Below are positions 1-64,000 of a DNA stretch of 64,000 bases, piece by piece; positions within the stretch are counted from its first letter, which is position 1, and each line of letters opens with the position of its first letter. Made by a program: the position numbers and the translations under genes. The notes under the pieces are model-generated. The model had not been told where the DNA came from, ran no database searches, and saw nothing but the letters and a program-made list of their open reading frames with translations. The stretch lies in contig NZ_JOMG01000005.1 in assembly GCF_000711225.1 (NCBI RefSeq), positions 186,001 through 250,000 of the forward strand, written 5' to 3'. This DNA is from Pelobacter seleniigenes DSM 18267. GTDB taxonomy: Bacteria; Desulfobacterota; Desulfuromonadia; Desulfuromonadales; Geopsychrobacteraceae.

Positions 1-144
1 ATCCTTGAAATGATCGATATCGATCAACAACAGGGCCAGTTGATGCTGATAGCATGTATTTCTACTCAATTCTTTATTTCTATAAAGACCGGGCTTGTCC
101 AACCTCAGGATAAGATCGCGGCTCGTCCCTCGCGCTATATATCC
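1..144 (-). pseudogene. 5'-broken GGDEF-domain fragment, running off the left edge
   Basis: On the minus strand the last 18 codons before the window edge read CYQHQLALLLIDIDHFKD, a very good match to the conserved segment of diguanylate cyclase GGDEF domains that holds the first metal-binding Asp (DIDHFK). Upstream the frame stays open but no longer looks like GGDEF. It is several residues too short between a GLYRN-like stretch and LALLL, it has no ATG, and it meets an in-frame TAA at 145-147. I therefore read it as a GGDEF gene whose 5' part was lost or replaced, with the rest beyond the window. It could instead be an intact gene with a frameshift near position 50. The signature GGEEF motif lies outside the window, so activity cannot be judged. 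Confidence 0.4.
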
Positions 145-151
145 TTATTCG

Positions 152-649
152 TTAGATAGGTTTTAAGTTGTCAATGATTAGTTTTTTAAAATCAGTCCAA
201 TCTTCATTACTTCTAAACATGTATGGGCCCCAAAATACCCAATTTTTTTTAGCTCTTACTGCTAAAAGATCGTGAGACTGTTTGTAACCTTTAAAAAAGG
301 GCCAAGGGAACTCTTCTTGATTTTTCTCATCGACAATAGTTATTCCATTTTCTGTTATAAAACCACTCAGGAATGGCGGGTTTTTGATATGGTCTTTCTC
401 TGCTTTTTTTCTACCTATTCTGTCCAGTTTGGTTAGAAAAATCACTGCAATGAAAATCGCACCCATGAATAATAACCAATTCAAATTTCCATACTTAGAG
501 AAAAAAGTAATTTTTACGCCGTAAGCTAAAGGAGGAAAAAGAAGTGAGTAAAAAACAATATCAAAGTACCCATACTTTTTAGCTACCACTTTCCAAAGAA
601 CTTCTCTGTCTTCAAATTTAATAAATCCATTAAATTCAATACGTTTCAT
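152..649 (-). CDS. YcxB-like small membrane protein
   Basis: This is a 165-residue protein with a short N-terminal segment, two hydrophobic helices at about 30-48 and 57-72, a basic linker (RIGRKKAEK) and a soluble C-terminal part with alternating strands ending in a W..FK.LI helix. This matches YcxB-like proteins, whose function is unknown. The ATG is preceded by GGAG about 12 bases upstream. The gene is strikingly AT-rich next to neighbours of about 55-60 percent GC, and its codons favour A/T (AAA, ATT, TTT). It also sits beside a broken GGDEF fragment. Both points suggest recent acquisition. Family assignment rests on topology and the C-terminal pattern only. Confidence 0.55.
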   Translation of the reverse strand: MKRIEFNGFIKFEDREVLWKVVAKKYGYFDIVFYSLLFPPLAYGVKITFFSKYGNLNWLLFMGAIFIAVIFLTKLDRIGRKKAEKDHIKNPPFLSGFITENGITIVDEKNQEEFPWPFFKGYKQSHDLLAVRAKKNWVFWGPYMFRSNEDWTDFKKLIIDNLKPI

Positions 650-806
650 ATTCTGACAGTAGCTCCTAAATCTAACGAGGGTGTAGAAAAAACCTCCCCA
701 TCAATATTTTTGGGAAATCGGCTTTGCCATTTTCCCTCAGATCGACCTTCTTGGATCGCCGATTGGTTTTGTGGCCCTTGGAATCCAATAATTTTACAAC
801 CTCATT

Positions 807-914
807 CCAAGAGTTTGCGAGCCATGAAACTGTAGCGGTTCGTACCGCAAAGACCTGGGACAGCTTCCGTGAGTGGGCAGTCCCGGTTTGGCTGCTATTG
901 ACTCTCAAACGAGC
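807..914 (-). repeat. Dispersed structured repeat, copy A
   Basis: Read on the minus strand, this stretch aligns without gaps over 107 bases to 47911-48017 on the plus strand, with 15 mismatches by hand count (about 86 percent identity). It contains a GCGGT/ACCGC hairpin whose loop differs between copies, a GGGAC...GTCCC stem and an invariant 3' block GTTTCATGGCTCGCAAACTC. It lies in the 305-base gap between the YcxB-like gene and the HAD phosphatase. Short open frames across it on either strand are not credible genes. Confidence 0.75.
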
Positions 915-954
915 GTCTATGGCATTCAAGAAGCAAATAAAAATGAATACCCAG

Positions 955-1602
955 TTACATAAGCTCCATGAGCTCTTTATGTAATTCCGGTACCGAATCC
1001 ACCACTTTATAGGCTCCCTGAAAAGTGAAGCCTGCCATAAGTTTGTGGCGCAAAATGATGCAGCGCAGGTTCGCGGCGCGGGCGGAGGCGAGGCCGCGGG
1101 GAGAATCTTCGATGACGACGCAATTTTCCGCAGGCACACCCAGGCGATCAAGGCCGCACAGGTACGGAGTGGGGGAGGGTTTGCTGCCCTCGTAATCCTC
1201 GTTGGTGAGGACGAAATCGAAATAGTCCCTCAGCGGAAGCCGGGCATGGATGGTGTCGAAGTGCTCGCGGAAGGCGCTGGTGACAATGCCCATGGACACC
1301 TTACCGTACAGTGCCTTCACGAGGGGTTCGATTCCTTCTTTGACAAGTTCAGTCGCCTCAACCAGTTTGCTCGTGTATATGGTGTTGCGGCGCTTGCGGA
1401 TGAGCGGCTGATCTTCTTTGGTCAGGCCGATTCCTTCAAGCAGGTGCCAAGAGCCGATGTTGCGCATCAGGTACCATTCGAAGTAATCGCTCTCCGTCAG
1501 GTCAAGGTTGTACTCGTTGAGCAGTTCTTTGTTGCTGAGGTAGTAGAGATGCTCGGTGTCGACCAGCACCCCGTCGTTGTCCCAAAGAATTCCTTTTAAC
1601 AT
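955..1602 (-). CDS. HAD-superfamily phosphatase (beta-phosphoglucomutase/PGP-like)
   Basis: A 215-residue soluble hydrolase of the haloacid dehalogenase superfamily with a helical cap inserted after motif I. Motif I is WDNDGVLVDTE (nucleophile D8, acid/base D10). Motif II is the Ser in VTSAFR. Motif III is the Lys of GSKPSPTPY. Motif IV is VIEDSPRG. The spacing fits subfamily IA, as in beta-phosphoglucomutase, phosphoglycolate phosphatase or YcjU-like enzymes. The substrate cannot be told from sequence. The ATG at 1602 was chosen over a TTG four codons upstream because GGGA lies at the right distance. It is downstream of purB on the same strand, but a long inverted repeat separates them. Confidence 0.85.
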   Translation of the reverse strand: MLKGILWDNDGVLVDTEHLYYLSNKELLNEYNLDLTESDYFEWYLMRNIGSWHLLEGIGLTKEDQPLIRKRRNTIYTSKLVEATELVKEGIEPLVKALYGKVSMGIVTSAFREHFDTIHARLPLRDYFDFVLTNEDYEGSKPSPTPYLCGLDRLGVPAENCVVIEDSPRGLASARAANLRCIILRHKLMAGFTFQGAYKVVDSVPELHKELMELM

Positions 1603-1674
1603 GATTGTTCCCAATAGTTATTGAATCCCAAAGCTCTCCATATTCATTCTGCCCTAAAAGATCAACTGTTGCCA

Positions 1675-1727
1675 GAATCGACAAAGCCGCGAAGTGCCCG
1701 TAGGCGGCTCGCGGCTTTGTCGGATTC
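1675..1727. terminator. Long inverted repeat between purB and the HAD gene
   Basis: The arms GAATC-GACAAAGCCGCGA and TCGCGGCTTTGTCGGATTC form an 18-bp stem with one bulge around a 15-base loop. It lies just past the end of purB on the minus strand, so it may terminate or stabilise the purB transcript. No U-run follows either arm, so it is not a canonical intrinsic terminator. Confidence 0.5.
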
Positions 1728-1747
1728 AATTGACCGGTTGAACGGCC

Positions 1748-3106
<1,359 letters not shown>

Positions 3107-3138
3107 TCATATCTCCTTTTACGTTTTTCAAAGACGGC

Positions 3139-3168
3139 ACTATACTCGCCAGAAGGTCCTGGTCGCAA
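3139..3168 (-). promoter_or_regulatory. Probable sigma-70 promoter of purB
   Basis: On the minus strand TTGCGA and TATAGT are separated by 18 bases. They lie 35-65 bases upstream of the purB ATG, with an AGGAG ribosome site in between. No PurR-like operator was recognised. Confidence 0.45.
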
Positions 3169-3349
3169 CTTTTTTTGTTGCATTTTGAGGATTTACTATT
3201 TGGGGCAGGGTGGTAGGGACGATTCGAGGCGCTGCGGCTTTGATTCTGGTTGTCGTTTTTCAACGAGAACAGATGTCGCTCGTTAAGAAACGGGAGAACT
3301 CCGCGGGTCTCGTCCGGCCGGTCGAGTTACAGACCACATAAATCCCCCC

Positions 3350-3373
3350 AAACCCCCTTTTCCAAAGGGGGGA
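3350..3373. repeat. C-run/G-run hairpin in the purB-patatin gap
   Basis: CCCCCTTT-TCC-AAAGGGGG is a perfect 8-bp stem preceded by further C runs. It sits in the 431-base divergent gap between purB and the patatin gene. Similar C-run/G-run hairpins occur at 59564-59644, both followed by a TTGTCAG word, so this may be a dispersed repeat. Nothing else was recognised in the gap apart from the purB promoter and the patatin ribosome site. Confidence 0.5.
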
Positions 3374-3534
3374 GTGGTTGTCAGTTTGCCATTTCGTCCT
3401 CAGTGTCAACGGTTTTTCGGAAATATCCGGATTCCTCTCCATCGCGGAATAACCAGTTGTTCAACAACCCCTCCCATGGCAAAATCGACGCCGAGGATAG
3501 GCAGAGGACAAAGGTTTCCAGCAGAGGAATAGTG

Positions 3535-4428
3535 ATGAAAAAGACCCACAAAACAGTTTCTTTGGTACTCGGCAGCGGCGGGGCCCGCGGGCTGGCCCAT
3601 ATAGGTGTGATTCGCGTGCTTGAAGAGCAGGGTTATGAGATTCGTTCCATTTCCGGCTCATCCATGGGGGCGCTGATCGGCGGTATTTATGCCGCGGGAA
3701 AACTGGATATCTATGCCAAGTGGGTTAGCGCCCTGGATCGGCTCGATGTCTTGAAGCTGCTCGACTTGTCTTTCAGTGGCACGGCCATTTTTAAGGGAGA
3801 GCGGATCATCAACACCCTGCGGGAGCTGATTGGCGACCGCAATATCGAAGATCTGCCGCTCTCCTTTACCGCTGTCGCCACTGATCTGGATGAAAGCAAG
3901 GAGGTTTGGCTATCGAGCGGATCTCTGTTCAGTGCCATCCGCGCTTCCATTGCCTTTCCAACGGTATTTTCCGCGTTCAATTACCACGGACGGCACCTGG
4001 TTGACGGTGGTTTGCTCAACCCGGTGCCCATTGCACCCACGCTACGCGATATGACCGATCTGACCATCGCTGTCAGCCTGAGCGGCAAGGTGGACAATAC
4101 TCCCAGCCAGCTCGAAGCACCGGCTCCTGAACCTGAACCACGTAACCGTTATCATCGAAAGATTATCGATTTTATCGATGGTTTACAGGATATGTTTAAT
4201 GGAGAAGATGAAGAAGAGGATGAGACCGGGATCTTTGACGTGGTCTCTAAAAGCCTTGACGCCATGCAGTCGACCATCGCCAACTTTAAACTGGCTGCCT
4301 ATACCCCTGATATCCTCATCGAACTGCCGAAAAATATCTGCACTATTTATGAGTTCGAACGGGCCAAGGAACTGATCGAGATTGGTCGCCGTAAGGCCGA
4401 GGAGGTCCTTGCGGCCCACGACCATTGA
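3535..4428 (+). CDS. Patatin-like phospholipase (RssA/YlbK type)
   Basis: A 297-residue serine hydrolase of the bacterial patatin family, expected to use a Ser-Asp dyad on acyl lipids. The oxyanion loop is GSGGARGLAHIG at about residues 12-23, the nucleophile lies in GSSMGA at about 42-47, and the Asp lies in DGGLLNPVP. An acidic, low-complexity insert (GEDEEEDETG) interrupts the C-terminal half. The ATG at 3535 was chosen because AGAGGA lies 7 bases upstream and the patatin fold starts at once. The frame stays open further upstream but that part does not look like protein. No signal peptide, so probably cytoplasmic. The substrate is unknown. Confidence 0.88.
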   Translation: MKKTHKTVSLVLGSGGARGLAHIGVIRVLEEQGYEIRSISGSSMGALIGGIYAAGKLDIYAKWVSALDRLDVLKLLDLSFSGTAIFKGERIINTLRELIGDRNIEDLPLSFTAVATDLDESKEVWLSSGSLFSAIRASIAFPTVFSAFNYHGRHLVDGGLLNPVPIAPTLRDMTDLTIAVSLSGKVDNTPSQLEAPAPEPEPRNRYHRKIIDFIDGLQDMFNGEDEEEDETGIFDVVSKSLDAMQSTIANFKLAAYTPDILIELPKNICTIYEFERAKELIEIGRRKAEEVLAAHDH

Positions 4429-4463
4429 TTTTCCGGAGAAGGGCCACAGGACTTAATGGGGGC

Positions 4464-6893
4464 TCACTCCACGGCTTTTCCATTGCCTGTGTCATGCCCC
4501 GCTGTTTTTTTACCAAACTCGGCAGCTGTTTCCACCAACTGCAGCAGCCTTCTGTTGACCCGGTCATTCACCGATCCTTCCGGCCAGGTGCCGTCGTTCT
4601 GCAACTCGCCCGCTGCCAGCCCGGTTAAAATGGCGATCCCTTCATCGATGGTTTGCACGCTCCAGATATGAAATTGACCGTTTTTCACGGCACGTTCTAC
4701 TTCGGCCTTAAGCATCAGGTTCTGGACATTGGCGCGGGGGATGATGACGCCCTGGCTGCCGGTCAGGCCGCTCGCCTTGCAGACCGCGAAAAAACCTTCA
4801 ACCTTCTGGTTGACCCCGCCGATGGGCTGAACCCGGCCGTGCTGATTGACCGAACCGGTCACGGCGATATCCTGACGAATCGGCAGGCGTGCCAGGCTGG
4901 AGAGCAGCGCGTAGAGTTCTGTGCTGGAGGCGCTGTCTCCTTCGATTCCGCCGTAAGATTGTTCGAAACAGATCGAAGCCGACAGGGCCAGCGGTTTGTC
5001 ACAGCCGTAGCGTTCGCCAAAAAAGCCGCTGAGGATCAGCATCCCTTTGTCATGGATTGGTCCGGACAGTTTGACTTCCCGCTCGATGTTGATCATGTTG
5101 CTTTTGCCGAGAAACGTTCGCACCGTAACCCGCGCGGGCATGCCAAAACTGTAATCACCAAGCTGATAGACGGTTAGGCCGTTGACCTGGCCGATGACTT
5201 CACCCTGAGTGTCGATAAAAATCGTCCCATCCTCGATCAGGGCGCGGATATGCTCCTCGGTCTTGTTGGCCCGGTAGATCCTTGATTCAAGCGCTTGGTC
5301 GACATGAGCGGCCGTAACCAGGCCGGCACCGCTGCGGTTGGCATAGAAGGATGCTTCGTGGATCAGGTCGGTAATTTCGGAAAAGCTTGCCGACAGATGC
5401 TTTTGGTCCTCAATCATGCGGGCGGAGAATTCAATGGTATGGGCGACGGCAGACGGGTCGAAGTGGAGCAGTTTTTCCTCCCGACACTTGGTGCCGATGA
5501 AGAGTGAAAACAGCTGAATATTGGCGCTGCTGTTGGCCATCCGTTGATCGAAATCGACCTTGACCTTGAAATATTTGCGAAAGTCCGGGTCCAGTTGATA
5601 GAGCAGGTAATAGAGCTCCGGGGTGCCGATCAGAACAATCTTGCAGTCCAATGGAATGGGTTGCGGTTTGAGGCTGGCCGTGGCGATCAACCGGTACTGT
5701 TCCGCCATGTCCTCAAGCTTGATTTCCTTGTTGCGAATAGAGCGTTTGAGCGCCTCATAGGTGAACAGGTTGAGCAGGACTTCTCGGCAATCCAGAATCA
5801 GATAGCCGCCGTTGGCACGGTGCATGGCCCCGGGCTTGATCATCTGAAAGTCGGTCACGGCACTGCCCATCTGGATGACATGTTCAATCCGGCCGAATAC
5901 GTTGAAATAGGTCGGGTTGGCTTCGTAGATCACCGGTGCGCCGTCCAGTTCACTGTTGTCGATGAGCAGGTTGACGCGGTAATTATCAAAATTCGGCCCC
6001 TGCTGCTGCGGAGCCAGCCCCGGCAGATTGAATTGAGGCTTGTTGGCTGAATGCAGGTCCTCAATCTGCTTGAGAATGTCTTTTTTACAATTGGCAAAAT
6101 GGTCGATAATCGGTTGCAGGTCAGCATATTTGAGTTCCAGGGCCTCAAACAGATGACCGATGGTATAGAGCAGGACCTGTTTGGCGACATCAAGAATCTT
6201 TTCACGCAGCTCCTCATCGATTTTCCTGGCTTCGAGCAGTCCCTCGTCGATTTTTTCCTGCAGCATGTTGCCGGTATTCTCCAGGCGTTCCTTGTCTTTG
6301 GCCGAGAGTTCTTCAAAGTCCTTTTGTGATAAAGGACTGCCTTCTTTTAAAGGCACCAGAACCAGACCGCTGGCCACCTGCTGAATAGCAAAGCCGTTGT
6401 CTGCTGCCAATTGTTCCAGATCCTGGAAAATCTGTTTCTTACGTTCCTGGAAGGACTGGGATATTTTCTTTCGCTGTTCCTGATATTCCTTGCTGTCAAA
6501 GGATTTGGGGACATCTTCGGAGAGTCGTTCAACCAGGCGGTCGAGATCTTTTTTGAATTCCTTGCCAGTGCCGTAAGGCAGGCAGATGAACTCGGGGCCG
6601 CTGCTGGATTCGAAATCATGAACATAGCACCAGTCAGCAGGCGCCGGCCTTTTGGTGGCATGCGCGGCGAGGATTTTTTTGATGGTTGAAGAGCGCCCGC
6701 TGCCGGGTTGTCCCAATACGAACAGATTAAAGCCGTTGTCGGTAATCCCCAGGCCAAAATCGATGGCGGTTAATGCTCTTTCCTGGCCGATGGTGATTTC
6801 CAGGGGTGGCAGTTCGGCGGTAGAGCTGAATTGGAATTGAGCGGGATCGCAATGCCAGCGGAGAGATTCGGAGCTAACCAGTAGATCGTTCAC
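4464..6893 (-). CDS. Lon-family AAA+ protease (LonB/YcbZ-like, AAA_32 type)
   Basis: An 809-residue ATP-dependent protease. A Walker A motif (GQPGSGRSS) lies near residues 62-69. It is followed by a long charged coiled-coil insert (about 110-300), the rest of the AAA module, a lid, and a C-terminal S16 peptidase domain. The catalytic Ser is in EGDSASSTELYALL and the Lys in GGVNQKVEGF. It lacks the N-terminal substrate domain of classical LonA and fits the Lon-like group related to E. coli YcbZ. The start is taken as the GTG at 6893, which has AAAGGGG just upstream, although a TTG lies 11 codons earlier. It converges on the patatin gene 35 bases away. Its clients are unknown. Confidence 0.9.
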   Translation of the reverse strand: MNDLLVSSESLRWHCDPAQFQFSSTAELPPLEITIGQERALTAIDFGLGITDNGFNLFVLGQPGSGRSSTIKKILAAHATKRPAPADWCYVHDFESSSGPEFICLPYGTGKEFKKDLDRLVERLSEDVPKSFDSKEYQEQRKKISQSFQERKKQIFQDLEQLAADNGFAIQQVASGLVLVPLKEGSPLSQKDFEELSAKDKERLENTGNMLQEKIDEGLLEARKIDEELREKILDVAKQVLLYTIGHLFEALELKYADLQPIIDHFANCKKDILKQIEDLHSANKPQFNLPGLAPQQQGPNFDNYRVNLLIDNSELDGAPVIYEANPTYFNVFGRIEHVIQMGSAVTDFQMIKPGAMHRANGGYLILDCREVLLNLFTYEALKRSIRNKEIKLEDMAEQYRLIATASLKPQPIPLDCKIVLIGTPELYYLLYQLDPDFRKYFKVKVDFDQRMANSSANIQLFSLFIGTKCREEKLLHFDPSAVAHTIEFSARMIEDQKHLSASFSEITDLIHEASFYANRSGAGLVTAAHVDQALESRIYRANKTEEHIRALIEDGTIFIDTQGEVIGQVNGLTVYQLGDYSFGMPARVTVRTFLGKSNMINIEREVKLSGPIHDKGMLILSGFFGERYGCDKPLALSASICFEQSYGGIEGDSASSTELYALLSSLARLPIRQDIAVTGSVNQHGRVQPIGGVNQKVEGFFAVCKASGLTGSQGVIIPRANVQNLMLKAEVERAVKNGQFHIWSVQTIDEGIAILTGLAAGELQNDGTWPEGSVNDRVNRRLLQLVETAAEFGKKTAGHDTGNGKAVE

Positions 6894-7029
6894 AAGAAGA
6901 CCCCTTTCCACAACAAGCGCCAACAAGGAACCGCGTTGTTGCTTTTACCAAGATTAGCAGGTAGAGGATGGTTCGCAATGGTTGCAGGTGAAAGGAGAGG
7001 GGCTGATTTTCAGAGGCTGAGGGGAATGT

Positions 7030-7069
7030 CCTGGCCGGCAAAACCCGGACACGGTTATGGCCGGCCAGG
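7030..7069 (-). terminator. Inverted repeat downstream of pfkA
   Basis: CCTGGCCGGC and GCCGGCCAGG form a perfect 10-bp stem with a 20-base loop just after the pfkA stop codon. It lacks a U-run, so it is either a weak terminator or a 3'-end stabiliser. Confidence 0.5.
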
Positions 7070-7077
7070 GTTTAAGG

Positions 7078-8040
7078 TCAGGCGGAGAGTTGATCGGCCA
7101 GCTTTGGAAAGCGTGGATTGATCGGGCGGATCCCAGAAGTGGTCACCTTTTCCAGATCGGTCATGACGACTTCCGATCCGTCGAGGCCGGCCATCGTCCC
7201 GGCGTCATTGTTCATCAGGCTTTCAACTGCGGCCTGACCGAAACGAGCCCCGAGCATCCGGTCGAAAACCGTAGGAGAACCGCCGCGTTGATAATGTCCA
7301 AGGACGGTGACTCTGGTTTCGAAACCGATCCGATCTTTGATCTGGGTTGCGATATCCTCGGCCTTGCCGGCTCCTTCTGCGACCAGGATGATGGCGTTGG
7401 TACGTTTCTCCTGATAGCGTTTGCGTAACTCCTTGCAGATAGCTTCCAGATCGTAAGGTTCTTCCGGGATCAGGCTATATTCGGCGCCGGAGGCAATGGC
7501 GGCAACCACCGCCAGATAGCCGCAGTTGCGCCCCATGGTTTCGACGATAAAGGCGCGGTCGTGGGAACTGGCTGTGTCTTTCAGATTGTCGACGGCACGG
7601 ACGATATTGTTCAGCGCTGTATCCACACCGAGGGATACATCGGTGTAGGGGATATCGTTGTCGATGGAGGCTGGAATGCCGATCACCGGAATACCGTGGG
7701 TGTGAATGGCATAGCCACCTTTCAGGGAACCGTCGCCGCCGATCACCACCAATCCTTCAACCCCCATGCCTTTTAGGTTCTGACAGGCAAGGCGCAAGCC
7801 TTCTTCGGTGCGCATCTCTTTACAGCGCGCACTCTGCAGGAAGGTTCCGCCGCGTTGCAGGACATTGCTGACGCTCTTGGTGTTCATGGTTTCATAAAGC
7901 CGGTCGATCAGCCCCTGAAATCCTTTCTGGATGCCGATCACTTCCAGTCCGGAGGCTAACCCGGCCCGCACCACAGCGCGAACCGTTGCGTTCATACCTG
8001 AACAGTCTCCGCCACTGGTGAGAACTGCGATTCGTTTCAT
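7078..8040 (-). CDS. pfkA: 6-phosphofructokinase, ATP-dependent type
   Basis: A 320-residue cytoplasmic enzyme that phosphorylates fructose 6-phosphate to fructose 1,6-bisphosphate, the committing step of glycolysis. It shows TSGGDCSGMNA at 8-18, the nucleotide loop GGDGS at 101-105, PASIDNDI with catalytic Asp127 (same number as in E. coli), and the sugar-phosphate segment around ETMGRNCGYLA. Gly in GGDGS, and no Lys before SIDND, point to ATP rather than pyrophosphate as donor. AGGAAGG precedes the ATG. The upstream 590 bases hold an unusual tandem duplication that should contain the promoter. Confidence 0.95.
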   Translation of the reverse strand: MKRIAVLTSGGDCSGMNATVRAVVRAGLASGLEVIGIQKGFQGLIDRLYETMNTKSVSNVLQRGGTFLQSARCKEMRTEEGLRLACQNLKGMGVEGLVVIGGDGSLKGGYAIHTHGIPVIGIPASIDNDIPYTDVSLGVDTALNNIVRAVDNLKDTASSHDRAFIVETMGRNCGYLAVVAAIASGAEYSLIPEEPYDLEAICKELRKRYQEKRTNAIILVAEGAGKAEDIATQIKDRIGFETRVTVLGHYQRGGSPTVFDRMLGARFGQAAVESLMNNDAGTMAGLDGSEVVMTDLEKVTTSGIRPINPRFPKLADQLSA

Positions 8041-8073
8041 AGCGTTTTTACCTTCCTGTGTGGTTTTTTAATT

Positions 8074-8340
8074 TTGACAAAGCTCGTCCTGGCCTTGGTC
8101 AAGCTCGTTTGCAAAAGCGCGGTTTTGCTACACTTACGCAAGTCACGCAAAATGAGGCCTGGCTTGCGGTTCGCCCTCCCGTGGGCTCGGGCAGCTGACT
8201 ATGGTCAGCTGCTTATTAATTTGACAAAGCTCGTCCTGGCCTTGGTCAAGCTCATTTGTAAAAGCGCAGTTTTGCAGCACTTAAATGTAAGCCGGGCGGA
8301 AGATTGTCCGGCTTGCGTTTTGCCTGCCTGAATGCGCTGG
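8074..8340. repeat. Diverged tandem duplication (units 8074-8220 and 8221-about 8340)
   Basis: The first 63 bases of the two units (8074-8136 and 8221-8283) are nearly identical: five differences by hand count, starting with TTGACAAAGCTCGTCCTGGC. Both continue into a weaker match around GGCTTGCG and GCC. Each unit has an internal GCAAAA...TTTTGC-like stem. Unit 1 also holds a perfect 9-bp hairpin (GCAGCTGAC-TATG-GTCAGCTGC, 8191-8212), and unit 2 an AAGCCGG/CCGGCTT hairpin (8289-8314). No believable gene lies in 8041-8631. The remainder, about 8340-8631, shows only an AT-rich stretch and the ribosome site of the next gene. Confidence 0.75.
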
Positions 8341-8631
8341 CTGATTGTATTATTGGGTGATAATTTACTGAGGTATTCAATTAACATATAAATGTGAGGA
8401 TATTGTGTAGTGATTTTATCAACAAGATTACGCCGCTCACCGGGAAAGAGCAAGGGGAAGCCCTGATATTCATTGACAACCGGCCCTGATACTGGGATGC
8501 TTTTAACGTTTTTCACATCTCTGCTCTTTCCTGTTGGATTCCTTTCCCGGACGGGTAGATTCCCTGCTGCCGATAAGCTAAACTTAGGGCTAACTCCTCG
8601 TAACCCATAAATTATATTTAAGGATAGCAAA

Positions 8632-10116
8632 ATGCATCGCAAATTATATGTCATCTTCGCAGTATTTTTGCTGGTACTGCCAGGGCCGTCGTTTGCGCAA
8701 ACCCTGGTTGAAAAAGTACAGGAACATCACCTTGCAAATGGCGCAACCCTGTTGATGGTCGAGCGCCATAATTCCCCGACGGTGGCGGCCTATATCACCT
8801 TCAGGGTCGGGTCGGTCAACGAAACCAGTGAACAGCGCGGGACTGCTCATTTGCTTGAGCATATGTTGTTCAAAGGGACCAAAACCCTTGGCACCCGGGA
8901 TTATCGGGCGGAGAGCAAGCTGCTCAAGGAGATCGAAGATGTCGGCAGCCGCATTGACAGCCTGAAAAACCTGCCGAATACCGATCCCCAGACTCTGACG
9001 GAATTGCGCAGCCGTCTGCACGACTTGCAGAAGCAGCACCGCTCGTTGGTGGTCAAGGACGAATTTGCCAGAATCTACTCGGAAAACGGCGGGGTTGGCT
9101 ATAATGCTTTCACCGGCAAGGACCAGACCACCTATCTGATCAATCTGCCGTCCAATAAACTGGAACTTTGGGCAGACATTGAGTCGGATCGCCTGCAGAA
9201 TGCCGTGTTTCGGGAATTCTATACTGAGCGCGATGTGGTCCGCGAGGAACGCAGGCGGTCTTATGAGAGCAATCCCGGCGGGCAGATCTATGAATCGCTG
9301 TTGGCGACGGCATTCAAGGTTCACCCTTACCGGGACCCGATTATCGGCTGGTCGTCGGATATCGAAAATTTGAGTCTCAAAAATATCCGCGAGTTTTTTC
9401 ATAAGTATTATACCCCGGTCAACATGGTCATTACTCTGGTCGGTGATATCGACAGCCGCAAAACCATTGATCTGGTTGAGCGCTATTTCGGTCGCCTGGC
9501 TCCCGGCGTTCCGGTGCCACCGGTTATCGAAAAGGAACCCAAGCAGGATGGCGAGCGGCGAGTGCATATCGATTTCGATGCCGAACAGCGGCTGATGATC
9601 GCCTATCACAAGCCGACCATGCCGTCCAAGGACGATTATGTCTTTGATATCATTTTGCAGATCCTGACCGGTGGCAGGACCTCCAGGTTGTATCAGTCCT
9701 TGGTGGTGGACAAACAGCTGGTCACCGACGTCGATGCTTTTACGGCGCCGGGCTCCCGCTATCCGAACCTGATGATCTTAAGCATGTCCCCGAGCCGGAC
9801 CTGTACCTGTGTCGACGTCGAACAGGCGGTCTACGACGAGCTTGACCGGCTCAAGACCGAACCTTTGAGCGCTGCCGAACTTAACCAGGCGCGCAAACAG
9901 ATTACCACTTCGATGCTGCGCAACCTGGAAGGGAACAGCGGGCTGGCGCGCATGTTGTCATCTTACCAGTCTCTGGGTGATTGGCATTACCTGGTCAATT
10001 ACAATAAAGAGCTGGCCGGGATTACTGCCGAGGATGTCATGGATGTTGCACAACGTTATTTGCAGGCCGATAACCGGACGGTTGCGACCTTGGGCCGGGG
10101 AGGCAAAATCTTATGA
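8632..10116 (+). CDS. M16B zinc metallopeptidase, catalytic subunit
   Basis: A 494-residue secreted protein with a Sec signal peptide (about 1-22, ending SFAQ). It has the inverted zinc motif HLLEH (H73, E76, H77) followed by a downstream VVREERRRS helix that supplies the third ligand. M16 peptidases degrade peptides inside a clam-shell of two homologous halves. Compared with single-chain M16B enzymes it lacks the C-terminal RGLAYS-type Arg/Tyr pair (VVDKQLVTDV at that site) and carries an insert of about 50 residues after the zinc motif. The following gene overlaps by 4 bases (ATGA) and supplies exactly that missing pair, so the two probably form an obligate heterodimer in the periplasm. Confidence 0.92.
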   Translation: MHRKLYVIFAVFLLVLPGPSFAQTLVEKVQEHHLANGATLLMVERHNSPTVAAYITFRVGSVNETSEQRGTAHLLEHMLFKGTKTLGTRDYRAESKLLKEIEDVGSRIDSLKNLPNTDPQTLTELRSRLHDLQKQHRSLVVKDEFARIYSENGGVGYNAFTGKDQTTYLINLPSNKLELWADIESDRLQNAVFREFYTERDVVREERRRSYESNPGGQIYESLLATAFKVHPYRDPIIGWSSDIENLSLKNIREFFHKYYTPVNMVITLVGDIDSRKTIDLVERYFGRLAPGVPVPPVIEKEPKQDGERRVHIDFDAEQRLMIAYHKPTMPSKDDYVFDIILQILTGGRTSRLYQSLVVDKQLVTDVDAFTAPGSRYPNLMILSMSPSRTCTCVDVEQAVYDELDRLKTEPLSAAELNQARKQITTSMLRNLEGNSGLARMLSSYQSLGDWHYLVNYNKELAGITAEDVMDVAQRYLQADNRTVATLGRGGKIL

Positions 10117-11522
10117 GATGGTCGATCATTTTTCTACTTGTCACCCTGCTATCCGGTTGCGGACAAACTCTTTTTGTCAGTCAGCAGCGGCCGGATCAGT
10201 TAACTTTCCCGCCGCTTAAATTCACCTTCCCCAAGGTGGCCGAGCAGCAATTGAGTAATGGGGCCAGGGTATACATGAAAGAAGATCATGAATTGCCCCT
10301 GGTCGACCTGACCTTGATGGTGGAAGGCGGCAGTGTTTATGATCCCCTGGATAAAACTGGGCTATCTCAGCTGTTTGCCGATACCCTGGCCACCGGCGGC
10401 GCCGGTGATATGTCTCCGCAACAGCTTGAGTCCGAACTGGAAGCCATGGCAGCGTCCTTCAATGTGAGCAGTTCGGACTATTGCTATCAGATCGATCTGT
10501 CCCTGCACAGCTCCGACTTGCAGCGCGGCTTGCAGATTCTGGCCATGGTCCTACGCTCGCCGCGCTTTGATCAGAGCCGCTTTGCTCTGGCCCAGGAACG
10601 TCTGCTGGAGAGTATCCACCGCAAAAATGATGAGCCTTCCGCCATTGCCAATCGGTTGTTGAATGCTACCGAAGCCCCGGGGCATCCCTTTGGGGCTTTT
10701 CCATCCGATGCTTCGGTGATGGCCGTGACCAGGGAAGATCTGCTCAAATTGCATGAGCGCTATTTTCATCCGGCCAATTTCTGGTTCGGGGTGTCGGGGG
10801 ATTTTAAACAGGCGGATTTGCTGGCCGACTTCGAACATTTACTCGGTGACTGGCCCGCCGGTGACAGCCTGGTGCGAGATTTTCCTTCGTTGCCGCAACC
10901 GCCGGAAGGGGAAATCCTGCTTGCTGATAAGGATGTTCCACAAACGACGATTCTTATGGGCGAAACCGGCATCAGCAAAGACAACCCGGACCAGTATGCT
11001 CTGCGGGTGGCCAATTTCATTCTCGGCGGCGGCGGTTTCAATTCCCGGATGATGCGGGAAGTCAGATCCAATCGGGGCCTGGCATATTCGGTCTATTCCT
11101 ATTTTCAGATCGGCCGGCATCTGCCCGGCATGTTTCTGGCCGGCAGCGAAACCAAATCATCTTCGACGGCTGAGGTGGTGGAGCTGATGCGACAGATTAT
11201 GCAGGGGATGATTGATAAACCGGTTTCCGAGGCAGAGCTGAAGTTGGCCAAGGAAAGCCTGGTTAACTCCTTTGTTTTTGCGTTCGATGATACGCATTCT
11301 GTGGTGACCCAAAAAGTACGCCTGGATTATTACGGGTATCCGCAGGACTATCTGGAGGATTTCCGGAAGAATATCGAGCAGGTCACCGTTGCGGATGTGC
11401 AGCGGGTCAGCAAAGAATATTTACATCCGGACCAGTTGCTGATCGTGCTGGTCGGTGAAACTGAAGTGTTTGCAAACCAGGTCAAGGATTTGGGGTTGCC
11501 CGTAAAGAAAGTTGACCTGTAA
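10113..11522 (+). CDS. M16B-family lipoprotein, non-zinc partner subunit
   Basis: A 469-residue probable lipoprotein (lipobox LLSGC, Cys at about 16) with two M16 halves. The zinc motif HxxEH is absent: the same position reads LSQLFADT. It does keep the SNRGLAYSVYSYF segment, which supplies the conserved Arg and Tyr that complete M16 active sites in trans. It is translationally coupled to the upstream zinc subunit through an ATGA overlap. The pattern matches known two-chain M16B peptidases in which one chain binds zinc and the other closes the active site. Lipidation would tether the complex to a membrane facing the periplasm. Confidence 0.9.
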   Translation: MRWSIIFLLVTLLSGCGQTLFVSQQRPDQLTFPPLKFTFPKVAEQQLSNGARVYMKEDHELPLVDLTLMVEGGSVYDPLDKTGLSQLFADTLATGGAGDMSPQQLESELEAMAASFNVSSSDYCYQIDLSLHSSDLQRGLQILAMVLRSPRFDQSRFALAQERLLESIHRKNDEPSAIANRLLNATEAPGHPFGAFPSDASVMAVTREDLLKLHERYFHPANFWFGVSGDFKQADLLADFEHLLGDWPAGDSLVRDFPSLPQPPEGEILLADKDVPQTTILMGETGISKDNPDQYALRVANFILGGGGFNSRMMREVRSNRGLAYSVYSYFQIGRHLPGMFLAGSETKSSSTAEVVELMRQIMQGMIDKPVSEAELKLAKESLVNSFVFAFDDTHSVVTQKVRLDYYGYPQDYLEDFRKNIEQVTVADVQRVSKEYLHPDQLLIVLVGETEVFANQVKDLGLPVKKVDL

Positions 11523-11548
11523 CGCGTCTGACTGTACGGGGAGGGAAG

Positions 11549-12919
11549 ATGGCTGCTAAACATCCGACAAACTGGATGGACCGGGCAAAAAGAATCCTCT
11601 GGGAACAGAACCCGGCCGAACTGACCCTGCTCCGGCGCACCTTGCTGCGCCAGATGCAGGCCCTGGTGTTGGTTTTTCAGGATTTTTCCGTTAACCAGTC
11701 GCTGTTGCGGGCTGCGGCATTGACCTATTACACCATGCTTTCCCTGGTGCCGCTGCTGGCGTTGACCTTTGCCCTGCTCAAGGCGTTTGGAGTGCAAAAC
11801 CTGCTGCAGCCGCTGATTCTTTCCAAGTTAAACGTTGGTGACGGTCGGATTGCCGAGGCTATTCTCGGTTACATCAACAATACCCAGGTTGCCCAGCTGG
11901 GCGCTTTTGGTCTGCTGTTTCTGCTGGTCGCGGTCATTTCTCTGCTCACCAATGTGGAAAAAACCTTCAATTACATCTGGGGAGTCCGGGAACTCCGGCC
12001 GATGCTGCGCCGTTTTGCAGATTACCTGTCGGTCATTCTGGTCGGTCCGGTATTGATTATCAGTGCCATTTCCATGACGTCGACACTGACGAGTAATCGC
12101 CTGGTCAAAGCGTTGCTGGATATTCAATTGGTCGGCAGCCTGGTTGTCGTGCTGTTTAAAGTCATCCCGTTCCTTTTCATGTGGTTGGCCTTTACTGTTC
12201 TCTATATGTTCATGACCAATATCAAGGTGGAGTGGCGAGCCGCTTTTTTCGGCGGAATTGTCGGTGGCAGCCTCTGGCAGCTGGCCCAGGTCGGTTATGT
12301 TCATTTTCAGGTCGGGGTAGGGCGCTACAACGCCATTTACGGAACCATGGCGGCGTTGCCGATATTCATGGTCTGGCTTTACGTCTCCTGGGTTATTGTG
12401 CTGTTCGGGCTGGGCGTTTGCTATGCCAAGCAAAATTTACGGACCAGCAACCGCGATTTACGCAGTAGCGAAGTGAATCGAGAAAGCTTCGAACAGGTCG
12501 CCCTGGCCGTGATGGTGACGTTGGCTGAGCGTTTCTCTTCAGGTGTGGGCCCGATGAGCCCTGAAAAGCTTTCCCATTGTTTGGCGGTTCCGTCACGGCT
12601 TTGTCGCAGTGTCCTGGAGACGCTGACCCGGCTTGGTTTGGTTGTTGAAGTGAGCAGTCGTAGCGAACGAAATCAGTATCAGTTGGGGCGTTCCGCGGAA
12701 AAACTGGAACTGGCCGATTTTTTTCGGCGGATTCGTTCTTGCGGGGAAGATGTCAGATACTTGCTGTTGGAGCCGCAGGTACGGATTGCCATGCAGATCT
12801 ATCAGGAGATTGAATCGGTGACCGCGGAAGGTTTGCAGGGGATGTCTCTGCAGGATCTTGCGGATCGCTGCCGCGTCCAGGATACGCTGGATACCCCCTT
12901 GCTGGCTGCTGAAAAATGA
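11549..12919 (+). CDS. YihY/BrkB-family inner-membrane protein with C-terminal winged-helix-like domain
   Basis: A 456-residue protein with about six transmembrane segments between residues 55 and 295. It carries the family pattern ALTYYTMLSLVPLL, a conserved YNAIYGTMAALPIFMVWLY loop and a hydrophobic final helix. YihY/BrkB proteins were once misnamed RNase BN, and their true role is unsettled. After about 300 comes a soluble domain of about 150 residues (SPEKLSHCLAVPSRLCRSVLETLTRLGLV) that resembles a winged helix. GGGAGGG precedes the ATG, 26 bases after the M16 partner gene, so it is probably cotranscribed. It converges on lpxH with 3 bases between the stops. Confidence 0.85.
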   Translation: MAAKHPTNWMDRAKRILWEQNPAELTLLRRTLLRQMQALVLVFQDFSVNQSLLRAAALTYYTMLSLVPLLALTFALLKAFGVQNLLQPLILSKLNVGDGRIAEAILGYINNTQVAQLGAFGLLFLLVAVISLLTNVEKTFNYIWGVRELRPMLRRFADYLSVILVGPVLIISAISMTSTLTSNRLVKALLDIQLVGSLVVVLFKVIPFLFMWLAFTVLYMFMTNIKVEWRAAFFGGIVGGSLWQLAQVGYVHFQVGVGRYNAIYGTMAALPIFMVWLYVSWVIVLFGLGVCYAKQNLRTSNRDLRSSEVNRESFEQVALAVMVTLAERFSSGVGPMSPEKLSHCLAVPSRLCRSVLETLTRLGLVVEVSSRSERNQYQLGRSAEKLELADFFRRIRSCGEDVRYLLLEPQVRIAMQIYQEIESVTAEGLQGMSLQDLADRCRVQDTLDTPLLAAEK

Positions 12920-12922
12920 GTT

Positions 12923-13660
12923 CTATTGCCCGGCGGAATCGCTGTGTGCGTTCGGTTGGGTTGGACATGTCTGCAGCTTGATAACTCCGTCCTGCAGTTC
13001 GGCATAAGAAAACTGATTGATCCAGTCTCCCAATGCGATAATCTTTAAGTGTTCGTGCTGCAGGGTTACGGGATGGTGAAAATGGCCGCAGACCATGATA
13101 TCGCAGTCCGGTGTTTGCTGCGTGGCATAGGCCTGCAATACCGGACTGGGGTCGCGATGGGTGAAATTCGGGTCGTTTTTGGTGCTTTTGTTGCTCAGCC
13201 AGATACCGAATGACCAGACCAGATCCGGATGGACGATGCGGGACAACAGGCGAATCAGGCGACTTCGCCAGAATCCGCGCAACAGCCGGTACGAGCGGTT
13301 CGGTCTAATCAGATCTCCATGGCAAAGCAGGATTTTCTGATTGTCCCAGCTAATGATTTGCTGCTCGGTGATGACGGTACAGTGCAGGGTGGCGCTGAAG
13401 TAATCTCCCATCAGGAAATCATGATTGCCCTCAACAAAATACAGCTGTGTTCCCGCTTCGGTGAGCCGCCGCAGCTGTTCCAGCAGCGGGACATAGGCGC
13501 TGAACACCAGGTGACGGTAACCGAGCCAGAACTCAAAAATATCGCCGAGCAGAAAAAGTGCATCAAGCTGCTTTTGCCGGTTGAGAAATTCAAGTAATAA
13601 CTGGTAGTTTCTATCCTGCGGTCGGCGCAGGTGGGCATCTGACAGAAATATCGCTCTCAT
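12923..13660 (-). CDS. lpxH: UDP-2,3-diacylglucosamine pyrophosphatase
   Basis: A 245-residue calcineurin-like metallophosphoesterase that cleaves UDP-2,3-diacylglucosamine to lipid X and UMP in lipid A synthesis, at the cytoplasmic face of the inner membrane. It has the full metal-ligand series SDAHL, LGDIFEFWLGY, EGNHDF, LCHGD and CGHFHHP. The basic segment around RLLRGFWRSRLIRLLSRI suits a membrane- or lipid-binding cap. The ATG at 13660 (MRAIFLSDAHL) was preferred over a start 12 codons upstream because the phosphoesterase fold starts there. It confirms an LPS-bearing Gram-negative host. Confidence 0.88.
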   Translation of the reverse strand: MRAIFLSDAHLRRPQDRNYQLLLEFLNRQKQLDALFLLGDIFEFWLGYRHLVFSAYVPLLEQLRRLTEAGTQLYFVEGNHDFLMGDYFSATLHCTVITEQQIISWDNQKILLCHGDLIRPNRSYRLLRGFWRSRLIRLLSRIVHPDLVWSFGIWLSNKSTKNDPNFTHRDPSPVLQAYATQQTPDCDIMVCGHFHHPVTLQHEHLKIIALGDWINQFSYAELQDGVIKLQTCPTQPNAHSDSAGQ

Positions 13661-13731
13661 GTCCGCGACTATAATGAGCGGCGCTGCCGTTGTCAATTTA
13701 CAAACCTTTTTCCAGACAAAGGAGTTCGGTT

Positions 13732-14121
13732 ATGGACTATCCGATGATTCACATCTGCTACCGGGTTATGGACCTGGCCGCATCTGAAAATTTTTATAGG
13801 ACCGCTTTCGGTTTCGAGATATCCCGTAAAAAAGATTACCCGGAGCATGGTTTTACGCTCAGCTATATGACTTCAGCAGGGCTGCCCTTCGAACTGGAGC
13901 TGACCTACAATTACGAACAGGCCGAGCCCTATGTCATCGGCGATGGTTATTCCCACCTGGCAGTTGGGGTTGAGGACCTGGAGGCCTCGCATCAACGTCA
14001 TAGCGAAATGGGTCTGCAGGTCACACCTATGAAAGGCTTGCCCGGCAGCCCACCCAAGTTTTATTTTGTTACCGATCCTGACGGCTTCCGGATTGAAGTT
14101 GTCCGTTATCAGAATGCCTAG
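13732..14121 (+). CDS. gloA: Lactoylglutathione lyase-like glyoxalase I
   Basis: A 129-residue vicinal-oxygen-chelate protein. It opens with MIHICYRVMDL (His ligand), has ELELTYNY (Glu ligand), GYSHLAVGVEDL (His ligand) and ends PDGFRIEVVRY (Glu ligand), so all four metal ligands of glyoxalase I are visible. It would convert the methylglyoxal-thiol hemithioacetal to a lactoyl thioester. Since many relatives of this host lack glutathione, the thiol may be another one. The ATG at 13732 follows AAAGGAG by 7 bases. The next gene starts 11 bases downstream, so the two are cotranscribed. Confidence 0.87.
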   Translation: MDYPMIHICYRVMDLAASENFYRTAFGFEISRKKDYPEHGFTLSYMTSAGLPFELELTYNYEQAEPYVIGDGYSHLAVGVEDLEASHQRHSEMGLQVTPMKGLPGSPPKFYFVTDPDGFRIEVVRYQNA

Positions 14122-14132
14122 AGGTGCCGGTT

Positions 14133-14903
14133 ATGGATACTGAAGATCTTCTGGAACAGGGTAGCCGTGCCCTGGATAACGGCGATTACCGGGCTGCCAA
14201 CGGCTTCCTGAGCAAAGCTGTCACCCTGCAGCCCTCCGCTGAGGCCTGGCATCTGCTGGCCGAGGCGCAGATTGGGGAAGGTCAGTTGAAGCAGGCCTAC
14301 AAAAGCCTCTCCGCAGGGCTGGCGTTGGCGGAAGATGATATCGACCTGTTGTTCTCCCTTGGCGACCTGTACCTGGAAGAGAACCGCAATGCCGAAGCCT
14401 TGACCACTTATCAGAAGATCATTGACCTTGATCCCGGGGAGATCGATGCCTGGGTGAGCAAAGCCATGGCCTATGTTAATGTCGACGATTTGGAGGCTGC
14501 CGAGCAGACCTGCCGTCAGGCTTTGGAGATCGCTCCGGATTCGGCCTTTGCCCTCAACGCCCTTGGCGATATCTGTGTCAATCTAGGGCGCATCGATGAA
14601 GCGCTGAGTTGTTTTCAGCAGGCCGGGGAGATCGATCCTGAAGACCCCCAGCCACTGTTGAGCCTGGCCGATCTTTATTACGAACGGGAGGATCTGGAAC
14701 AGGCGGAACAGTACTGCCTCAAGGGGCTTAAACTTGATGCCGGTCTTCCCGGCGGCTATCTGACTCTCGGTTATATCTGTCTTGACCAGGATCGAACCCA
14801 GGAAGCAGTTGATCACTTTCAGCAGTTCCTGCGCTTGGAACAGAGCCCGGCCGCCAAACAGCTGCGCGAGGAGGTCGCCGCTGTGATCGATGGGCTGAAG
14901 TAA
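14133..14903 (+). CDS. TPR-repeat protein
   Basis: A 256-residue all-helical protein made of about seven tetratricopeptide repeats of 34 residues (for example A..TYQKIIDLDPGEIDAWVSKA and A..CFQQAGEIDPEDPQPLLSLA). There is no signal peptide or enzymatic domain, so it should be a cytoplasmic protein-protein adaptor. The ATG at 14133 was preferred over a GTG three codons earlier because GAGG lies 8 bases upstream of the ATG. It forms a two-gene unit with the glyoxalase gene, closed by the terminator at 14924-14967. Its partners are unknown. Confidence 0.85.
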   Translation: MDTEDLLEQGSRALDNGDYRAANGFLSKAVTLQPSAEAWHLLAEAQIGEGQLKQAYKSLSAGLALAEDDIDLLFSLGDLYLEENRNAEALTTYQKIIDLDPGEIDAWVSKAMAYVNVDDLEAAEQTCRQALEIAPDSAFALNALGDICVNLGRIDEALSCFQQAGEIDPEDPQPLLSLADLYYEREDLEQAEQYCLKGLKLDAGLPGGYLTLGYICLDQDRTQEAVDHFQQFLRLEQSPAAKQLREEVAAVIDGLK

Positions 14904-14923
14904 GAGCTCTTCTGGCTGGTTTG

Positions 14924-14967
14924 ACATGGCCGGCCGGTCAGGGGACCGCCGGCCATGTTGTTTTCTT
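14924..14967 (+). terminator. Intrinsic terminator after the TPR gene
   Basis: ACATGGCCGGC...GCCGGCCATGT, with an inner GGTC/GGACC pairing, forms a strong GC stem followed by TTGTTTTCTT. It separates the glyoxalase-TPR unit from yitT. Confidence 0.8.
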
Positions 14968-14992
14968 CCCTCTCTTGCTTTGACGTGCAAAT

Positions 14993-15844
14993 ATGAATCT
15001 GTCTGCTGAAATTCGCAATACCGCTCTGTTTAGCTGCGGTGCGGCCCTGCTTGCCTTCGGGGTGGTGTTGTTTCTTGCCCCTAATCGGATCGCTACCGGC
15101 GGTACTGCGGGGATCGCCATCTTACTCAATTATCTCCTGGCCGTGCCGATCGGGGTGCTGATGCTGGCGGTTAATCTGCCCCTGCTGGCTCTGGGCTGGC
15201 GCATGCTCGGCCGGGCTTTTGCCCTCCGTTCCGTGGTTGCTATCTTCCTCTGTTCATTTTTTGTCGATCTGTTTCGTGAATATCTTCAGCTTGCCGCGGT
15301 CAGCCACAATACCCTGCTTGCAACAGTTTACGGCGGGATTGCTATCGGGGTAGGGGTCGGTCTGATGCTGCGTGGCAATGCTTCTGCCGGTGGCACGACC
15401 ATCATTGCCAGACTGGTTGCAGCTAAAGCGAATTTTAAGGCCGGGCAGGTCATCCTGTTTTGTGATTTTCTGATTATCTTTTCTGCCGGGATTGTCTTTC
15501 ATGATATTGAACGGGCCCTGTGGAGTCTGATCAGTATCTATGTCACGGCGAAATGTATCGACATGATTCTGACCGGGGCCCTGTCGGAGAAAGTGGTTCA
15601 TATCACCTCCCATCAGGTTGAGCTGCTGGGGCGCAAGATCGTTGATCAGCTGGGCCCCTATGGTACCATCGTCACCGGCACCGGCTTGGCCGAAGGCGAG
15701 CATAAAACCATGATCTTTGTGACAGTTGAAGCCCGTCGGATTACGGTGCTGCGCGATATTATCCGTAACCACGACCCAGAGGCTTTTATGGTGGTCATGG
15801 ATGCGGCGGAGATGCTTGGCCGCGGGCATGGTGCCAGGCCATAA
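14993..15844 (+). CDS. YitT-family membrane protein
   Basis: A 283-residue protein with five to six transmembrane helices (about 10-170), including GVVLFLAPNRIATGGTAGIA and the glycine-rich IAIGVGVGLMLRGNASAGGT. It ends in a soluble DUF2179-like domain (about 195-275) with the pattern GTGLAEGEHKTMIFVTVEARR. YitT proteins are widespread; transport or cofactor-related roles have been suggested but not settled. The ATG lies 25 bases after the preceding terminator. It precedes the KefB-type antiporter by 91 bases on the same strand. Confidence 0.85.
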   Translation: MNLSAEIRNTALFSCGAALLAFGVVLFLAPNRIATGGTAGIAILLNYLLAVPIGVLMLAVNLPLLALGWRMLGRAFALRSVVAIFLCSFFVDLFREYLQLAAVSHNTLLATVYGGIAIGVGVGLMLRGNASAGGTTIIARLVAAKANFKAGQVILFCDFLIIFSAGIVFHDIERALWSLISIYVTAKCIDMILTGALSEKVVHITSHQVELLGRKIVDQLGPYGTIVTGTGLAEGEHKTMIFVTVEARRITVLRDIIRNHDPEAFMVVMDAAEMLGRGHGARP

Positions 15845-15935
15845 CCTGAACTGCTTTTTATTGCTTCCTGCCTGGTCATGCACCACTGGCCAGCAGGGTT
15901 GAACGACTGTCGGTCACAAATACGAGGGTTCTTTG

Positions 15936-17894
15936 ATGGGAATTGCTGCTGATATTGTGGTGATTGTCGTGGCGGCGCTGGGCGGAGCCCTGGTGGCTCA
16001 AAAGTTGCGTCAGCCGCTGGTGCTCGGTTATATCCTGGCCGGAGTGGTGATTGGACCGTTTACCGGTGGCGTCGTCAGCGATGCCCACATGGTCGAGCAA
16101 CTGGCTGAGATCGGGGTTGCGCTGTTGTTGTTTGCCCTGGGCTTGGAATTTTCCATCAGGGAACTGAAACCCGTCAAATTTGTTGCCCTGCTCGGGGGCC
16201 CGCTGCAGATTCTTCTGACCCTGGCTTACGGTTATTATGTTGGGCGCTACCTGGACTGGGGGGCGGGCGCCTCCCTGTGGCTCGGTGGCCTGGTTTCGCT
16301 GTCCAGCACCATGGTCATCCTCAAAACCCTGATGGCGCAGGGGCGGCTTGGTACTTTATCGAGCCGGGTTATGATCGGTATCCTGATTGTCCAGGATCTG
16401 GCGGTCGTCCCTTTATTGATTCTTCTTCCCCAGGTGACTAACCCGGCCGCCGGGTTGCCGATGCTTGGTGTCGCGGTCCTCAAATCGATTGTTTTCCTGG
16501 CTGTTATGCTGCTGATCGGGACCCGCCTGTTGCCGTGGCTGCTGGCGGTGATCGCGCGTTGGAATTCGCGGGAATTGTTTCTGCTTTCCATTACCACCAT
16601 TGGCCTGGGGATCGGTTATGCGACCTATCTGGCCGGTCTCTCCTTCGCCTTCGGTGCTTTTGTCGCCGGGATGGTCCTCAGTGAGTCCGATTATGGTAAT
16701 CAGGCCCTGAGTGACATCATCCCGTTGCGTGACCTGTTCGGACTGCTGTTCTTTACCTCGGTCGGTATGCTGCTCGATCCTTCCTTCCTGATCCAGCATT
16801 GGCGTGGGGTCGTCCAACTGGTGGTTCTGGTCGCCCTGGGCAAAGGGTTGATCATGACCACCACGGTGCGGGCCTTCGGTTATGGCAATGTCATCCCCCT
16901 GGCGGTTGGCTTGACCATGTTTCAGATCGGTGAATTCTCTTTTGTCCTCGGTCAGGTTGGTTATGATGGCGGATTTTTGAATGCAGACCAGTATTCCTCT
17001 ATCCTGGCTGCGACCATCCTGAGCATGCTGATGACCCCGTTATTGTCAGGTTTGACAGCTCCCCTGTACGGATTAAAAAAACGTTACCTGGGCGGCGATC
17101 AGCTGGAAACTGTTAACCTCCCGGCTGAAGGGCTGCATCGTCACGTGGTTATTGCCGGCGGCGGCCAGGTCGGTCAATATGTGGCACAGATCCTTACCCG
17201 CCTTCAGGTGTCTTTTGTGGTGATTGAACTTGGCCATCAGGCAATGGAAGAATGCAAACGGTATGGCTATCCGGCGATCTATGGCGATGCCGCCCAACCG
17301 GTGGTTCTTGAGGCCGCCAACCTGGCTGGAGCGCAACAGTTGTTGCTGACCATCCCGGATATCACCACCACCGAAGCTGTGGTCAGACAAGCCCGGATCA
17401 TGGCTCCGGGGATCAGTATCGTGGCACGCTCGGTCGGTGCCGAGCAGATGAAAGCACTTTATCAGGATGGGGTGTCCATGGTCATCTTGCCGGAGTTGGA
17501 AGCAGGGCTGGAAATTGCCCGGCAGGCATTGTTGAATCTCAAGATTCCCCTGCCGGTGATTCAGGAATTTACCGATTCTGCCCGACGGGACAACTACCAG
17601 CGAGAGTCATTACTGGAAGCAGATCTGCGCACCATGCAGTTGCTGAAGAATGCCAGAGATCTGCTGGAGTTGACTTGGGAAGAGCTGGCCGAACAGAGTC
17701 TGTTGGTCGGTCACAGTATCAGGGATCTTAATATCCGACAAATGACCGGGGCCTCGGTCGTGGGGGTGTTGCGCACGGGACAGTTTATTGCCAACCCGCC
17801 TGCTGATTTTATTTTCAGGGCCGGCGATATCGTGGCACTGATGGGGCGGAGTTTGCAGGCCGGACAGGATGCAGGCTCGGACACTGGCGCGTGA
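15936..17894 (+). CDS. CPA2 cation:proton antiporter with RCK domains (KefB/KefC-like)
   Basis: A 652-residue protein: an N-terminal Na+/H+ exchanger domain of 12-13 helices (1-375), a TrkA-N/RCK nucleotide-binding domain (from about 400, Rossmann loop [13 protein letters not shown]) and a C-terminal TrkA-C domain (about 570-645, [20 protein letters not shown]). It is expected to export K+ or Na+ in exchange for protons, gated by a nucleotide or other ligand. There is no KefF-type ancillary gene beside it. The ATG at 15936 was chosen over an adjacent TTG, with GAGGG upstream. A strong terminator follows directly. Confidence 0.88.
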
Positions 17895-17912
17895 ACGGAT
17901 CCGATGATAACG

Positions 17913-17945
17913 CAAAAAGCCACCGAGACATAACGGTGGCTTTTT
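17913..17945. terminator. Bidirectional terminator between the antiporter and PxxKW genes
   Basis: AAAAAGCCACCG...CGGTGGCTTTTT: a 7-bp GC-rich stem with an A-run on the left and a T-run on the right. It can stop transcription from both convergent genes. Confidence 0.9.
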
Positions 17946-17970
17946 GACAGCAGGTATCCGAAGAAATTGC

Positions 17971-18264
17971 TTACTTTTTCTTTTTCCCGGCGGCGGCGCG
18001 TTTTGCTGCTTTCAACGGGTTGACGCGAACGTCGTTCGATTTGAGATCGACTTTTTTGTGCGTTGCAAAATTGCACAGACCGGTCGCCCATTTTGTCGAA
18101 GGTTGCGGATACGAGGTACAGACCTCACCGATAGATCCTTTGACAATCCGCTCACAGCCTTGGCATTGTTCAACAACGACTTGACAGCTGCCACCTTCAG
18201 CGGAACAACCGCTCTTTTTCCAGAAGGTACACTCGGTACCGGGGAGAACTGTTTCGCACTGCAT
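17971..18264 (-). CDS. PxxKW family cysteine-rich protein
   Basis: A 97-residue protein with eight cysteines (3, 12, 20, 27, 34, 37, 49, 64) and the hallmark PSTKW at 55-59, followed by ATGLCNFA. The C-terminus is strongly basic (PLKAAKRAAAGKKKK). The family is known mainly from anaerobic Desulfobacterota and has no assigned function. The cysteine spacing suggests a bound metal or Fe-S cluster, and the Lys-rich tail a nucleic-acid or membrane contact, but both are inference. A near-perfect AGGAGG lies upstream of the ATG. It is monocistronic and shares the terminator at 17913-17945. Confidence 0.85.
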   Translation of the reverse strand: MQCETVLPGTECTFWKKSGCSAEGGSCQVVVEQCQGCERIVKGSIGEVCTSYPQPSTKWATGLCNFATHKKVDLKSNDVRVNPLKAAKRAAAGKKKK

Positions 18265-18384
18265 CTTCTATTCCTCCTAGCTTTATGCTTGGGTCAAATT
18301 CAGAACGCCTAGTAATAGCGAATTTGCTTTTTTGAGTCAACGGTTTTTTAATGACTTTTCGCGCCGGTTCTGAACAATAAGTGG

Positions 18385-19536
18385 TCACCGGCTGGAAAAC
18401 AACTCCCGGTTGAGCTGGACGATGCCGATTGCGCTCAACATAATCCCGGCCAGGGTCAGTAACGGGATGGTAAAACTCCCGGTTAAATCATAAAAATATC
18501 CGGCTAGAAGCGGAGCGACAGCGCCGGGAATATTGGCCGAAAACAGCCAGCCATAAATGGTTCCGACTTTTTCCGCGCCCCAGGTTCTGGCTACCGAGCC
18601 GGCATATATGACTAGAACTCCACCATAATTAAACCCGGTCAGTGCCGCAAACAGCTGCAGCCCGCCGGCTGAGGTCAGGATAAACGGGGAGGCGAACAGC
18701 AGAACTGCCTGGGCCAGCAGGTTCAGTTGAATCATTGCCGCGCTGCTGAAGCGGTCGAACAGGCTGCCCCAGAGGACGCGACCGACCGCATTGGCTATGG
18801 CGAAGAAAGAGACCGCACTGACGCCGCTCAACAGGCTGGCCGATCGGTACAGTTCCTTGATGTTGGCGTTGACGGCAAAGCCGGCGGCCAGCCCGGTGAA
18901 CATGGCAAAGTAAAGGATGACAAAGCGCCGGTCGGTCAAAACCCGGCTGAATTGAAAGCTGATTTTTGCGGACTGATTGAAATTCGGTGGATTGAGCATG
19001 AAAAATCCGGAAAAGATGATCAGTGCCGCAAAGGCAAAGCCCAGGTAGCCGAACAACTGAAACGGAGTGGCGCCGTGCTTGAGAAAGAACCCGCCAGCAT
19101 AGCTGACCAATGCTGCACCGCCGCCGAAACCGGCCACAGCGACCCCGGTCACCAGCCCCTTGTTATTGGGAAACCATTTGATGCAGGTGGAAATCGGGAC
19201 AATATAGGCGATTCCAGCGCCGATTCCGGCAATAAGCCCGTTGCCAAGGATGGTCAACAGAAAATTCTGGCCACCGAAGGACGAGAGAATCCAACCGCTG
19301 CCGAACAGCAACCCGCCGCTCATGGTGGAGAAGCGGGGGCCGAAGCGATCGACCAAAGCCCCGGAAAAAATCATTGTTGCCGGAAAAACGAAGTAAAAAA
19401 CCGAAAATGGAATCTGGGCTTGAGCCTGGGATATTTCCGTTAAGAGCCTGATCGGCTGGACATAAACAGACCAGGAATAGGTTGCTCCAAGACAGACCTG
19501 CATAAGCAGGGCGGAGACAATGATCATCAGGCGCAT
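18385..19536 (-). CDS. MFS transporter, OFA (oxalate/formate antiporter) family
   Basis: A 383-residue inner-membrane carrier with about 12 transmembrane helices. It opens with QVCLGATYSWSVYVQPI, the typical first helix of the OFA group, and has GALVDRFGPR between helices 2 and 3, which is the MFS motif A position. OFA members exchange small carboxylates such as oxalate and formate; the substrate here is not defined. The ATG at 19536 (MRLMIIVSALL) was chosen because GAGAGAGG precedes it and the first helix starts there; the longer open frame upstream is not protein-like. A FadR/GntR-type palindrome lies upstream at 19786-19800. Confidence 0.85.
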   Translation of the reverse strand: MRLMIIVSALLMQVCLGATYSWSVYVQPIRLLTEISQAQAQIPFSVFYFVFPATMIFSGALVDRFGPRFSTMSGGLLFGSGWILSSFGGQNFLLTILGNGLIAGIGAGIAYIVPISTCIKWFPNNKGLVTGVAVAGFGGGAALVSYAGGFFLKHGATPFQLFGYLGFAFAALIIFSGFFMLNPPNFNQSAKISFQFSRVLTDRRFVILYFAMFTGLAAGFAVNANIKELYRSASLLSGVSAVSFFAIANAVGRVLWGSLFDRFSSAAMIQLNLLAQAVLLFASPFILTSAGGLQLFAALTGFNYGGVLVIYAGSVARTWGAEKVGTIYGWLFSANIPGAVAPLLAGYFYDLTGSFTIPLLTLAGIMLSAIGIVQLNRELFSSR

Positions 19537-19785
19537 GAGAACCTCTCTCGAGTGGCAGGTTGTCGAAAAAATCGATCCTGGAACTTTCCCCGGCACGGTA
19601 GGGAAAATGCGCTTTCCCCGCCTCGCAAAAGCAATAAATTTGAGAGTCGCTGTTGATTCGGAGCGCCCATCCATGACCGTGGAGGCTGTTTTTCGGCAGA
19701 TTGTCAGGAGGTGCTCTTGCTCAAAAACCAATTATCGTGTTGAATAGGTGATTCTGTCATGTTTCATGAGATAGAATGATGATTC

Positions 19786-19800
19786 TCTGGTCCGACCAGA
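19786..19800. promoter_or_regulatory. Perfect palindrome resembling a FadR/GntR operator
   Basis: TCTGGTC-C-GACCAGA has two perfect 7-base arms and contains TGGTC-N-GACCA, the shape bound by FadR-subfamily GntR regulators that control carboxylate uptake. It lies in the divergent gap between the OFA transporter and the YcgN-like gene. No GntR gene is in the window. Confidence 0.5.
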
Positions 19801-19901
19801 TTAGGGTTGTTTGTTCCCCTTGTCAACTGCTCTTGCACCAATAGTTTGTCGGCGGACTTGGTTTATTGATACGTGTTTTCCTCTTTCCCGGGTTATAAAT
19901 A

Positions 19902-20231
19902 ATGAAAAGAACAACCGCTAACCAGTTGGAAATATTGGCCGATTGGGAATCCATCTGCGAGCGCTGTGGTCGCTGCTGCTATGAAAAATACGAATCCCGC
20001 GGGAAAATTATTTATACGTCCACCCCTTGCCGATATCTAGACAAAAGCAGCGGTTTTTGTAGGATTTACCCGCGCCGCTCCCAGGTCCATCCGGATTGTG
20101 CACGGCTGACTCCGGAGTTGGTGGCCGCCGGGATTCTTCCGGCCGACTGTCCGTACGTCAAGGATATTGAAGATTATCCCGCACCGATTCTTAGAACACC
20201 GGCTAAGACTACCGGGAAAGCGCCGCGCTGA
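19902..20231 (+). CDS. YcgN-like cysteine-cluster protein
   Basis: A 109-residue protein with the metal-cluster pattern WESICERCGRCCYEK, then PCRYLD, GFCRIYPRRSQVHPDC and ADCPY. This matches the YcgN/YkgJ group of zinc- or Fe-S-binding cysteine-cluster proteins of unknown function. The order WE..C..CG.CC, C..LD, C..Y..R...PDC is the YcgN (UPF0260) arrangement. The ATG at 19902 is the first in the frame. It stands 78 bases upstream of the phosphohexomutase gene on the same strand. Confidence 0.8.
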   Translation: MKRTTANQLEILADWESICERCGRCCYEKYESRGKIIYTSTPCRYLDKSSGFCRIYPRRSQVHPDCARLTPELVAAGILPADCPYVKDIEDYPAPILRTPAKTTGKAPR

Positions 20232-20309
20232 TTTTGGTGCGCGGTTGATTATGCTATGATTGTTTTGTTGCTGATCAGATGACATTTGACGACTTAAAGG
20301 AGGTTGAAC

Positions 20310-21731
20310 ATGACACATATAAAATTTGGGACCTCAGGCTGGCGCGGGATCTTCTGTGAGGACTTCACTCTCGATAACGTCCGTATCGTCACCCAGGCCA
20401 TTGCTGATCATCTGCATGATGAAGGGCTGGCTGGCCAAGGGGTGGTGATCGGTTACGACGCGCGTTTCATGGGCGCCGAATTCGCCCGCGAGACAGCGCG
20501 GGTTCTGGCAGGTGCTGGGATTAAGAGCTTTTTCTGCAAACGTGATACCCCGACCCCGGTGATTTCATACGAACTGCTTCGCCGCAAAGCCGCCGGGGCT
20601 ATCAACTTTACCGCCAGCCATAATCCGCATAATTATAACGGGATTAAGTTTTCACCGGCCTGGGGTGGCCCGGCTCTGCCGGAAACCACCAATGATATCG
20701 AGAAGCGAGCCAACGCCATGCTGGGGGAAATTGTCTATAAGGATATTTCCCTGGAGCAGGCCACTGAGAAAGGCCTGTTTGAAGAGATTGACCCGCGTGA
20801 AGGCTATTTTGCGCGGATCAAGGATTTAGTCGACCTGCCGGCCATTGCCGCCTCCGGAATGAGGCTCGCAGTCAATCCGCTTTACGGAGCGGGGCGCGGC
20901 TATCTGGATCGCATTCTCGCCGAGGCTGGTGTAGATATCGTGACTGTCAACGACCATCTTGACCCTTATTTCGGCGGCGAGCCGCCGGAGCCAGCCGAAG
21001 CGCATATCAAGGATTTCATTGCCCTGGTTCGTGATGATGATTCCATCGGACTTGGCATCGCCACTGATGGTGATGCGGATCGTTTCGGAATTATTGACAG
21101 TGACGGCAGCTTTATTGAGCCGAATTACATTCTGGCCTTGTTGCTCGATTATATGATCCGCCGCAAAGGACTCACAGGCGATGCCGCCCGGAGTGTTGCG
21201 ACCTCACATCTTATTGATGCCGTGGCCCGGCATCACGGGGTCAAGCTGCTGGAAACGCCGGTCGGTTTCAAATATATCGGTGAATATATCAGTGAAGGGC
21301 GCATTCTGATCGGTGGTGAAGAGAGCGCAGGGCTCAGCATCAGAGGGCACGTTCCGGAGAAGGATGGCATCCTCGCCTGTCTGCTGGTGGCGGAAATGGT
21401 TGCCGTGGAAAAGAAAACCCTGCAGGAACTCCTTGCCGAGCTGTATTCCCGGGTCGGTGAGTTCTATACCCGGCGGATCAATATTCGCCTGTCGCCGGAA
21501 CTGGAAGGGAGCCTGCCCGACAAACTGGCCAATCCGCCGCAGCGCATCGGTCAGTGGGCAATCAAGGAGATTATCCGAATCGACGGTAACAAGTTTCTTC
21601 TTGAAGACGGTTCCTGGTTGCTGTTCCGCAAGTCTGGAACCGAACCGGTGGTTCGCCTGTATGCCGAGGCCCATAGTGTCGCCACGCTTGATCAGTTGAT
21701 TGAAGCCGGGCGTGATTTTATCGTTGGCTGA
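20310..21731 (+). CDS. Phosphohexomutase (phosphoglucomutase/phosphomannomutase)
   Basis: A 473-residue alpha-D-phosphohexomutase that moves phosphate between C1 and C6 of glucose, mannose or a related sugar. All four active-site loops are visible: TASHNPHNYNG at 101-111 with catalytic Ser103, the Mg loop DGDADR at 253-258, the sugar loop GGEESAG and the phosphate loop RKSGTEP near the C-terminus. Opening with KFGTSGWRG and the GEESAG loop suit a phosphoglucomutase/phosphomannomutase; sugar preference cannot be fixed. The ATG at 20310 is preceded by a textbook AAAGGAGG. Confidence 0.93.
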   Translation: MTHIKFGTSGWRGIFCEDFTLDNVRIVTQAIADHLHDEGLAGQGVVIGYDARFMGAEFARETARVLAGAGIKSFFCKRDTPTPVISYELLRRKAAGAINFTASHNPHNYNGIKFSPAWGGPALPETTNDIEKRANAMLGEIVYKDISLEQATEKGLFEEIDPREGYFARIKDLVDLPAIAASGMRLAVNPLYGAGRGYLDRILAEAGVDIVTVNDHLDPYFGGEPPEPAEAHIKDFIALVRDDDSIGLGIATDGDADRFGIIDSDGSFIEPNYILALLLDYMIRRKGLTGDAARSVATSHLIDAVARHHGVKLLETPVGFKYIGEYISEGRILIGGEESAGLSIRGHVPEKDGILACLLVAEMVAVEKKTLQELLAELYSRVGEFYTRRINIRLSPELEGSLPDKLANPPQRIGQWAIKEIIRIDGNKFLLEDGSWLLFRKSGTEPVVRLYAEAHSVATLDQLIEAGRDFIVG

Positions 21732-21764
21732 TCTTTTTTGGGGTTTAACTCTTCTGTTTTGACC

Positions 21765-21791
21765 GACCTATGCACCGAAAGTGCATAGGTC
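21765..21791 (+). terminator. Hairpin after the phosphohexomutase gene
   Basis: GACCTATGCAC-CGAAA-GTGCATAGGTC is a perfect 11-bp stem followed by TCTTACC. The U-run is poor, but position and stem strength favour a terminator. Confidence 0.6.
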
Positions 21792-21862
21792 TCTTACCCA
21801 TAAACCCGAGCAGAGAATTGAGCGGTACCTGAAATCATTCTCATATCACACTAAGATACCTC

Positions 21863-22762
21863 ATGGCCCATCAGCACTCCCATAATACCAAAAATTACAA
21901 TCGTGCATTTGCCATCGGTGTGACTCTTAACCTGATTTTTGTTTTCGTCGAGGGCGGCTTTGGGGTGTTTGCCGACTCTGTGGCACTGATTGCGGATGCC
22001 GGACATAACCTGAGCGATGTTCTCAGTCTTCTGCTGGCCTGGGGTGCCACGATCCTGGCGGGCCAGGGAACCAGCCGTCTGCGCACGTATGGTTTGCAAA
22101 AAATAACCATAATGGCTTCCCTGGCCAGTGCTGTCCTGCTCTGTGTTACTTTGGGTGGGATTGCCTGGGAAGCTTTTGGCCGTTTGCAGAACCCTCAGCC
22201 GGTCGCAGGCACCACCATGATCCTTGTTTCAGGGGTTGGTGTGGTTGTCAACACGTTGACGGCATTGCTGTTTATGTCAGGACAGAAGCATGACCTGAAT
22301 TTACGGGGGGCCTTTCTCCATATGGCCAGCGATGCGGGGATATCATTGGGAGTGGTTGTCTCCGGCTGTTTGATTCTGGTCACAGGTTGGGTGCTGATAG
22401 ACCCCTTGGTCAGCCTGTTGATTGTCCTCGTCGTTCTTTACGGGACTTGGGGGTTGCTGCGTGATTCGCTTAACCTGGCTGTTGATTCCGTGCCCCGACA
22501 TATCGACATCGATGGCATTATTGCTTATTTTGACAGCCTTGAAGATGTTGCCCGCTTCCATGATCTGCATGTCTGGCCTCTTAGCACGACAGAGGTTGCA
22601 CTGACGGTTCATCTGAGTGTGACCAGTCCGGAACTCAGGCCCGGTTTCTTAAGTGGTATCCAGACTGCTCTGCAGGAGCGTTTCGATATTGCCCACTCCA
22701 CCATTCAAGTGGAAATTGAGGGGGATGAAAGTTGTTTGTTGACATCTGGGGACTGCTGTTGA
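21863..22762 (+). CDS. CDF-family metal cation exporter (ZitB/CzcD type)
   Basis: A 299-residue protein with a short His-bearing N-terminus (MAHQHSHN), six transmembrane helices and a cytoplasmic C-terminal domain (about 215-290). The two transport-site motifs are visible: ADAGHNLSD in helix 2 and HMASDAG in helix 5, an HxxxD pair typical of Zn2+-type CDF exporters. It would expel Zn2+, Co2+ or Cd2+ using the proton gradient. The C-terminus ends CLLTSGDCC, with a terminal cysteine pair that may bind metal. No metal-responsive operator was recognised upstream. It appears monocistronic. Confidence 0.93.
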   Translation: MAHQHSHNTKNYNRAFAIGVTLNLIFVFVEGGFGVFADSVALIADAGHNLSDVLSLLLAWGATILAGQGTSRLRTYGLQKITIMASLASAVLLCVTLGGIAWEAFGRLQNPQPVAGTTMILVSGVGVVVNTLTALLFMSGQKHDLNLRGAFLHMASDAGISLGVVVSGCLILVTGWVLIDPLVSLLIVLVVLYGTWGLLRDSLNLAVDSVPRHIDIDGIIAYFDSLEDVARFHDLHVWPLSTTEVALTVHLSVTSPELRPGFLSGIQTALQERFDIAHSTIQVEIEGDESCLLTSGDCC

Positions 22763-22875
22763 ATGAACATTAACTTGACGACGGTGACTGCTTTGCAGGG
22801 CGAAAGTGAGTCTTTTCTACCGCAGTGACAACCTCACCAGCGAAGGGCCGTTTGGCAGCCCTGTAGCGAGGGTTT

Positions 22876-24720
22876 TCATCTACCGGTGATGCCGTAGAGA
22901 TATGGTAACAGCAGCGACAGGGTTGCCCAAAGGATGATGACGAGAGGAACCCCGGTGCGCAGAAAATCCCTGAAATTATAGCGTCCGGCGTTCATCACCA
23001 GCAGATTGGTCTTATATGCCATGGGCGTAGCAAAGCTCATATTGGCCCCGAATAACACCGCCAGTACAAAGGGTTCGGCCGGTTGTCCCAGTTGGCTGGC
23101 AATGGACACTGCGATCGGCGTGCCGATGACCGCAGTGGCATTGTTGGAGACGGTGTTGGTCAATACCGCCATCAGCAGCATCAGACCGCTGAGCATGACG
23201 GGTGGTGAGGCATGCCCGGAGATGCTCAAGAGCACTTCGGCCAGATACCCGGCTCCGTCTGTTTTCAACAAGGCTGATCCCAGCGCCAGGCTGGCGACCA
23301 CAACCAAGATCACCTGCCTGCTCAGCGCCCGGGTGGCATCGCGCCAAGTCATGCAGCCGCTGACGATCATCAGCAGCACACCACCTGTTGCACTGATGGC
23401 GATGGGCAACAGGCCGGTGGCCGCGGTCAGAATGATAGCCAGCATAATGAGCATGGCCAGCGGTGCTTTTTGCGCATATGGCAGATCGATGGTCGCATCG
23501 AGAACCAGAAAATCTTTTTCCCTCTTCAGCTGGGCGATTTGATCTCTTGGCCCTTGGACCAGCAGGATATCACCAGCCTGCAAGCGAATGTCTGCGATTG
23601 TCTCGATCCTTTTCTGCAACGGTTTTCCAGCCCGATGGATTGCTAGCACGATCAACCCGTAGCGGTCGACAAAACGCAAGCTGCCTAAGGTTCGGCCGTG
23701 CAGATAAGTGCCTTGGATAACGGCGATTTCCGCTATCTGTTGATCATCGGCCCGGAGCGGGTGAGTCTCATCGACCGGGCTGCCCTGTCCATCATCCTGA
23801 TAGAGGGTCCCTTCCAATACAGATTCAAACTCTTTGAGTTTTTCCGGAGTATCCCGAATAATCAGCTGATCGCCGACCTGCAGCCTGATGCTCGGCAGCG
23901 GCTTGGCCAAGGGGCTGTCGCCGCGGCGAATACCGTGAATGCGCAGGTTTTGGCCCCCTTTCTTGAGGGCATCGGCCAAGGTTTTGCCAACCAGCGGGCT
24001 GTTCTCGAGGAGGGCCAGGTTGGCGGTGAAAATGCGCGGCGACGTGTCGGCCAGGGCAAGCTTACGTTCCGGCATGATCCGGGGAACGACCAACCACAGA
24101 TAGAGGATCCCGATGCTGCCGGCAATGGCCGCCGGGATGATAAAGTCAAACATTTCGATGCGTCTCAAGCCCATATCCGCGGCCACCGAAACCACCAGTA
24201 GATTGGTTGAGGTACCGATGGTTGTGCAGGTTCCACCCAGCAGGGTGGCAAACCCCATGGGCAGCAACATGCCTGACGCGTTGCTTCTGGTCCGTAGCGC
24301 AACACTGATGAGCAGGGGCAGGAACAGAACCACGACCGGAACATTGTTGATAAAAGCACTGATCAGGGCGGCCATCAGCAGGGTCGTTAACAGTGAGAGT
24401 TGCGGGCTGATCGCCCAGAGTCTGGCCAGTGCTCTGCCAATGGGCTCGAGTGCTCCGGTCCGCACAATGCCATGGCCGACGATCATTAAAGCGCAGACCG
24501 CGATCAGCGCTTCATGGCCGAAACCATGAAAAAAATCAAGGGCATGGAGTGAACCTTGTTCGGTCCGGTATGGAAAAAGTTCAAAGCCAATGGCCAGGGT
24601 GACAAGAATAATCAGACTCGCCGTTTCCAACGAGAGGTTTTTCCTGGTGAATAGCACCAGGGCCAGCATGGCAAGGGCCAACACCAGGGCGGCATGGATA
24701 TTGGGGGGCGGAGGAATCAT
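22876..24720 (-). CDS. SLC13/DASS-type permease with two TrkA-C (RCK_C) domains
   Basis: A 614-residue inner-membrane permease. Two blocks of about five to six helices (6-230 and 410-610) flank a soluble centre (about 240-400) made of two TrkA-C modules (NSPLVGKTLADALKK...QVGDQLIIRD and HGRTLGSLRF...LQAGDILLVQG). Motifs FINNVPVVVLFLP and GTCTTIGTSTNLLV in the first half, and NTVSNNATAVI in the second, are the Asn/Thr hairpin motifs of divalent-anion:Na+ symporters. Substrates in this architecture include sulfate and dicarboxylates; none can be fixed here. The ATG at 24720 has GAGG upstream. Confidence 0.88.
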   Translation of the reverse strand: MIPPPPNIHAALVLALAMLALVLFTRKNLSLETASLIILVTLAIGFELFPYRTEQGSLHALDFFHGFGHEALIAVCALMIVGHGIVRTGALEPIGRALARLWAISPQLSLLTTLLMAALISAFINNVPVVVLFLPLLISVALRTRSNASGMLLPMGFATLLGGTCTTIGTSTNLLVVSVAADMGLRRIEMFDFIIPAAIAGSIGILYLWLVVPRIMPERKLALADTSPRIFTANLALLENSPLVGKTLADALKKGGQNLRIHGIRRGDSPLAKPLPSIRLQVGDQLIIRDTPEKLKEFESVLEGTLYQDDGQGSPVDETHPLRADDQQIAEIAVIQGTYLHGRTLGSLRFVDRYGLIVLAIHRAGKPLQKRIETIADIRLQAGDILLVQGPRDQIAQLKREKDFLVLDATIDLPYAQKAPLAMLIMLAIILTAATGLLPIAISATGGVLLMIVSGCMTWRDATRALSRQVILVVVASLALGSALLKTDGAGYLAEVLLSISGHASPPVMLSGLMLLMAVLTNTVSNNATAVIGTPIAVSIASQLGQPAEPFVLAVLFGANMSFATPMAYKTNLLVMNAGRYNFRDFLRTGVPLVIILWATLSLLLPYLYGITGR

Positions 24721-24935
24721 CGTTAACCTCTGCTTTGCATTGTCGGACTGTCCCAATCAATTCTGCAACACCAGGTTTTCTTGATAGGATCACTCGGGTT
24801 ACAATTAATCATACCGCAATCGTCGTTACGAAAGAGTGCCGAGGATCATTTTATGACTGAGAGACTATTTGGAAACTTGCAGTGGAACCCTGACGCAGGT
24901 GTGTGCAACACGTCCACCAGAACAGGATAGGCTTG

Positions 24936-25616
24936 ATGTCACGTCTTATTGCTATTGGAGATATTCACGGGCAAATTCATAAGCTGGAGACGCTGCTTAC
25001 CGGTCTTCCGCTACAAGAGGAAGATCGCCTGGTCTTCCTGGGTGATTATGTGGATCGTGGGCCGGATGTTCGCGCGGTTATCAACCTGTTAATGGACCTG
25101 GCGGAAGAGCGGCCCGAGACGGTGTTCCTGCGTGGCAACCATGAGCAGATGTTACTGGATGCATTAATTGAAACCCATTTTGTTCGAGGAGCCGGGCAGG
25201 ATCCGGTGGCCTCTGCCGTGCGTGGGAAAAGTCTCCATTCTGCCATTCAGCATCATTTGCAGAATGGTGGCCTGGCTACCCTGAAAAGTTATTCTGTCAA
25301 CAGTGTTGCAGAGGTGCCTCACGCTCACATCACTTTTTTGCAGCAGACCAGGCTGTATTTCAGGGCGGCGGGCTTTCTGTTTGTCCATGCCGGGGCGCGC
25401 AATGATCTCCCTGTTGAAGAGCAGGATGTCCGCACCCTGCTGTGGGACCGCCACTTGGAGCCGGGAACCGCAGAAATCCATGTGGTCGGTCATAAACCGA
25501 CCACCAACGGACAGCCCTGTTTTGAATCCGGGCGCTATTCCATCGACACCGGTGCCGGGTTCGGTAATCCGTTGACCGCCTGTGATGTCATCACCAGGGA
25601 GTTCTGGCAGGCATAA
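24936..25616 (+). CDS. Metallophosphatase of the PP1-like (PrpA/ApaH) type
   Basis: A 226-residue calcineurin-like phosphatase with the ordered motifs GDIHGQ (11-16 region), GDYVDRGPDV, RGNHEQM, FVHAGA and VVGHKPT, which give all metal ligands. The set fits bacterial serine/threonine protein phosphatases such as PrpA, or symmetrical Ap4A hydrolases. Length and the GDYVDRGP form favour a protein-phosphatase-type enzyme, but the substrate is open. The ATG at 24936 was chosen over an earlier in-frame one because the fold begins immediately after it. Confidence 0.88.
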   Translation: MSRLIAIGDIHGQIHKLETLLTGLPLQEEDRLVFLGDYVDRGPDVRAVINLLMDLAEERPETVFLRGNHEQMLLDALIETHFVRGAGQDPVASAVRGKSLHSAIQHHLQNGGLATLKSYSVNSVAEVPHAHITFLQQTRLYFRAAGFLFVHAGARNDLPVEEQDVRTLLWDRHLEPGTAEIHVVGHKPTTNGQPCFESGRYSIDTGAGFGNPLTACDVITREFWQA

Positions 25617-25646
25617 GAGTCCAGCTAAATGAATCCTCCCCAGTGT

Positions 25647-26033
25647 TCAGATCGCGGCGATGACGTTTTCCAGTTTGCTGCGAATAATCAGAGCGGTGTC
25701 CTTCAGGTGCGGGTTTTCGATTGCTTGCATTGAGGCGACCGGATCGATGGCAGAGACCTCAACTCGTCCGTCTTCCCACTGCTGGACGATGACATTACAG
25801 GGCAGCATGGTGCCGATATGCGGTTCGGCCGATAGCGCCTGATAGGCGTAAGAGGGATTGCAGGCGCCGAGGATGCGATATTCCCGAAAATCGACACCCA
25901 GTTTCTCCTTGAATTTGGCGGTGACGTCAATATCGGAAAGAATTCCGAATCCCGCTTCAGCAAGCCGAGTTTTAACAGTCTCTACAGTCTCTTTAAAACC
26001 CCTCGGCGATAAGGTACTGAAACAATAAGCCAT
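25647..26033 (-). CDS. DUF302 family protein
   Basis: A 128-residue protein with the DUF302 pattern: an N-terminal strand (FSTLSPRGFKETVETVKTRL), GFGILSDIDVTAKFKEKLG, YRILGACNPSYAYQAL and MLPCNVIVQQWEDG, followed by VEVSAIDP. Members often sit beside thioredoxin-like or cytochrome genes; function is not established. The single Cys of MLPCNV and that of GACNPS are family features. GGAGAG precedes the ATG. It is convergent with the phosphatase gene and appears monocistronic. Confidence 0.9.
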   Translation of the reverse strand: MAYCFSTLSPRGFKETVETVKTRLAEAGFGILSDIDVTAKFKEKLGVDFREYRILGACNPSYAYQALSAEPHIGTMLPCNVIVQQWEDGRVEVSAIDPVASMQAIENPHLKDTALIIRSKLENVIAAI

Positions 26034-26335
26034 AATTGCTCTCCTGATATGAAGACGGTGTTATCGGTCAGCTTCGTCGGCACCGTTTCAGGCTGATTGT
26101 GGAAAAGTCCACTCAAGAGTTCGGCTGGCTGGGTTTGCCGCCGATTGACGACTCTGCTTAACCATAGCAATTCTTCAAGCAGCTTCAAGGGAGGGATCCC
26201 ATTATTCTGCCGGGTACGCGATAACGGTCCTACCGGAAAAACTGTGGGGCAGGACAGCTCAAAAAATCCGGCAACCGTCAAGCGGCTACCGGACCATACT
26301 GAACTGAAATTGGAGAGTTGGGACTGGGCCGGAAA
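26034..26335. other. 302-base gap without a supported gene
   Basis: This lies between the end of the lipid-transport operon and the DUF302 gene, both on the minus strand. It holds the DUF302 ribosome site at its left end and no clear terminator. A minus-strand frame through it (about 25982-26281) reads as a plausible amphipathic peptide (KLLEELLWLSRVVNRRQ) but has only a TTG start, no ribosome site and overlaps the DUF302 gene. It is left unannotated and may be a gene remnant. Confidence 0.4.
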
Positions 26336-26908
26336 TTACCGTTTAGCCAGGTCTTCCGCAATGCGTTCGTCAAGTAAATGCAGATTTTGATTTAATCCCT
26401 GCACCAGATCCCGGTAACTGTCGCCGACCGGCAGCTGATTGTTGAAATGGCCGCTGGCAATCTCTGTATGACTACTGTCAATAATGGACCAATCGGCTAC
26501 CAGAGTTGCCATGCGTCCCGGCTGGCCGGAAAATCTTTCGATCACGATATTGAGGCGATATGGCTCAGGTCCGGCAATCTCCCAGGGGCTGATGCTGATG
26601 CGGGCGTTGGGGAAACTTAGGGCCAGATCTGCCCGAATCACCAGGCTGATATTGTCGACCAGCGGTCCTGCCCAGCGTTCGCGGTCACTGAATTTGATTA
26701 TGTTGGCCTGATCGTGGGTGACAATATTCGGCTGGTCCAGATAGGCGGGGAGTTTGACTTGTTGCAGTTCAAGATTGAACTCTGTCTCTCCGACGACCGG
26801 GGTGCTGGTGCGGGGTTCCAGCAGGTAATAATTTTGAATGCCGGGTGTGCCGCCAAGCTGGATACATGACGTGCACAGGAGCAGAATTAAGAAGGTGGCA
26901 TATCTCAT
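26336..26908 (-). CDS. PqiC-like ABC-type transport auxiliary lipoprotein
   Basis: A 190-residue lipoprotein (signal peptide with lipobox LLCTSC, Cys at 15) followed by the PqiC/ABC_trans_aux fold. The family strand pattern YYLLEPR is followed by VKLPAYLDQPNIV, then FSDRERWAGPLVDNI, as in proteins partnering MCE-domain transporters. It would sit in the periplasm or outer membrane and receive or hand over phospholipids. Its ATG overlaps the end of mlaD by 4 bases, so translation is coupled. It is the last gene of the operon mlaE-mlaF-mlaD-pqiC. Confidence 0.85.
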   Translation of the reverse strand: MRYATFLILLLCTSCIQLGGTPGIQNYYLLEPRTSTPVVGETEFNLELQQVKLPAYLDQPNIVTHDQANIIKFSDRERWAGPLVDNISLVIRADLALSFPNARISISPWEIAGPEPYRLNIVIERFSGQPGRMATLVADWSIIDSSHTEIASGHFNNQLPVGDSYRDLVQGLNQNLHLLDERIAEDLAKR

Positions 26909-27996
26909 GGGTTTTCTCCTTGCCCTGAACGGCCGCGTAAGAGGAGTTGTGGATCGCGTTCCAGTTCGTCGGCCAAGTAGCGCACACTTCGTGCGGTGCG
27001 TTGCAGTTCCTGCAGGACCTGATTAAGCTGGGCTAGAACGCGGGAGTCGTCTCCGGTCAGGTTGCTGACTTGCTGCATGGCCTGGTCGGCCCGAAGCGAA
27101 GCGCCTTCGAAAGCCTGTAACCCCTTATCAAATTGAGCCGCCGCCGTTTGCACCTGGTTGTCGACATTGGCCAGGGTGCTCCGGGTGGATTGCAGGGTCT
27201 GTTCGATATCATGACTGAGAGGTTCAATTTTGCCATCGATCCGCGCAATGGTCGCTTTGGCTTCGGCAATGGTGTCCTGTAGTGAAGTGGTCAATAGGGG
27301 CAGCTGCTGATTGAGGTTTTCCAGCAACATATTTAACTGGGTGGTGGTAGTGTCGAACTGGGCCAGGGCATTGTGTAGGTTAGGGGAGGTGAAAATTTTC
27401 TCGACCCCCTCCGCAGAGCGGATCAGCTTGTCCGCCAGTTCGCTTAGCGGTAAATCCTCAAAGGCCTTGGTGAGCTCTTCAAGGCTGGAACTGATGGTCG
27501 GCAGTTCCGGATATTCACTGTCATCGCCGGTCAGGACGATGGGCGTGTTGGGGAACATGTCCATATTGATAAACAACTGCCCGGTCACCAGGCTGTCCAT
27601 CTGCAACTGAGCACGCAGGCCGCGCTGGACCAGGGGCATGATCGGGTCTTCGCCCTTGACGGTGGTTTTGAAGGTTTCGAAAAAACTCCCCTTGGCCCCC
27701 TCGACGCGGACCCGGGACGGCTGGATCTCAATAACAACCGGGATGTGGAAGACATAATCACTGGCCCGCAGGCGAACGCTGATATCTTTGACCTGGCCGA
27801 TTTTGACCCCACGAAAACGGACCGGCGAGCCGACATTCAACCCTTTGACGGAACTGTCGAAATGGACCACATAGGTTCTGGTTTCGGAAAACAGTCCGCC
27901 GGGACCGAAAAACAGCAGTCCGGCGACACTTAGAATAATGGCCCCAACCACAAAGCTGCCGATGACTCTGGGATCTATTCTTTTACGTCTGTACAT
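26905..27996 (-). CDS. mlaD: MlaD/PqiB-type MCE-domain protein
   Basis: A 363-residue protein with one N-terminal transmembrane helix (about 10-32) and a single MCE domain (about 38-115, with NVGSPVRFRGVKIGQV). A long helical region (about 170-345), rich in Gln and Thr and of coiled-coil character, follows. MCE proteins form hexameric rings or tubes that carry lipids through the periplasm. The long helical tail is unlike E. coli MlaD (183 residues) and recalls LetB/YebT or mycobacterial-type needle extensions, so it may span part of the periplasm itself. It sits 22 bases after mlaF in the same operon. Confidence 0.88.
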   Translation of the reverse strand: MYRRKRIDPRVIGSFVVGAIILSVAGLLFFGPGGLFSETRTYVVHFDSSVKGLNVGSPVRFRGVKIGQVKDISVRLRASDYVFHIPVVIEIQPSRVRVEGAKGSFFETFKTTVKGEDPIMPLVQRGLRAQLQMDSLVTGQLFINMDMFPNTPIVLTGDDSEYPELPTISSSLEELTKAFEDLPLSELADKLIRSAEGVEKIFTSPNLHNALAQFDTTTTQLNMLLENLNQQLPLLTTSLQDTIAEAKATIARIDGKIEPLSHDIEQTLQSTRSTLANVDNQVQTAAAQFDKGLQAFEGASLRADQAMQQVSNLTGDDSRVLAQLNQVLQELQRTARSVRYLADELERDPQLLLRGRSGQGENP

Positions 27997-28018
27997 AAAA
28001 AGCGCATCCTTCTCCAGG

Positions 28019-28792
28019 CTAGGCGGTATCGCCCTGCGGTTTCTGATTGGAGCGGGTTAAAAAATTGATGACTCGTGGATCGGTAGAGGTTTCCAGCAAA
28101 ACTTTGGGTGGCCCTGAAGCGATGATGGTTTTGGCATCCGGATCGAGAAAAATGGAATTATCACCGACACTGAAAATACTGGCCAATTCATGGGTGACGA
28201 TGACAATGGTCGACCCGAGGCTGTCGCGCAGCTCCAAAATCAGATCGTCGAGCAGCCGGGAACTGATCGGGTCTAGTCCGGCCGAGGGCTCATCAAAGAA
28301 CAGGATGTCAGGATCCAGAGCCATCGCCCTGGCCAAACCCGCCCGCTTGCGCATGCCACCGCTGATTTCGGAAGGGTAATGCCCCTCGAACCCGGCCAGT
28401 CCGACCAGGGCCAGTTTGTAGCTGACCAGTTCATCGATCTGTCTGCCCGGCAGCTTGGTATATTCCTGCAAGGGCAGGGCGATATTTTCTCCCAGGGTCA
28501 GGGAACTCCAAAGCGCTCCACTCTGGTAAAGAACCCCGTTGTGACTGATGATCTGATTGCGTTCGGCCGGGCTGCACTTCCAGAGATCGACCCCGCCGAC
28601 CAGAATGTCCCCGCTGGCGGGTTCCATCAGGCCGACCATATGCCTGAGCAAGGTACTCTTGCCGCAACCACTCCCCCCCATGATGACAAAGATTTGGCCT
28701 TTTTCCACTGTGAAGTTGAGGTTTTTTTGAATGACCACCTCACCGTAGGCCATGGTCAGGTCGCGTACCAGCAGCTGCTTAGTCTCCTCCAT
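28019..28792 (-). CDS. mlaF: MlaF-type ABC transporter ATPase
   Basis: A 257-residue ATPase with Walker A GGSGCGKST, Q-loop region LYQSGALWSSLT, signature SEISGGMRKRAGLARAM, Walker B DILFFDEPSAGLD and the H-loop His in VTHEL. GGMRKR in the signature is typical of the Mla/Ttg2A subgroup, which powers phospholipid transport between the inner and outer membranes. The start lies one base after the mlaE stop codon, so the two are translationally coupled. Confidence 0.93.
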   Translation of the reverse strand: MEETKQLLVRDLTMAYGEVVIQKNLNFTVEKGQIFVIMGGSGCGKSTLLRHMVGLMEPASGDILVGGVDLWKCSPAERNQIISHNGVLYQSGALWSSLTLGENIALPLQEYTKLPGRQIDELVSYKLALVGLAGFEGHYPSEISGGMRKRAGLARAMALDPDILFFDEPSAGLDPISSRLLDDLILELRDSLGSTIVIVTHELASIFSVGDNSIFLDPDAKTIIASGPPKVLLETSTDPRVINFLTRSNQKPQGDTA

Positions 28793-28793
28793 C

Positions 28794-29924
28794 TCAGACT
28801 CCGATGACCTGGCAGATAACCGTAATCAACGCATCGGCAACAATGATCAGCACGATGGATGTAACCACGGCGCTGGTTGCGGCATAGCCGACGGCAGAAG
28901 CACTGCGGCCGCACTGCAACCCGCGAAAACAGCCAGCAGTGGCAACCAGAACTCCGAAAATTCCGGATTTGACAATTCCGATGAGAAAATGCTTGAGAGG
29001 AACAAACCCTTGGATTTGCTGGAAATACTGGTAAAAAGAGATGTCTAGCATGGTCGCGCTGACAATCGCCCCGCCGAGTATGCCCATAAAATCCGCATAA
29101 ATACAGAGTAGGGGCATGGTTATGCAGAGTGCCAGCAGCCGTGGCAGAACCAGAAATTCGACCGGCGAGATGGCCATGGTTTTAAATGCATCGATTTCTT
29201 CGTTGACCTGCATTGTACCGAGTTGAGCGGCAAATGCGGCACCGGTTCGGCCGGCCATGATAATGGCGGTCATCATCGCCCCCATTTCCCTGGCCATGCC
29301 GAGGCCGACCAGGTTGGCGATAAAGATTTCCGCACCGAACAGACGCAATTGGACAGCACCGACAAAGGCGAGGATCATCCCGACCAGGGTGCTGATCAGT
29401 GTAACGATGAACAGAGCCGAGGGGCCGGCGGCCTCAAGTTGGTAGAACAGGTCCGAGCCGCGAAAACGCGCCCGGCCGCGGAGAAAGGATCCCATGGCGA
29501 GACCGGTTTCGCCGACAAAGCGCAACAGATCGTTCCAGTTACGATGCGCCTCAATGGTGATGTTGCCGATTTTGGTCAGGACCGGTTGGCCAAGGATTGT
29601 CCGCCTGGTTCCCTGCCGCTCAGGAACAGCAAAGGCCAGCCGGAGAAGTTTTTGTGCGCCCTCCGGGAGGGTTTCCTGGACGACCTTGATGTCTTTTTCC
29701 CGGCAGATTCGGACCAGGTTGACCAGGAAAATCATCAAGCCGCTGTCCCAGCTTTGCAGGTTTGTGCAGTCGAAAGAGAGTTGTTTGGGCGGAGGAGAAA
29801 AGAGCGTATCCGGCAGCGAAGCTACATCCGGAATGGCGTGACGGGTACTCCAGTGCCCACTCAGTTGAAGCTCAAGCCCGTCTGTTCCGGTTTTGATATG
29901 ATATTGGCTGCTGTGATCTGGCAT
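28794..29924 (-). CDS. mlaE: MlaE-type ABC permease with N-terminal STAS domain
   Basis: A 376-residue protein. Residues 1 to about 110 resemble a STAS domain (FDCTNLQSWDSGLMIFLVNL, the fold of MlaB). The rest is the MlaE permease with five to six helices and the family segments MAREMGAMMTAIIMAGRTGAA and QVNEEIDAFKTM. Fusing the MlaB-like STAS to the permease explains why no separate mlaB gene is present. It is the first gene of the operon. No MlaC or MlaA gene is adjacent, so periplasmic delivery probably relies on the long MlaD and the PqiC-like lipoprotein. Confidence 0.9.
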   Translation of the reverse strand: MPDHSSQYHIKTGTDGLELQLSGHWSTRHAIPDVASLPDTLFSPPPKQLSFDCTNLQSWDSGLMIFLVNLVRICREKDIKVVQETLPEGAQKLLRLAFAVPERQGTRRTILGQPVLTKIGNITIEAHRNWNDLLRFVGETGLAMGSFLRGRARFRGSDLFYQLEAAGPSALFIVTLISTLVGMILAFVGAVQLRLFGAEIFIANLVGLGMAREMGAMMTAIIMAGRTGAAFAAQLGTMQVNEEIDAFKTMAISPVEFLVLPRLLALCITMPLLCIYADFMGILGGAIVSATMLDISFYQYFQQIQGFVPLKHFLIGIVKSGIFGVLVATAGCFRGLQCGRSASAVGYAATSAVVTSIVLIIVADALITVICQVIGV

Positions 29925-30024
29925 GGTTTCTATTCGGTCTTTCTGGGCATTATACCCGGGTCAGATCCTCATAAAATACCATGCAGTTAGGGGAGTATCC
30001 AGCTGAAATCAGTAAAAAAAACAA

Positions 30025-31566
30025 TTATCTGGGAGGTGTTGCGAGTTCCAGCACCGTCACCTGATTGCGACCGTTCTGCTTGGAATGGTAAAGACCGCGG
30101 TCTGCGGTTTCGATAAGATCGTCCTTGGATACGCCATAGCAGTCAGCGCCAAAGGTGGTTGCCCCGGCACTGACCGTCACATAGATCAGCTGGCCGTCAA
30201 CCAGGGTCGCAATCCCTTCAACACAACGTCGCAGCCTGGCAGCGAAGACCTTTGCCCCGGCGGCATTGGTTTCCGGGAGGATCACGGCAAATTCTTCCCC
30301 GCCATAGCGGGCGACAATGTCGGTGGGCCGAACCGCACTGCTGACGGCCCTGGCGATATTCATCAGGACCACATCTCCGGCAGGATGACCGTGTGAGTCG
30401 TTGACTTTTTTAAAATAATCGATGTCGAAAAGAATCAGTGAAACCGAGGTTTTGTATCTGGCGGCGCGGGATAGTTCATATTTGAGGGCTTCCTGAAAAT
30501 ATCGGTGGTTGTACAGACCGGTGAGGCCGTCCCGATAGACCAATTCACGCAGCCGGTTATTGGCATCCTGCAGTTCTCGGGCCAGCCGTTCAGCCTTGTC
30601 CCTGGCCTCCTGCAGCTCCAGAATCATTTGCGCGTTACCCATATTCAAATCAGCCAACTCCTGGTTGGCCTGTTGCAAGAGTATGGAGTAGGGCTGCAGG
30701 TCACCGGGGTCCAACTCAAAGGATGCCAGAATATTTCTGCTGTTGGCCGCGGCATCGTCCAGCAGTTGAGCCGTTTGTGCGTGACTCAGGGCAAAGCGGT
30801 CGGTCAACTCCTGTTGCAGGTGACGGGCTTTCTCCGCACGGCAACGACTGGTATACAGATCGGCCAGCCGGGCTGCATAGTGGAGGATGTCAACGGCGGT
30901 GCTGAGTGCTGAAGGAGCCTGCTCCGGTTCATGGTGGAACAGCAGCGGGCAGCAGATATTTTCCGGCAGCTGCCAGCTTTGCAGCAGTGCATAACCGACC
31001 TGCTGATGGTCAAAACCGTAGGAGTCTTTTTCCAGCTCACTCAACGATTGGTCAAAGAGGACCGCTTCCCGGCACAGTTTATTGTAATGATCGCCTTTGG
31101 TCTGGGCAATCACCAGCATGCCGATATCCTGCAAAAGGGCGGCGACAAAGATATCATCATCTTTTTGATTCACCAACATGGCGAGAAGGTCGGCGCTGAC
31201 CGCCGCGGTCACTGAGCGTCGCCACAGGGCATTGACATCGAAACGGCTGGCGCCGGTATCATCCAGTTCGCTGGCGATGATAAAGGAGAGGGCAATGTTT
31301 TTGATGAGATTGGTGCCGAGCACGGCCATGGCTCGACTGATGCTGCTGATCTGCCCCTGGCGCGCAAAAAATTCAGAGTTTGCGACGCGCAACATTTTTG
31401 CCGTTAAAACCGGGTCGGTGGCAATAATTTCACCCAGCTCGGTAAGGGCCGAATCATCTTTTTGCACCGCGTTGAGGATTCTGACAGCAATCGCTGGTGG
31501 CGAAGGCAGGCGCAGCTGTTGGTTGATCAACTGCAAAATTTTAAGATGATTTTCGGTCGTCTGCAT
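30025..31566 (-). CDS. HDOD-GGDEF diguanylate cyclase
   Basis: A 513-residue cytoplasmic signalling protein. An HDOD domain fills about 15-215, a coiled coil follows at about 290-340, and a GGDEF domain fills about 341-505. The active site is GGEEF at 422-426, with the metal Asp in DIDYFKK. An RPTD inhibitory site (413-416) lies exactly five residues upstream, so it should make c-di-GMP from two GTP and be feedback-inhibited. HDOD regions lack the HD catalytic pair and sense or scaffold. It is downstream of a helical-repeat gene and a stand-alone MshEN gene on the same strand, 296 bases away. Confidence 0.93.
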   Translation of the reverse strand: MQTTENHLKILQLINQQLRLPSPPAIAVRILNAVQKDDSALTELGEIIATDPVLTAKMLRVANSEFFARQGQISSISRAMAVLGTNLIKNIALSFIIASELDDTGASRFDVNALWRRSVTAAVSADLLAMLVNQKDDDIFVAALLQDIGMLVIAQTKGDHYNKLCREAVLFDQSLSELEKDSYGFDHQQVGYALLQSWQLPENICCPLLFHHEPEQAPSALSTAVDILHYAARLADLYTSRCRAEKARHLQQELTDRFALSHAQTAQLLDDAAANSRNILASFELDPGDLQPYSILLQQANQELADLNMGNAQMILELQEARDKAERLARELQDANNRLRELVYRDGLTGLYNHRYFQEALKYELSRAARYKTSVSLILFDIDYFKKVNDSHGHPAGDVVLMNIARAVSSAVRPTDIVARYGGEEFAVILPETNAAGAKVFAARLRRCVEGIATLVDGQLIYVTVSAGATTFGADCYGVSKDDLIETADRGLYHSKQNGRNQVTVLELATPPR

Positions 31567-31862
31567 AAAATCACTCTATTCCGAAGATGGTGCCGGGACA
31601 AATGAAAGAGGAGGTTACCTGCGCGGTAGAGTGATGGACCAGATTTGCTGTTGCCAACTGCTCGGTATGCATAGGCCTCTTTTTATTATATTTTCATTTT
31701 AGACGATTAATATTGTTATCCTAACCGAACTGGCGGAAATTACAAGCCCCAAAGTTAGAAGTAGTAAATTTTCCGGATGCCGGATCGCGCTTAAAGAAAA
31801 GGGATTGCTATGCAGAAAATTCGCTCCCGGGTTGTCTTATAAAAAGGCGGTTGCAGCTTTGC
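31567..31862. other. 296-base gap
   Basis: This gap lies between the HDOD-GGDEF gene and the helical-repeat gene, both on the minus strand. It is AT-rich around 31680-31730 and should hold a promoter for the cyclase gene, but no convincing -35/-10 pair or terminator was fixed. Confidence 0.35.
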
Positions 31863-32651
31863 TCAGGCCAAGCCGCGCTTTTTCTTTTCCTGCTCGAGTA
31901 ACCTCTTTTTGGCCGGGTTCTGTTTATGACTGAGCAATAGTTGTTGTAGGACCGGGGCTGATACCTGCGGAAGCCAGAGGGTAAACCAGATCTCAGGAGT
32001 TTTGCTGTTTTTCAGGATGGCCAAGCGCAGGTTGGGGCGCTGCTTCCAACGTTCGTGACGAGCGATCATGGAAATCGTTTCGGCCCGCGCGGTGGCGCCA
32101 CGCAAAAATTGAAAAACGGCTGCTTCACGCAGACGTGGGTTGGACAGACAAATCTCAAAGACCTGGGCTTGCCCTTCTTTGAGTAGGGCAGCGACCACAG
32201 TGGCGGTCCCACGCCGGGCGAGGGTGATCTTGTGGCCCAGGGGAGCAGTGGGCAAGCGCTGTAAAATTGTTCTTTCCGCCGCCAACTTTTGATCTGGCGT
32301 CGCACCGGGGAGGGCGCTGAGACTGGCCAGTTCGAACAGGCGTAAATGGGGGAGCAGGCTGCGGACAAGTGCCCCGCCGGTTGCAGGGTTTCTGACCAGC
32401 GCAAGTTTGAGGCGATGGCTTAGGTTATCGCGATGTCGCTGATAAATCGTATTGACGAGGTCTTCGCTCAGGTCCCTGCGTTTCAACAACACCAGCAGGT
32501 GGTCCTCATGTAAGTTGGGGTTTTTGAGCAGGGTAAAAAGGATGTCCTGTTGCGGTTCCTGTAACAGGGAATACAGCTCACTACTGTCTGCGGTCAAGCT
32601 GAGCAGCAGTTTTTTTGCCTCCTGTGCTGATGGCGATGTCGGTTGGTTCAT
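31863..32651 (-). CDS. Helical-repeat (HEAT-like) protein of unknown function
   Basis: A 262-residue, Leu-rich, all-helical protein. A repeated motif of the form L..NP followed by a helix appears at LLKNPNLHEDHLLVLL, LVRNPATGGALVRSLL, CLSNPRLREAAVFQFL and ILKNSKTPEIWFTLWL, which is the look of HEAT-like/DUF2336-like solenoids. It ends in a Lys/Arg-rich tail (KKRLLEQEKKKRG). There is no signal peptide or catalytic motif. Similar proteins are, to my knowledge, annotated only as hypothetical. It starts 7 bases after the stop of the MshEN gene, so the two are cotranscribed and probably act together. Confidence 0.75.
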   Translation of the reverse strand: MNQPTSPSAQEAKKLLLSLTADSSELYSLLQEPQQDILFTLLKNPNLHEDHLLVLLKRRDLSEDLVNTIYQRHRDNLSHRLKLALVRNPATGGALVRSLLPHLRLFELASLSALPGATPDQKLAAERTILQRLPTAPLGHKITLARRGTATVVAALLKEGQAQVFEICLSNPRLREAAVFQFLRGATARAETISMIARHERWKQRPNLRLAILKNSKTPEIWFTLWLPQVSAPVLQQLLLSHKQNPAKKRLLEQEKKKRGLA

Positions 32652-32658
32652 CTTCCCC

Positions 32659-33840
32659 TCAACTTTCCAGAATTTTATTTCTGAGGATCAACAACTGCAG
32701 TGCCAACTCCATTTTACAGGCTAACCGATGACAGAGGGAAAAGTGCTCCTCAAGCATTTCCAGCGGCGCCTGGATATAGAGGACGGCGACCCGTCTGTCC
32801 CTGACTTTGATCGGTAGGACAAGGGCGGTCTGCGGCAGCCTGGAGTGGAAAAAATCGAGCAACTTCAGATCTTCTTCGCTCGCTGTCAGTGGCCCCAGGT
32901 AATGGGCTGCGTTCTCAGTCGGATGAGTAAAAATAAAGCTTTTTTGCAGATCGATGCCGAGCTGTTGGAATGGTTGATCCGGATCCTCGACAGCGGCTTT
33001 CCAGCCGATCAGTTGATCGTTTTTGATGGTCAGCAGGGCACTGTCAGGGAAGGTCGGTTTAAGAAAGTCCAAGAGCGGGGTAGCGATATCCTCTCGATTC
33101 CGCGCTTCGCTCCATGTGGTCAGCAGATCTTTGATGCGGTCGCCGAGGCTCGGTTGCGGCAGGTCGGTCTGGACATGTTCAAGGCTGATCTCTTCCTCTG
33201 GTAATTCCACTTCTCCAAGCAATGGCCAAGGCTGATTAAAAATATCCTCCGACCCGGTTGCCACCTGCTCTGCATCGACTTGCTCAATCCTATGTCCAGG
33301 TGTTTTTTTGCTGCTTTTATCCCTGAGTTGGGTCAGCAGCGATTCGTAGCGCGGAGTCAGCGGCCTGCCGTAATATTTTTTAAGGGCGAGCAGCATCCTG
33401 AATTCGGAGACGATGAGTGGAATAATGGTTCGGCCGAGTTTGTCCGACAGCTGGGCTATGGTCTCTTCGTCCGCCGGCTCGATCATGGCCAGGTACAGCT
33501 TGTCTGCTTCTTCCCGTAGCGGCAGAACTTTGTAGTGCAGGGCAATTTTGGGTGGAATCAGTTTGAGCAAGGTTGGGGAAATTTTCATAATCGCGGCAGG
33601 TGGCACAAAGGGTCTGTGGTACTGCCGGCAAAGCAGCCTGGCCAAGGTGTTTTCATCAATATAGCCAAGCTCGAGAAGATTCGTTCCCAGCCGACCGCCA
33701 TGAATGCTTTGATGTTCGATCGCTTCGTCAAGCTGGGCCTGCTCCAGCAGTTTCTCGTGCAGAAGCGTCTCGCCAAGTTTGCGAACCGGTGATTTTATTG
33801 CATTTGGAGAATGAGTCTGCTTCAATCCGGGCTCCTGCAT
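32659..33840 (-). CDS. Stand-alone MshEN (GspE N-terminal) protein with GAF-like C-terminus
   Basis: A 393-residue protein. Residues about 20-75 form the two tandem motifs of an MshEN domain (KLGETLLHEKLLEQAQLDEA and RLGTNLLELGYIDENTLARL), and the T2SSE_N fold continues to about 155. MshEN domains of MshE/PilB/GspE bind c-di-GMP. Here no ATPase domain follows. After a disordered linker (about 165-215) comes a domain at about 225-390 with GAF-like features (SALLTIKNDQLIGWKA, ALVLPIKVRDRRVAVLYIQA). It is the first gene of a unit with the helical-repeat gene, and a diguanylate cyclase lies downstream. A c-di-GMP receptor is the natural inference. Confidence 0.8.
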   Translation of the reverse strand: MQEPGLKQTHSPNAIKSPVRKLGETLLHEKLLEQAQLDEAIEHQSIHGGRLGTNLLELGYIDENTLARLLCRQYHRPFVPPAAIMKISPTLLKLIPPKIALHYKVLPLREEADKLYLAMIEPADEETIAQLSDKLGRTIIPLIVSEFRMLLALKKYYGRPLTPRYESLLTQLRDKSSKKTPGHRIEQVDAEQVATGSEDIFNQPWPLLGEVELPEEEISLEHVQTDLPQPSLGDRIKDLLTTWSEARNREDIATPLLDFLKPTFPDSALLTIKNDQLIGWKAAVEDPDQPFQQLGIDLQKSFIFTHPTENAAHYLGPLTASEEDLKLLDFFHSRLPQTALVLPIKVRDRRVAVLYIQAPLEMLEEHFSLCHRLACKMELALQLLILRNKILES

Positions 33841-34023
33841 TTGCTATTTCTTAAAATGTTATAAATAATACAACAACAGGCTGATACTGCAATGGAGAAA
33901 CTGGACAGTTATCGCCAGACCCGGTACAGTAACCATCCTGAAACACTTTTGAAATGTATTCCCTGTCAGGTGCGGGGGAAGTGGTTTTTATTAACAGGAC
34001 ATCACGATAGGATATGACAATTA

Positions 34024-34947
34024 ATGAAGTTTGCTGAACAACCTTTGCTTATTTTTGATGGCGCCTGCGGCACCAATCTGCAGCTGATGACGATCAGCGC
34101 AGATGATTGGGGTGGTTGCGAGGGCTGCAACGAAATCCTCAATCTTTCTGCACCACACCATATCGAGCAACTGCACCGCAGTATGCTGGATGCCGGGGCC
34201 ATGGTGGTTGAAACAAATACCTTCGGGGCCTCCCGGGTGGTGCTTGGTGAGTACGGCCTGCAGGACAAAGTCAAGGAAATCAACCTGCGTGCGGTCGAGA
34301 TTGCGCGTCGTGCCATCGGCAACCGGGGCGACCGTTATGTCGCCGGGTCTATCGGCCCCGGGACCAAGCTGCCGTCCCTGGGACATATCAGTGTTGCCGA
34401 TCTTGCCGCAGCCACCGCCGAACAGGTTGACGCACTGCTTGAAGCCGGGGTTGACTGCCTGATTATTGAAACCTGCCAAGACCTGCTGCAGACCAAGACC
34501 GCCCTGATTGTGGTGTTTGAAAAACTGGCTGCCGCCGGAAGCGACCTGCCGGTGCTGGCCTCGGTGACCATTGAGCAGCAGGGGACCATGCTGGTTGGTA
34601 CGGACATTGCCGCTGTGGTTGCGACCCTTGAGCCGTTTCCGTTATTTTCACTGGGCCTGAATTGTGCCACCGGGCCGCAGGATATGATGTCTCATGTTAC
34701 TTATTTGAGCCAGCACTGGCCGCAACGTATTTCGGTGATCCCCAACCAGGGTCTGCCGGAAGTTGTCAATGGGGAAACCTGCTACCCGTTGAGCCCCGGC
34801 GACTATGCCGAACAGATGTATCGTTTCGTGACCGAGCAGGGAGTGAGTATCGTTGGTGGCTGTTGCGGAACCAGTCCGCAGCATATTGCGGCGTTAGCGA
34901 GCAAGCTTGGCGGTGTGCAACCCAAACAGCGGGAGGTGTCGGCATGA
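34024..34947 (+). CDS. metH: Methionine synthase, homocysteine-binding module (split MetH, part 1)
   Basis: A 307-residue TIM-barrel homocysteine S-methyltransferase module. The zinc ligands are visible as Cys214 in GLNCATGP and Cys280/Cys281 in GGCCGTSP. The family opening FDGACGTNLQ and SIGPGTKLPSLG are present. In E. coli this module is the first 325 residues of the 1227-residue MetH; here it is a separate polypeptide that ends right after the barrel. The next gene, carrying the other modules, begins inside its stop codon (ATGA overlap) behind a GGGAGG site. The two chains must meet to move the methyl group from folate through cobalamin to homocysteine. Confidence 0.93.
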   Translation: MKFAEQPLLIFDGACGTNLQLMTISADDWGGCEGCNEILNLSAPHHIEQLHRSMLDAGAMVVETNTFGASRVVLGEYGLQDKVKEINLRAVEIARRAIGNRGDRYVAGSIGPGTKLPSLGHISVADLAAATAEQVDALLEAGVDCLIIETCQDLLQTKTALIVVFEKLAAAGSDLPVLASVTIEQQGTMLVGTDIAAVVATLEPFPLFSLGLNCATGPQDMMSHVTYLSQHWPQRISVIPNQGLPEVVNGETCYPLSPGDYAEQMYRFVTEQGVSIVGGCCGTSPQHIAALASKLGGVQPKQREVSA

Positions 34948-37373
34948 AAGCATCTGTTGCCAGCCTTTACCAGGCGGTTGAACTGCATCAGGAAATCCCG
35001 CCGCTGTTGCTCGGTGAACGCTGTAACCCCAATGGGTCTAAAGCTTTTCGTGAAGCCTTGCTGGCGGAAGACTGGGACGCCTGCCTGAAATTGGCCCTGG
35101 ATCAGGAGGCCCGTGGTGCGCAGGTGCTCGACCTGTGCGTGGCCTACGCCGGTCGCGACGAAGTTGCCGATATGGTCCAGCTGACGACCCTCTTTGCCGG
35201 CTCCTGCAAGGCCCCGTTGATGTTCGATTCCACCAGTCCGGACACCCTGGAGCAGGTGCTGCCCCTTTATCCTGGGCGGGCCATTATCAATTCCATCAAC
35301 CTCGAAGACGGCGGAGCCAATCTCGACCGCATCTGCCGGCTGGCTAAAAAGTATGGTGCCGCCGTGGTCGCCCTGACCATCAACCTGGAAGGGATGGCCC
35401 TGACTTGCGAGAAAAAGGTCGCGGTTGCCAAACAGATTTATGACCTGGCGGTCAACAAACACGGGCTGCGGCCGCAGGATCTGCTCTTTGACCTGCTGAC
35501 CTTTACGGTCGGCTCAGGTGATGAGTCCATGCGCTCTGCAGCGATTGAAACCCTGGCCGCGATTCGCCGGGTCAAGGAAGAACTGCCCGGGGTCGGTTTT
35601 ACCCTCGGCGTCAGCAATATCAGCTTCGGCCTGCGGCCGGCGGCCCGTAAGGTGCTTAACTCGGTGTTTCTGCACGAAGCGGTTGAGGCCGGTTTGAATA
35701 CCGCCATTGTTGATGCGGCCAAAGTCCTGCCCTATGCAGCGATCAGTGAGGAAGACCGAAAGATCTGTCTTGATCTGCTCTACAATCGCGACCCGGAAGC
35801 ACTGATGATCTTTATCGATCACTTTGAGCAGGCCGTTGATAATGACGATGCTGATGACAGTGACAGCTTGCGGATGGAAGAACTGTTGCATCAGAAGCTC
35901 CTCAAAGGGGACAAGGATGGCTTGGAAGACCTGCTCAGCGGATTGCGCGGTCGCTGGCAGCCTCTTGATATTATTAATAACCTGCTGGTTCCGGCGATGC
36001 GTGAGGTCGGCGATCTGTTCGGGCGCGGAGAACTGCTGCTCCCCTTTGTGCTGCAGTCGGCCGAAGTGATGAAGCAGAGCGTTGCTCTGCTTGAGCCCTA
36101 TATGGAGAAGCTTGCTGATGAGGGTCGTACCTCCATCCTTTTGGCAACGGTTGCCGGTGACGTGCATGATATTGGTAAAAACCTGGTCGATATTATTCTC
36201 ACCAACAATGGTTATAAGGTTCATAACATTGGTATCAAGGTGCCGGCGGAAGAAATTATTGCCAAAGCCAGGGAATTGCAGGTCGATGTCATCGGTCTGT
36301 CCGGGTTGTTGGTCAAATCTGCCCTGTTGATGAAAGAAAATCTGGCTCAATTTCAGGGTGTTGCACTGCAGCAGCCGATACTGCTCGGTGGTGCTGCGCT
36401 GACCCGTAAATTTGTCGCCCAGGATTGTGTGCCTAATTATCAACAGCCGGTCGTCTACTGTGCCGATGCTTTTGCCGGCTTAAAGGCGATGCGTGATTTT
36501 GAGGCGGGCAAGCTGGTTGCGACTGACTGGTCCGATAATGCGGTGGTCAGCAACCGGCCTGGGCCGCCGACAGATGTGCTCGATCGGTCATTTATACCAC
36601 CGGCCGTGCCCTTTACCGGGCGCCGGACCGTGACCGATGTCGACCCGGAAATACTCTTTAAATATCTCAACGAAGCCGCGCTGTTTCGCGGTCGGTGGGG
36701 CTATCGGCGCGGCAAAATGGCCAAGGAAGAGTATGAAAAGCTCAATGAACAGACCGTACTGCCGCTGTTTCACCGGCTCAAGGAGCAGGCTTTGAATGAA
36801 GGCTGGCTGCAACCCAAGGTGGCCTACGGCTATTTTGATTGCAGCAGTGCCGGAAATGATTTGCTTATTCATAGCGGCGAAGGCGACAAACTGTTTAGTT
36901 TCCCACGCCAGGAGCATGCTCCCGGTCTTTGCATCGCCGATTATTTCCGCACCCGGGAAGAGGGTGGGGATGTTGCCGGTTTCTTTGTTGTGACCATCGG
37001 TGCCGCTTTAGCGGAAAAGACCCGTGAGTTATATGAGACCGACAGCTATCATGACTACCTGATGCTTCACGGTCTGGGCGTGGAATTGACCGATGCCCTG
37101 GCTGAATACTGGCATGAGCAGATGCGGGTTGAAATGGGGATTCAACAGGGCGCCAGCGACATGGCCGCTTATGTTGCCCAGGGCTACCAGGGCTCCCGGT
37201 TTGGCTTCGGCTATCCGTCCTGCCCGGATCTGGGGGCTCATCTGCCGCTCTTCGAACTGCTGCGGCCGGAAGAGATCGGTGTGTCGTTAACGGAGTCTTT
37301 CGAAATGGTCCCGGAGATGACTACGTCTGCCATTGTCGCTCATCACCCCCAAGCCAAATATTTTGCGGTTTGA
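34944..37373 (+). CDS. metH: Methionine synthase, folate-cobalamin-activation modules (split MetH, part 2)
   Basis: An 809-residue protein with the remaining three MetH parts in order: pterin-binding barrel (about 18-280, LLLGERCNPNGSKAF), cobalamin cap and Rossmann domain (about 310-540), with DVHDIGKN at 406-413 where His408 is the lower cobalt ligand, and the AdoMet-dependent reactivation domain (about 560-805, GSRFGFGYPSCPDL). It takes methyl from methyl-tetrahydrofolate and repairs oxidised cobalamin with AdoMet. The ATG at 34944 has GGGAGG upstream and opens exactly at the domain linker. The frame is open farther 5', but that part overlaps the first gene out of frame and is not coding. 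Confidence 0.93.
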   Translation: MKASVASLYQAVELHQEIPPLLLGERCNPNGSKAFREALLAEDWDACLKLALDQEARGAQVLDLCVAYAGRDEVADMVQLTTLFAGSCKAPLMFDSTSPDTLEQVLPLYPGRAIINSINLEDGGANLDRICRLAKKYGAAVVALTINLEGMALTCEKKVAVAKQIYDLAVNKHGLRPQDLLFDLLTFTVGSGDESMRSAAIETLAAIRRVKEELPGVGFTLGVSNISFGLRPAARKVLNSVFLHEAVEAGLNTAIVDAAKVLPYAAISEEDRKICLDLLYNRDPEALMIFIDHFEQAVDNDDADDSDSLRMEELLHQKLLKGDKDGLEDLLSGLRGRWQPLDIINNLLVPAMREVGDLFGRGELLLPFVLQSAEVMKQSVALLEPYMEKLADEGRTSILLATVAGDVHDIGKNLVDIILTNNGYKVHNIGIKVPAEEIIAKARELQVDVIGLSGLLVKSALLMKENLAQFQGVALQQPILLGGAALTRKFVAQDCVPNYQQPVVYCADAFAGLKAMRDFEAGKLVATDWSDNAVVSNRPGPPTDVLDRSFIPPAVPFTGRRTVTDVDPEILFKYLNEAALFRGRWGYRRGKMAKEEYEKLNEQTVLPLFHRLKEQALNEGWLQPKVAYGYFDCSSAGNDLLIHSGEGDKLFSFPRQEHAPGLCIADYFRTREEGGDVAGFFVVTIGAALAEKTRELYETDSYHDYLMLHGLGVELTDALAEYWHEQMRVEMGIQQGASDMAAYVAQGYQGSRFGFGYPSCPDLGAHLPLFELLRPEEIGVSLTESFEMVPEMTTSAIVAHHPQAKYFAV

Positions 37374-37449
37374 TTGAACACTCAGGGGCGCCTGGAAGTG
37401 TGTCCCGGAGCTTTTAGACTTGACTTTATTCAGTCAGCAAGGAGGATCC

Positions 37450-37608
37450 ATGCGTTATATCTGTACCTGTTGTGGCTATATTTATGACCCCGCCAAGGGG
37501 GATGATATGAATCAGATTCCGCCCGGAGTTGCCTTCGAAGACCTGCCGGACAGCTGGGTCTGTCCACTGTGTTATGCTGATCGGGATAAGTTCGATCCGC
37601 TGGATTGA
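37450..37608 (+). CDS. Rubredoxin
   Basis: A 52-residue one-iron electron-transfer protein with the two ligand pairs CTCCGY (CxxC) and CPLCYA (CxxC), and the family core YIYDPAKGD..., [15 protein letters not shown]. It passes single electrons, in anaerobes often to oxygen- or peroxide-detoxifying partners. A strong AAGGAGG lies upstream of the ATG at 37450. It is 76 bases after metH and ends at a strong terminator, so it may be cotranscribed with metH or have its own promoter. Confidence 0.95.
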
Positions 37609-37610
37609 TA

Positions 37611-37653
37611 AAAAATGCTCGCTGGAGCCTTCAGCTCCAGCGAGCATTTTTTA
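37611..37653. terminator. Strong terminator after rubredoxin
   Basis: AAAAATGCTCGCTGGAGC-CTTCA-GCTCCAGCGAGCATTTTTT: a stem of about 15 bp with A- and T-runs, working in both directions between convergent genes. Confidence 0.92.
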
Positions 37654-37712
37654 TTTCAGATCTGCAATTTCTAAATAGTCGGCATCCGGAAACACTGGAT
37701 GGCAATAATCAA

Positions 37713-37853
37713 GTTTTCAGATTGGAAACGAGCAGTTTTCCGTTGTGACAAGGAAATCAAGGGGTTGCGCGGAGGCGTACACCGTTACGCCGCACAAGTA
37801 AGCCTGCAGATTGACGCTGCTACAACGGAAAAAAGCCGTTTCCAGATGGAAAC
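37713..37853. mobile_element. MITE-like 141-bp element with imperfect terminal inverted repeats
   Basis: The left end (37713-37746) and the reverse complement of the right end (37822-37853) match over about 32 bases, including identical TGGAAACG and TTTTCCGTTGT blocks. Each arm can also fold on itself (GTTTCC-AGAT-GGAAAC). The 75-base core carries a GGCGTA...TACGCC hairpin. No transposase is encoded, so it would be a non-autonomous element or a large repeat. The right end stops exactly at the first base of the metF stop codon. No target-site duplication was identified. Confidence 0.55.
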
Positions 37854-38593
37854 TAAATAATGCCGTGCAGATATTTGACGATGTCGGTGCGGATCGGCAT
37901 GAAATAGATGTTACTGTTATTAGCGCGGGCGAACTCAAGGGCTTTTGCTGCGAAATCCCGGTTCCAGGTCAGGTTCGGCGCAAAATCCGGGGGAAAAACG
38001 GCATTGTTTTTGTTTTCCCAGTAATTCTGGCTGTTTTCCGTCAGCACCGGGGAGACTCCCCAGTAGACATCGACGTGCTGCAGAAAGCCCTGGTAGATTT
38101 CCATCAGCCGCAGATCGAAGAAGGGCTGGGTGAAAAAGGCATCGGCTCCGGCATCATGTTTTGCCTTGACGTAATCGATCTCTTCCTTGATTCCGCTACG
38201 ATAGGGATCCATGCCGGCATAGACCTTGAGCTGAGGCAGTTCGCGCTTGAGCCGACGGATCATTTCCAGGCAGTTGGTGCGATAACATTTATGCCCCATG
38301 TCCTGCGGCAGGTCGCCGGTAATAACCAGCACCGCTTCAATCCCGGCGTTGCTGAGTTTGTCGACAATCTGCAGCGGGGCATCCGGATCAAAGTCGATGG
38401 CACGTAAATGAGGGATGGTCTTCGGGAAATAGTCGCCGGCAATAGCGCAGCCATCCCAGCTACGTAAGTCGAAGCGCAGGATATCAGGAATGTTGATGCG
38501 CTCAACCTGGGGGAAGTGACTGCGAACCTGGCTCAGTTCACGGCGCAGGGATTCTTCACTTCTTGGAACAAGTTCTATCGATATTTTAACCAT
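37853..38593 (-). CDS. metF: Methylenetetrahydrofolate reductase-family protein (short form)
   Basis: A 246-residue TIM-barrel flavoprotein-type enzyme with MTHFR-family features: ISIELVPRSEES at the N-terminus, INIPDILRFD, a PHLRAIDF substrate strand, LVITGDLPQ, FFTQPFFDLRLM and WGVSPVL. MTHFR makes methyl-tetrahydrofolate, the methyl donor for MetH, whose genes are convergent 480 bases away. At 246 residues it is shorter than E. coli MetF (296), so electron donor and exact activity are uncertain. The gene ends at the boundary of the MITE-like element. Confidence 0.75.
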   Translation of the reverse strand: MVKISIELVPRSEESLRRELSQVRSHFPQVERINIPDILRFDLRSWDGCAIAGDYFPKTIPHLRAIDFDPDAPLQIVDKLSNAGIEAVLVITGDLPQDMGHKCYRTNCLEMIRRLKRELPQLKVYAGMDPYRSGIKEEIDYVKAKHDAGADAFFTQPFFDLRLMEIYQGFLQHVDVYWGVSPVLTENSQNYWENKNNAVFPPDFAPNLTWNRDFAAKALEFARANNSNIYFMPIRTDIVKYLHGII

Positions 38594-38620
38594 TTACAAA
38601 GATATTCCTAATAAAATGGA

Positions 38621-39166
38621 TTAATCTTTTTCTGTAATGACTTGGCCGCTGAACAGATAGATATCCGCATCAGGTGACTGCCAGGCCTCCGCCGGCAATC
38701 CGGCTTTGCGGCAGGTCTGTTCCAGAAAGGTTTTTCTGTCCCAACCCTGTTCCGTGGCCACTTGAGGCAGAAGAACCCCGCGATTGAGACCCTTTTCGAT
38801 GTAGATCCCATGTTCGCCGACCTGAATAAGTTCGGTGTCGTCGATTTTCTGGAGCGGTGAGAGCACGGTAATCTCAAGTTTGAAATTTGCCAGATCAACA
38901 ACAGCCATGGGGGGAAATCTGGGATCCTGGCAGGCTGAGGCTTTTGCCATTTCGGCAACTTCCCGAAATAGCGGTTGGCGGGCCTGAAAGTTGCCGATAC
39001 AGCCCCGCAGCATATTGTTCTGTTTGATGGTGACAAAGCATCCTGATTTTTGATTCAGAGCTTTTTCTTCGCGGGGAGAAGGGGAATATAATTGTTGTTT
39101 GACCCCTTTGATGATTGCTTCGCGGGCAATCTCCAGCAGGGCGGCGGCGTCATGGTCATTCAGCAT
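38621..39166 (-). CDS. AMMECR1-domain protein (AmmeMemoRadiSam system protein A)
   Basis: A 181-residue AMMECR1-fold protein with the invariant LRGCIG motif (in NNMLRGCIGNF), the segment DPRFPPMAVVDLANFKLEITVLSP and GIYIEKGLNRGVLLPQVA. In many genomes AMMECR1 is encoded with a MEMO-family protein and a radical SAM enzyme, a trio that probably modifies a substrate still unknown. Neither partner is in this window, so this copy stands apart. The start lies 27 bases upstream of the metF start region on the same strand, and the two are probably cotranscribed. Confidence 0.92.
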   Translation of the reverse strand: MLNDHDAAALLEIAREAIIKGVKQQLYSPSPREEKALNQKSGCFVTIKQNNMLRGCIGNFQARQPLFREVAEMAKASACQDPRFPPMAVVDLANFKLEITVLSPLQKIDDTELIQVGEHGIYIEKGLNRGVLLPQVATEQGWDRKTFLEQTCRKAGLPAEAWQSPDADIYLFSGQVITEKD

Positions 39167-39202
39167 TGATACTCCAGACCTGTCCAGTCAGTCGTAAGGG
39201 TT

Positions 39203-39226
39203 AAAAAAATCCGCTCAAGCGCGGAT
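39203..39226 (-). terminator. Terminator-like hairpin just upstream of the AMMECR1 gene
   Basis: On the minus strand ATCCGC...GCGGAT is followed by seven T. It lies 37 bases before the AMMECR1 ATG on the same strand, where no upstream gene needs stopping. It may be an attenuator in the AMMECR1 leader or a chance structure. Confidence 0.35.
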
Positions 39227-39396
39227 GCCGGTTGGTCCAATCCCGATCTATGGTAAAAAAAAGAGCTTAACAGCAAGTGAATCGGTTGCCGGCTGTTTGT
39301 TTGTTCATTTATAGTGGCAGGACAGGTTGCTTGCAACAATTTTAAGAAATTTCTCCAGCTGAAACTGGATAAAACTTGGATTTTCAGGGAGGCGGT

Positions 39397-40692
39397 TTGA
39401 AAAAGAGAGCTAATTTCTGGTGGTATCTTTCGTTACTGGCGTTTTTAACCGGCTGCGCAGTCAATCCGGTGACCGGTCGCAACGAGCTGGCGCTGATGAA
39501 TGTCACCACCCAACAGGAAATCGAGCTGGGAAGCAAGTCGTATTCCCAGGCGTTGCAGCAGATGGGCGGTGTGTATCCTGATCGGCAATTGGCTGCATAT
39601 GTCGACCAGGTCGGGCAACGACTCGCCCGTAACAGCCATCGGCCGGAATTGGCCTATCATTTCAACGTGGTGAATGATTCCACGCCGAACGCCTTCGCTT
39701 TGCCGGGTGGTTTCATCGCCATCACCCGTGGTTTATTGGTGAATATGGATAACGAAGCGCAGCTGGCGGCCGTTCTGGGACATGAGATAGGTCATGTCAC
39801 TGCCCGCCATAGCGTTCAGGAGCTACAGCGCAGTGCTCTGCTGGGGACCACTGTCGGTCTACTCGGCGGCCTTGCCGGTGACAGTGGTTATGGAAGCATT
39901 GTGACCCAGGTCGGTGGGCTGACCGCTAACCTGCTCAGCAAGCGCTACAGTCGCGAGCAGGAATTTGAAGCCGACCGCCTCGGTATTGAGTATATGGCCA
40001 AGGCAGATTATGGCCTACAGGGCGCGGTCCAGTTGCAGGACATATTTGTGCAGAAACTGGACAGTGGCGGTTCCAATGACTGGGTGAGCGGACTGTTTCG
40101 AACCCACCCGGTCTCCCGTGACCGGCTCCAGGCCAATCGTCAGATCATTGCGACTGAGTTTCCTCAATATCACAGCAGCTATGGACTCAGTGGTGACAAC
40201 TACCGACGCTACACTGCATCCCTGCAACAAACCCGGGCCGCCTATGCTACATTTGACCAAGCTCGTCAGCAAGAAGCTCAGGGCCAGCTTGAAGCCGCCA
40301 TTGAAAGTTATCATAAAGCCATCCAACAGGCCCCTGACCAGGGACTGCTGCTGAGTGCTCTGGGGATGGCCTACCTGCGTAAGGAAGATATCATTCCGGC
40401 CCGGCGTTACCTGTTGAAGGCTGTCAATGTGCAGGGTGACTATTTTCAGCCCCATCTGGGGCTTGGTTACATTTATCTGCGCAACAAAGAGTTTGATGCT
40501 GCCGCAACCCAGTTGGAATCCTCTCTTGATTTGCTCAGCACCCTGCAGGGGACTTTTCTGCTCGCGGAAACCGAAGAAGGGCGGCATAATCCAGCTCGCG
40601 CCAGACAGCTGTATCAGGCAGTCCAGCAAGCCGACAGTAACGGCCAGCTTGGCCAGGAAGCAGCGGTCCGGTTGAGGAATTTGTCACGATGA
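39397..40692 (+). CDS. M48-family zinc metalloprotease lipoprotein with TPR tail
   Basis: A 431-residue periplasmic lipoprotein (lipobox LTGC, Cys20). It has an M48 peptidase domain holding HEIGH at about 129-133 and the distal Glu in REQEFEADRLG. A C-terminal region (about 285-425) has two or three TPR-like repeats. This is the BepA/YfgC-like arrangement, in which such proteases survey outer-membrane protein assembly. The start is taken as the TTG at 39397 because GGGAGG lies 5 bases upstream and the signal peptide (KKRANFWWYLSLLAF) begins at once. Another TTG is seven codons upstream. Confidence 0.9.
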   Translation: MKKRANFWWYLSLLAFLTGCAVNPVTGRNELALMNVTTQQEIELGSKSYSQALQQMGGVYPDRQLAAYVDQVGQRLARNSHRPELAYHFNVVNDSTPNAFALPGGFIAITRGLLVNMDNEAQLAAVLGHEIGHVTARHSVQELQRSALLGTTVGLLGGLAGDSGYGSIVTQVGGLTANLLSKRYSREQEFEADRLGIEYMAKADYGLQGAVQLQDIFVQKLDSGGSNDWVSGLFRTHPVSRDRLQANRQIIATEFPQYHSSYGLSGDNYRRYTASLQQTRAAYATFDQARQQEAQGQLEAAIESYHKAIQQAPDQGLLLSALGMAYLRKEDIIPARRYLLKAVNVQGDYFQPHLGLGYIYLRNKEFDAAATQLESSLDLLSTLQGTFLLAETEEGRHNPARARQLYQAVQQADSNGQLGQEAAVRLRNLSR

Positions 40693-41204
40693 ACCGGACC
40701 TCCTCCCGATGGCCGTTGGCGGCCGGTGAGTCCTTACGCTGGGAAGGCCGACCGGCCCCGCGCTGCTATGTGTTCCGCCACTGGCTACAGGCCCTGATCG
40801 GCCTGGTTCTGTTTCTGGCCTGTAGTTTCTGGTTGATGGTCGGGGTGCAGCTGGTGGGGGGAAAAGGCTATTCGCCCTGGTTGCTGCTGGTGCCGATCTT
40901 ACTGGTGGTGGTTGCGTTTCTGATCGGCCCCGGTCAGCTGCTGCTGTCCCGGTGGCGCTGGGAGAAGATATTTTATGGTCTTACCGAGGATAGATTGCTG
41001 GTCCAAAGCGGATTTTTCAGAGTCCGGACAACGGCTTATCCGCTGACCGAGTTGAAGGGATATCAGCAGAAGACATATGGAAAAAAACAGGTCAGCTTTC
41101 GATTGTCTTTCCATGGCCGGCGCCCGGTGGTGCTGGAATGCCTCGAACATGCGGACCTTTTGCGCGACCTGCTGCCGGATGGCTGCGGTCGGGACGGCAG
41201 CTGA
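40689..41204 (+). CDS. PH-domain-like membrane protein
   Basis: A 171-residue protein with two transmembrane helices (about 33-55 and 63-83) followed by a bacterial PH-like domain (about 92-165, YGLTEDRLLVQSGFFRVRTTAYPLTELKGY). This is the layout of small YdbT/YdbS-like proteins of unknown function. The ATG overlaps the M48 stop codon by 4 bases, so the gene is translationally coupled to a cell-envelope protease and may regulate or anchor it. That link is inference from coupling alone. Confidence 0.75.
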   Translation: MNRTSSRWPLAAGESLRWEGRPAPRCYVFRHWLQALIGLVLFLACSFWLMVGVQLVGGKGYSPWLLLVPILLVVVAFLIGPGQLLLSRWRWEKIFYGLTEDRLLVQSGFFRVRTTAYPLTELKGYQQKTYGKKQVSFRLSFHGRRPVVLECLEHADLLRDLLPDGCGRDGS

Positions 41205-41210
41205 TTCCAT

Positions 41211-41240
41211 TTGACTTGCCCGACGACTGCTCGCTATGAT
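41211..41240 (+). promoter_or_regulatory. Probable sigma-70 promoter of miaB
   Basis: TTGACT and TATGAT are separated by 18 bases, about 100 bases upstream of the miaB ATG. Downstream a GC-rich leader with a short inverted repeat (GCCCGCC...GGCCGGA) precedes the start. Confidence 0.55.
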
Positions 41241-41337
41241 GCGCATTTTTGCTCTGCAAAAGCCCGCCAAGCGGTTTTTCTGCGCAATCCGGCCGGACGG
41301 TCCGGTTAATTTTAATAAGTTATCTTTGGTGATATAG

Positions 41338-42666
41338 ATGAAAAATTTTTACCTGGAAACATTCGGGTGTCAGATGAACGTGGTCGATTCCGAGCAGATT
41401 GTCGATCTGCTGCAGGGGATCGGCTATGTGCAAGTGGGGTCGGCTGAAGAGGCTGACCTGGTGCTGCTTAATACCTGCTCGGTGCGCGATAAAGCCGAGC
41501 GGAAGGTTTATGGCCACCTTGGCCGCTTCAAGCCGGTCAAGGATCAGCGTCCTGAGCTGATTATCGGCGTTGGCGGTTGTGTCGCCCAACAGGAAGGGGA
41601 GCGAATGCTGGAAAAGGTTCCCTATCTGGACCTGGTGTTCGGGACCCACAATATCCATAAACTGCCTCAAATGGTCGAACAGGTCGAAGCGAAACGTCAG
41701 CGCAGCAGTGCCACCGAATTTCTTGACCGCGATACCCGCCTGCACCTCTTCCCGGAACGGACCCGCAAGGAGAGCGTAACCCGCTTTGTTACCGTCATGC
41801 AGGGGTGCGATAATTTCTGTTCCTATTGTATTGTGCCGCATGTTCGAGGCCGGGAAATCAGCCGGCCGAGCAGTGATATCCTGGCGGAAATCACTGCTTT
41901 GGTCGCTCAAGGTGTCAAAGAAGTGACCCTGCTCGGACAGAATGTCAACTCCTACGGCATCAATGATCCTGACGAAGTTTCGTTTGCTGAGCTGCTCCGG
42001 CGAGTTGATGCCATCGTCGGTCTGGAGCGGCTGCGTTTCGCCACCTCTCACCCTAAGGATCTGACCCCTGAACTGATCGCCTGTTTTGGCGAACTGAGCA
42101 AACTTTGCAGACATATCCATTTGCCGGTTCAGTGCGGGTCCGATCGGATTCTGCAACTGATGAACCGGGGGTATACGGCTGCCGATTACCTGGCCAAGGT
42201 CGAGCAATTGCGCGCCGTCTGTCCGGACATCCGCCTGACTACCGATATCATCGTCGGCTTCCCACGGGAAACCGAAGCGGATTTTCAGCAGACCCTTGAC
42301 CTGGTCAAGGCGGTCGGCTATGTGGATGCTTTTACCTTTTTGTATTCCCCTCGGATTGAAACCGCGGCGGCAAAAATGCCCGATATGGTATCCGGGGCGG
42401 AAAAGCAGGACCGCTTTGACCGACTGGTTGCGCTGCAGCAGCAGACCAGTGAAGAAATTTGGCAGACTGACGTCGGCACGATTCAGGATATTCTGGTCGA
42501 GGGTGAGAGCAAGCAAGGGCAGGGGCAGTTGTTCGGGCGCACCACCTGGAACCGGATTGTCAATTTCAGCGGTCCTGCTGACCTGGTTGGCAGTGTCGTT
42601 CCGCTCAAGATTACCCGGTCGTTCAGAAATTCCCACCTTGGTGAGTTGTTAAATCGCCAGGATTAA
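41338..42666 (+). CDS. miaB: tRNA-2-methylthio-N6-dimethylallyladenosine synthase
   Basis: A 442-residue radical SAM methylthiotransferase that adds a methylthio group to i6A37 of tRNA. The N-terminal UPF0004 cluster ligands are Cys11, Cys47 and Cys81, the radical SAM cluster is CDNFCSYC with Cys157, Cys161 and Cys164, and a C-terminal TRAM domain fills about 380-440 (DILVEGESKQGQGQLFGRTT). The motif GCDNFCSYCIVPHVRGRE separates MiaB from MtaB and RimO. It needs two [4Fe-4S] clusters, linking it to the iscR-nifS-nifU genes elsewhere in the window. It begins a row of same-strand genes, followed 11 bases later by a PHP gene. Confidence 0.96.
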   Translation: MKNFYLETFGCQMNVVDSEQIVDLLQGIGYVQVGSAEEADLVLLNTCSVRDKAERKVYGHLGRFKPVKDQRPELIIGVGGCVAQQEGERMLEKVPYLDLVFGTHNIHKLPQMVEQVEAKRQRSSATEFLDRDTRLHLFPERTRKESVTRFVTVMQGCDNFCSYCIVPHVRGREISRPSSDILAEITALVAQGVKEVTLLGQNVNSYGINDPDEVSFAELLRRVDAIVGLERLRFATSHPKDLTPELIACFGELSKLCRHIHLPVQCGSDRILQLMNRGYTAADYLAKVEQLRAVCPDIRLTTDIIVGFPRETEADFQQTLDLVKAVGYVDAFTFLYSPRIETAAAKMPDMVSGAEKQDRFDRLVALQQQTSEEIWQTDVGTIQDILVEGESKQGQGQLFGRTTWNRIVNFSGPADLVGSVVPLKITRSFRNSHLGELLNRQD

Positions 42667-42677
42667 GGAGCTAGCTC

Positions 42678-43334
42678 ATGATTGATCTGCATACTCATAC
42701 TTTTTTCAGTGACGGTGAACTGGTTCCTGCCGAGCTGGTGCGGCGGGCAGCGGTCGCCGGCTACCAGGCCCTGGCTATGACCGATCATGCCGACCGGACT
42801 AATACTCAGTGGCTGCTTGCCAATATTGTCGATGTAGTCGATGAGCTGGGAGCGGCCAACGGCATGCAGATTCTGGCCGGGGTTGAATTGACCCATGTGC
42901 CGCCGGCAACGATCGCCGATGTCGCCAAACTCGCTCGTGATTGCGGTGCTGAACTGGTCGTGGTGCATGGTGAGACCATTGTCGAGCCGGTGATGCCCGG
43001 GACCAACCTGGCCGCGATCCAGGCCGGAGTCGATGTTTTGGCTCACCCCGGGCTGATCTCCGCAGATGAAGTCCGGCTGGCCGCGGAAAAAGGTGTTTAT
43101 CTGGAATTAACCACCCGCAAAGGGCATTCCCTGACCAATGGTCACGTCGCCAAGCTGGCTCTTGAGTACGGGGCGAGCCTGGTCATCAACAACGATGCTC
43201 ATGCCCCCGGCGATCTGGTGTCCGAGGAATTGGGCCGCAAAATAGCCTATGGCGCAGGTCTTAGCGAAGAACAATATCTCCAGGCCCGTCGCAACTCCGC
43301 CGAGCTTGTTGCCAGAATCAAGGGAGATAAATAG
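42678..43334 (+). CDS. PHP-domain phosphoesterase
   Basis: A 218-residue protein with the polymerase/histidinol-phosphatase fold: metal motif I DLHTHTFFSDGE at the very start, TDHAD at about 36-40, GVELTH, VVHGET, AHPGLI and NNDAHAP. All metal ligands of a trinuclear PHP site are present. Such stand-alone proteins include YcdX-like and histidinol-phosphatase-like enzymes; the substrate is unknown. AGGAGCTAG precedes the ATG. It lies between miaB and the M42 gene and overlaps the latter by one base. Confidence 0.88.
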   Translation: MIDLHTHTFFSDGELVPAELVRRAAVAGYQALAMTDHADRTNTQWLLANIVDVVDELGAANGMQILAGVELTHVPPATIADVAKLARDCGAELVVVHGETIVEPVMPGTNLAAIQAGVDVLAHPGLISADEVRLAAEKGVYLELTTRKGHSLTNGHVAKLALEYGASLVINNDAHAPGDLVSEELGRKIAYGAGLSEEQYLQARRNSAELVARIKGDK

Positions 43335-44398
43335 TGGAGAAGGATGATTTCAGTTTTCTTAAGGAACTGGTTGAGACTCCCAGCCCATCCGGTTATGAAC
43401 AACCGGCTCAGCGGGTGATCCGGCGCCATCTTGAAACGGTGGCAGATGAGTTGCAGACTGATGTCATGGGCAACCTCATCGCGTGCCTGAAGGGCCAGGG
43501 CGGACCTCGGGTGATGCTGGCCGGGCATTGTGATGAAATTGGCTTCATGGTGCAGTTTGTCGATGACCGTGGGTTTATCTATTTCGGGGCTATTGGAGGC
43601 GTTGACCCGCATCTGTCCCCGGGGCAGCGGGTCATGATCCACACGGCCAAGGGGGCGGTTCCCGGGGTTATCGGGAAGAAAGCTATCCATCTCATCGAAC
43701 CGAAAGAGCGTGATAACGTCATCAAACTCAAGCAGCAGTTTATCGATATCGGTTGCAGCACTCGGGAAGAGGTTGAAGCCCTGGTCGCTATCGGTGATCC
43801 GGTGACTTTTGCGGTCGGGGTCGAGCGGCTGCAGGGCGATCGTGCGACGTCCCGTGCCTTCGATGATAAAATGGGTGCTTTTATTGTCACCGAAGTGATG
43901 AAAAAAGTGAAGCGCGACGGTCCGATCAGTTCTGATCTGTTTGCCGTGTCCACAGTCCAGGAAGAAATCGGGCTGCGCGGCGCGGCAACCAGCAGTTACG
44001 GCGTCAAGCCGGATGTCGGCATTGTGGTTGAAGTCACCCATGCCACCGATTACCCGGATGTGGAGCAGTCTGCCATTGGCCGGGTTGAGCTCGGGCAGGG
44101 GCCGGTCATTGCCCGGGGCGCCAATATCAACCCGGTTCTGTTTGACCTGCTGACCAGTACTGCGAAAGCCGAGAATATCCCTTTTCAGGTGATTGGCGTG
44201 CCGCGGGCGACTGGTACCGATGCCAATGTGATGCAATTATCACGCGGTGGCGTAGCGACCGCCTTGCTGGGTATTCCCCTGCGCTACATGCATACTCCGG
44301 TTGAAACCCTGGCGCTTTCCGATCTCGACAATGCTATTCTGTTGCTGGCTGCCGTGGTCAAACGGATTGGCCCGGAATCATCATTCGTGCCGTGCTGA
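43334..44398 (+). CDS. M42-family metallopeptidase (FrvX-like)
   Basis: A 354-residue dinuclear-zinc aminopeptidase of the M42 (glutamyl aminopeptidase/cellulase-like) group. The ligands are visible as GHCDEIG (His and Asp), RAFDDKMG (bridging Asp), VQEEIGLRGA (catalytic Glu pair), VEVTHATDYP (Asp) and YMHTPVE (His). These enzymes form large tetrahedral dodecamers that trim peptides in the cytoplasm. The GTG start shares one base with the PHP stop codon, so translation is coupled. A long hairpin follows the stop. Confidence 0.92.
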   Translation: MEKDDFSFLKELVETPSPSGYEQPAQRVIRRHLETVADELQTDVMGNLIACLKGQGGPRVMLAGHCDEIGFMVQFVDDRGFIYFGAIGGVDPHLSPGQRVMIHTAKGAVPGVIGKKAIHLIEPKERDNVIKLKQQFIDIGCSTREEVEALVAIGDPVTFAVGVERLQGDRATSRAFDDKMGAFIVTEVMKKVKRDGPISSDLFAVSTVQEEIGLRGAATSSYGVKPDVGIVVEVTHATDYPDVEQSAIGRVELGQGPVIARGANINPVLFDLLTSTAKAENIPFQVIGVPRATGTDANVMQLSRGGVATALLGIPLRYMHTPVETLALSDLDNAILLLAAVVKRIGPESSFVPC

Positions 44399-44405
44399 AT
44401 TTTTT

Positions 44406-44447
44406 CAATGAGCCGTTTCTCAAGAATTTTCGGGAAACGGCTCATTG
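44406..44447 (+). terminator. Hairpin after the M42 peptidase gene
   Basis: CAATGAGCCGTTTC...GAAACGGCTCATTG is a perfect 14-bp stem right after the stop codon. A T-run precedes rather than follows it, so it may act mostly as an RNA 3'-end stabiliser. Confidence 0.6.
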
Positions 44448-44537
44448 TGGCGACCCGACGACCGATTGCCGCCGCTCGCCGCCTTTTTCGGATGCTCTGA
44501 CCGGTCAATGAACCGCCCAAAACTTTCCCTCCGCGAC

Positions 44538-44566
44538 TTGACAACGTCCATTCTCTGATCTACCTA
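44538..44566 (+). promoter_or_regulatory. Probable sigma-70 promoter of cfa
   Basis: A perfect TTGACA is followed 17 bases later by TACCTA. The leader to the cfa ATG is then about 160 bases long and could hold regulation. A second, weaker TTGACT lies at about 44657. A strong GGGAGGT ribosome site precedes the ATG. Confidence 0.45.
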
Positions 44567-44728
44567 TTTTTAAAGAGATGGGTTAGTTCGTATCTACCGT
44601 CGCAGTTTCATCTTGAGAAATACATCTGTCGTACTAAGTGGGGGAGTTTGTTCATTGACTGCCTCTATCCTCTCCTCCCTTTAGACTGCCAGGTGTCAGC
44701 GGTAGATTGTTGAATTCGGGAGGTAAAA

Positions 44729-45847
44729 ATGACTGAGCCAAGTTTAAGAAATCGCATTGAATCGATCCTGCATCATGCCGATGTCATCATCAACGGTCCG
44801 CGACCCTGGGATATCCAGGTCAAGAACAATCGCCTCTACCGTAGAATCATGGCGCAAGGGAGTCTCGGGTTCGGCGAAGCCTATATGGACGGTTGGTGGG
44901 ACGCAAAATCCATTGATCAGTTGATCGCCCGCCTGTTAAAGGCTCATCTGGATGAAAGGTTCAAGACCTTCGTGGTTTATCTGGCTGCTCTGAAAGCCAA
45001 GTTGCTTAACTGTCAGTCTCTCAAGCGGGCCTATCAGGTTGGCGAACGTCACTATAATATCGGCAATGATCTCTATCAACGGATGCTTGACAAGCGGATG
45101 ATCTATAGCTGCGGATACTGGAAAAACGCCCGGACGCTGGATGAGGCCCAGGAGCATAAATTAGACCTGACTTGCCGGAAACTGCATCTTGAAAAAGGTC
45201 AAAAAGTGCTCGATATCGGCTGCGGTTGGGGCGGAGCCGCCCGCTATATGGCGGAAAATTACGATGTGGAGGTGGTGGGCATCACCATCTCTACGGCTCA
45301 GGCCGAATATGCCAGGGAGAATTGCCGCGGTCTGCCGGTAGAAATCCTGGTCCAGGATTACCGCAAACTGAGCGGATCTTTTGACCGCATCGTCTCTATC
45401 GGCATGTTTGAGCATGTCGGCTATAAAAACTATCGCACCTATTTTAAAAAAGTGTCCGAATTGCTCAAGGATGACGGAATTTTCCTGCTCCATACCATCG
45501 GTGGAAAAACGCCTTCAGAGCGCACCGATCCCTGGATTGACCGCTACATTTTTCCCAATGGCATGATTCCTTCAGCGCAGCAGATCAGTCGAACCTTCGA
45601 GGGATATTTCGTGCTGGAAGACTGGCATAATTTCGGGTTGGATTATGACAAGACGCTGATGGCCTGGCATGAGAATTTTGAAAACTCGTGGGCGGAACTT
45701 GACGGCAAATATGACGACACATTTCGGCGGATGTGGAATTATTATCTATTGTCCTGCGCCGGTTCCTTCCGGGCCAGGGAAAATCAACTCTGGCAAATTG
45801 CCCTGTCCAAATACGGTCTGCCTGAAGGGTATGAATTTCCACGCTGA
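44729..45847 (+). CDS. cfa: Cyclopropane-fatty-acyl-phospholipid synthase
   Basis: A 372-residue AdoMet-dependent enzyme that adds a methylene bridge to unsaturated acyl chains of membrane phospholipids. It has an N-terminal lipid-binding part (GSLGFGEAYMDGWWDAKS), the Rossmann AdoMet loop VLDIGCGWGGAARYM at about 162-176, and the active-site region SIGMFEHVG, with conserved YIFPNGMIPS and LSCAGSFRAR (Cys near the catalytic bicarbonate site). Length is close to E. coli Cfa (382). It is monocistronic between strong terminators. Such enzymes often respond to stationary phase or acid, but no RpoS-type promoter was recognised. Confidence 0.95.
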   Translation: MTEPSLRNRIESILHHADVIINGPRPWDIQVKNNRLYRRIMAQGSLGFGEAYMDGWWDAKSIDQLIARLLKAHLDERFKTFVVYLAALKAKLLNCQSLKRAYQVGERHYNIGNDLYQRMLDKRMIYSCGYWKNARTLDEAQEHKLDLTCRKLHLEKGQKVLDIGCGWGGAARYMAENYDVEVVGITISTAQAEYARENCRGLPVEILVQDYRKLSGSFDRIVSIGMFEHVGYKNYRTYFKKVSELLKDDGIFLLHTIGGKTPSERTDPWIDRYIFPNGMIPSAQQISRTFEGYFVLEDWHNFGLDYDKTLMAWHENFENSWAELDGKYDDTFRRMWNYYLLSCAGSFRARENQLWQIALSKYGLPEGYEFPR

Positions 45848-45861
45848 GGTGAGAGCTGGAA

Positions 45862-45904
45862 AGAAAAAGATCGGGCAGCTCTTTGTGAGTTGCCCGATCT
45901 TTTT
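45862..45904. terminator. Bidirectional terminator between cfa and the helicase gene
   Basis: AAAAAGATCGGGCA...TGCCCGATCTTTTT: an 11-bp or longer stem with flanking A- and T-runs, placed between convergent genes. Confidence 0.92.
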
Positions 45905-45929
45905 CGCCGAACAGTTTAATCCGGAACCG

Positions 45930-47711
45930 TCAAGGTTTGGTTTTGCTTCGTTTGGTACGCATAGCGCGTTTTGAGGCTGGCTTTTTGGGCGCGTGCTTGG
46001 TAAACCCTCCGCCTGGCCGAGCGGGTTTCTGATTCTTGCGGTTTTTTGCTTCACGAGGCGCTTTCGGCCCCATGTCCGGAATAATTTGCAGCTCCTGCTC
46101 ACAGATGCGGATTTTTTTCAATTTAAGCAGGGTATTTTGATCCAACTCTGCCGGGAGATCAACCAGGCTGAAGTAGTCGCCGATATTGATCCGCCCGATT
46201 TGCCGGCTGTCGATTTTTCCTTCGTTGCTCAATGCCCCGACAATATTCCCCGGCTGGACACCGTGACTGCGGCCAACCTCGATCCGATAACTGCGCATGT
46301 TTTCGCTCTGAAAGTCGGCTCGACCCGGGCGTGTGCCAGACCTATCACCGGACCTCTCCGATGTCTCCAGCGGAGCTTCTTCGACAAAATTATCGTTGAT
46401 CTTCAGTGGGCGATCTTTTTGGAGCAGGTAGGCCAGGGCGGCTGCTGTTCTGCGGTGACCGACTTCATATTCAGACTGAAAATCGTCGATTAATTCTTCA
46501 AAAAATTCCAGATCTTCAGCTTCGAGAGTTGCGGCAATCTGTTCTTTGAACAGATCGATACGCCGATCGGTAATATCTTTGCGGCTGGGCAATGCCATGG
46601 CCTTGATCGGCTGGCGAGTCGCTCGTTCGATACTGGCGAGCATCCTTTTTTCGCGCGGGGCAACAAACAAGATCGCTTTGCCGGTGCGGCCGGCCCGCCC
46701 GGTCCGGCCGATGCGGTGGATATAAGCTTCGACATCGTGGGGGATATCGAAATTGACCACATGGCTGATCCTTTTGACATCAAGGCCGCGAGCGGCAACG
46801 TCGGTGGCAACCACGATATCCAGGGAGCCGTCCTTCAGCCGCTCAATGGTTTTTTCCCTGAGCATCTGGGTCATGTCGCCGTTCAGGGCGGCACTGGAGA
46901 ATCCGCGTGCTTCAAGTTTTTCGGCCAGTTCGACCGTGGCGATTTTGGTGCGGACGAAGATGATCATGCCGTCAATCTCTTCGGCTTCCAGAATGCGAGT
47001 CAGGGCGTCAAGCTTGTGCAGTCCCTTGACCTGCCAGTAATGCTGGGAAATTTTTTCTACGGTTGAGGTTTTGCTTTTAATTCTGATTTCAACCGGATCA
47101 CGTAAGTATTTATGGGCAATATGGAGAATCTCTTTCGGCATGGTGGCTGAAAAGAGAGCGGTTTGCCTGGTTTCCGGAGTGGCGGAAAGAATTTCCTGGA
47201 CATCATCAATAAAGCCCATTTTAAGCATTTCGTCAGCTTCATCAATAATCAGGGCCTGCAGTTGATCGAGCTTGAGAGTGCCACGGCCGAGGTGATCCTT
47301 GATCCGTCCCGGAGTGCCGACGACGACCTGAACCCCACGCTGCAACTGGCGCAGTTGCTGACCCATGTTCTGCCCGCCGTACACGGGCAAGACCTGGAAA
47401 TTCTTCAAATGGCGGGAATAGGTTTGAATCGCTTCGGAGACCTGCAGAGCCAGTTCCCTGGTCGGAGCCAGGATCAGGATCTGCGGTTTTTTCAGGCTCG
47501 GATTCAGCCGGCTAAGCAGGGGAAGAGCAAAGGCCGCTGTTTTTCCGGTTCCGGTCTGAGCCTGACCGAGAAGATCGCGTCCTTCCAATAAAGGAGGAAT
47601 GCTCTGGGCCTGAATGGCGGTCGGGGACTCATAACCTATTTCATTGATGACTTGAAGAATCGAGGGTGCGAGATTAAGTTCTGCAAAGGTCGAACAGTTT
47701 TCAGCGAGCAT
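45930..47711 (-). CDS. DEAD-box RNA helicase (DeaD/CsdA-like)
   Basis: A 593-residue ATP-dependent RNA helicase with the ordered motifs: Q-motif region TAIQAQSIP, AQTGTGKT, PTRELALQ, TPGR, DEAD, SAT, ARGLD and HRIGRTGRAGR. After the helicase core come a dimerisation-like helical stretch and a DbpA-type RNA-binding domain (about 470-545, YRIEVGRSHGVQPGNIVGAL), as in CsdA. The tail is a basic low-complexity stretch (KNRKNQKPARPGGG, KRAMRTKRSKTKP). It likely assists ribosome assembly and mRNA turnover, particularly in the cold. It is monocistronic. Confidence 0.94.
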   Translation of the reverse strand: MLAENCSTFAELNLAPSILQVINEIGYESPTAIQAQSIPPLLEGRDLLGQAQTGTGKTAAFALPLLSRLNPSLKKPQILILAPTRELALQVSEAIQTYSRHLKNFQVLPVYGGQNMGQQLRQLQRGVQVVVGTPGRIKDHLGRGTLKLDQLQALIIDEADEMLKMGFIDDVQEILSATPETRQTALFSATMPKEILHIAHKYLRDPVEIRIKSKTSTVEKISQHYWQVKGLHKLDALTRILEAEEIDGMIIFVRTKIATVELAEKLEARGFSSAALNGDMTQMLREKTIERLKDGSLDIVVATDVAARGLDVKRISHVVNFDIPHDVEAYIHRIGRTGRAGRTGKAILFVAPREKRMLASIERATRQPIKAMALPSRKDITDRRIDLFKEQIAATLEAEDLEFFEELIDDFQSEYEVGHRRTAAALAYLLQKDRPLKINDNFVEEAPLETSERSGDRSGTRPGRADFQSENMRSYRIEVGRSHGVQPGNIVGALSNEGKIDSRQIGRINIGDYFSLVDLPAELDQNTLLKLKKIRICEQELQIIPDMGPKAPREAKNRKNQKPARPGGGFTKHAPKKPASKRAMRTKRSKTKP

Positions 47712-47879
47712 GTCTTTCCTGTCTTATAGTTATCTGCTTGTTTTTTGGTCAAAAGATATGGAGACTACCGCAATTGGGGTGAGAGTGCCAGTTATTTTTG
47801 AAAAATATTTGGAAATTCATTTTATTAAGAGAAAAATCAGCAGGTTTTGACAGTGATCTTGCGGTTTTGTTTTTGATCG

Positions 47880-48060
47880 CAAAACAAAATTGGGGCAGCC
47901 CCGAATGGCACTCGTTTAAGAGTCGCTGGCAGCAAAACCGGGACTGTCCCCGCACGGGGGCTGTCCCGGGTCTTTGCGGTGTTAACCGCGACAGTTTCAT
48001 GGCTCGCAAACTCTTGGGACAGCCCCCGATGACCCTGGGGACAGTCCCGAGTTTACTGCA
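47880..48060. repeat. Cluster of GGGAC(A/T)GTCCC-type palindromes containing dispersed repeat copy B
   Basis: Copy B of the 107-bp repeat (47911-48017, plus strand) sits inside a patch with at least four C/G-rich palindromic words: GGGGCAGCCCC, GGGACTGTCCCC, GGGACAGCCCCC and GGGGACAGTCCC. Copy B also folds CCGGGAC-TG-TCCCC...GGGGG-CT-GTCCCGG. Just upstream is a TTTTGTTTT/AAAACAAAA hairpin (about 47862-47889). The patch lies in the 445-base gap between the helicase and RND genes. It resembles REP-type clusters, but no transposase gene is near. Confidence 0.65.
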
Positions 48061-48084
48061 AAGTTGCTTAAACTAGCAGCCTAC

Positions 48085-48129
48085 AATAACAAACGGGCCG
48101 CTGAATTTTACAGCTGCCCGTTTGTTATT
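48085..48129. terminator. Terminator after the RND exporter gene
   Basis: AATAACAAACGGGC...GCCCGTTTGTTATT: a perfect 14-bp stem with AT-rich ends, downstream of the exporter on the minus strand. Confidence 0.8.
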
Positions 48130-48156
48130 ACTCTCTGATTATTAAATGTTCCAACT

Positions 48157-50661
48157 CTATTTCTGTTGCTTCGGTCGCCAGATCATCAGCAGCAGGGCCA
48201 GCAGGGTCAGGTTGGCGACCATGGCCACCAGCATGGCGAGGCCGGTAAACAAGCCGAAGTAGATGGTCGGGATGAAATTGGACAGGGCCAGGATTGAGAA
48301 CCCGGCGATGATGGTCACCGAGGTGTAGTACATGGCCCGGCCGACCGTGTTGTGGCTGCGCTTCATGGCTGCCAGGTAATCGCCATCCACCATGATTTCC
48401 TCGTTAAAGCGGTGAATATAGTGGATGGTGTCATCCACCGCGATACCGATGGTGATGGCTGCAATGGTAATGGTCATGATGTCGAGGGGGATATGCATTA
48501 ACCCCATCAGCCCCAGCACTGTGCCGGCGGAAATCAGGTTGGGAATGATCGCGATCACCGCCAGTCGCAACGAACGGAACTGGAGCAGGAACATGCCCAT
48601 GATAACCAGGAAGACCACGCCAATGGTCATGATTTGCGATCTGAACAGGCTCTGCAGGACGTTGTTATAGAGCACGAACATGCCGGTCAGATGTACCTGT
48701 TCCGGCTTGAGATTGAATTTGTGGATCAGGTCGGACCGAATCTGTTTCAGCAGCGCGTTACGGCGCAGGCCGGGCTCGGAATCGATAATCCGGACAGAGA
48801 AACGCAGCTCGTTGCCGTCTTTGGACATGTAGGGATCAAACAGGGCTTTTTCGATGGACGGCGGCAATTTTTTATGAATGACCGCCAGGGAAATGTTGTC
48901 CAGCGGCGTGTCGCCGTTGACCATCTCCATCATTCTGAACGTGGTGGCCATGGACAACACTTTTCCAGTTGCCTTCAAGCTATCGAGATAATCCTGGATT
49001 TTCTCGATAGTGTCGATCTGATAGCTGTTGTACCAGTAGCTGCTCCCCGATAAGCCGGCGTCAGCCGTGCCTTCATTAAAGAAGTCATCGGCAAAGGGAT
49101 CTTTGGTCGTCGCGACTTGATTCTTTTTCTGGGCGGCGAAAAAACCGGGGTCGGCGTCAAGGATGATACTTAACGGTGTGGTGCCGCCCAGTTGACGGTC
49201 GATCAACTCCATACCCTGATAGATTTCGGTGGTTGGTTTGAAATAATCGATAAAACGATTCTCCACCGTGAGGCGGCTGATCCCCAGGATCGATATCAGG
49301 GTGATCAAGGCGAAAATAAACAGGGTTGGGCCTTTACGGTACTCAACCCAGTGGGCACAGGTTTTGGTGATTGCGCCGGTAATGTCATGGCGGTGTGTGA
49401 ACTGTTTGGGCATGCCGGTGAGCATTAATCCCGCCGGGAAAATAACAAAGGACAGCACCAACGCGAAGGTGATGCCGATGGCCATCATCCAGCCGAAGTC
49501 GATGACTGGCCTGATGTCACTGGTGAGCAGCGAGACAAAGGCGACGATGGTGGTCAGGGCGGTGTAAATGGTCGGTACCGCTTTGGTGCGGATCATTTCC
49601 CGGACCATGGTCAGGCGATCGGCGCCGGGGATTTCATCGTACAGTTCGTTGTAGCGGACAATCAGGTGAACGCACAGCGACAGGGTGATAATCAGCAGCA
49701 GTGAGGTAAAGTTGGATGAGACCACGGTGACTTTCCAGCCAACCATGCCGAGGTAACCAAACATGAACAGAACCACGGCAAAACAGCAGGCAAGGGGTAA
49801 CAGCACCCAGAGCATGCGGCGGAAGATCAGCACCAGCATGGCAACCAGGAAAGTCAAGACACCGATCCCGAAGATCGCCAGGTCGCTCTGAATGAAGTCG
49901 ATCATGTCGGTGACAATCATCGAAACTCCCCCCAAAAACAGTTGGGCATGGGCACGGTGCTCATTCATGATGGCGCGGATAGCGGCAATATCGGCAGCTT
50001 CCCGGTCGGCCATTTTGCGGCTGTAGCTGTCAAACTGCTGGCTGACCTGCTCCAACTGTTCTTCCTGAGCGGCAGTCAGTTCACCCTGGCTTTGTTTCTG
50101 GCGCAGCTGGCTGCGCTCGTCTAACAGTCGGTGATAGGTCTCATCGCGTTGAAAGGTAATTTGCAGCGCAGTGGTTTTGCCGTCAGGACTGACCAGCATA
50201 TCCTTGTAAAGGGGGCTGGTGAGAAATTCGTGGCGGGCCAGTTCTCTGTCAACTTTGCCGGAGCCGAGGGTGCGGATGCCGTTGCTCAGTTCACTCAAGG
50301 TCACCCGCGGGCTGTCGATGAGTGGAACATCAAGGATGCTGAGGACCGATTCGACCCGGTCAAGTTTCAACAGGCTGTCGCGCAGGCTGCGCAGGTCGTT
50401 GAGAGTCTCGTCAGACATCAGGTCGCCATGTGGAGCATAGCTGATAACCAGATAGTCACCGCTGCCGTATTTTTCATCGATGGTGCGGTAATATTTCAGG
50501 TCGCTGTCATTTTCCAGTAACAGGGAGTCGGCAGAAGCATCAAGGTGAAAATTGCGGGCAAAGCTGCCGACGATGGCAACGATCATTAAAATCAGGATGA
50601 TGCTGGCGAGGGGGTGTTTAAGAACGGTCCGTTCGTATGCTTTGAGAATTGATGAGCCCAT
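48157..50661 (-). CDS. RND-superfamily exporter, MMPL/HAE3 type
   Basis: An 834-residue inner-membrane transporter with the duplicated RND layout. One helix near 15-35 is followed by a large periplasmic loop with a coiled-coil stretch (QLRQKQSQGELTAAQEEQLEQ), then five helices (about 270-440), and the same pattern again. It carries SSD-like segments such as ITIGIAVDDTIHYIHRFNEE in the second half, with the Asp expected for proton relay. HAE3/MMPL members export lipids or hydrophobic compounds, including hopanoids; the substrate here is unknown. The ATG at 50661 was chosen because AGGA precedes it and the first helix follows. No adaptor gene is adjacent. Confidence 0.88.
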   Translation of the reverse strand: MGSSILKAYERTVLKHPLASIILILMIVAIVGSFARNFHLDASADSLLLENDSDLKYYRTIDEKYGSGDYLVISYAPHGDLMSDETLNDLRSLRDSLLKLDRVESVLSILDVPLIDSPRVTLSELSNGIRTLGSGKVDRELARHEFLTSPLYKDMLVSPDGKTTALQITFQRDETYHRLLDERSQLRQKQSQGELTAAQEEQLEQVSQQFDSYSRKMADREAADIAAIRAIMNEHRAHAQLFLGGVSMIVTDMIDFIQSDLAIFGIGVLTFLVAMLVLIFRRMLWVLLPLACCFAVVLFMFGYLGMVGWKVTVVSSNFTSLLLIITLSLCVHLIVRYNELYDEIPGADRLTMVREMIRTKAVPTIYTALTTIVAFVSLLTSDIRPVIDFGWMMAIGITFALVLSFVIFPAGLMLTGMPKQFTHRHDITGAITKTCAHWVEYRKGPTLFIFALITLISILGISRLTVENRFIDYFKPTTEIYQGMELIDRQLGGTTPLSIILDADPGFFAAQKKNQVATTKDPFADDFFNEGTADAGLSGSSYWYNSYQIDTIEKIQDYLDSLKATGKVLSMATTFRMMEMVNGDTPLDNISLAVIHKKLPPSIEKALFDPYMSKDGNELRFSVRIIDSEPGLRRNALLKQIRSDLIHKFNLKPEQVHLTGMFVLYNNVLQSLFRSQIMTIGVVFLVIMGMFLLQFRSLRLAVIAIIPNLISAGTVLGLMGLMHIPLDIMTITIAAITIGIAVDDTIHYIHRFNEEIMVDGDYLAAMKRSHNTVGRAMYYTSVTIIAGFSILALSNFIPTIYFGLFTGLAMLVAMVANLTLLALLLMIWRPKQQK

Positions 50662-50782
50662 GAAAATCCTGTTATCACTTAGAGCATTTAAAAGAAAGTC
50701 AGTTGTCAGTATAGCGGAAGTGACCGCCTTGCGACAGTCGGCCTCAAGTTTTGAGCCGGACCGTTCCTGGATCTGTGTAAGC

Positions 50783-50810
50783 AAAAGCCCCGGCCTCGGC
50801 CGGGGCTTTT
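50783..50810. terminator. Terminator after the fumarase gene
   Basis: AAAAGCCCCGGCC-TC-GGCCGGGGCTTTT: a GC-rich stem with A- and T-runs, 26 bases past the fumarase stop codon on the minus strand. Confidence 0.92.
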
Positions 50811-50835
50811 ATGTTAATACTGTACAGTGCGAAGG

Positions 50836-52458
50836 CTAGAGTCCGAGCTTCTTGAAAAAATCATTCCCTTTATCGTCGACCAGAATGAAGGCCGGGAAAT
50901 CTTCGACTTCGATTTTCCAGACCGCTTCCATGCCGAGTTCGGGGAAATCGATGCATTCGACCTTTTTGATGTTCTCTTCGGCCAGGATGGCAGCCGGGCC
51001 ACCGATGGAGCCGAGGTAGAAACCGCCATGCTTGGCGCAGGCATCGGTGACTTGCTGGCTGCGGTTGCCTTTGGCGATCATCACCATGGAGCCACCGTGA
51101 CTTTGCAGCAGATCGACATAACTGTCCATGCGGCCTGCCGTGGTCGGCCCGAACGAGCCGGACGCTTTTCCGGCTGGCGTCTTGGCCGGACCAGCGTAAT
51201 AAATCGGATGCTTGGTCAGATATTCCGGGATCGGTTGGCCGCTGTCGAGGATCTCCTTGAATTTGGCATGGGCGATATCCCGGCCGACCACAATGGTACC
51301 GTCCAGCAGCAGAGGTGCGCCGACTTCAAGCTTGCTCAGATCGGCCAGCACTTCGGTCATCGGTCGGTTGAGGTTGATGCGGGTGCCATTGCTGTGTTTG
51401 CCGGTACGATATTTTTCCGGAATCAATCGACCCGGGTTGCGGTCGAGTTCTTCCACGAACAGACCTTCTTTGGTAATTTTGGCCTTGATATTGCGATCGG
51501 CGGAACAGGACACTGCCATACCCACCGGACAGGAAGCTCCGTGGCGGGGAAGTCTGATGACCCTGACGTCATGGGCAAAATATTTGCCGCCAAATTGGGC
51601 GCCGATGCCCAATTCCTGAGCAGCCTTGAGCAGTTTTTCTTCCAGTTCCAGATCACGGAAGGCCTGCCCGTGTTCATTCCCTTCGGTCGGCAGTTCATCG
51701 AGGTAGCGGGCTGTAGCCAGTTTGACCGTCTTCATGCAGGCATCGGCCGAAGTTCCACCGATGACAAAGGCCAGATGGTAGGGCGGACAGGCCGCGGTAC
51801 CGATAGTCTTCATTTTAGCGATCAGGAAATTTTCCAGCTTTTCCGGATTAAGCAGTGCTTTGGTCTCCTGGAAGAGCATGGTTTTATTGGCAGAGCCGCC
51901 ACCTTTGGCAATAAACAGGAATTTGTAGGCTGCGCCTTCGGTGGCATAAAGATCGATCTGTGCTGGCAGGTTGGTTCCGGTATTTTTTTCCTTGTACATG
52001 TCAAGGGCAACTGTCTGACTGTAACGCAGGTTTTCTTCGGTATAAGTTTTGAATACGCCTTTGGAAATGTATTCAGAATCGTTGTTTCCGGTCCAGACCT
52101 GCTGTCCTTTTTTGCCGATGACCGTGGCTGTGCCCGTGTCCTGGCATAAGGGTAATTCAAAGGAAGCGGCGATTTCAGCATTCCTCAAAAAGGCCATGGC
52201 AACGCCACGGTCATTGTTGGATGCTTCCGGGTCGGTCAGGATTTTAGCGACCTGCTCATTGTGATCGGTACGCAGCAGAAAGGAGACGTCGCGCATGGCT
52301 GTGTTGGCCAGAACTGTCAGCGCTTCGGGGTCGACCTTGAGCATGTCCTGTCCGTCGAAGTTGACAGTGGTGACGTATTTTTCAGAGCCTTCAATTTTGT
52401 AATAACTGGTTTTCTCCGGTCCCAATGGTAATGGATCCTGATACTTGAAATCTGGCAT
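50836..52458 (-). CDS. fumA: Fumarate hydratase, class I [4Fe-4S]
   Basis: A 540-residue single-chain class I fumarase that hydrates fumarate to malate in the TCA cycle. The three cluster cysteines fall at the E. coli FumA numbers Cys105 (ELPLCQDTG), Cys224 (GTAACPP) and Cys318 (AVSCSADR). The N-terminal (alpha) and C-terminal (beta) halves are fused, as in FumA and unlike the two-subunit form of many anaerobes. The cluster is oxygen-labile, fitting an anaerobic host and an adjacent Fe-S assembly operon transcribed divergently 354 bases away. Confidence 0.95.
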
Positions 52459-52638
52459 TTTTACGCTCCTTGGGTAAGGTCTCCGTCATTGCGGACGGAT
52501 ACGCAATTAAAAATCGAGCCTGAATAAACTTAAGCAGTATAAAAAAAAATACCGGCGATGTCGACTGCTAAGCGCGCTTTGCTGCTAATGCTTCCCTGCC
52601 CAAACAAAGGAGCAGCGGTTATGGATTGAGGTTCTGAA

Positions 52639-52692
52639 ATACCTGACTAAAATGTTTTAAAGAAATTGACAGAAATAGTCGGGTATGATAAT
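52639..52692 (+). promoter_or_regulatory. Candidate IscR operator pair and promoter of the cysE-iscR-nifS operon
   Basis: ATACCTGACTA (52639-52649) and TAGTCGGGTAT (52676-52686) are inverted relative to each other (10 of 11 bases match). Each resembles a half of the IscR type 1 box. TTGACA (52666-52671) lies between them and GATAAT (52687-52692) follows the second, with a shortish 15-base spacer. A site here would let IscR, encoded in the operon, repress it when Fe-S clusters are plentiful. The rest of the 354-base divergent gap shows the fumarase ribosome site and nothing else recognised. Confidence 0.45.
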
Positions 52693-52812
52693 TCTTGGCT
52701 ATGTTAGACACTCGTAAATGTAAAAAAATAACATGCCGTTGATTGCTTTTTCTGTTTTGTTTTGCCATGGAATCCAGTGGCCGGGGCCGCACATTAATGA
52801 CGGGAGGTCAGG

Positions 52813-53514
52813 GTGTTTGCAACTCTCAAGGAAGATCTGAAGGTGGTATTTGAACGAGATCCTGCGGTGCGCAGCGTTTTCGAAATCATCTTCTGCTATC
52901 CCGGTTTCCACGCCCTGGTTTTTTACCGTCTGTCCCATTGGCTCTGGGGGCACGAGTTCAAACTCCTTGGCCGCTTTATTTCCCATGTCGGGCGCTTTTT
53001 GACCGGAATTGAAATCCATCCTGGCGCGACCATCGGCAAGGGCTTTTTCATTGATCATGGAATGGGAGTGGTGATCGGTGAAACGGCCGAGATCGGTGAC
53101 AACTGTACGCTCTATCATGGGGTCACCTTGGGCGGGACCTCCTGGGCCAAGGAAAAGCGTCATCCGACCCTTGGCAATAATGTTATCGTCGGCTCCGGGG
53201 CCAAAATTCTGGGTCCGTTCAAGGTCGGTGACGACAGCAAGGTCGGTTCCAACTCCGTGGTTGTCAAGGAAGTCCCGGCTAATGCGACCGTAGTGGGAAT
53301 CCCCGGGCGAGTGGTCATTTCCGGAGAGCGCCGTATTGGTGTCGATCTGGAACATGATAAGTTGCCGGACCCGGTGGCTAAAGCCGTCAGTTGTGTATTT
53401 GACCAGATCCGGCGGCTGGAAGATCAGGTTGAGGCATTGCAGACCGAACAGAAACACTTACAGGCCGAGCTGGAACGCTACCAAAAACTTGAACAGCGTG
53501 AGGAAGTTATCTGA
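52813..53514 (+). CDS. cysE: Serine O-acetyltransferase
   Basis: A 233-residue acetyltransferase making O-acetylserine, the carbon skeleton for cysteine. It has an N-terminal helical part ([21 protein letters not shown]) and a left-handed beta-helix of hexapeptides with [20 protein letters not shown] (catalytic His and Asp) and [11 protein letters not shown]. After the beta-helix there is an unusual C-terminal coiled coil (about 195-230, [18 protein letters not shown]). The GTG start at 52813 follows GGGAGG. It shares one base with iscR, so cysteine supply and cluster assembly are coupled. Confidence 0.94.
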
Positions 53515-53951
53515 TGAGAATGTCGACTAAGGCACAATATGCAGTCCGTGCACTCGTAAGTTTGAATCTCACCAGTGATGGGATGCCCGTCTCCATCAAG
53601 GAGATATCCGAACGAGAGAATATTTCTCTGAACTACCTGGAGCAGTTGTTCGTCAAACTGAGGCGGGGCAGCATCGTCAAGAGTGTCCGCGGTCCAGGCG
53701 GTGGTTATGTGCTGGCGCGGCCAGCCAAAGATATCCGCATTGATGAAGTGATCGATACAGTGGAAGAAACTCTTGTACCGGTGTCATGTATGAATGCCGA
53801 TGGCAGTTGTGCATGCGATTTTGAATGCACTACGCAGATGGTCTGGCAGGGATTGGGAAATCAGATTCGAGAATTTTTGTCCTCGTTGACCCTTGAGGAT
53901 TTAACCGATCAAGGTCGGCGGCGCCTGAGTGTCAGAGCGTCGAACAGCTAA
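53514..53951 (+). CDS. iscR: Rrf2-family Fe-S-sensing repressor IscR
   Basis: A 145-residue winged-helix regulator opening [17 protein letters not shown], with the recognition region ISLNYLEQLFVKLRR and the wing VRGPGGGYVLARP. Four cysteines (92, 99, 101, 105) lie where IscR binds its [2Fe-2S] cluster, although the spacing differs a little from E. coli (92, 98, 104). The cluster form would repress this operon and the free form could act elsewhere. The ATG overlaps the cysE stop codon by one base. It is followed 33 bases later by nifS. Confidence 0.92.
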   Translation: MRMSTKAQYAVRALVSLNLTSDGMPVSIKEISERENISLNYLEQLFVKLRRGSIVKSVRGPGGGYVLARPAKDIRIDEVIDTVEETLVPVSCMNADGSCACDFECTTQMVWQGLGNQIREFLSSLTLEDLTDQGRRRLSVRASNS

Positions 53952-53984
53952 TACTTTTCATTTCTGTAATACCGGAGGATAGCA

Positions 53985-55205
53985 GTGGATAAGATCTATA
54001 TGGACAACAACGCAACGACGCGAGTTAAAGAAGAGGTGTTGGAGGCGATGTTGCCTTATTTTCGTGAACAGTTCGGAAATCCTTCCAGTGTTCACTGGGC
54101 CGGACGCATGGTCAGCGGTGCCATTGAGAAAGCCCGCGAGCAGGTTGCGGAATTGCTCAATTGTTCACCTGCGGAAGTCATCTTTCTCTCCTGTGGCAGT
54201 GAAGGTGACAACTATGCCATCAAGGGCACAGCCGATGCGTTAAAGGAAAAAGGGAACCATATCATTACCACTTCGGTGGAACATCCTGCTGTCCTGGAAA
54301 CCTGTCAATACCTCGAAAAGCGTGGCTATGAAGTCACTTACCTCAAGGTCGATCAAAACGGCATGCTCGATCTAGCCGAACTGGAAGCGGCGATTACCGA
54401 CAAAACCATCCTGATTTCCGTGATGTGGGCCAACAATGAAACCGGCAACCTGTTCCCCATTGAGGAGATCGGTGCGATCGCCAAAAAGTACAAGGTGCGT
54501 TTTCACACTGATGCGGTGCAGGCGGTCGGCAAGGTTCCGGTCGATGTCCGCAAAGCCAATGTCGATATGGCGGTGTTGTCCGGCCATAAAATTGGCGCTC
54601 CCAAAGGGGTTGGCGCCATGTACCTGCGTCGTGGGACCAAGATCACCCGGTTTATGGACGGTGGTCACCAGGAGCGGAATCGCCGCGCCGGAACCCACAA
54701 TGTGGCCAGTATCGTCGGCCTCGGGGTCGCTTGCGAACTGGCTCGCAAGAACCTTGAACAGGATTATACATACGTCCGCAAATTGCGCGACAAACTGGAA
54801 AAAGGCATCCTCGGCTCTATCCCGGAGGTCAAGCTGAACGGCCATCCGAATGCCGATCTGCGGTTGCCGAACACACTGAATGTCAGCTTTAACTATATTG
54901 AAGGCGAGTCGCTGTTGTTGTTCTTCGATATGAAAGGCATTGCCGCCTCATCCGGCTCGGCCTGTACCTCAGGTTCTTTGGAACCGTCCCATGTCATGGG
55001 CGCCATGGGAGTCGATATTGTCCTGGCTCACTCCAGCACCAGATTCAGTCTCAGCTCGGATAACACCGAAGCGGAGATCGATTTTGTCCTTCAGGAACTG
55101 CCGCCGATTGTGCAGCGCCTGCGCGAGATGAGTCCTTTGTACAATCGGGAAGATCCCACGCCCGTCGAATGTAGCGAATGCCGCATGGTGACGAAGGTTT
55201 TCTAA
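53985..55205 (+). CDS. nifS: Cysteine desulfurase, NifS type
   Basis: A 406-residue PLP enzyme that removes sulfur from cysteine as an enzyme persulfide for Fe-S clusters and tRNA thiolation. It opens MDKIYMDNNATTRV, has VEHPAV, HTDAVQAVGK, the PLP Lys in LSGHKIGAPKG and the catalytic Cys loop SSGSACTSGSLEPSHV. The sequence resembles the NifS subtype found in anaerobes rather than E. coli IscS. The GTG start is preceded by GGAGG. Sulfur probably goes to NifU and MnmA, both encoded directly downstream. Confidence 0.95.
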   Translation: MDKIYMDNNATTRVKEEVLEAMLPYFREQFGNPSSVHWAGRMVSGAIEKAREQVAELLNCSPAEVIFLSCGSEGDNYAIKGTADALKEKGNHIITTSVEHPAVLETCQYLEKRGYEVTYLKVDQNGMLDLAELEAAITDKTILISVMWANNETGNLFPIEEIGAIAKKYKVRFHTDAVQAVGKVPVDVRKANVDMAVLSGHKIGAPKGVGAMYLRRGTKITRFMDGGHQERNRRAGTHNVASIVGLGVACELARKNLEQDYTYVRKLRDKLEKGILGSIPEVKLNGHPNADLRLPNTLNVSFNYIEGESLLLFFDMKGIAASSGSACTSGSLEPSHVMGAMGVDIVLAHSSTRFSLSSDNTEAEIDFVLQELPPIVQRLREMSPLYNREDPTPVECSECRMVTKVF

Positions 55206-55247
55206 AGAATTCTGTTGGTCAAAAGACTAAATTCAAGGAGCGATGTT

Positions 55248-55622
55248 ATGTATACCGAAAAAGTAATGGATCATTTTTCCAACCCGCGGAACGTGGGTGA
55301 AATCGAGAATGCCGACGGGGTCGGCGAAGTCGGCAATGCCTCTTGTGGCGATATCATGAAAATTTACCTGAAAGTCGAAGACGACATTATTAAAGATGTC
55401 AAGTTCAAGACCTTCGGTTGTGGCGCTGCCATTGCCACTTCGTCCATGGTGACGGAGATGGCGATCGGCAAGACGATTGATGAAGCCCTCATTCTGACCA
55501 ATCAGGCTGTGGCCGAGGCCCTCGACGGTCTACCGCCGGCCAAAATGCACTGTTCGAACCTGGCTGCTGATGCTCTCCATGAAGCAATCAAGAACTATCG
55601 AGAGCAGCATTCCAAAGTCTGA
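55248..55622 (+). CDS. nifU: Fe-S scaffold protein, NifU-N/IscU type
   Basis: A 124-residue scaffold on which Fe-S clusters are built. The three ligand cysteines are visible: Cys33 in NASCGD (with the stabilising Asp35), Cys58 in FGCGAA and Cys102 in MHCSNLA. It lacks the ferredoxin and Nfu domains of full-length NifU and also lacks the IscU LPPVK chaperone motif in standard form (LPPAK here). The ATG at 55248 was chosen over an earlier GTG because AAGGAG lies 7 bases upstream. It follows nifS by 42 bases. Confidence 0.95.
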   Translation: MYTEKVMDHFSNPRNVGEIENADGVGEVGNASCGDIMKIYLKVEDDIIKDVKFKTFGCGAAIATSSMVTEMAIGKTIDEALILTNQAVAEALDGLPPAKMHCSNLAADALHEAIKNYREQHSKV

Positions 55623-55737
55623 ACAGGAGCGGTTTAACGGTTTTATCCCAGGGCTCCGCAAGCAATTGCCGAGCCCTTTTCTCTGCCTGCGTTCCATGGT
55701 CTTGGGCCCGGCATCGGCAGGAATGATTGAGGGTTAA

Positions 55738-56802
55738 GTGAAAAAAAAGGTTGTTGTCGCCATGAGCGGCGGGGTGGATTCTTCGGTAACAGCAGCAATG
55801 TTACTTGAACAAGGGTACGATGTTTCCGGCATGACCATGAAGTTGTGGGATCAGCGGTTTGCCGGGGTTTCCGATCAGGTGATGGAAAACCTGCCGGACG
55901 CGGCCGGTGATGCCCGCAAGGTTGCCGATCAATTACAGATAAAACATCATGTCGTTGATTTTATGGCCGACTTCAGGAATCGGGTGGTCACGCCCTTTTG
56001 CCAGGAGTATTTTACCGGCCGGACTCCTAATCCCTGTGCCCTGTGCAACAAACAGATAAAATTCGGACTGCTCCTCGACAAGGCCCGTGAACTGGGCGCG
56101 GACTATCTGGCGACCGGACATTATGTCCGTCTTGCCGAACGCTCCGGCCGTTATCTGATCCGCAAGGCCGATGACCTCAAAAAAGATCAGAGTTATTTCC
56201 TGTTCGGCCTGAATCAGGAACAGCTCCGCTCCTGCCTTTTCCCCCTTGGTGAGTTCAACAAACAACAAGTCCGCGAAAAAGCCGCCGGCCTGCAACTGCC
56301 GGTGGCCACCAAGTCGGAAAGCCAGGATATCTGTTTTATCCCGGACGGCGACTATGTCAACTTCCTTGAACGCCAAGCCGGTGGCGGACGCTTGAGTGGG
56401 GAGATTGTCCATGTTTCCGGGCGGGTGCTCGGCAGTCACCAGGGGGTGTATCGTTACACCATCGGGCAGCGCAAAGGGTTGGGGATCGGCTGGCATGAGC
56501 CGCTGTTTGTGATCGCCATTGATGTGAATGATCGCAAGATCATTGTTGGCGAAAAAAAATATCTCAACAAGCAGGAACTTCTTGCTGTTGATTGCAACTG
56601 GAGCATCGCCGCGCCCAATGAACCGATCAGCGCGGCCTGTCGCATCCGCTATCGGCATCAGGAGGTGCCAGCCCGGATTGAGCCGCTGGAGAGCGGTCAG
56701 GTGAAGGTTGTTTTCGAGCGGCCGCAGGACGGGATCACTCCCGGCCAGGCCGCCGTGTTCTACGATAATGACCTGGTCCTGGGGGGGGGCTGGATTCAAT
56801 GA
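55738..56802 (+). CDS. mnmA: tRNA-specific 2-thiouridylase
   Basis: A 354-residue enzyme that adenylates U34 of Lys, Glu and Gln tRNAs and inserts sulfur to give 2-thiouridine. It has the PP-loop SGGVDSS at 10-16, the active-site pair in NPCALCNKQIKFG (Cys100, Cys103) and Cys199 in SESQDICF, plus the C-terminal beta-barrel with GQRKGLGIG. Sulfur would come from NifS, encoded two genes upstream. Start is GTG with GAGGG nearby. The next gene overlaps by 4 bases. Confidence 0.96.
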   Translation: MKKKVVVAMSGGVDSSVTAAMLLEQGYDVSGMTMKLWDQRFAGVSDQVMENLPDAAGDARKVADQLQIKHHVVDFMADFRNRVVTPFCQEYFTGRTPNPCALCNKQIKFGLLLDKARELGADYLATGHYVRLAERSGRYLIRKADDLKKDQSYFLFGLNQEQLRSCLFPLGEFNKQQVREKAAGLQLPVATKSESQDICFIPDGDYVNFLERQAGGGRLSGEIVHVSGRVLGSHQGVYRYTIGQRKGLGIGWHEPLFVIAIDVNDRKIIVGEKKYLNKQELLAVDCNWSIAAPNEPISAACRIRYRHQEVPARIEPLESGQVKVVFERPQDGITPGQAAVFYDNDLVLGGGWIQ

Positions 56803-58094
56803 ATTCCACCGTTGCCTTTGTTACCCTGGGCTGTAAAACGAATCAGTTTGAATCGGCAGCCATGAGCGAACAGCTGCAGCTGGCCGGTTACAATCAAGTC
56901 GACTTCGAAGACGGAGCGGAACTGGTTGTCGTCAATACCTGTACGGTGACCGCGGCGACCGACGCCCAATCGCGCAACCTGATTCGCCGGGCCAGACGCC
57001 TCAACCCGGCGGCACGGGTGGTGGTGACCGGCTGCTACGCGCAAATCGACCCGGAACGGCTGCGCCAGCTGCCCGGAGTTTCGCTGGTGCTCGGAAACCA
57101 GGAAAAAGCGCATCTGCTGGAATATCTGACCACCACGCCCGACTCCGGTCAGGTTGCGGTTTCCGACATTCGCAATGAGCGTACCATTGAACCGTTGAGT
57201 TTGCAGACCTTTGATCAGCGCAGCCGGGCTTTTGTGCAGATTCAGAACGGCTGCAATGCCTTTTGCTCCTACTGCATCATTCCTTATGCCCGGGGCCGCA
57301 GCAGGTCTGTGCCCTTGGCCGAAGTGGTCAACCAGGTTGTGCAACTATCCGCCAATGGCTATCCGGAGATTGTCCTGACCGGGATCCATATCGGCTGCTA
57401 CGGTCAAGATCTGGAGGCAAAGACCGATCTGCTCGGTTTGCTGCGTGCCATTGAAGCCTCTGAGTTTTCCGGGCGGTTGCGGCTCGGCTCCATTGAACCG
57501 ACTGAATTGCCGATCGAGCTGTATCGTTATATCGCTGATTCCCCCTGGATCTGCCCGCATTTTCATATCCCTCTGCAGGCTGGTGATGACCAGGTGCTGA
57601 TGCGCATGAACCGGCATTACACCGCTGAGTATTTTCTGGAGCTGATCGAAGATGTGCAGCGACTGCTGCCCGACAGCGCCATCGGCCTGGACGTTATTAC
57701 TGGTTTCCCCGGTGAAACCAGCGAAGAGTTTGCCAATACCTACCGATTATTGGAGCAGCTGCCTTTTTCCCACCTGCATGTTTTTCCATTCAGTAAACGC
57801 GCAGGGACTCCCGCAGCGCAGATGTCCGGGCAGATTCCGGCTCCGGTGGCCAAACAACGGGCGGCCCAATTGCGCCAGCTGGGGGAGGAAAAATATGTCG
57901 CCTATTGTCGGCGTTTCATTGGCCGTGAGCTCGAACTGGTCATTGAGGGGGGCGAAGTTGATGGGGTAAGAAGGGGGCTGGCAGAAAATTATCTGCCGGT
58001 TCGGGTTGTTGCCGGGAAAGAGTGCCAGGGAACCTTGCAGAAAGCGCTGATCAAGGATTTTCGCGACGATACTCTGTTTGGAGAGCTGCTCTGA
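56799..58094 (+). CDS. mtaB: tRNA N6-threonylcarbamoyladenosine methylthiotransferase
   Basis: A 431-residue radical SAM methylthiotransferase that turns t6A37 into ms2t6A37 in ANN-decoding tRNAs. The N-terminal cluster ligands are Cys12, Cys48 and Cys79, and the radical SAM cluster is CNAFCSYC with Cys152, Cys156 and Cys159. A short TRAM-like end is present. The opening FVTLGCKTNQFES and NGCNAFCSYCIIPYARGRSRS are MtaB-type and differ from MiaB at 41.3 kb. It ends the cysE-iscR-nifS-nifU-mnmA-mtaB unit, coupled by ATGA overlap to mnmA. Confidence 0.93.
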   Translation: MNSTVAFVTLGCKTNQFESAAMSEQLQLAGYNQVDFEDGAELVVVNTCTVTAATDAQSRNLIRRARRLNPAARVVVTGCYAQIDPERLRQLPGVSLVLGNQEKAHLLEYLTTTPDSGQVAVSDIRNERTIEPLSLQTFDQRSRAFVQIQNGCNAFCSYCIIPYARGRSRSVPLAEVVNQVVQLSANGYPEIVLTGIHIGCYGQDLEAKTDLLGLLRAIEASEFSGRLRLGSIEPTELPIELYRYIADSPWICPHFHIPLQAGDDQVLMRMNRHYTAEYFLELIEDVQRLLPDSAIGLDVITGFPGETSEEFANTYRLLEQLPFSHLHVFPFSKRAGTPAAQMSGQIPAPVAKQRAAQLRQLGEEKYVAYCRRFIGRELELVIEGGEVDGVRRGLAENYLPVRVVAGKECQGTLQKALIKDFRDDTLFGELL

Positions 58095-58115
58095 TGACCG
58101 ACTGCGGCATTGTGG

Positions 58116-59405
58116 TCAATCGCGATTCAGGGCCAGGGCGCGGCCGCGAGCAACATTGACCTTGAGGAGCAATAATCCGCCGATAATAAAAAATATCCCC
58201 AGAGCCAGGATTGAATCGCGCGAGCTGCCACTGAGGTCCGTAATCAGGGCAAACAGCAAGGGGCCGAAAATCGCGGCAAACCTGGAGCTGATGGTGAAAA
58301 AACCGAAAAATTCAGCGGCCTGGGGCAGGGGAACCATGCTCGCATACAGGGAACGGCTGAGGGCTTGGCTACCACCCAGCACCAAGGCGATCACTGCACC
58401 CAGAATCCAGAATTCAACCGCTGACTTCATGACGTAGGCATAACAGCAAACCGCAAGAAAAATCACCAGGCTGAGGATGATGCTGGGTAAGGTTCCCAGC
58501 CTGGTACTCAACCGACCGAACAAAATGGCTCCGGGCATGGCCATGAACTGGATCATCAGGAAACAACCGATGATGGTCGCCTGTCCCAATTGCAACTCTT
58601 CCCGGGCGTAGACTGCCGAGACGCTGATTAACGTCTGAATCCCATCGTTGTAACAAAGAAACGCCAGCAGAAAGAGGCAGAGATCGCGGTAACGCAGCAG
58701 TTTGCGGAAGCGCGCCAAGTAGTTTGCCAAAGCAAGGGTCTGCACCGGCTGATTTGATTTTGCGGTTGCCGGTAAAAAAATAAAGGTCGGCAGGGCAAAG
58801 GCAAACCACCACAGGGCGGTGAGCAGGAAACCGAACCGGGTCGCAGCGGCAACGCTGGCAAAGCCGAACAGATCATGTTTGAGGATCAGCCCAAAAGCCA
58901 GCGCCAGCATCAGGCCACCACCAATGTAACCGTAGGCATAGCCCCGGGCCGAGAGGCGGTCGGCATGTTCCAGCGCTACCAGGTGGGGCAGGTAGGCGTT
59001 ATAAAAAATATTGCTGCCGGCAAAAGAGAAGTTGGCCAGGATGAACAGCCCTGCCACTAACAGGTAATTGTTGTCACCGGGCAGGGCCAACAGAGCCGTA
59101 GCGCAACAGCCTGCCGTACAAAAGACCAGCAATAGCCCTTTATGCCAGCCCCGTCGATCGGCCAGGGCACCAAGTGCCGGAGCGATCAAGGCAATCAGCA
59201 GCATGGAGATGGCGACACTGTAACCCCAAAGGCTGGTCGCGGCAAAGGAATGCCCGGGAGCAAAAAACAGTCTGGCACCGTCCACGGGGACCAGGCTGAC
59301 AAAGTAGACCGGCAGGACCGCGGCCAGAATGACCGTAGCAAAGGCCGAGTTGGCCCAGTCATACATGCACCAGCCGAAATGGGCTTTGCTGGTTTGATTT
59401 TTCAC
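58116..59405 (-). CDS. MFS transporter, UMF1 (Atg22-like) family
   Basis: A 429-residue inner-membrane protein with about 12 helices. It has the Atg22/UMF1 opening GWCMYDWANSAFATVILAAVLPVYF, the loop PALGALADRRGWHKG (MFS motif A) and NAYLPHLV. Yeast Atg22 is an amino-acid exporter; bacterial substrates are unknown. The gene is convergent with mtaB, separated by 21 bases, and stands alone. Confidence 0.85.
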   Translation of the reverse strand: MKNQTSKAHFGWCMYDWANSAFATVILAAVLPVYFVSLVPVDGARLFFAPGHSFAATSLWGYSVAISMLLIALIAPALGALADRRGWHKGLLLVFCTAGCCATALLALPGDNNYLLVAGLFILANFSFAGSNIFYNAYLPHLVALEHADRLSARGYAYGYIGGGLMLALAFGLILKHDLFGFASVAAATRFGFLLTALWWFAFALPTFIFLPATAKSNQPVQTLALANYLARFRKLLRYRDLCLFLLAFLCYNDGIQTLISVSAVYAREELQLGQATIIGCFLMIQFMAMPGAILFGRLSTRLGTLPSIILSLVIFLAVCCYAYVMKSAVEFWILGAVIALVLGGSQALSRSLYASMVPLPQAAEFFGFFTISSRFAAIFGPLLFALITDLSGSSRDSILALGIFFIIGGLLLLKVNVARGRALALNRD

Positions 59406-59563
59406 GGTGGCTCCAAAGGCAGATCTCTAAAATGTTATTGGGCTGATGTGGCACTGACCATGTAAAGTTGAAAAACAATAGAAGGATATGGTTGTTCTGT
59501 AAAGAATTGAATAGGGAGGGCTTGGCGTTCGTGAGCGGTTAGTTTTTTTCACCCCCATCCCGG

Positions 59564-59644
59564 CCTTCCCCCATTCAAGGGGGAAGGAGAAAAACACATT
59601 TATTTACACAACTGTTTTCCCCCATTTCAGTGGGAAGGGGGAAA
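59564..59644. repeat. Two C-run/G-run hairpins in the gap before the efflux operon
   Basis: CCTTCCCCC...GGGGGAAGG (59564-59587) and TTTCCCCC...GGGGGAAA (59616-59644) are close hairpins. The second is followed by ACCACTTGTCAG, recalling the word after the hairpin at 3350-3373. They lie in the 271-base gap between the MFS gene and the 3' end of the efflux operon, where they could end the operon transcript. No gene was seen in the gap. Confidence 0.5.
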
Positions 59645-59676
59645 CCACTTGTCAGCAATTTTGAGATCAAAAAAGT

Positions 59677-60879
59677 CTACTCATGGCGCAGGGCATCAAT
59701 CGGATTCAGGCTGGCGGCGCGGCGAGCCGGGAAATAGCCGAAGATGACGCCGATAGCGGCGGAAAAGAGAAACGCCACCAGGTTGATGCCGAGGCTGAAA
59801 ATATAGGGGATTCCCATCAGGCCGGCGAGCGCCACCGAAGCGATAGTGGCCAGGGTCAGACCGATTAGACCGCCGATGCTGGAGAGCACCACGGCTTCGA
59901 TGAGAAACTGCAATAGGACTTCCCGCTCCAGCGCACCGATGGCCAGACGAATACCAATTTCTCGGGTGCGCTCGGTCACCGAGACCAGCATGATGTTCAT
60001 GATGCCGATTCCGCCGACCAACAGGCTGACCGCGGCCACGGCGCCGAGCAGCAGGGTGAGGATTTTGGTGGTGCTGGTCAGGGTTTCGGCGATTTGCCGG
60101 GTATCCACTACGCGGAAGTCGTCATCTTCGTTCTCCGCTATTTTGCGCCGTTCACGCATCAGCAGGGTAATCTGTTTTTTTACCGGGTCGATGGACTTGG
60201 CGTCCTTGACCGAAATCATCAACCGACTGACATCCTGGCTGCCGGTCAGGCGGCGCTGGACCGTGCGGATCGGCATGACCACGACATCATCCTGATCGGA
60301 GCCCATAGCGGACTGCCCTTTGGCTTTTAACAGGCCGATGACTTCACAGGAAAAATTGGAAATGCGGATCTGGCTGCCGACCGGGTTCTGCCGGTCAAAG
60401 AGCTTTTCGCGGACCGTTTCGCCAATCACACAGACCGCCTTGCCGGCGCGCTGCTCGGTGGTGCTGAAGGTGCGTCCGGCGACCAGAGTCCAGTTGCCCG
60501 CCGGGAAATAATCGTCATTACTGCCGTAAACGATGGTCGACCAGTTGTTGGCCAGGTACACGGCGGTGGTGGCCTTGTTGGCCAGCGGGGCAACCCATTC
60601 GGCACTGGAGATCTGGTTGCGGATCGCTTCGACATCGCTGTTCTTGAACCTTGGGGCGTCGCCGGAGCCGGGACCGAAGCGTTGACCGGGGAGGACGATG
60701 ATCAGGTTGCTCCCCATACTGGAAATCTGGCTGGAGATGGATTTGGTTGCGCCGTTGCCCAAAGTGACCATGGTAATGACCGCGGCAACGCCGATAACGA
60801 TGCCGAGGATGGTCAGGAACGAGCGCATCAGGTTGCGGCGGATAGCGCGAATGGCCAACAGCAGGGTATTCCAGAGCAT
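59677..60879 (-). CDS. MacB-type ABC permease (FtsX-like, separate from its ATPase)
   Basis: A 400-residue membrane protein with one N-terminal helix (about 18-40), a periplasmic MacB core domain (about 45-240) and three C-terminal helices of the FtsX type, with the coupling motif EIGIRLAIGA and the ending RRAASLNPIDALRHE. In E. coli MacB this part is fused to the ATPase; here it is a separate protein whose start overlaps the ATPase stop codon by one base. These pumps do not pass substrate through the membrane. They drive periplasmic material out through TolC by mechanotransmission. Confidence 0.92.
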   Translation of the reverse strand: MLWNTLLLAIRAIRRNLMRSFLTILGIVIGVAAVITMVTLGNGATKSISSQISSMGSNLIIVLPGQRFGPGSGDAPRFKNSDVEAIRNQISSAEWVAPLANKATTAVYLANNWSTIVYGSNDDYFPAGNWTLVAGRTFSTTEQRAGKAVCVIGETVREKLFDRQNPVGSQIRISNFSCEVIGLLKAKGQSAMGSDQDDVVVMPIRTVQRRLTGSQDVSRLMISVKDAKSIDPVKKQITLLMRERRKIAENEDDDFRVVDTRQIAETLTSTTKILTLLLGAVAAVSLLVGGIGIMNIMLVSVTERTREIGIRLAIGALEREVLLQFLIEAVVLSSIGGLIGLTLATIASVALAGLMGIPYIFSLGINLVAFLFSAAIGVIFGYFPARRAASLNPIDALRHE

Positions 60880-61583
60880 CAGTGCGGCCCTCCATTGTGC
60901 TGATCGTGATCCACCCGACCGTCGACAAAGCGGATCTCCCGGCTGGCGTAGGCCGCCATGTCCGGCTCGTGGGTGACCATGATCACGGTGATGCCGAGGT
61001 CGCGGTTTAACGAGGTCAGCAGGCCCATGATCTCTTCGCTGGTCTGGGTGTCGAGGTTGCCGGTCGGCTCGTCAGCCAGCAGGACGGTCGGGCTGGTGAC
61101 AATGGCTCGGGCGATGGCGACCCGTTGCTGCTGGCCACCGGAGAGTTCGCCTGGATTATGATGCTCCCAGCCGGCCAGGCCGACCTGGGCCAGGGCGGTG
61201 CGCGCGGCCTGGTGGCGAATTGACGCCTTTTCCCCTCGATAGATCAGCGGCAGCTCGACGTTTTCCAGTGCGGTGGTGCGGGCCAGCAGGTTGAAGCCCT
61301 GAAACACGAAACCGAGGAAATGACGGCGCAGCAGCGCGCGCTGATTACGGCTGAGCTGTTCGATATGCACCCCCTGGAACAGGTAGCTGCCGCTGGTCGG
61401 GGTGTCAAGGCAACCGAGGATATTCATGGTTGTCGATTTGCCTGAACCGCTGGCACCCATGACCGCCACAAACTCGCCGGCCGCAATGTTCAGATCGATC
61501 CCCTTCAGTGCCTGGAAAGCTGCCTGACCCGTGCCGTAGGTCTTGGTGATGTCGGCAAGTTGAATCAACGGCTGTTCGGTCAT
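60879..61583 (-). CDS. MacB-type ABC ATPase
   Basis: A 234-residue ATPase of the LolD/MacB group with Walker A GASGSGKST, Q-loop FVFQGFNLL, signature LSGGQQQRVAIARA, Walker B VLLADEPTGNLD and the H-loop in VTHEP. The ATG at 61583 (MTEQPLIQLADITKTYG) was chosen over a longer open frame upstream, which overlaps the adaptor gene and is not protein-like. It overlaps the adaptor stop codon by 4 bases, as expected for coupled expression. Confidence 0.94.
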   Translation of the reverse strand: MTEQPLIQLADITKTYGTGQAAFQALKGIDLNIAAGEFVAVMGASGSGKSTTMNILGCLDTPTSGSYLFQGVHIEQLSRNQRALLRRHFLGFVFQGFNLLARTTALENVELPLIYRGEKASIRHQAARTALAQVGLAGWEHHNPGELSGGQQQRVAIARAIVTSPTVLLADEPTGNLDTQTSEEIMGLLTSLNRDLGITVIMVTHEPDMAAYASREIRFVDGRVDHDQHNGGPH

Positions 61584-62878
61584 GATGCGCTGCCCGACAC
61601 GTCTTCGGTGATGACTTTCATCCCGACTTTGAGGTCGCCGCCGACAATCTCGGTGACCCGGCCGTTGGTGGCTCCGGTCTTGACCTGGATGGCCACGGGT
61701 TGACCGTCCTGCAGTACCCATACCCGTGGGCTGTTCCCGCTCGGTGCTGCGGCGGGCTTGGCGGTCCGGCGCGGTGGTCGGGGAATCAGCATGCGCATGA
61801 AATTGACCCCAGAGCGGCCTTTGTTCTGCTGGTTGCTGCTCGGGCTGTAGCGCAACGCCGCATTGGGCACCAGCAGGGCATTGTCATGGACCAGAGTGAC
61901 GATGTCGGCATTGCCGGTCATGCCCGGACGCAGACTGAGGTCGTCGTTGTTGACGGCCAAAATAGTCAGGTAGGAGATGACGCCGTCCTTCTCCTGAGAA
62001 CCGTAGCCGACCCGGGTGATCACGGCATTGTAGCTGCGCCCCGGCCAGGCATCGACGGTGAAGGTGGCCTGCTGGCCTTTTTTGACCTGGCCGACATCGG
62101 CCTCATCCACATCCACCTGGAGTTCCATCTTGGCCAGATTCTCGGCCAGGGTGAACAACACCGGAGCTTGAAAAGAGGCCGCAACGGTCTGGCCTGGATC
62201 GATTTCGCGGGTCAGCACCACGCCGTTGATGGGGGAGCGGATGCTGGCTTTCTTCAGGTTGGTTTCATCCGACTGAAGTTCGGCCTTGGCCTGCAGTACG
62301 CTGGCTTTGGCACTGGCCAGACTGGCTTCGGCGCGCTTGAGAGTGGCCACGGCCACATCCATTTCGGTTTTGGCCGGGACCTTACCGCCGGAAATCTGCG
62401 CAACCTGGCGATAGCGCTCCAGGGTGGCATTTGATTCTTCGACCGTGGCTTCGGTCTGCATGACCTGGGCCTGGGCAGCGGCCAGATTGGCGCGGGACCT
62501 GGTCACCGCATCCTCCAGTTTGGAGCGGTCCAGACGCGCCAGTTCCTGGCCCTTGCTGACATGGTCGTTGACGTCGACAAACACCTGCTCGACGATGCCC
62601 GACAGTTCGCTGCCGACATCCACCTGATTGGTCGGCTGCAGGTTGCCGGTCGCTGACACCTTGACCTGCAGGGTGCCCCGACTGACCGCTTCGGTAGCAT
62701 ACTGGGGGCCGGCGGCTTTTTCTTCGGCCCGGAAAAATGGCACCACGGCCGCGCCGATCACGACCAGAATCAGAATCAGCCACCACCAGCGCCAGCGCGA
62801 TCTTTTCCCGGCCGGGGAGTTGAGCAGCTGTTCCAGGGAGGGTTTGGCGCTGTCCGCTTGTTGTTGGGTTGTCTTCAT
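61580..62878 (-). CDS. macA: MacA-type periplasmic adaptor (HlyD/RND-MFP family)
   Basis: A 432-residue membrane-fusion protein with one N-terminal transmembrane helix (about 27-48), a lipoyl half-motif (LQVKVSATGNLQPTNQVDVG), a long helical hairpin (about 100-215, Gln/Ala-rich), the second lipoyl half (SIRSPINGVVLTREID), beta-barrel and membrane-proximal domains. It links the inner-membrane ABC pump to the outer-membrane channel. A proline- and basic-rich insert (IPRPPRRTAKPAAAPSG) near 375 is unusual. It is second in the operon, 3 bases after the outer-membrane factor gene. Confidence 0.92.
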   Translation of the reverse strand: MKTTQQQADSAKPSLEQLLNSPAGKRSRWRWWWLILILVVIGAAVVPFFRAEEKAAGPQYATEAVSRGTLQVKVSATGNLQPTNQVDVGSELSGIVEQVFVDVNDHVSKGQELARLDRSKLEDAVTRSRANLAAAQAQVMQTEATVEESNATLERYRQVAQISGGKVPAKTEMDVAVATLKRAEASLASAKASVLQAKAELQSDETNLKKASIRSPINGVVLTREIDPGQTVAASFQAPVLFTLAENLAKMELQVDVDEADVGQVKKGQQATFTVDAWPGRSYNAVITRVGYGSQEKDGVISYLTILAVNNDDLSLRPGMTGNADIVTLVHDNALLVPNAALRYSPSSNQQNKGRSGVNFMRMLIPRPPRRTAKPAAAPSGNSPRVWVLQDGQPVAIQVKTGATNGRVTEIVGGDLKVGMKVITEDVSGSAS

Positions 62879-62881
62879 CGA

Positions 62882-64000
62882 TTATCCTTGTTGATTGAGC
62901 TGGTCTTCGGCTGCGTGTTGCCAGCCGCCGCCCAGCGCTTTGTAGAGACGAATGAGAGCCAGGACCCGATCAGCGCGGGCCGTGGCCAGGCTGTCGGCGC
63001 TGCTGCGCACGGTCCGTTCGGCGTCGAGGACCGCCTGGAAATCGATCAAGCCGGCGCTGTATCTCTGCTTGGCAAGCTCCGCGGCATTCTGCGCTGCCGT
63101 GGTCGCTGCGGCCAGGGCTTCACTTTGCGCGCTGCTGCGGTCCAGGGAGACCAGGGCATTTTCAACTTCACTGAGAGCGGTGAGAACACTTTGTTCATAA
63201 CTGATCCTGGCCTGCTCCCGGACCGCATCCTGCACTTCGACCTGCTTACGCAGCTTGCCGGCGTTGAAGATCGGTGCGGTGATCCCGCCGAGCAGCGATG
63301 CCGTATCCGCACCACTGTTGTGCAGTCCGCCCAGGGTCAGTGCTTCCAGGCCGATGGAGCCGGACAGTTTGAAGGTTGGGTAACGGGCCGCTTCGGCGGC
63401 ACCCAGGCGGGCGGTCTCTGCGGCCAGATTGCGTTCGGCGACCTGGATGTCCGGGCGTTGCCGGACCGTGTCTGCCGGAATGCCGATGGCCAGACGGTCG
63501 GGAATCAGGGGCAGGTTGGTTGCGGTGGACAGCTGTTGCTGCAGCGCGCCGGGAGCTTTGCCGAGGAGGATCTCCAGGGCATGTTCAGCCTGGAATTGGG
63601 TTGTCTCCAGACTGGGCAATTGCGCCCTGGTCTGTTCCAGATTGCTGCGCGCCTGCTCGACATCCTGACTGCTGACCAGTCCGGCCTGGGCACGCCATTG
63701 GGTCAGTTGCAGGGTTTCCTCCTGACTTGCGAGGTTGGCGCGGATGATTTTCAGGCGCAGCTGCTGAGAGCGAATCTGGATGTAATTGGTGGCGACCTCG
63801 GCAGCCAGGGAGACCCGGGTGTTGGCGAAGCTGGCGGTGCTGGCCTGGAGAGCATTCTGGGCGGCTTCGACATTGCGCCGGACCCCGCCGAAGATATCCA
63901 GTTCCCAGCTGGCATCGAACCCGACCTGGTAGAGCTCGTGGGTCTTGCCGCTGCCGGTTTCCGCACTTGACTTGCTGCGCGAAGCCGATCCCGAGCCGGT
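62882..64000 (-). CDS. TolC/NodT-type outer-membrane efflux protein, 5' end beyond the window
   Basis: The open frame runs without stop from 62882 to the right edge, so at least 372 residues are present and the N-terminus is missing. It has the outer-membrane-factor pattern: YQVGFDASWELDIFGG, long helices, the repeated GLVSSQDVEQARSNLEQT, LGKAPGAL and RQRPDIQVAERNL, ending with KALGGGW. These trimers form the outer-membrane exit duct. The GFDASWELDIFGG and LIPDRLAIGIPADTVRQRPD forms suit the NodT subgroup, often lipoproteins. It is first in the operon with macA and the split MacB genes. An apparent TTG start at 63619 is internal. Confidence 0.92.
   Translation of the reverse strand, partial: TGSGSASRSKSSAETGSGKTHELYQVGFDASWELDIFGGVRRNVEAAQNALQASTASFANTRVSLAAEVATNYIQIRSQQLRLKIIRANLASQEETLQLTQWRAQAGLVSSQDVEQARSNLEQTRAQLPSLETTQFQAEHALEILLGKAPGALQQQLSTATNLPLIPDRLAIGIPADTVRQRPDIQVAERNLAAETARLGAAEAARYPTFKLSGSIGLEALTLGGLHNSGADTASLLGGITAPIFNAGKLRKQVEVQDAVREQARISYEQSVLTALSEVENALVSLDRSSAQSEALAAATTAAQNAAELAKQRYSAGLIDFQAVLDAERTVRSSADSLATARADRVLALIRLYKALGGGWQHAAEDQLNQQG

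Follow-up and report, generated by a model that had tools for sequence, protein, structure and literature searches.

A predicted c-di-GMP receptor in which an MshEN domain is joined to a GAF-like domain, with no ATPase, is encoded 7 nt ahead of an all-helical solenoid protein in Pelobacter seleniigenes DSM 18267, and the two genes directly adjoin each other in 25 of the 30 genomes in the family Geopsychrobacteraceae that carry the solenoid. These results suggest that the receptor-solenoid pair, often with a predicted diguanylate cyclase gene next door, is a small undescribed signaling unit. In the window (the whole 64,000-nucleotide stretch of DNA analyzed), all three genes lie on the minus strand and encode the receptor P0001 (393 aa, 32659..33840), the solenoid P0002 (262 aa, 31863..32651), and the HDOD-GGDEF protein P0003 (513 aa, 30025..31566). 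Outside the unit, MlaE, ABC ATPase, MlaD, and lipoprotein genes specify a lipid-type ABC transporter (26336..29924, minus strand), and methionine synthase is encoded divergently as two genes (metH; 307 and 809 aa, 34024..37373, plus strand), 183 nt from the receptor start. One weak match to the Fluoride RNA was seen at the start of metH, and no riboswitch or other RNA reached the gathering score within the window.

The MshEN-GAF receptor

The MshEN domain is familiar mainly as the c-di-GMP switch in pilus and secretion ATPases, and it occurs also without an ATPase. P0001 matches the MshEN profile PF05157 at 63.3 bits (Pfam cut-off 23.1) and, over residues 21-73, NCBIfam NF053729 at 53.7 bits (cut-off 38). 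The top structural matches of its predicted model (mean pLDDT 79.6; all structures were predicted as single chains) are MshE with c-di-GMP (PDB ID: 5htl, Foldseek E 1.7e-7). Read from the sequence and following the definition given in the available text of PMC5013675, motif I is KLGETLLHEKLLEQAQLDEAIEHQ (residues 21-44, 33709..33780, minus strand) and motif II is RLGTNLLELGYIDENTLARLLCRQ (residues 50-73, 33622..33693, minus strand), with a spacer of 5 residues between them. We compared the contact residues with Vibrio cholerae MshE in the 5htl alignment, using six positions per motif and the residue roles assigned in the same portion of PMC5013675. Ten of the 12 positions are identical, including all six in motif II, and the two changes, R9 to K and L29 to I, are conservative and both fall in motif I; further changes are D108 to E and, at a turn residue of motif I, G18 to K. 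Across the 22 aligned Geopsychrobacteraceae receptors, L10, G11, L25, Q32, G40, and L58 are kept in every sequence and positions 9 and 38 are always R or K, but the binding residue Q61 is kept in just 14. These 22 receptors all fall to the same side of a 100/100 branch, and the end branch of P0001 is the longest in the tree (1.55).

Searched at E up to 1, P0001 gave no match to the T2SSE ATPase profile (PF00437); an MshEN ATPase encoded by the same genome does match it, at 436 bits. P0001 resembles MshE and PilB/PilF in having a pair of 24-residue motifs set 5 residues apart, in its contact residues, and in its fold, but differs in that a linker and a GAF domain follow the MshEN domain and no ATPase was found. 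The linker (residues 179-228, 33157..33306, minus strand) is of low confidence (pLDDT <50) and probably disordered. The C-terminal domain (approximately residues 230-392, 32665..33153, minus strand) was assigned as GAF-like from its secondary structure and from Foldseek matches to 4g3v (E 4e-5, TMt 0.74) and to other GAF chains (E <1e-3). Pfam GAF models gave no match in P0001 itself at E 1; at E up to 0.1, PF01590 was detected in 6 of 35 aligned proteins (best 9.3e-7) and PF13185 in 12. The initial annotation had described a stand-alone protein of 393 aa with two tandem MshEN motifs, a GAF-like domain, and no ATPase, and this is borne out by scores above the curated cut-offs of both profile collections, by the retained contacts, and by the GAF fold of the C-terminal half. 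On its profile, motifs, spacer, and contact residues, P0001 is a predicted c-di-GMP receptor.

MshEN domains outside ATPases, including MshEN-REC and other combinations, have been described (PMC5013675); they share with P0001 the joining of MshEN to a signaling domain without an ATPase, but the main text of that paper names no GAF partner. The P. seleniigenes genome also encodes an MshEN-REC protein (Pfam-confirmed). In Escherichia coli the cyclase DgcJ binds NfrB, and in some Pseudomonas a putative cyclase gene stands right behind nfrBA-ybcH (PMC8669469, in part). That system resembles the present locus in pairing an MshEN receptor with a particular cyclase, and a cyclase gene stands beside it in some relatives. 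It differs in that NfrB is a glycosyltransferase bound by its cyclase, whereas here the neighbor is a solenoid, the cyclase carries an HDOD domain, and the association is one of gene order. The combinations of MshEN with other domains, and of an MshEN receptor with one cyclase, are known kinds. The initial annotation had seen here the window's best candidate for an undescribed module. Within the literature covered, no paper on an MshEN-GAF protein or on the receptor-solenoid pair was recognized in the open-licence PMC literature by titles and abstract openings, and the arrangement does not appear in the available portions of PMC5013675, PMC12943098, PMC11656802, PMC10519070, PMC8844925, PMC8669469, or PMC4114195.

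The solenoid and the cyclase

A GAGGGG sequence (32655..32660, minus strand) overlaps the receptor stop codon just 5' of the solenoid ATG and may act as a Shine-Dalgarno site. P0002 was predicted as an all-helical solenoid of 18 helices (pLDDT 94.9). It has no family match above cut-off in Pfam or NCBIfam and no clear fold match: LRV reaches 11.4 bits (Pfam cut-off 21.6), and among 43 aligned proteins LRV_2 was detected in 4 and DUF2336 in 3 at E up to 0.1. The predicted architecture is that of LRV, HEAT, ARM, and PUF solenoids, but the best structural Z score, 8.1, lies within the range given by unrelated helical repeats, and matches to importin, PUF, and PP2A structures were not accepted as relatives. 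When the solenoid profile was run against PDB sequences, one weak match came up (PDB ID: 8eoz, E 0.027), and no partner site was recognized on P0002. Of the HEAT-like solenoid proposed at first, the 7-nt distance and the helical architecture stand, whereas no repeat profile exceeds its cut-off. Two further candidates were rejected: an apparent fusion in L116 is a spurious frame over tgt, and a second P0002-like protein of the P. seleniigenes genome (L148, 8997-10025), suggested as a paralogous module by a nearby MshEN-REC gene, lies several genes from that gene and two genes from an elongation factor G gene.

The cyclase gene follows the solenoid after 296 nt (31567..31862), a gap that matches no Rfam family and in which no terminator- or promoter-like site was called on the minus strand. 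P0003 contains HDOD (30925-31509, minus strand, 181.6 bits) and GGDEF (PF00990, 30061-30537, minus strand, 155 bits) domains, both above the Pfam cut-offs. The GGEEF motif, the RPTD (RxxD) I-site, and DIDYFKKVNDSHGHPAGD are intact, in agreement with the active site and I-site originally noted. The metal and guanine residues of a GGDEF domain are present, and at the Hypr site, which selects between c-di-GMP and cGAMP as product, the residue is Asp, not Ser. From its domains and motifs P0003 is predicted to be a diguanylate cyclase.

Gene order within and outside Geopsychrobacteraceae

This family of sediment bacteria, which in the taxonomy file includes Desulfuromusa, Malonomonas, and Geopsychrobacter, keeps the receptor-solenoid pair while identity among its receptors is down to 31-44% (best segments). 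The distance between the two genes runs from -11 to +16 nt among the 23 pairs called, the window's own included, and the pair is present in a cultured strain, Desulfuromusa kysingii DSM 7343 (L174). In genus g5 the downstream flank is argS rather than mla, and the pair is kept with either flank; the metH flank is conserved across family loci too. Five members of the family carry the solenoid but not the receptor, and the family genome G001 retains a tgt-solenoid order (tgt and argS were confirmed by Pfam). A gene considered SPOR-like matches nothing in Pfam.

Outside the family the solenoid has a different setting. It is an order-wide gene with tgt upstream in 33 of 46 loci, which argues that it is not by origin a dedicated c-di-GMP protein. 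An MshEN ORF occurs in the same locus for 39 of 140 solenoid ORFs (drawn from two overlapping locus sets, so that some genomes count twice), and 38 of the 39 belong to family members. Outside-family MshEN-GAF genes are preceded by an M23 peptidase gene within 300 nt in 27 of 53 cases; together with the tgt association, this makes the receptor-solenoid neighborhood particular to Geopsychrobacteraceae. In 7 of the 53 a gene for another helical solenoid, TPR-like, follows within 600 nt, and 5 of the 7 were confirmed by Pfam.

The cyclase gene is a less constant neighbor. Of the 25 pairs, 12 have an HDOD-GGDEF gene as the next gene downstream; in the other 13, among which the undeterminable G023 is counted, it is distant, not found, or replaced. 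In two genomes of one genus a degenerate, Pfam-confirmed GGDEF stands in its place, with the catalytic motif lost and the I-site kept. At least four family genomes (G005, G012, G017, and G019) have the cyclase at the locus with neither partner, and in G022, which has no solenoid, an HDOD-GGDEF gene is 70 nt from the receptor. The three-gene module of the initial annotation is thus supported in part: the contact residues are largely in place and the first two genes are neighbors across the family, whereas the solenoid mostly sits beside tgt elsewhere and the cyclase is often apart.

We also looked at HDOD-GGDEF and MshEN genes away from this locus. Of the three HDOD-GGDEF genes found in P. seleniigenes at E<=1e-80, two have an MshEN gene no more than 4 kb away (a post hoc chance of 0.0004 under random placement), the second site being T2SSF plus an MshEN ATPase; for any GGDEF gene, 2 of 7 MshEN genes have one within 4 kb (chance 0.064). 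A paralogue in G038 is near an MshEN-REC gene. However, no MshEN gene is near the second HDOD-GGDEF locus of G013 (C25), and of the 18 HDOD-GGDEF matches in 18 outside-family genomes, not one has any of the 147 MshEN matches within 20 kb; the association was rejected as a general rule. Searching with P0003, we found GGDEF-type genes near the solenoid in 5 of 52 outside-family loci (L106, L107, L109, L110, and L140) against approximately 4 expected, estimated by hand from the density in P. seleniigenes (40 GGDEF in 5.09 Mb); hence there is no enrichment.

Possible function of the receptor-solenoid pair

Our preferred but tentative reading is that in this family the c-di-GMP receptor acts with the solenoid as its adaptor or output partner, the cyclase being an optional local source. 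The MshEN-GAF protein would be a soluble receptor co-translated with the solenoid. c-di-GMP would sit between the two MshEN motifs and alter the presentation to the solenoid of the GAF half, which would probably be a dimer or a second-ligand sensor. The solenoid would then bind or release a target, and the neighboring HDOD-GGDEF enzyme may supply c-di-GMP locally. In favor are the kept residues, the pairing in 25 of 30 genomes despite divergence, its narrow spacing, its survival of a flank change, the 100/100 branch, the different gene neighbors (M23 peptidase and tgt) outside the family, the TPR genes elsewhere (7/53), the adjacent cyclase in 12 of 25 pairs, and G022. Against it are the five solenoid-only genomes, Q61 in 14 of 22 receptors, the long end branch of P0001, and the lack of a recognized partner site on P0002; a single joining event inherited by the relatives would also yield equal counts.

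We examined distance correlations between the genes. With one control gene, receptor and solenoid gave a partial r of 0.65 (p 0.0005, n=20), and the same test gave 0.48 for receptor-cyclase and 0.34 for solenoid-cyclase (n=12). A control pair was nearly equal, however: with one metH gene as control (n=16), the receptor and the other metH gene (metH_C) reached 0.48 versus 0.50 for receptor-solenoid. The signal is therefore not specific, and co-evolution was set aside as evidence of receptor-solenoid contact. Controlling for both metH genes at once leaves a residual correlation (r 0.415, p 0.015, n=16), which is counted in favor of the preferred reading, though the test is not specific. Comparison with mlaE (n=7) gave 0.60 for receptor-solenoid, 0.41 for receptor-mlaE, and 0.52 for solenoid-mlaE.

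There is an appreciable possibility that the proteins make no contact and that an order-wide, housekeeping-type solenoid came to share a transcript with the receptor in one family. The solenoid's existence without nearby MshEN through much of the order, its place behind tgt outside the family and in G001, the non-specific correlations, and the metH flank, which is also conserved, all fit this reading, whereas the 7-nt gap, the Shine-Dalgarno-like site over the stop codon, the tight spacing in 23 pairs, and the unrelated TPR solenoid after MshEN-GAF genes elsewhere argue against it. An obligate local complex of cyclase, receptor, and solenoid, like DgcJ-NfrB, we consider unlikely: the shared strand, the adjacent triples, the HDOD-GGDEF genes near MshEN in P. 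seleniigenes and G038, and the precedent of PMC8669469 (as far as its available text goes) speak for it, but the 296-nt gap, the 13 pairs lacking a directly adjacent cyclase, the four genomes with the cyclase alone, and the absence of MshEN near the G013 locus and the 18 outside-family matches speak against it. That the receptor has lost c-di-GMP binding, as in XpsE, and is a scaffold only is improbable, as the four substitutions and the longest end branch might suggest it but the contacts are identical or conservatively changed, whereas PMC5013675 (available text) lists eight key changes for XpsE.

Returning to the adaptor reading, we speculate, with less confidence, that MshEN-GAF is a general c-di-GMP sensing subunit that loads onto helical-repeat adaptors, the family solenoid here and TPR proteins in some other groups, that the solenoid had an older role beside tgt before its recruitment here, and that HDOD-GGDEF, or the degenerate GGDEF with its I-site in one genus, belongs to the same complex. 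If this were true, these bacteria would have a private c-di-GMP circuit with a direct output that needs no ATPase, enzyme, or transcription factor. Because the receptor gene ends 7 bases before that of a structured putative partner, in an order conserved in the family and present in a cultured strain, the question of what ATPase-free MshEN receptors control can be put to a direct test here.

MshEN-GAF, helical-repeat and HDOD-GGDEF proteins in the window

P0001, a 393-aa protein encoded at 32659-33840 on the minus strand, scores above the curated cut-offs of both the Pfam and the NCBIfam MshEN profiles. The N-terminal part of its predicted structure (pLDDT 79.6) matches MshE with bound c-di-GMP (5htl, E 1.7e-7) and the C-terminal half matches GAF domains; a domain profile search found no ATPase domain. 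The initial annotation of an MshEN-type domain joined to a GAF-like domain lacking an ATPase is thus borne out. P0001 has both 24-residue MshEN motifs with the 5-residue spacer between them, and the c-di-GMP contact residues are kept: of the twelve positions named in PMC5013675, ten are identical to MshE and two are conservative replacements (R9K and L29I). Outside these twelve, D108 is replaced by Glu and the turn residue G18 by Lys. The same source reports MshEN fused to REC, HD-GYP, CheA, CheX and other domains, so P0001 adds a further variant to known MshEN combinations.

P0002 (262 aa; 31863-32651, minus strand) had been described as a HEAT-like solenoid, which is fair as a description but not as an assignment to a family. 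Its predicted model is confident and consists of helices only (18), and profile searches gave no named family above threshold, with weak LRV_2 and DUF2336 matches in a few homologues. Foldseek returned no match to the model at E ≤ 0.001; the ARM, HEAT and PUF proteins that VIA-align returned score no higher than Z 8.1, which is within the reach of unrelated helical repeats.

P0003 (513 aa; 30025-31566, minus strand) contains HDOD and GGDEF domains by profile, with an intact GGEEF motif, an RxxD I-site and the FKxxND and GHxxGD signatures, in agreement with its annotation as a diguanylate cyclase with intact active site and I-site. Among the flanking genes, the MlaE permease (28794-29924) carries a STAS-like stretch at its N-terminus, a weak match that falls short of the cut-off, and methionine synthase is split over two genes of 307 and 809 aa (34024-37373). 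No RNA element was found in the window.

The pair of putative receptor and solenoid in the Geopsychrobacteraceae

The three genes had been proposed as a c-di-GMP signalling module, and a neighbourhood survey upheld the pair of putative c-di-GMP receptor (MshEN-GAF) and solenoid but not a fixed place for the cyclase. The survey covered the family's 44 genomes in the genome set, our own included, among them Desulfuromusa kysingii (G026, L174) and assemblies of Malonomonas rubra (G025, L179) and Geopsychrobacter (G011, L188), three genera that NCBI taxonomy places in Geopsychrobacteraceae. A strong solenoid match (E < 1e-20) occurs in 30 genomes, and in 25 of these an MshEN-GAF gene lies directly 5' on the same strand, with an interrupted frame in one (G002). 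In the other five, tgt lies upstream of the solenoid (G001) or the next sought gene is metH (G033, G035, G040 and G042). The seven-base gap noted between the two genes was recovered in the window, where GAGGGG overlaps the receptor stop codon, and gaps span -11 to +16 nt across the 23 loci with both frames called. The receptor-solenoid distance correlation was not clearly higher than the control.

The HDOD-GGDEF gene as a separable neighbour

An HDOD-GGDEF gene lies directly 3' of the solenoid in only 12 of the 25 pairs. Three others (G009, G010 and G032) have such genes on the same strand about 2.5, 7.5 and 13.5 kb downstream, and one (G025) has one on the opposite strand, past mla. None was seen at the locus in four (G002, G004, G011 and G039), nor within the 5 kb fetched in two (G008 and G038), G038 having two HDOD-GGDEF genes beside mlaE on a different contig; in G023 the contig stops inside the solenoid. 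The remaining two (G007 and G014) encode a GGDEF protein with no HDOD match, in which HQQTF or SDHQF replaces GGEEF and the I-site is kept. Both genomes belong to a single genus, and their degenerate genes lie 3' of the solenoid (L092 5869-6519 and L089 5489-6442); with the catalytic motif lost and RxxD retained, the products may have turned into receptors. The cyclase also occurs apart from its partners: G022 has the receptor, 70 nt and then HDOD-GGDEF with no solenoid, and four genomes (G005, G012, G017 and G019) carry HDOD-GGDEF between metH and mla with neither receptor nor solenoid. In six genomes of genus g5 (G004, G011, G016, G020, G024 and G027), argS replaces mla downstream. These arrangements make the cyclase a frequent but separable neighbour.

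In our own genome two of three HDOD-GGDEF genes lie within 4 kb of an MshEN gene; outside the family no such neighbour was found in 18 cases (18 genomes). A second own-genome HDOD-GGDEF protein, 55% identical to P0003, is encoded beside a T2SSF gene and an MshEN ATPase gene (C4, L242 10477-16902), and in G038 only one small gene separates HDOD-GGDEF and MshEN-REC genes (L255 1411-4324). Several g4 genomes carry tandem HDOD-GGDEF copies, motifs intact in both (L070, L252, L253 and L250). A 931-aa open frame in a relative (L248 5508-8303) spans HDOD-GGDEF into MlaE, either a fusion or an assembly fault.

Distribution, proposed mechanism and history

The solenoid gene is widespread in the order. 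At E 1e-5 it is matched in 122 of 147 genomes, in some solely via a second, weaker family. Of 52 loci fetched from outside the family, the solenoid frame was called in 46, and in 33 of these the first codirectional upstream frame (≥ 150 aa) is a member of one and the same cluster; two representatives of that cluster are Tgt by Pfam. The count is a lower bound, since at least L116, among the other 13, also has tgt, masked by a spurious frame. Only one outside solenoid, at L220 (981-2645 and 5596-6804), has an MshEN gene called within the locus fetched, its 554-aa product encoded 2.95 kb away on the opposite strand.

Full-length MshEN-GAF homologues likewise occur elsewhere in the order and class, and 10 of 59 genomes in a phylum sample match P0001 (E 1e-20), four of them, ours included, over at least 340 residues. 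Among 54 outside MshEN-GAF loci (two genomes give two each; some are cut short by contig ends), 53 hold a full-length match, with an M23 peptidase gene within 300 nt upstream in 27 and a TPR-like gene within 600 nt downstream in seven; Pfam confirmed seven M23 and five TPR proteins. The M23 genes are Csd3-like (e.g., L157 4658-7164, L164, L161, L158, L151, L156 and L163). This adjacency raises the possibility of a tie between c-di-GMP and cell-wall cutting.

We propose that c-di-GMP would bind across both MshEN motifs of the receptor, with the GAF half serving for dimerisation or as a second input, and that the solenoid, probably co-translated with the receptor, would act as an adaptor to a target. 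Where encoded nearby, HDOD-GGDEF would supply the receptor with c-di-GMP locally. The domain functions are those of the named families; ligand binding, receptor-solenoid contact and output are inferred. The direct precedent for a cyclase dedicated to one MshEN receptor is DgcJ-NfrB, and the same study notes that in some Pseudomonas a putative cyclase gene lies behind nfrBA-ybcH (PMC8669469). In an unrooted tree of 76 proteins, the 22 family receptors make up one side of a branch with 100/100 support. As receptor and solenoid genes mostly have other neighbours elsewhere, the simplest history is a single joining of the two, which were then retained together.
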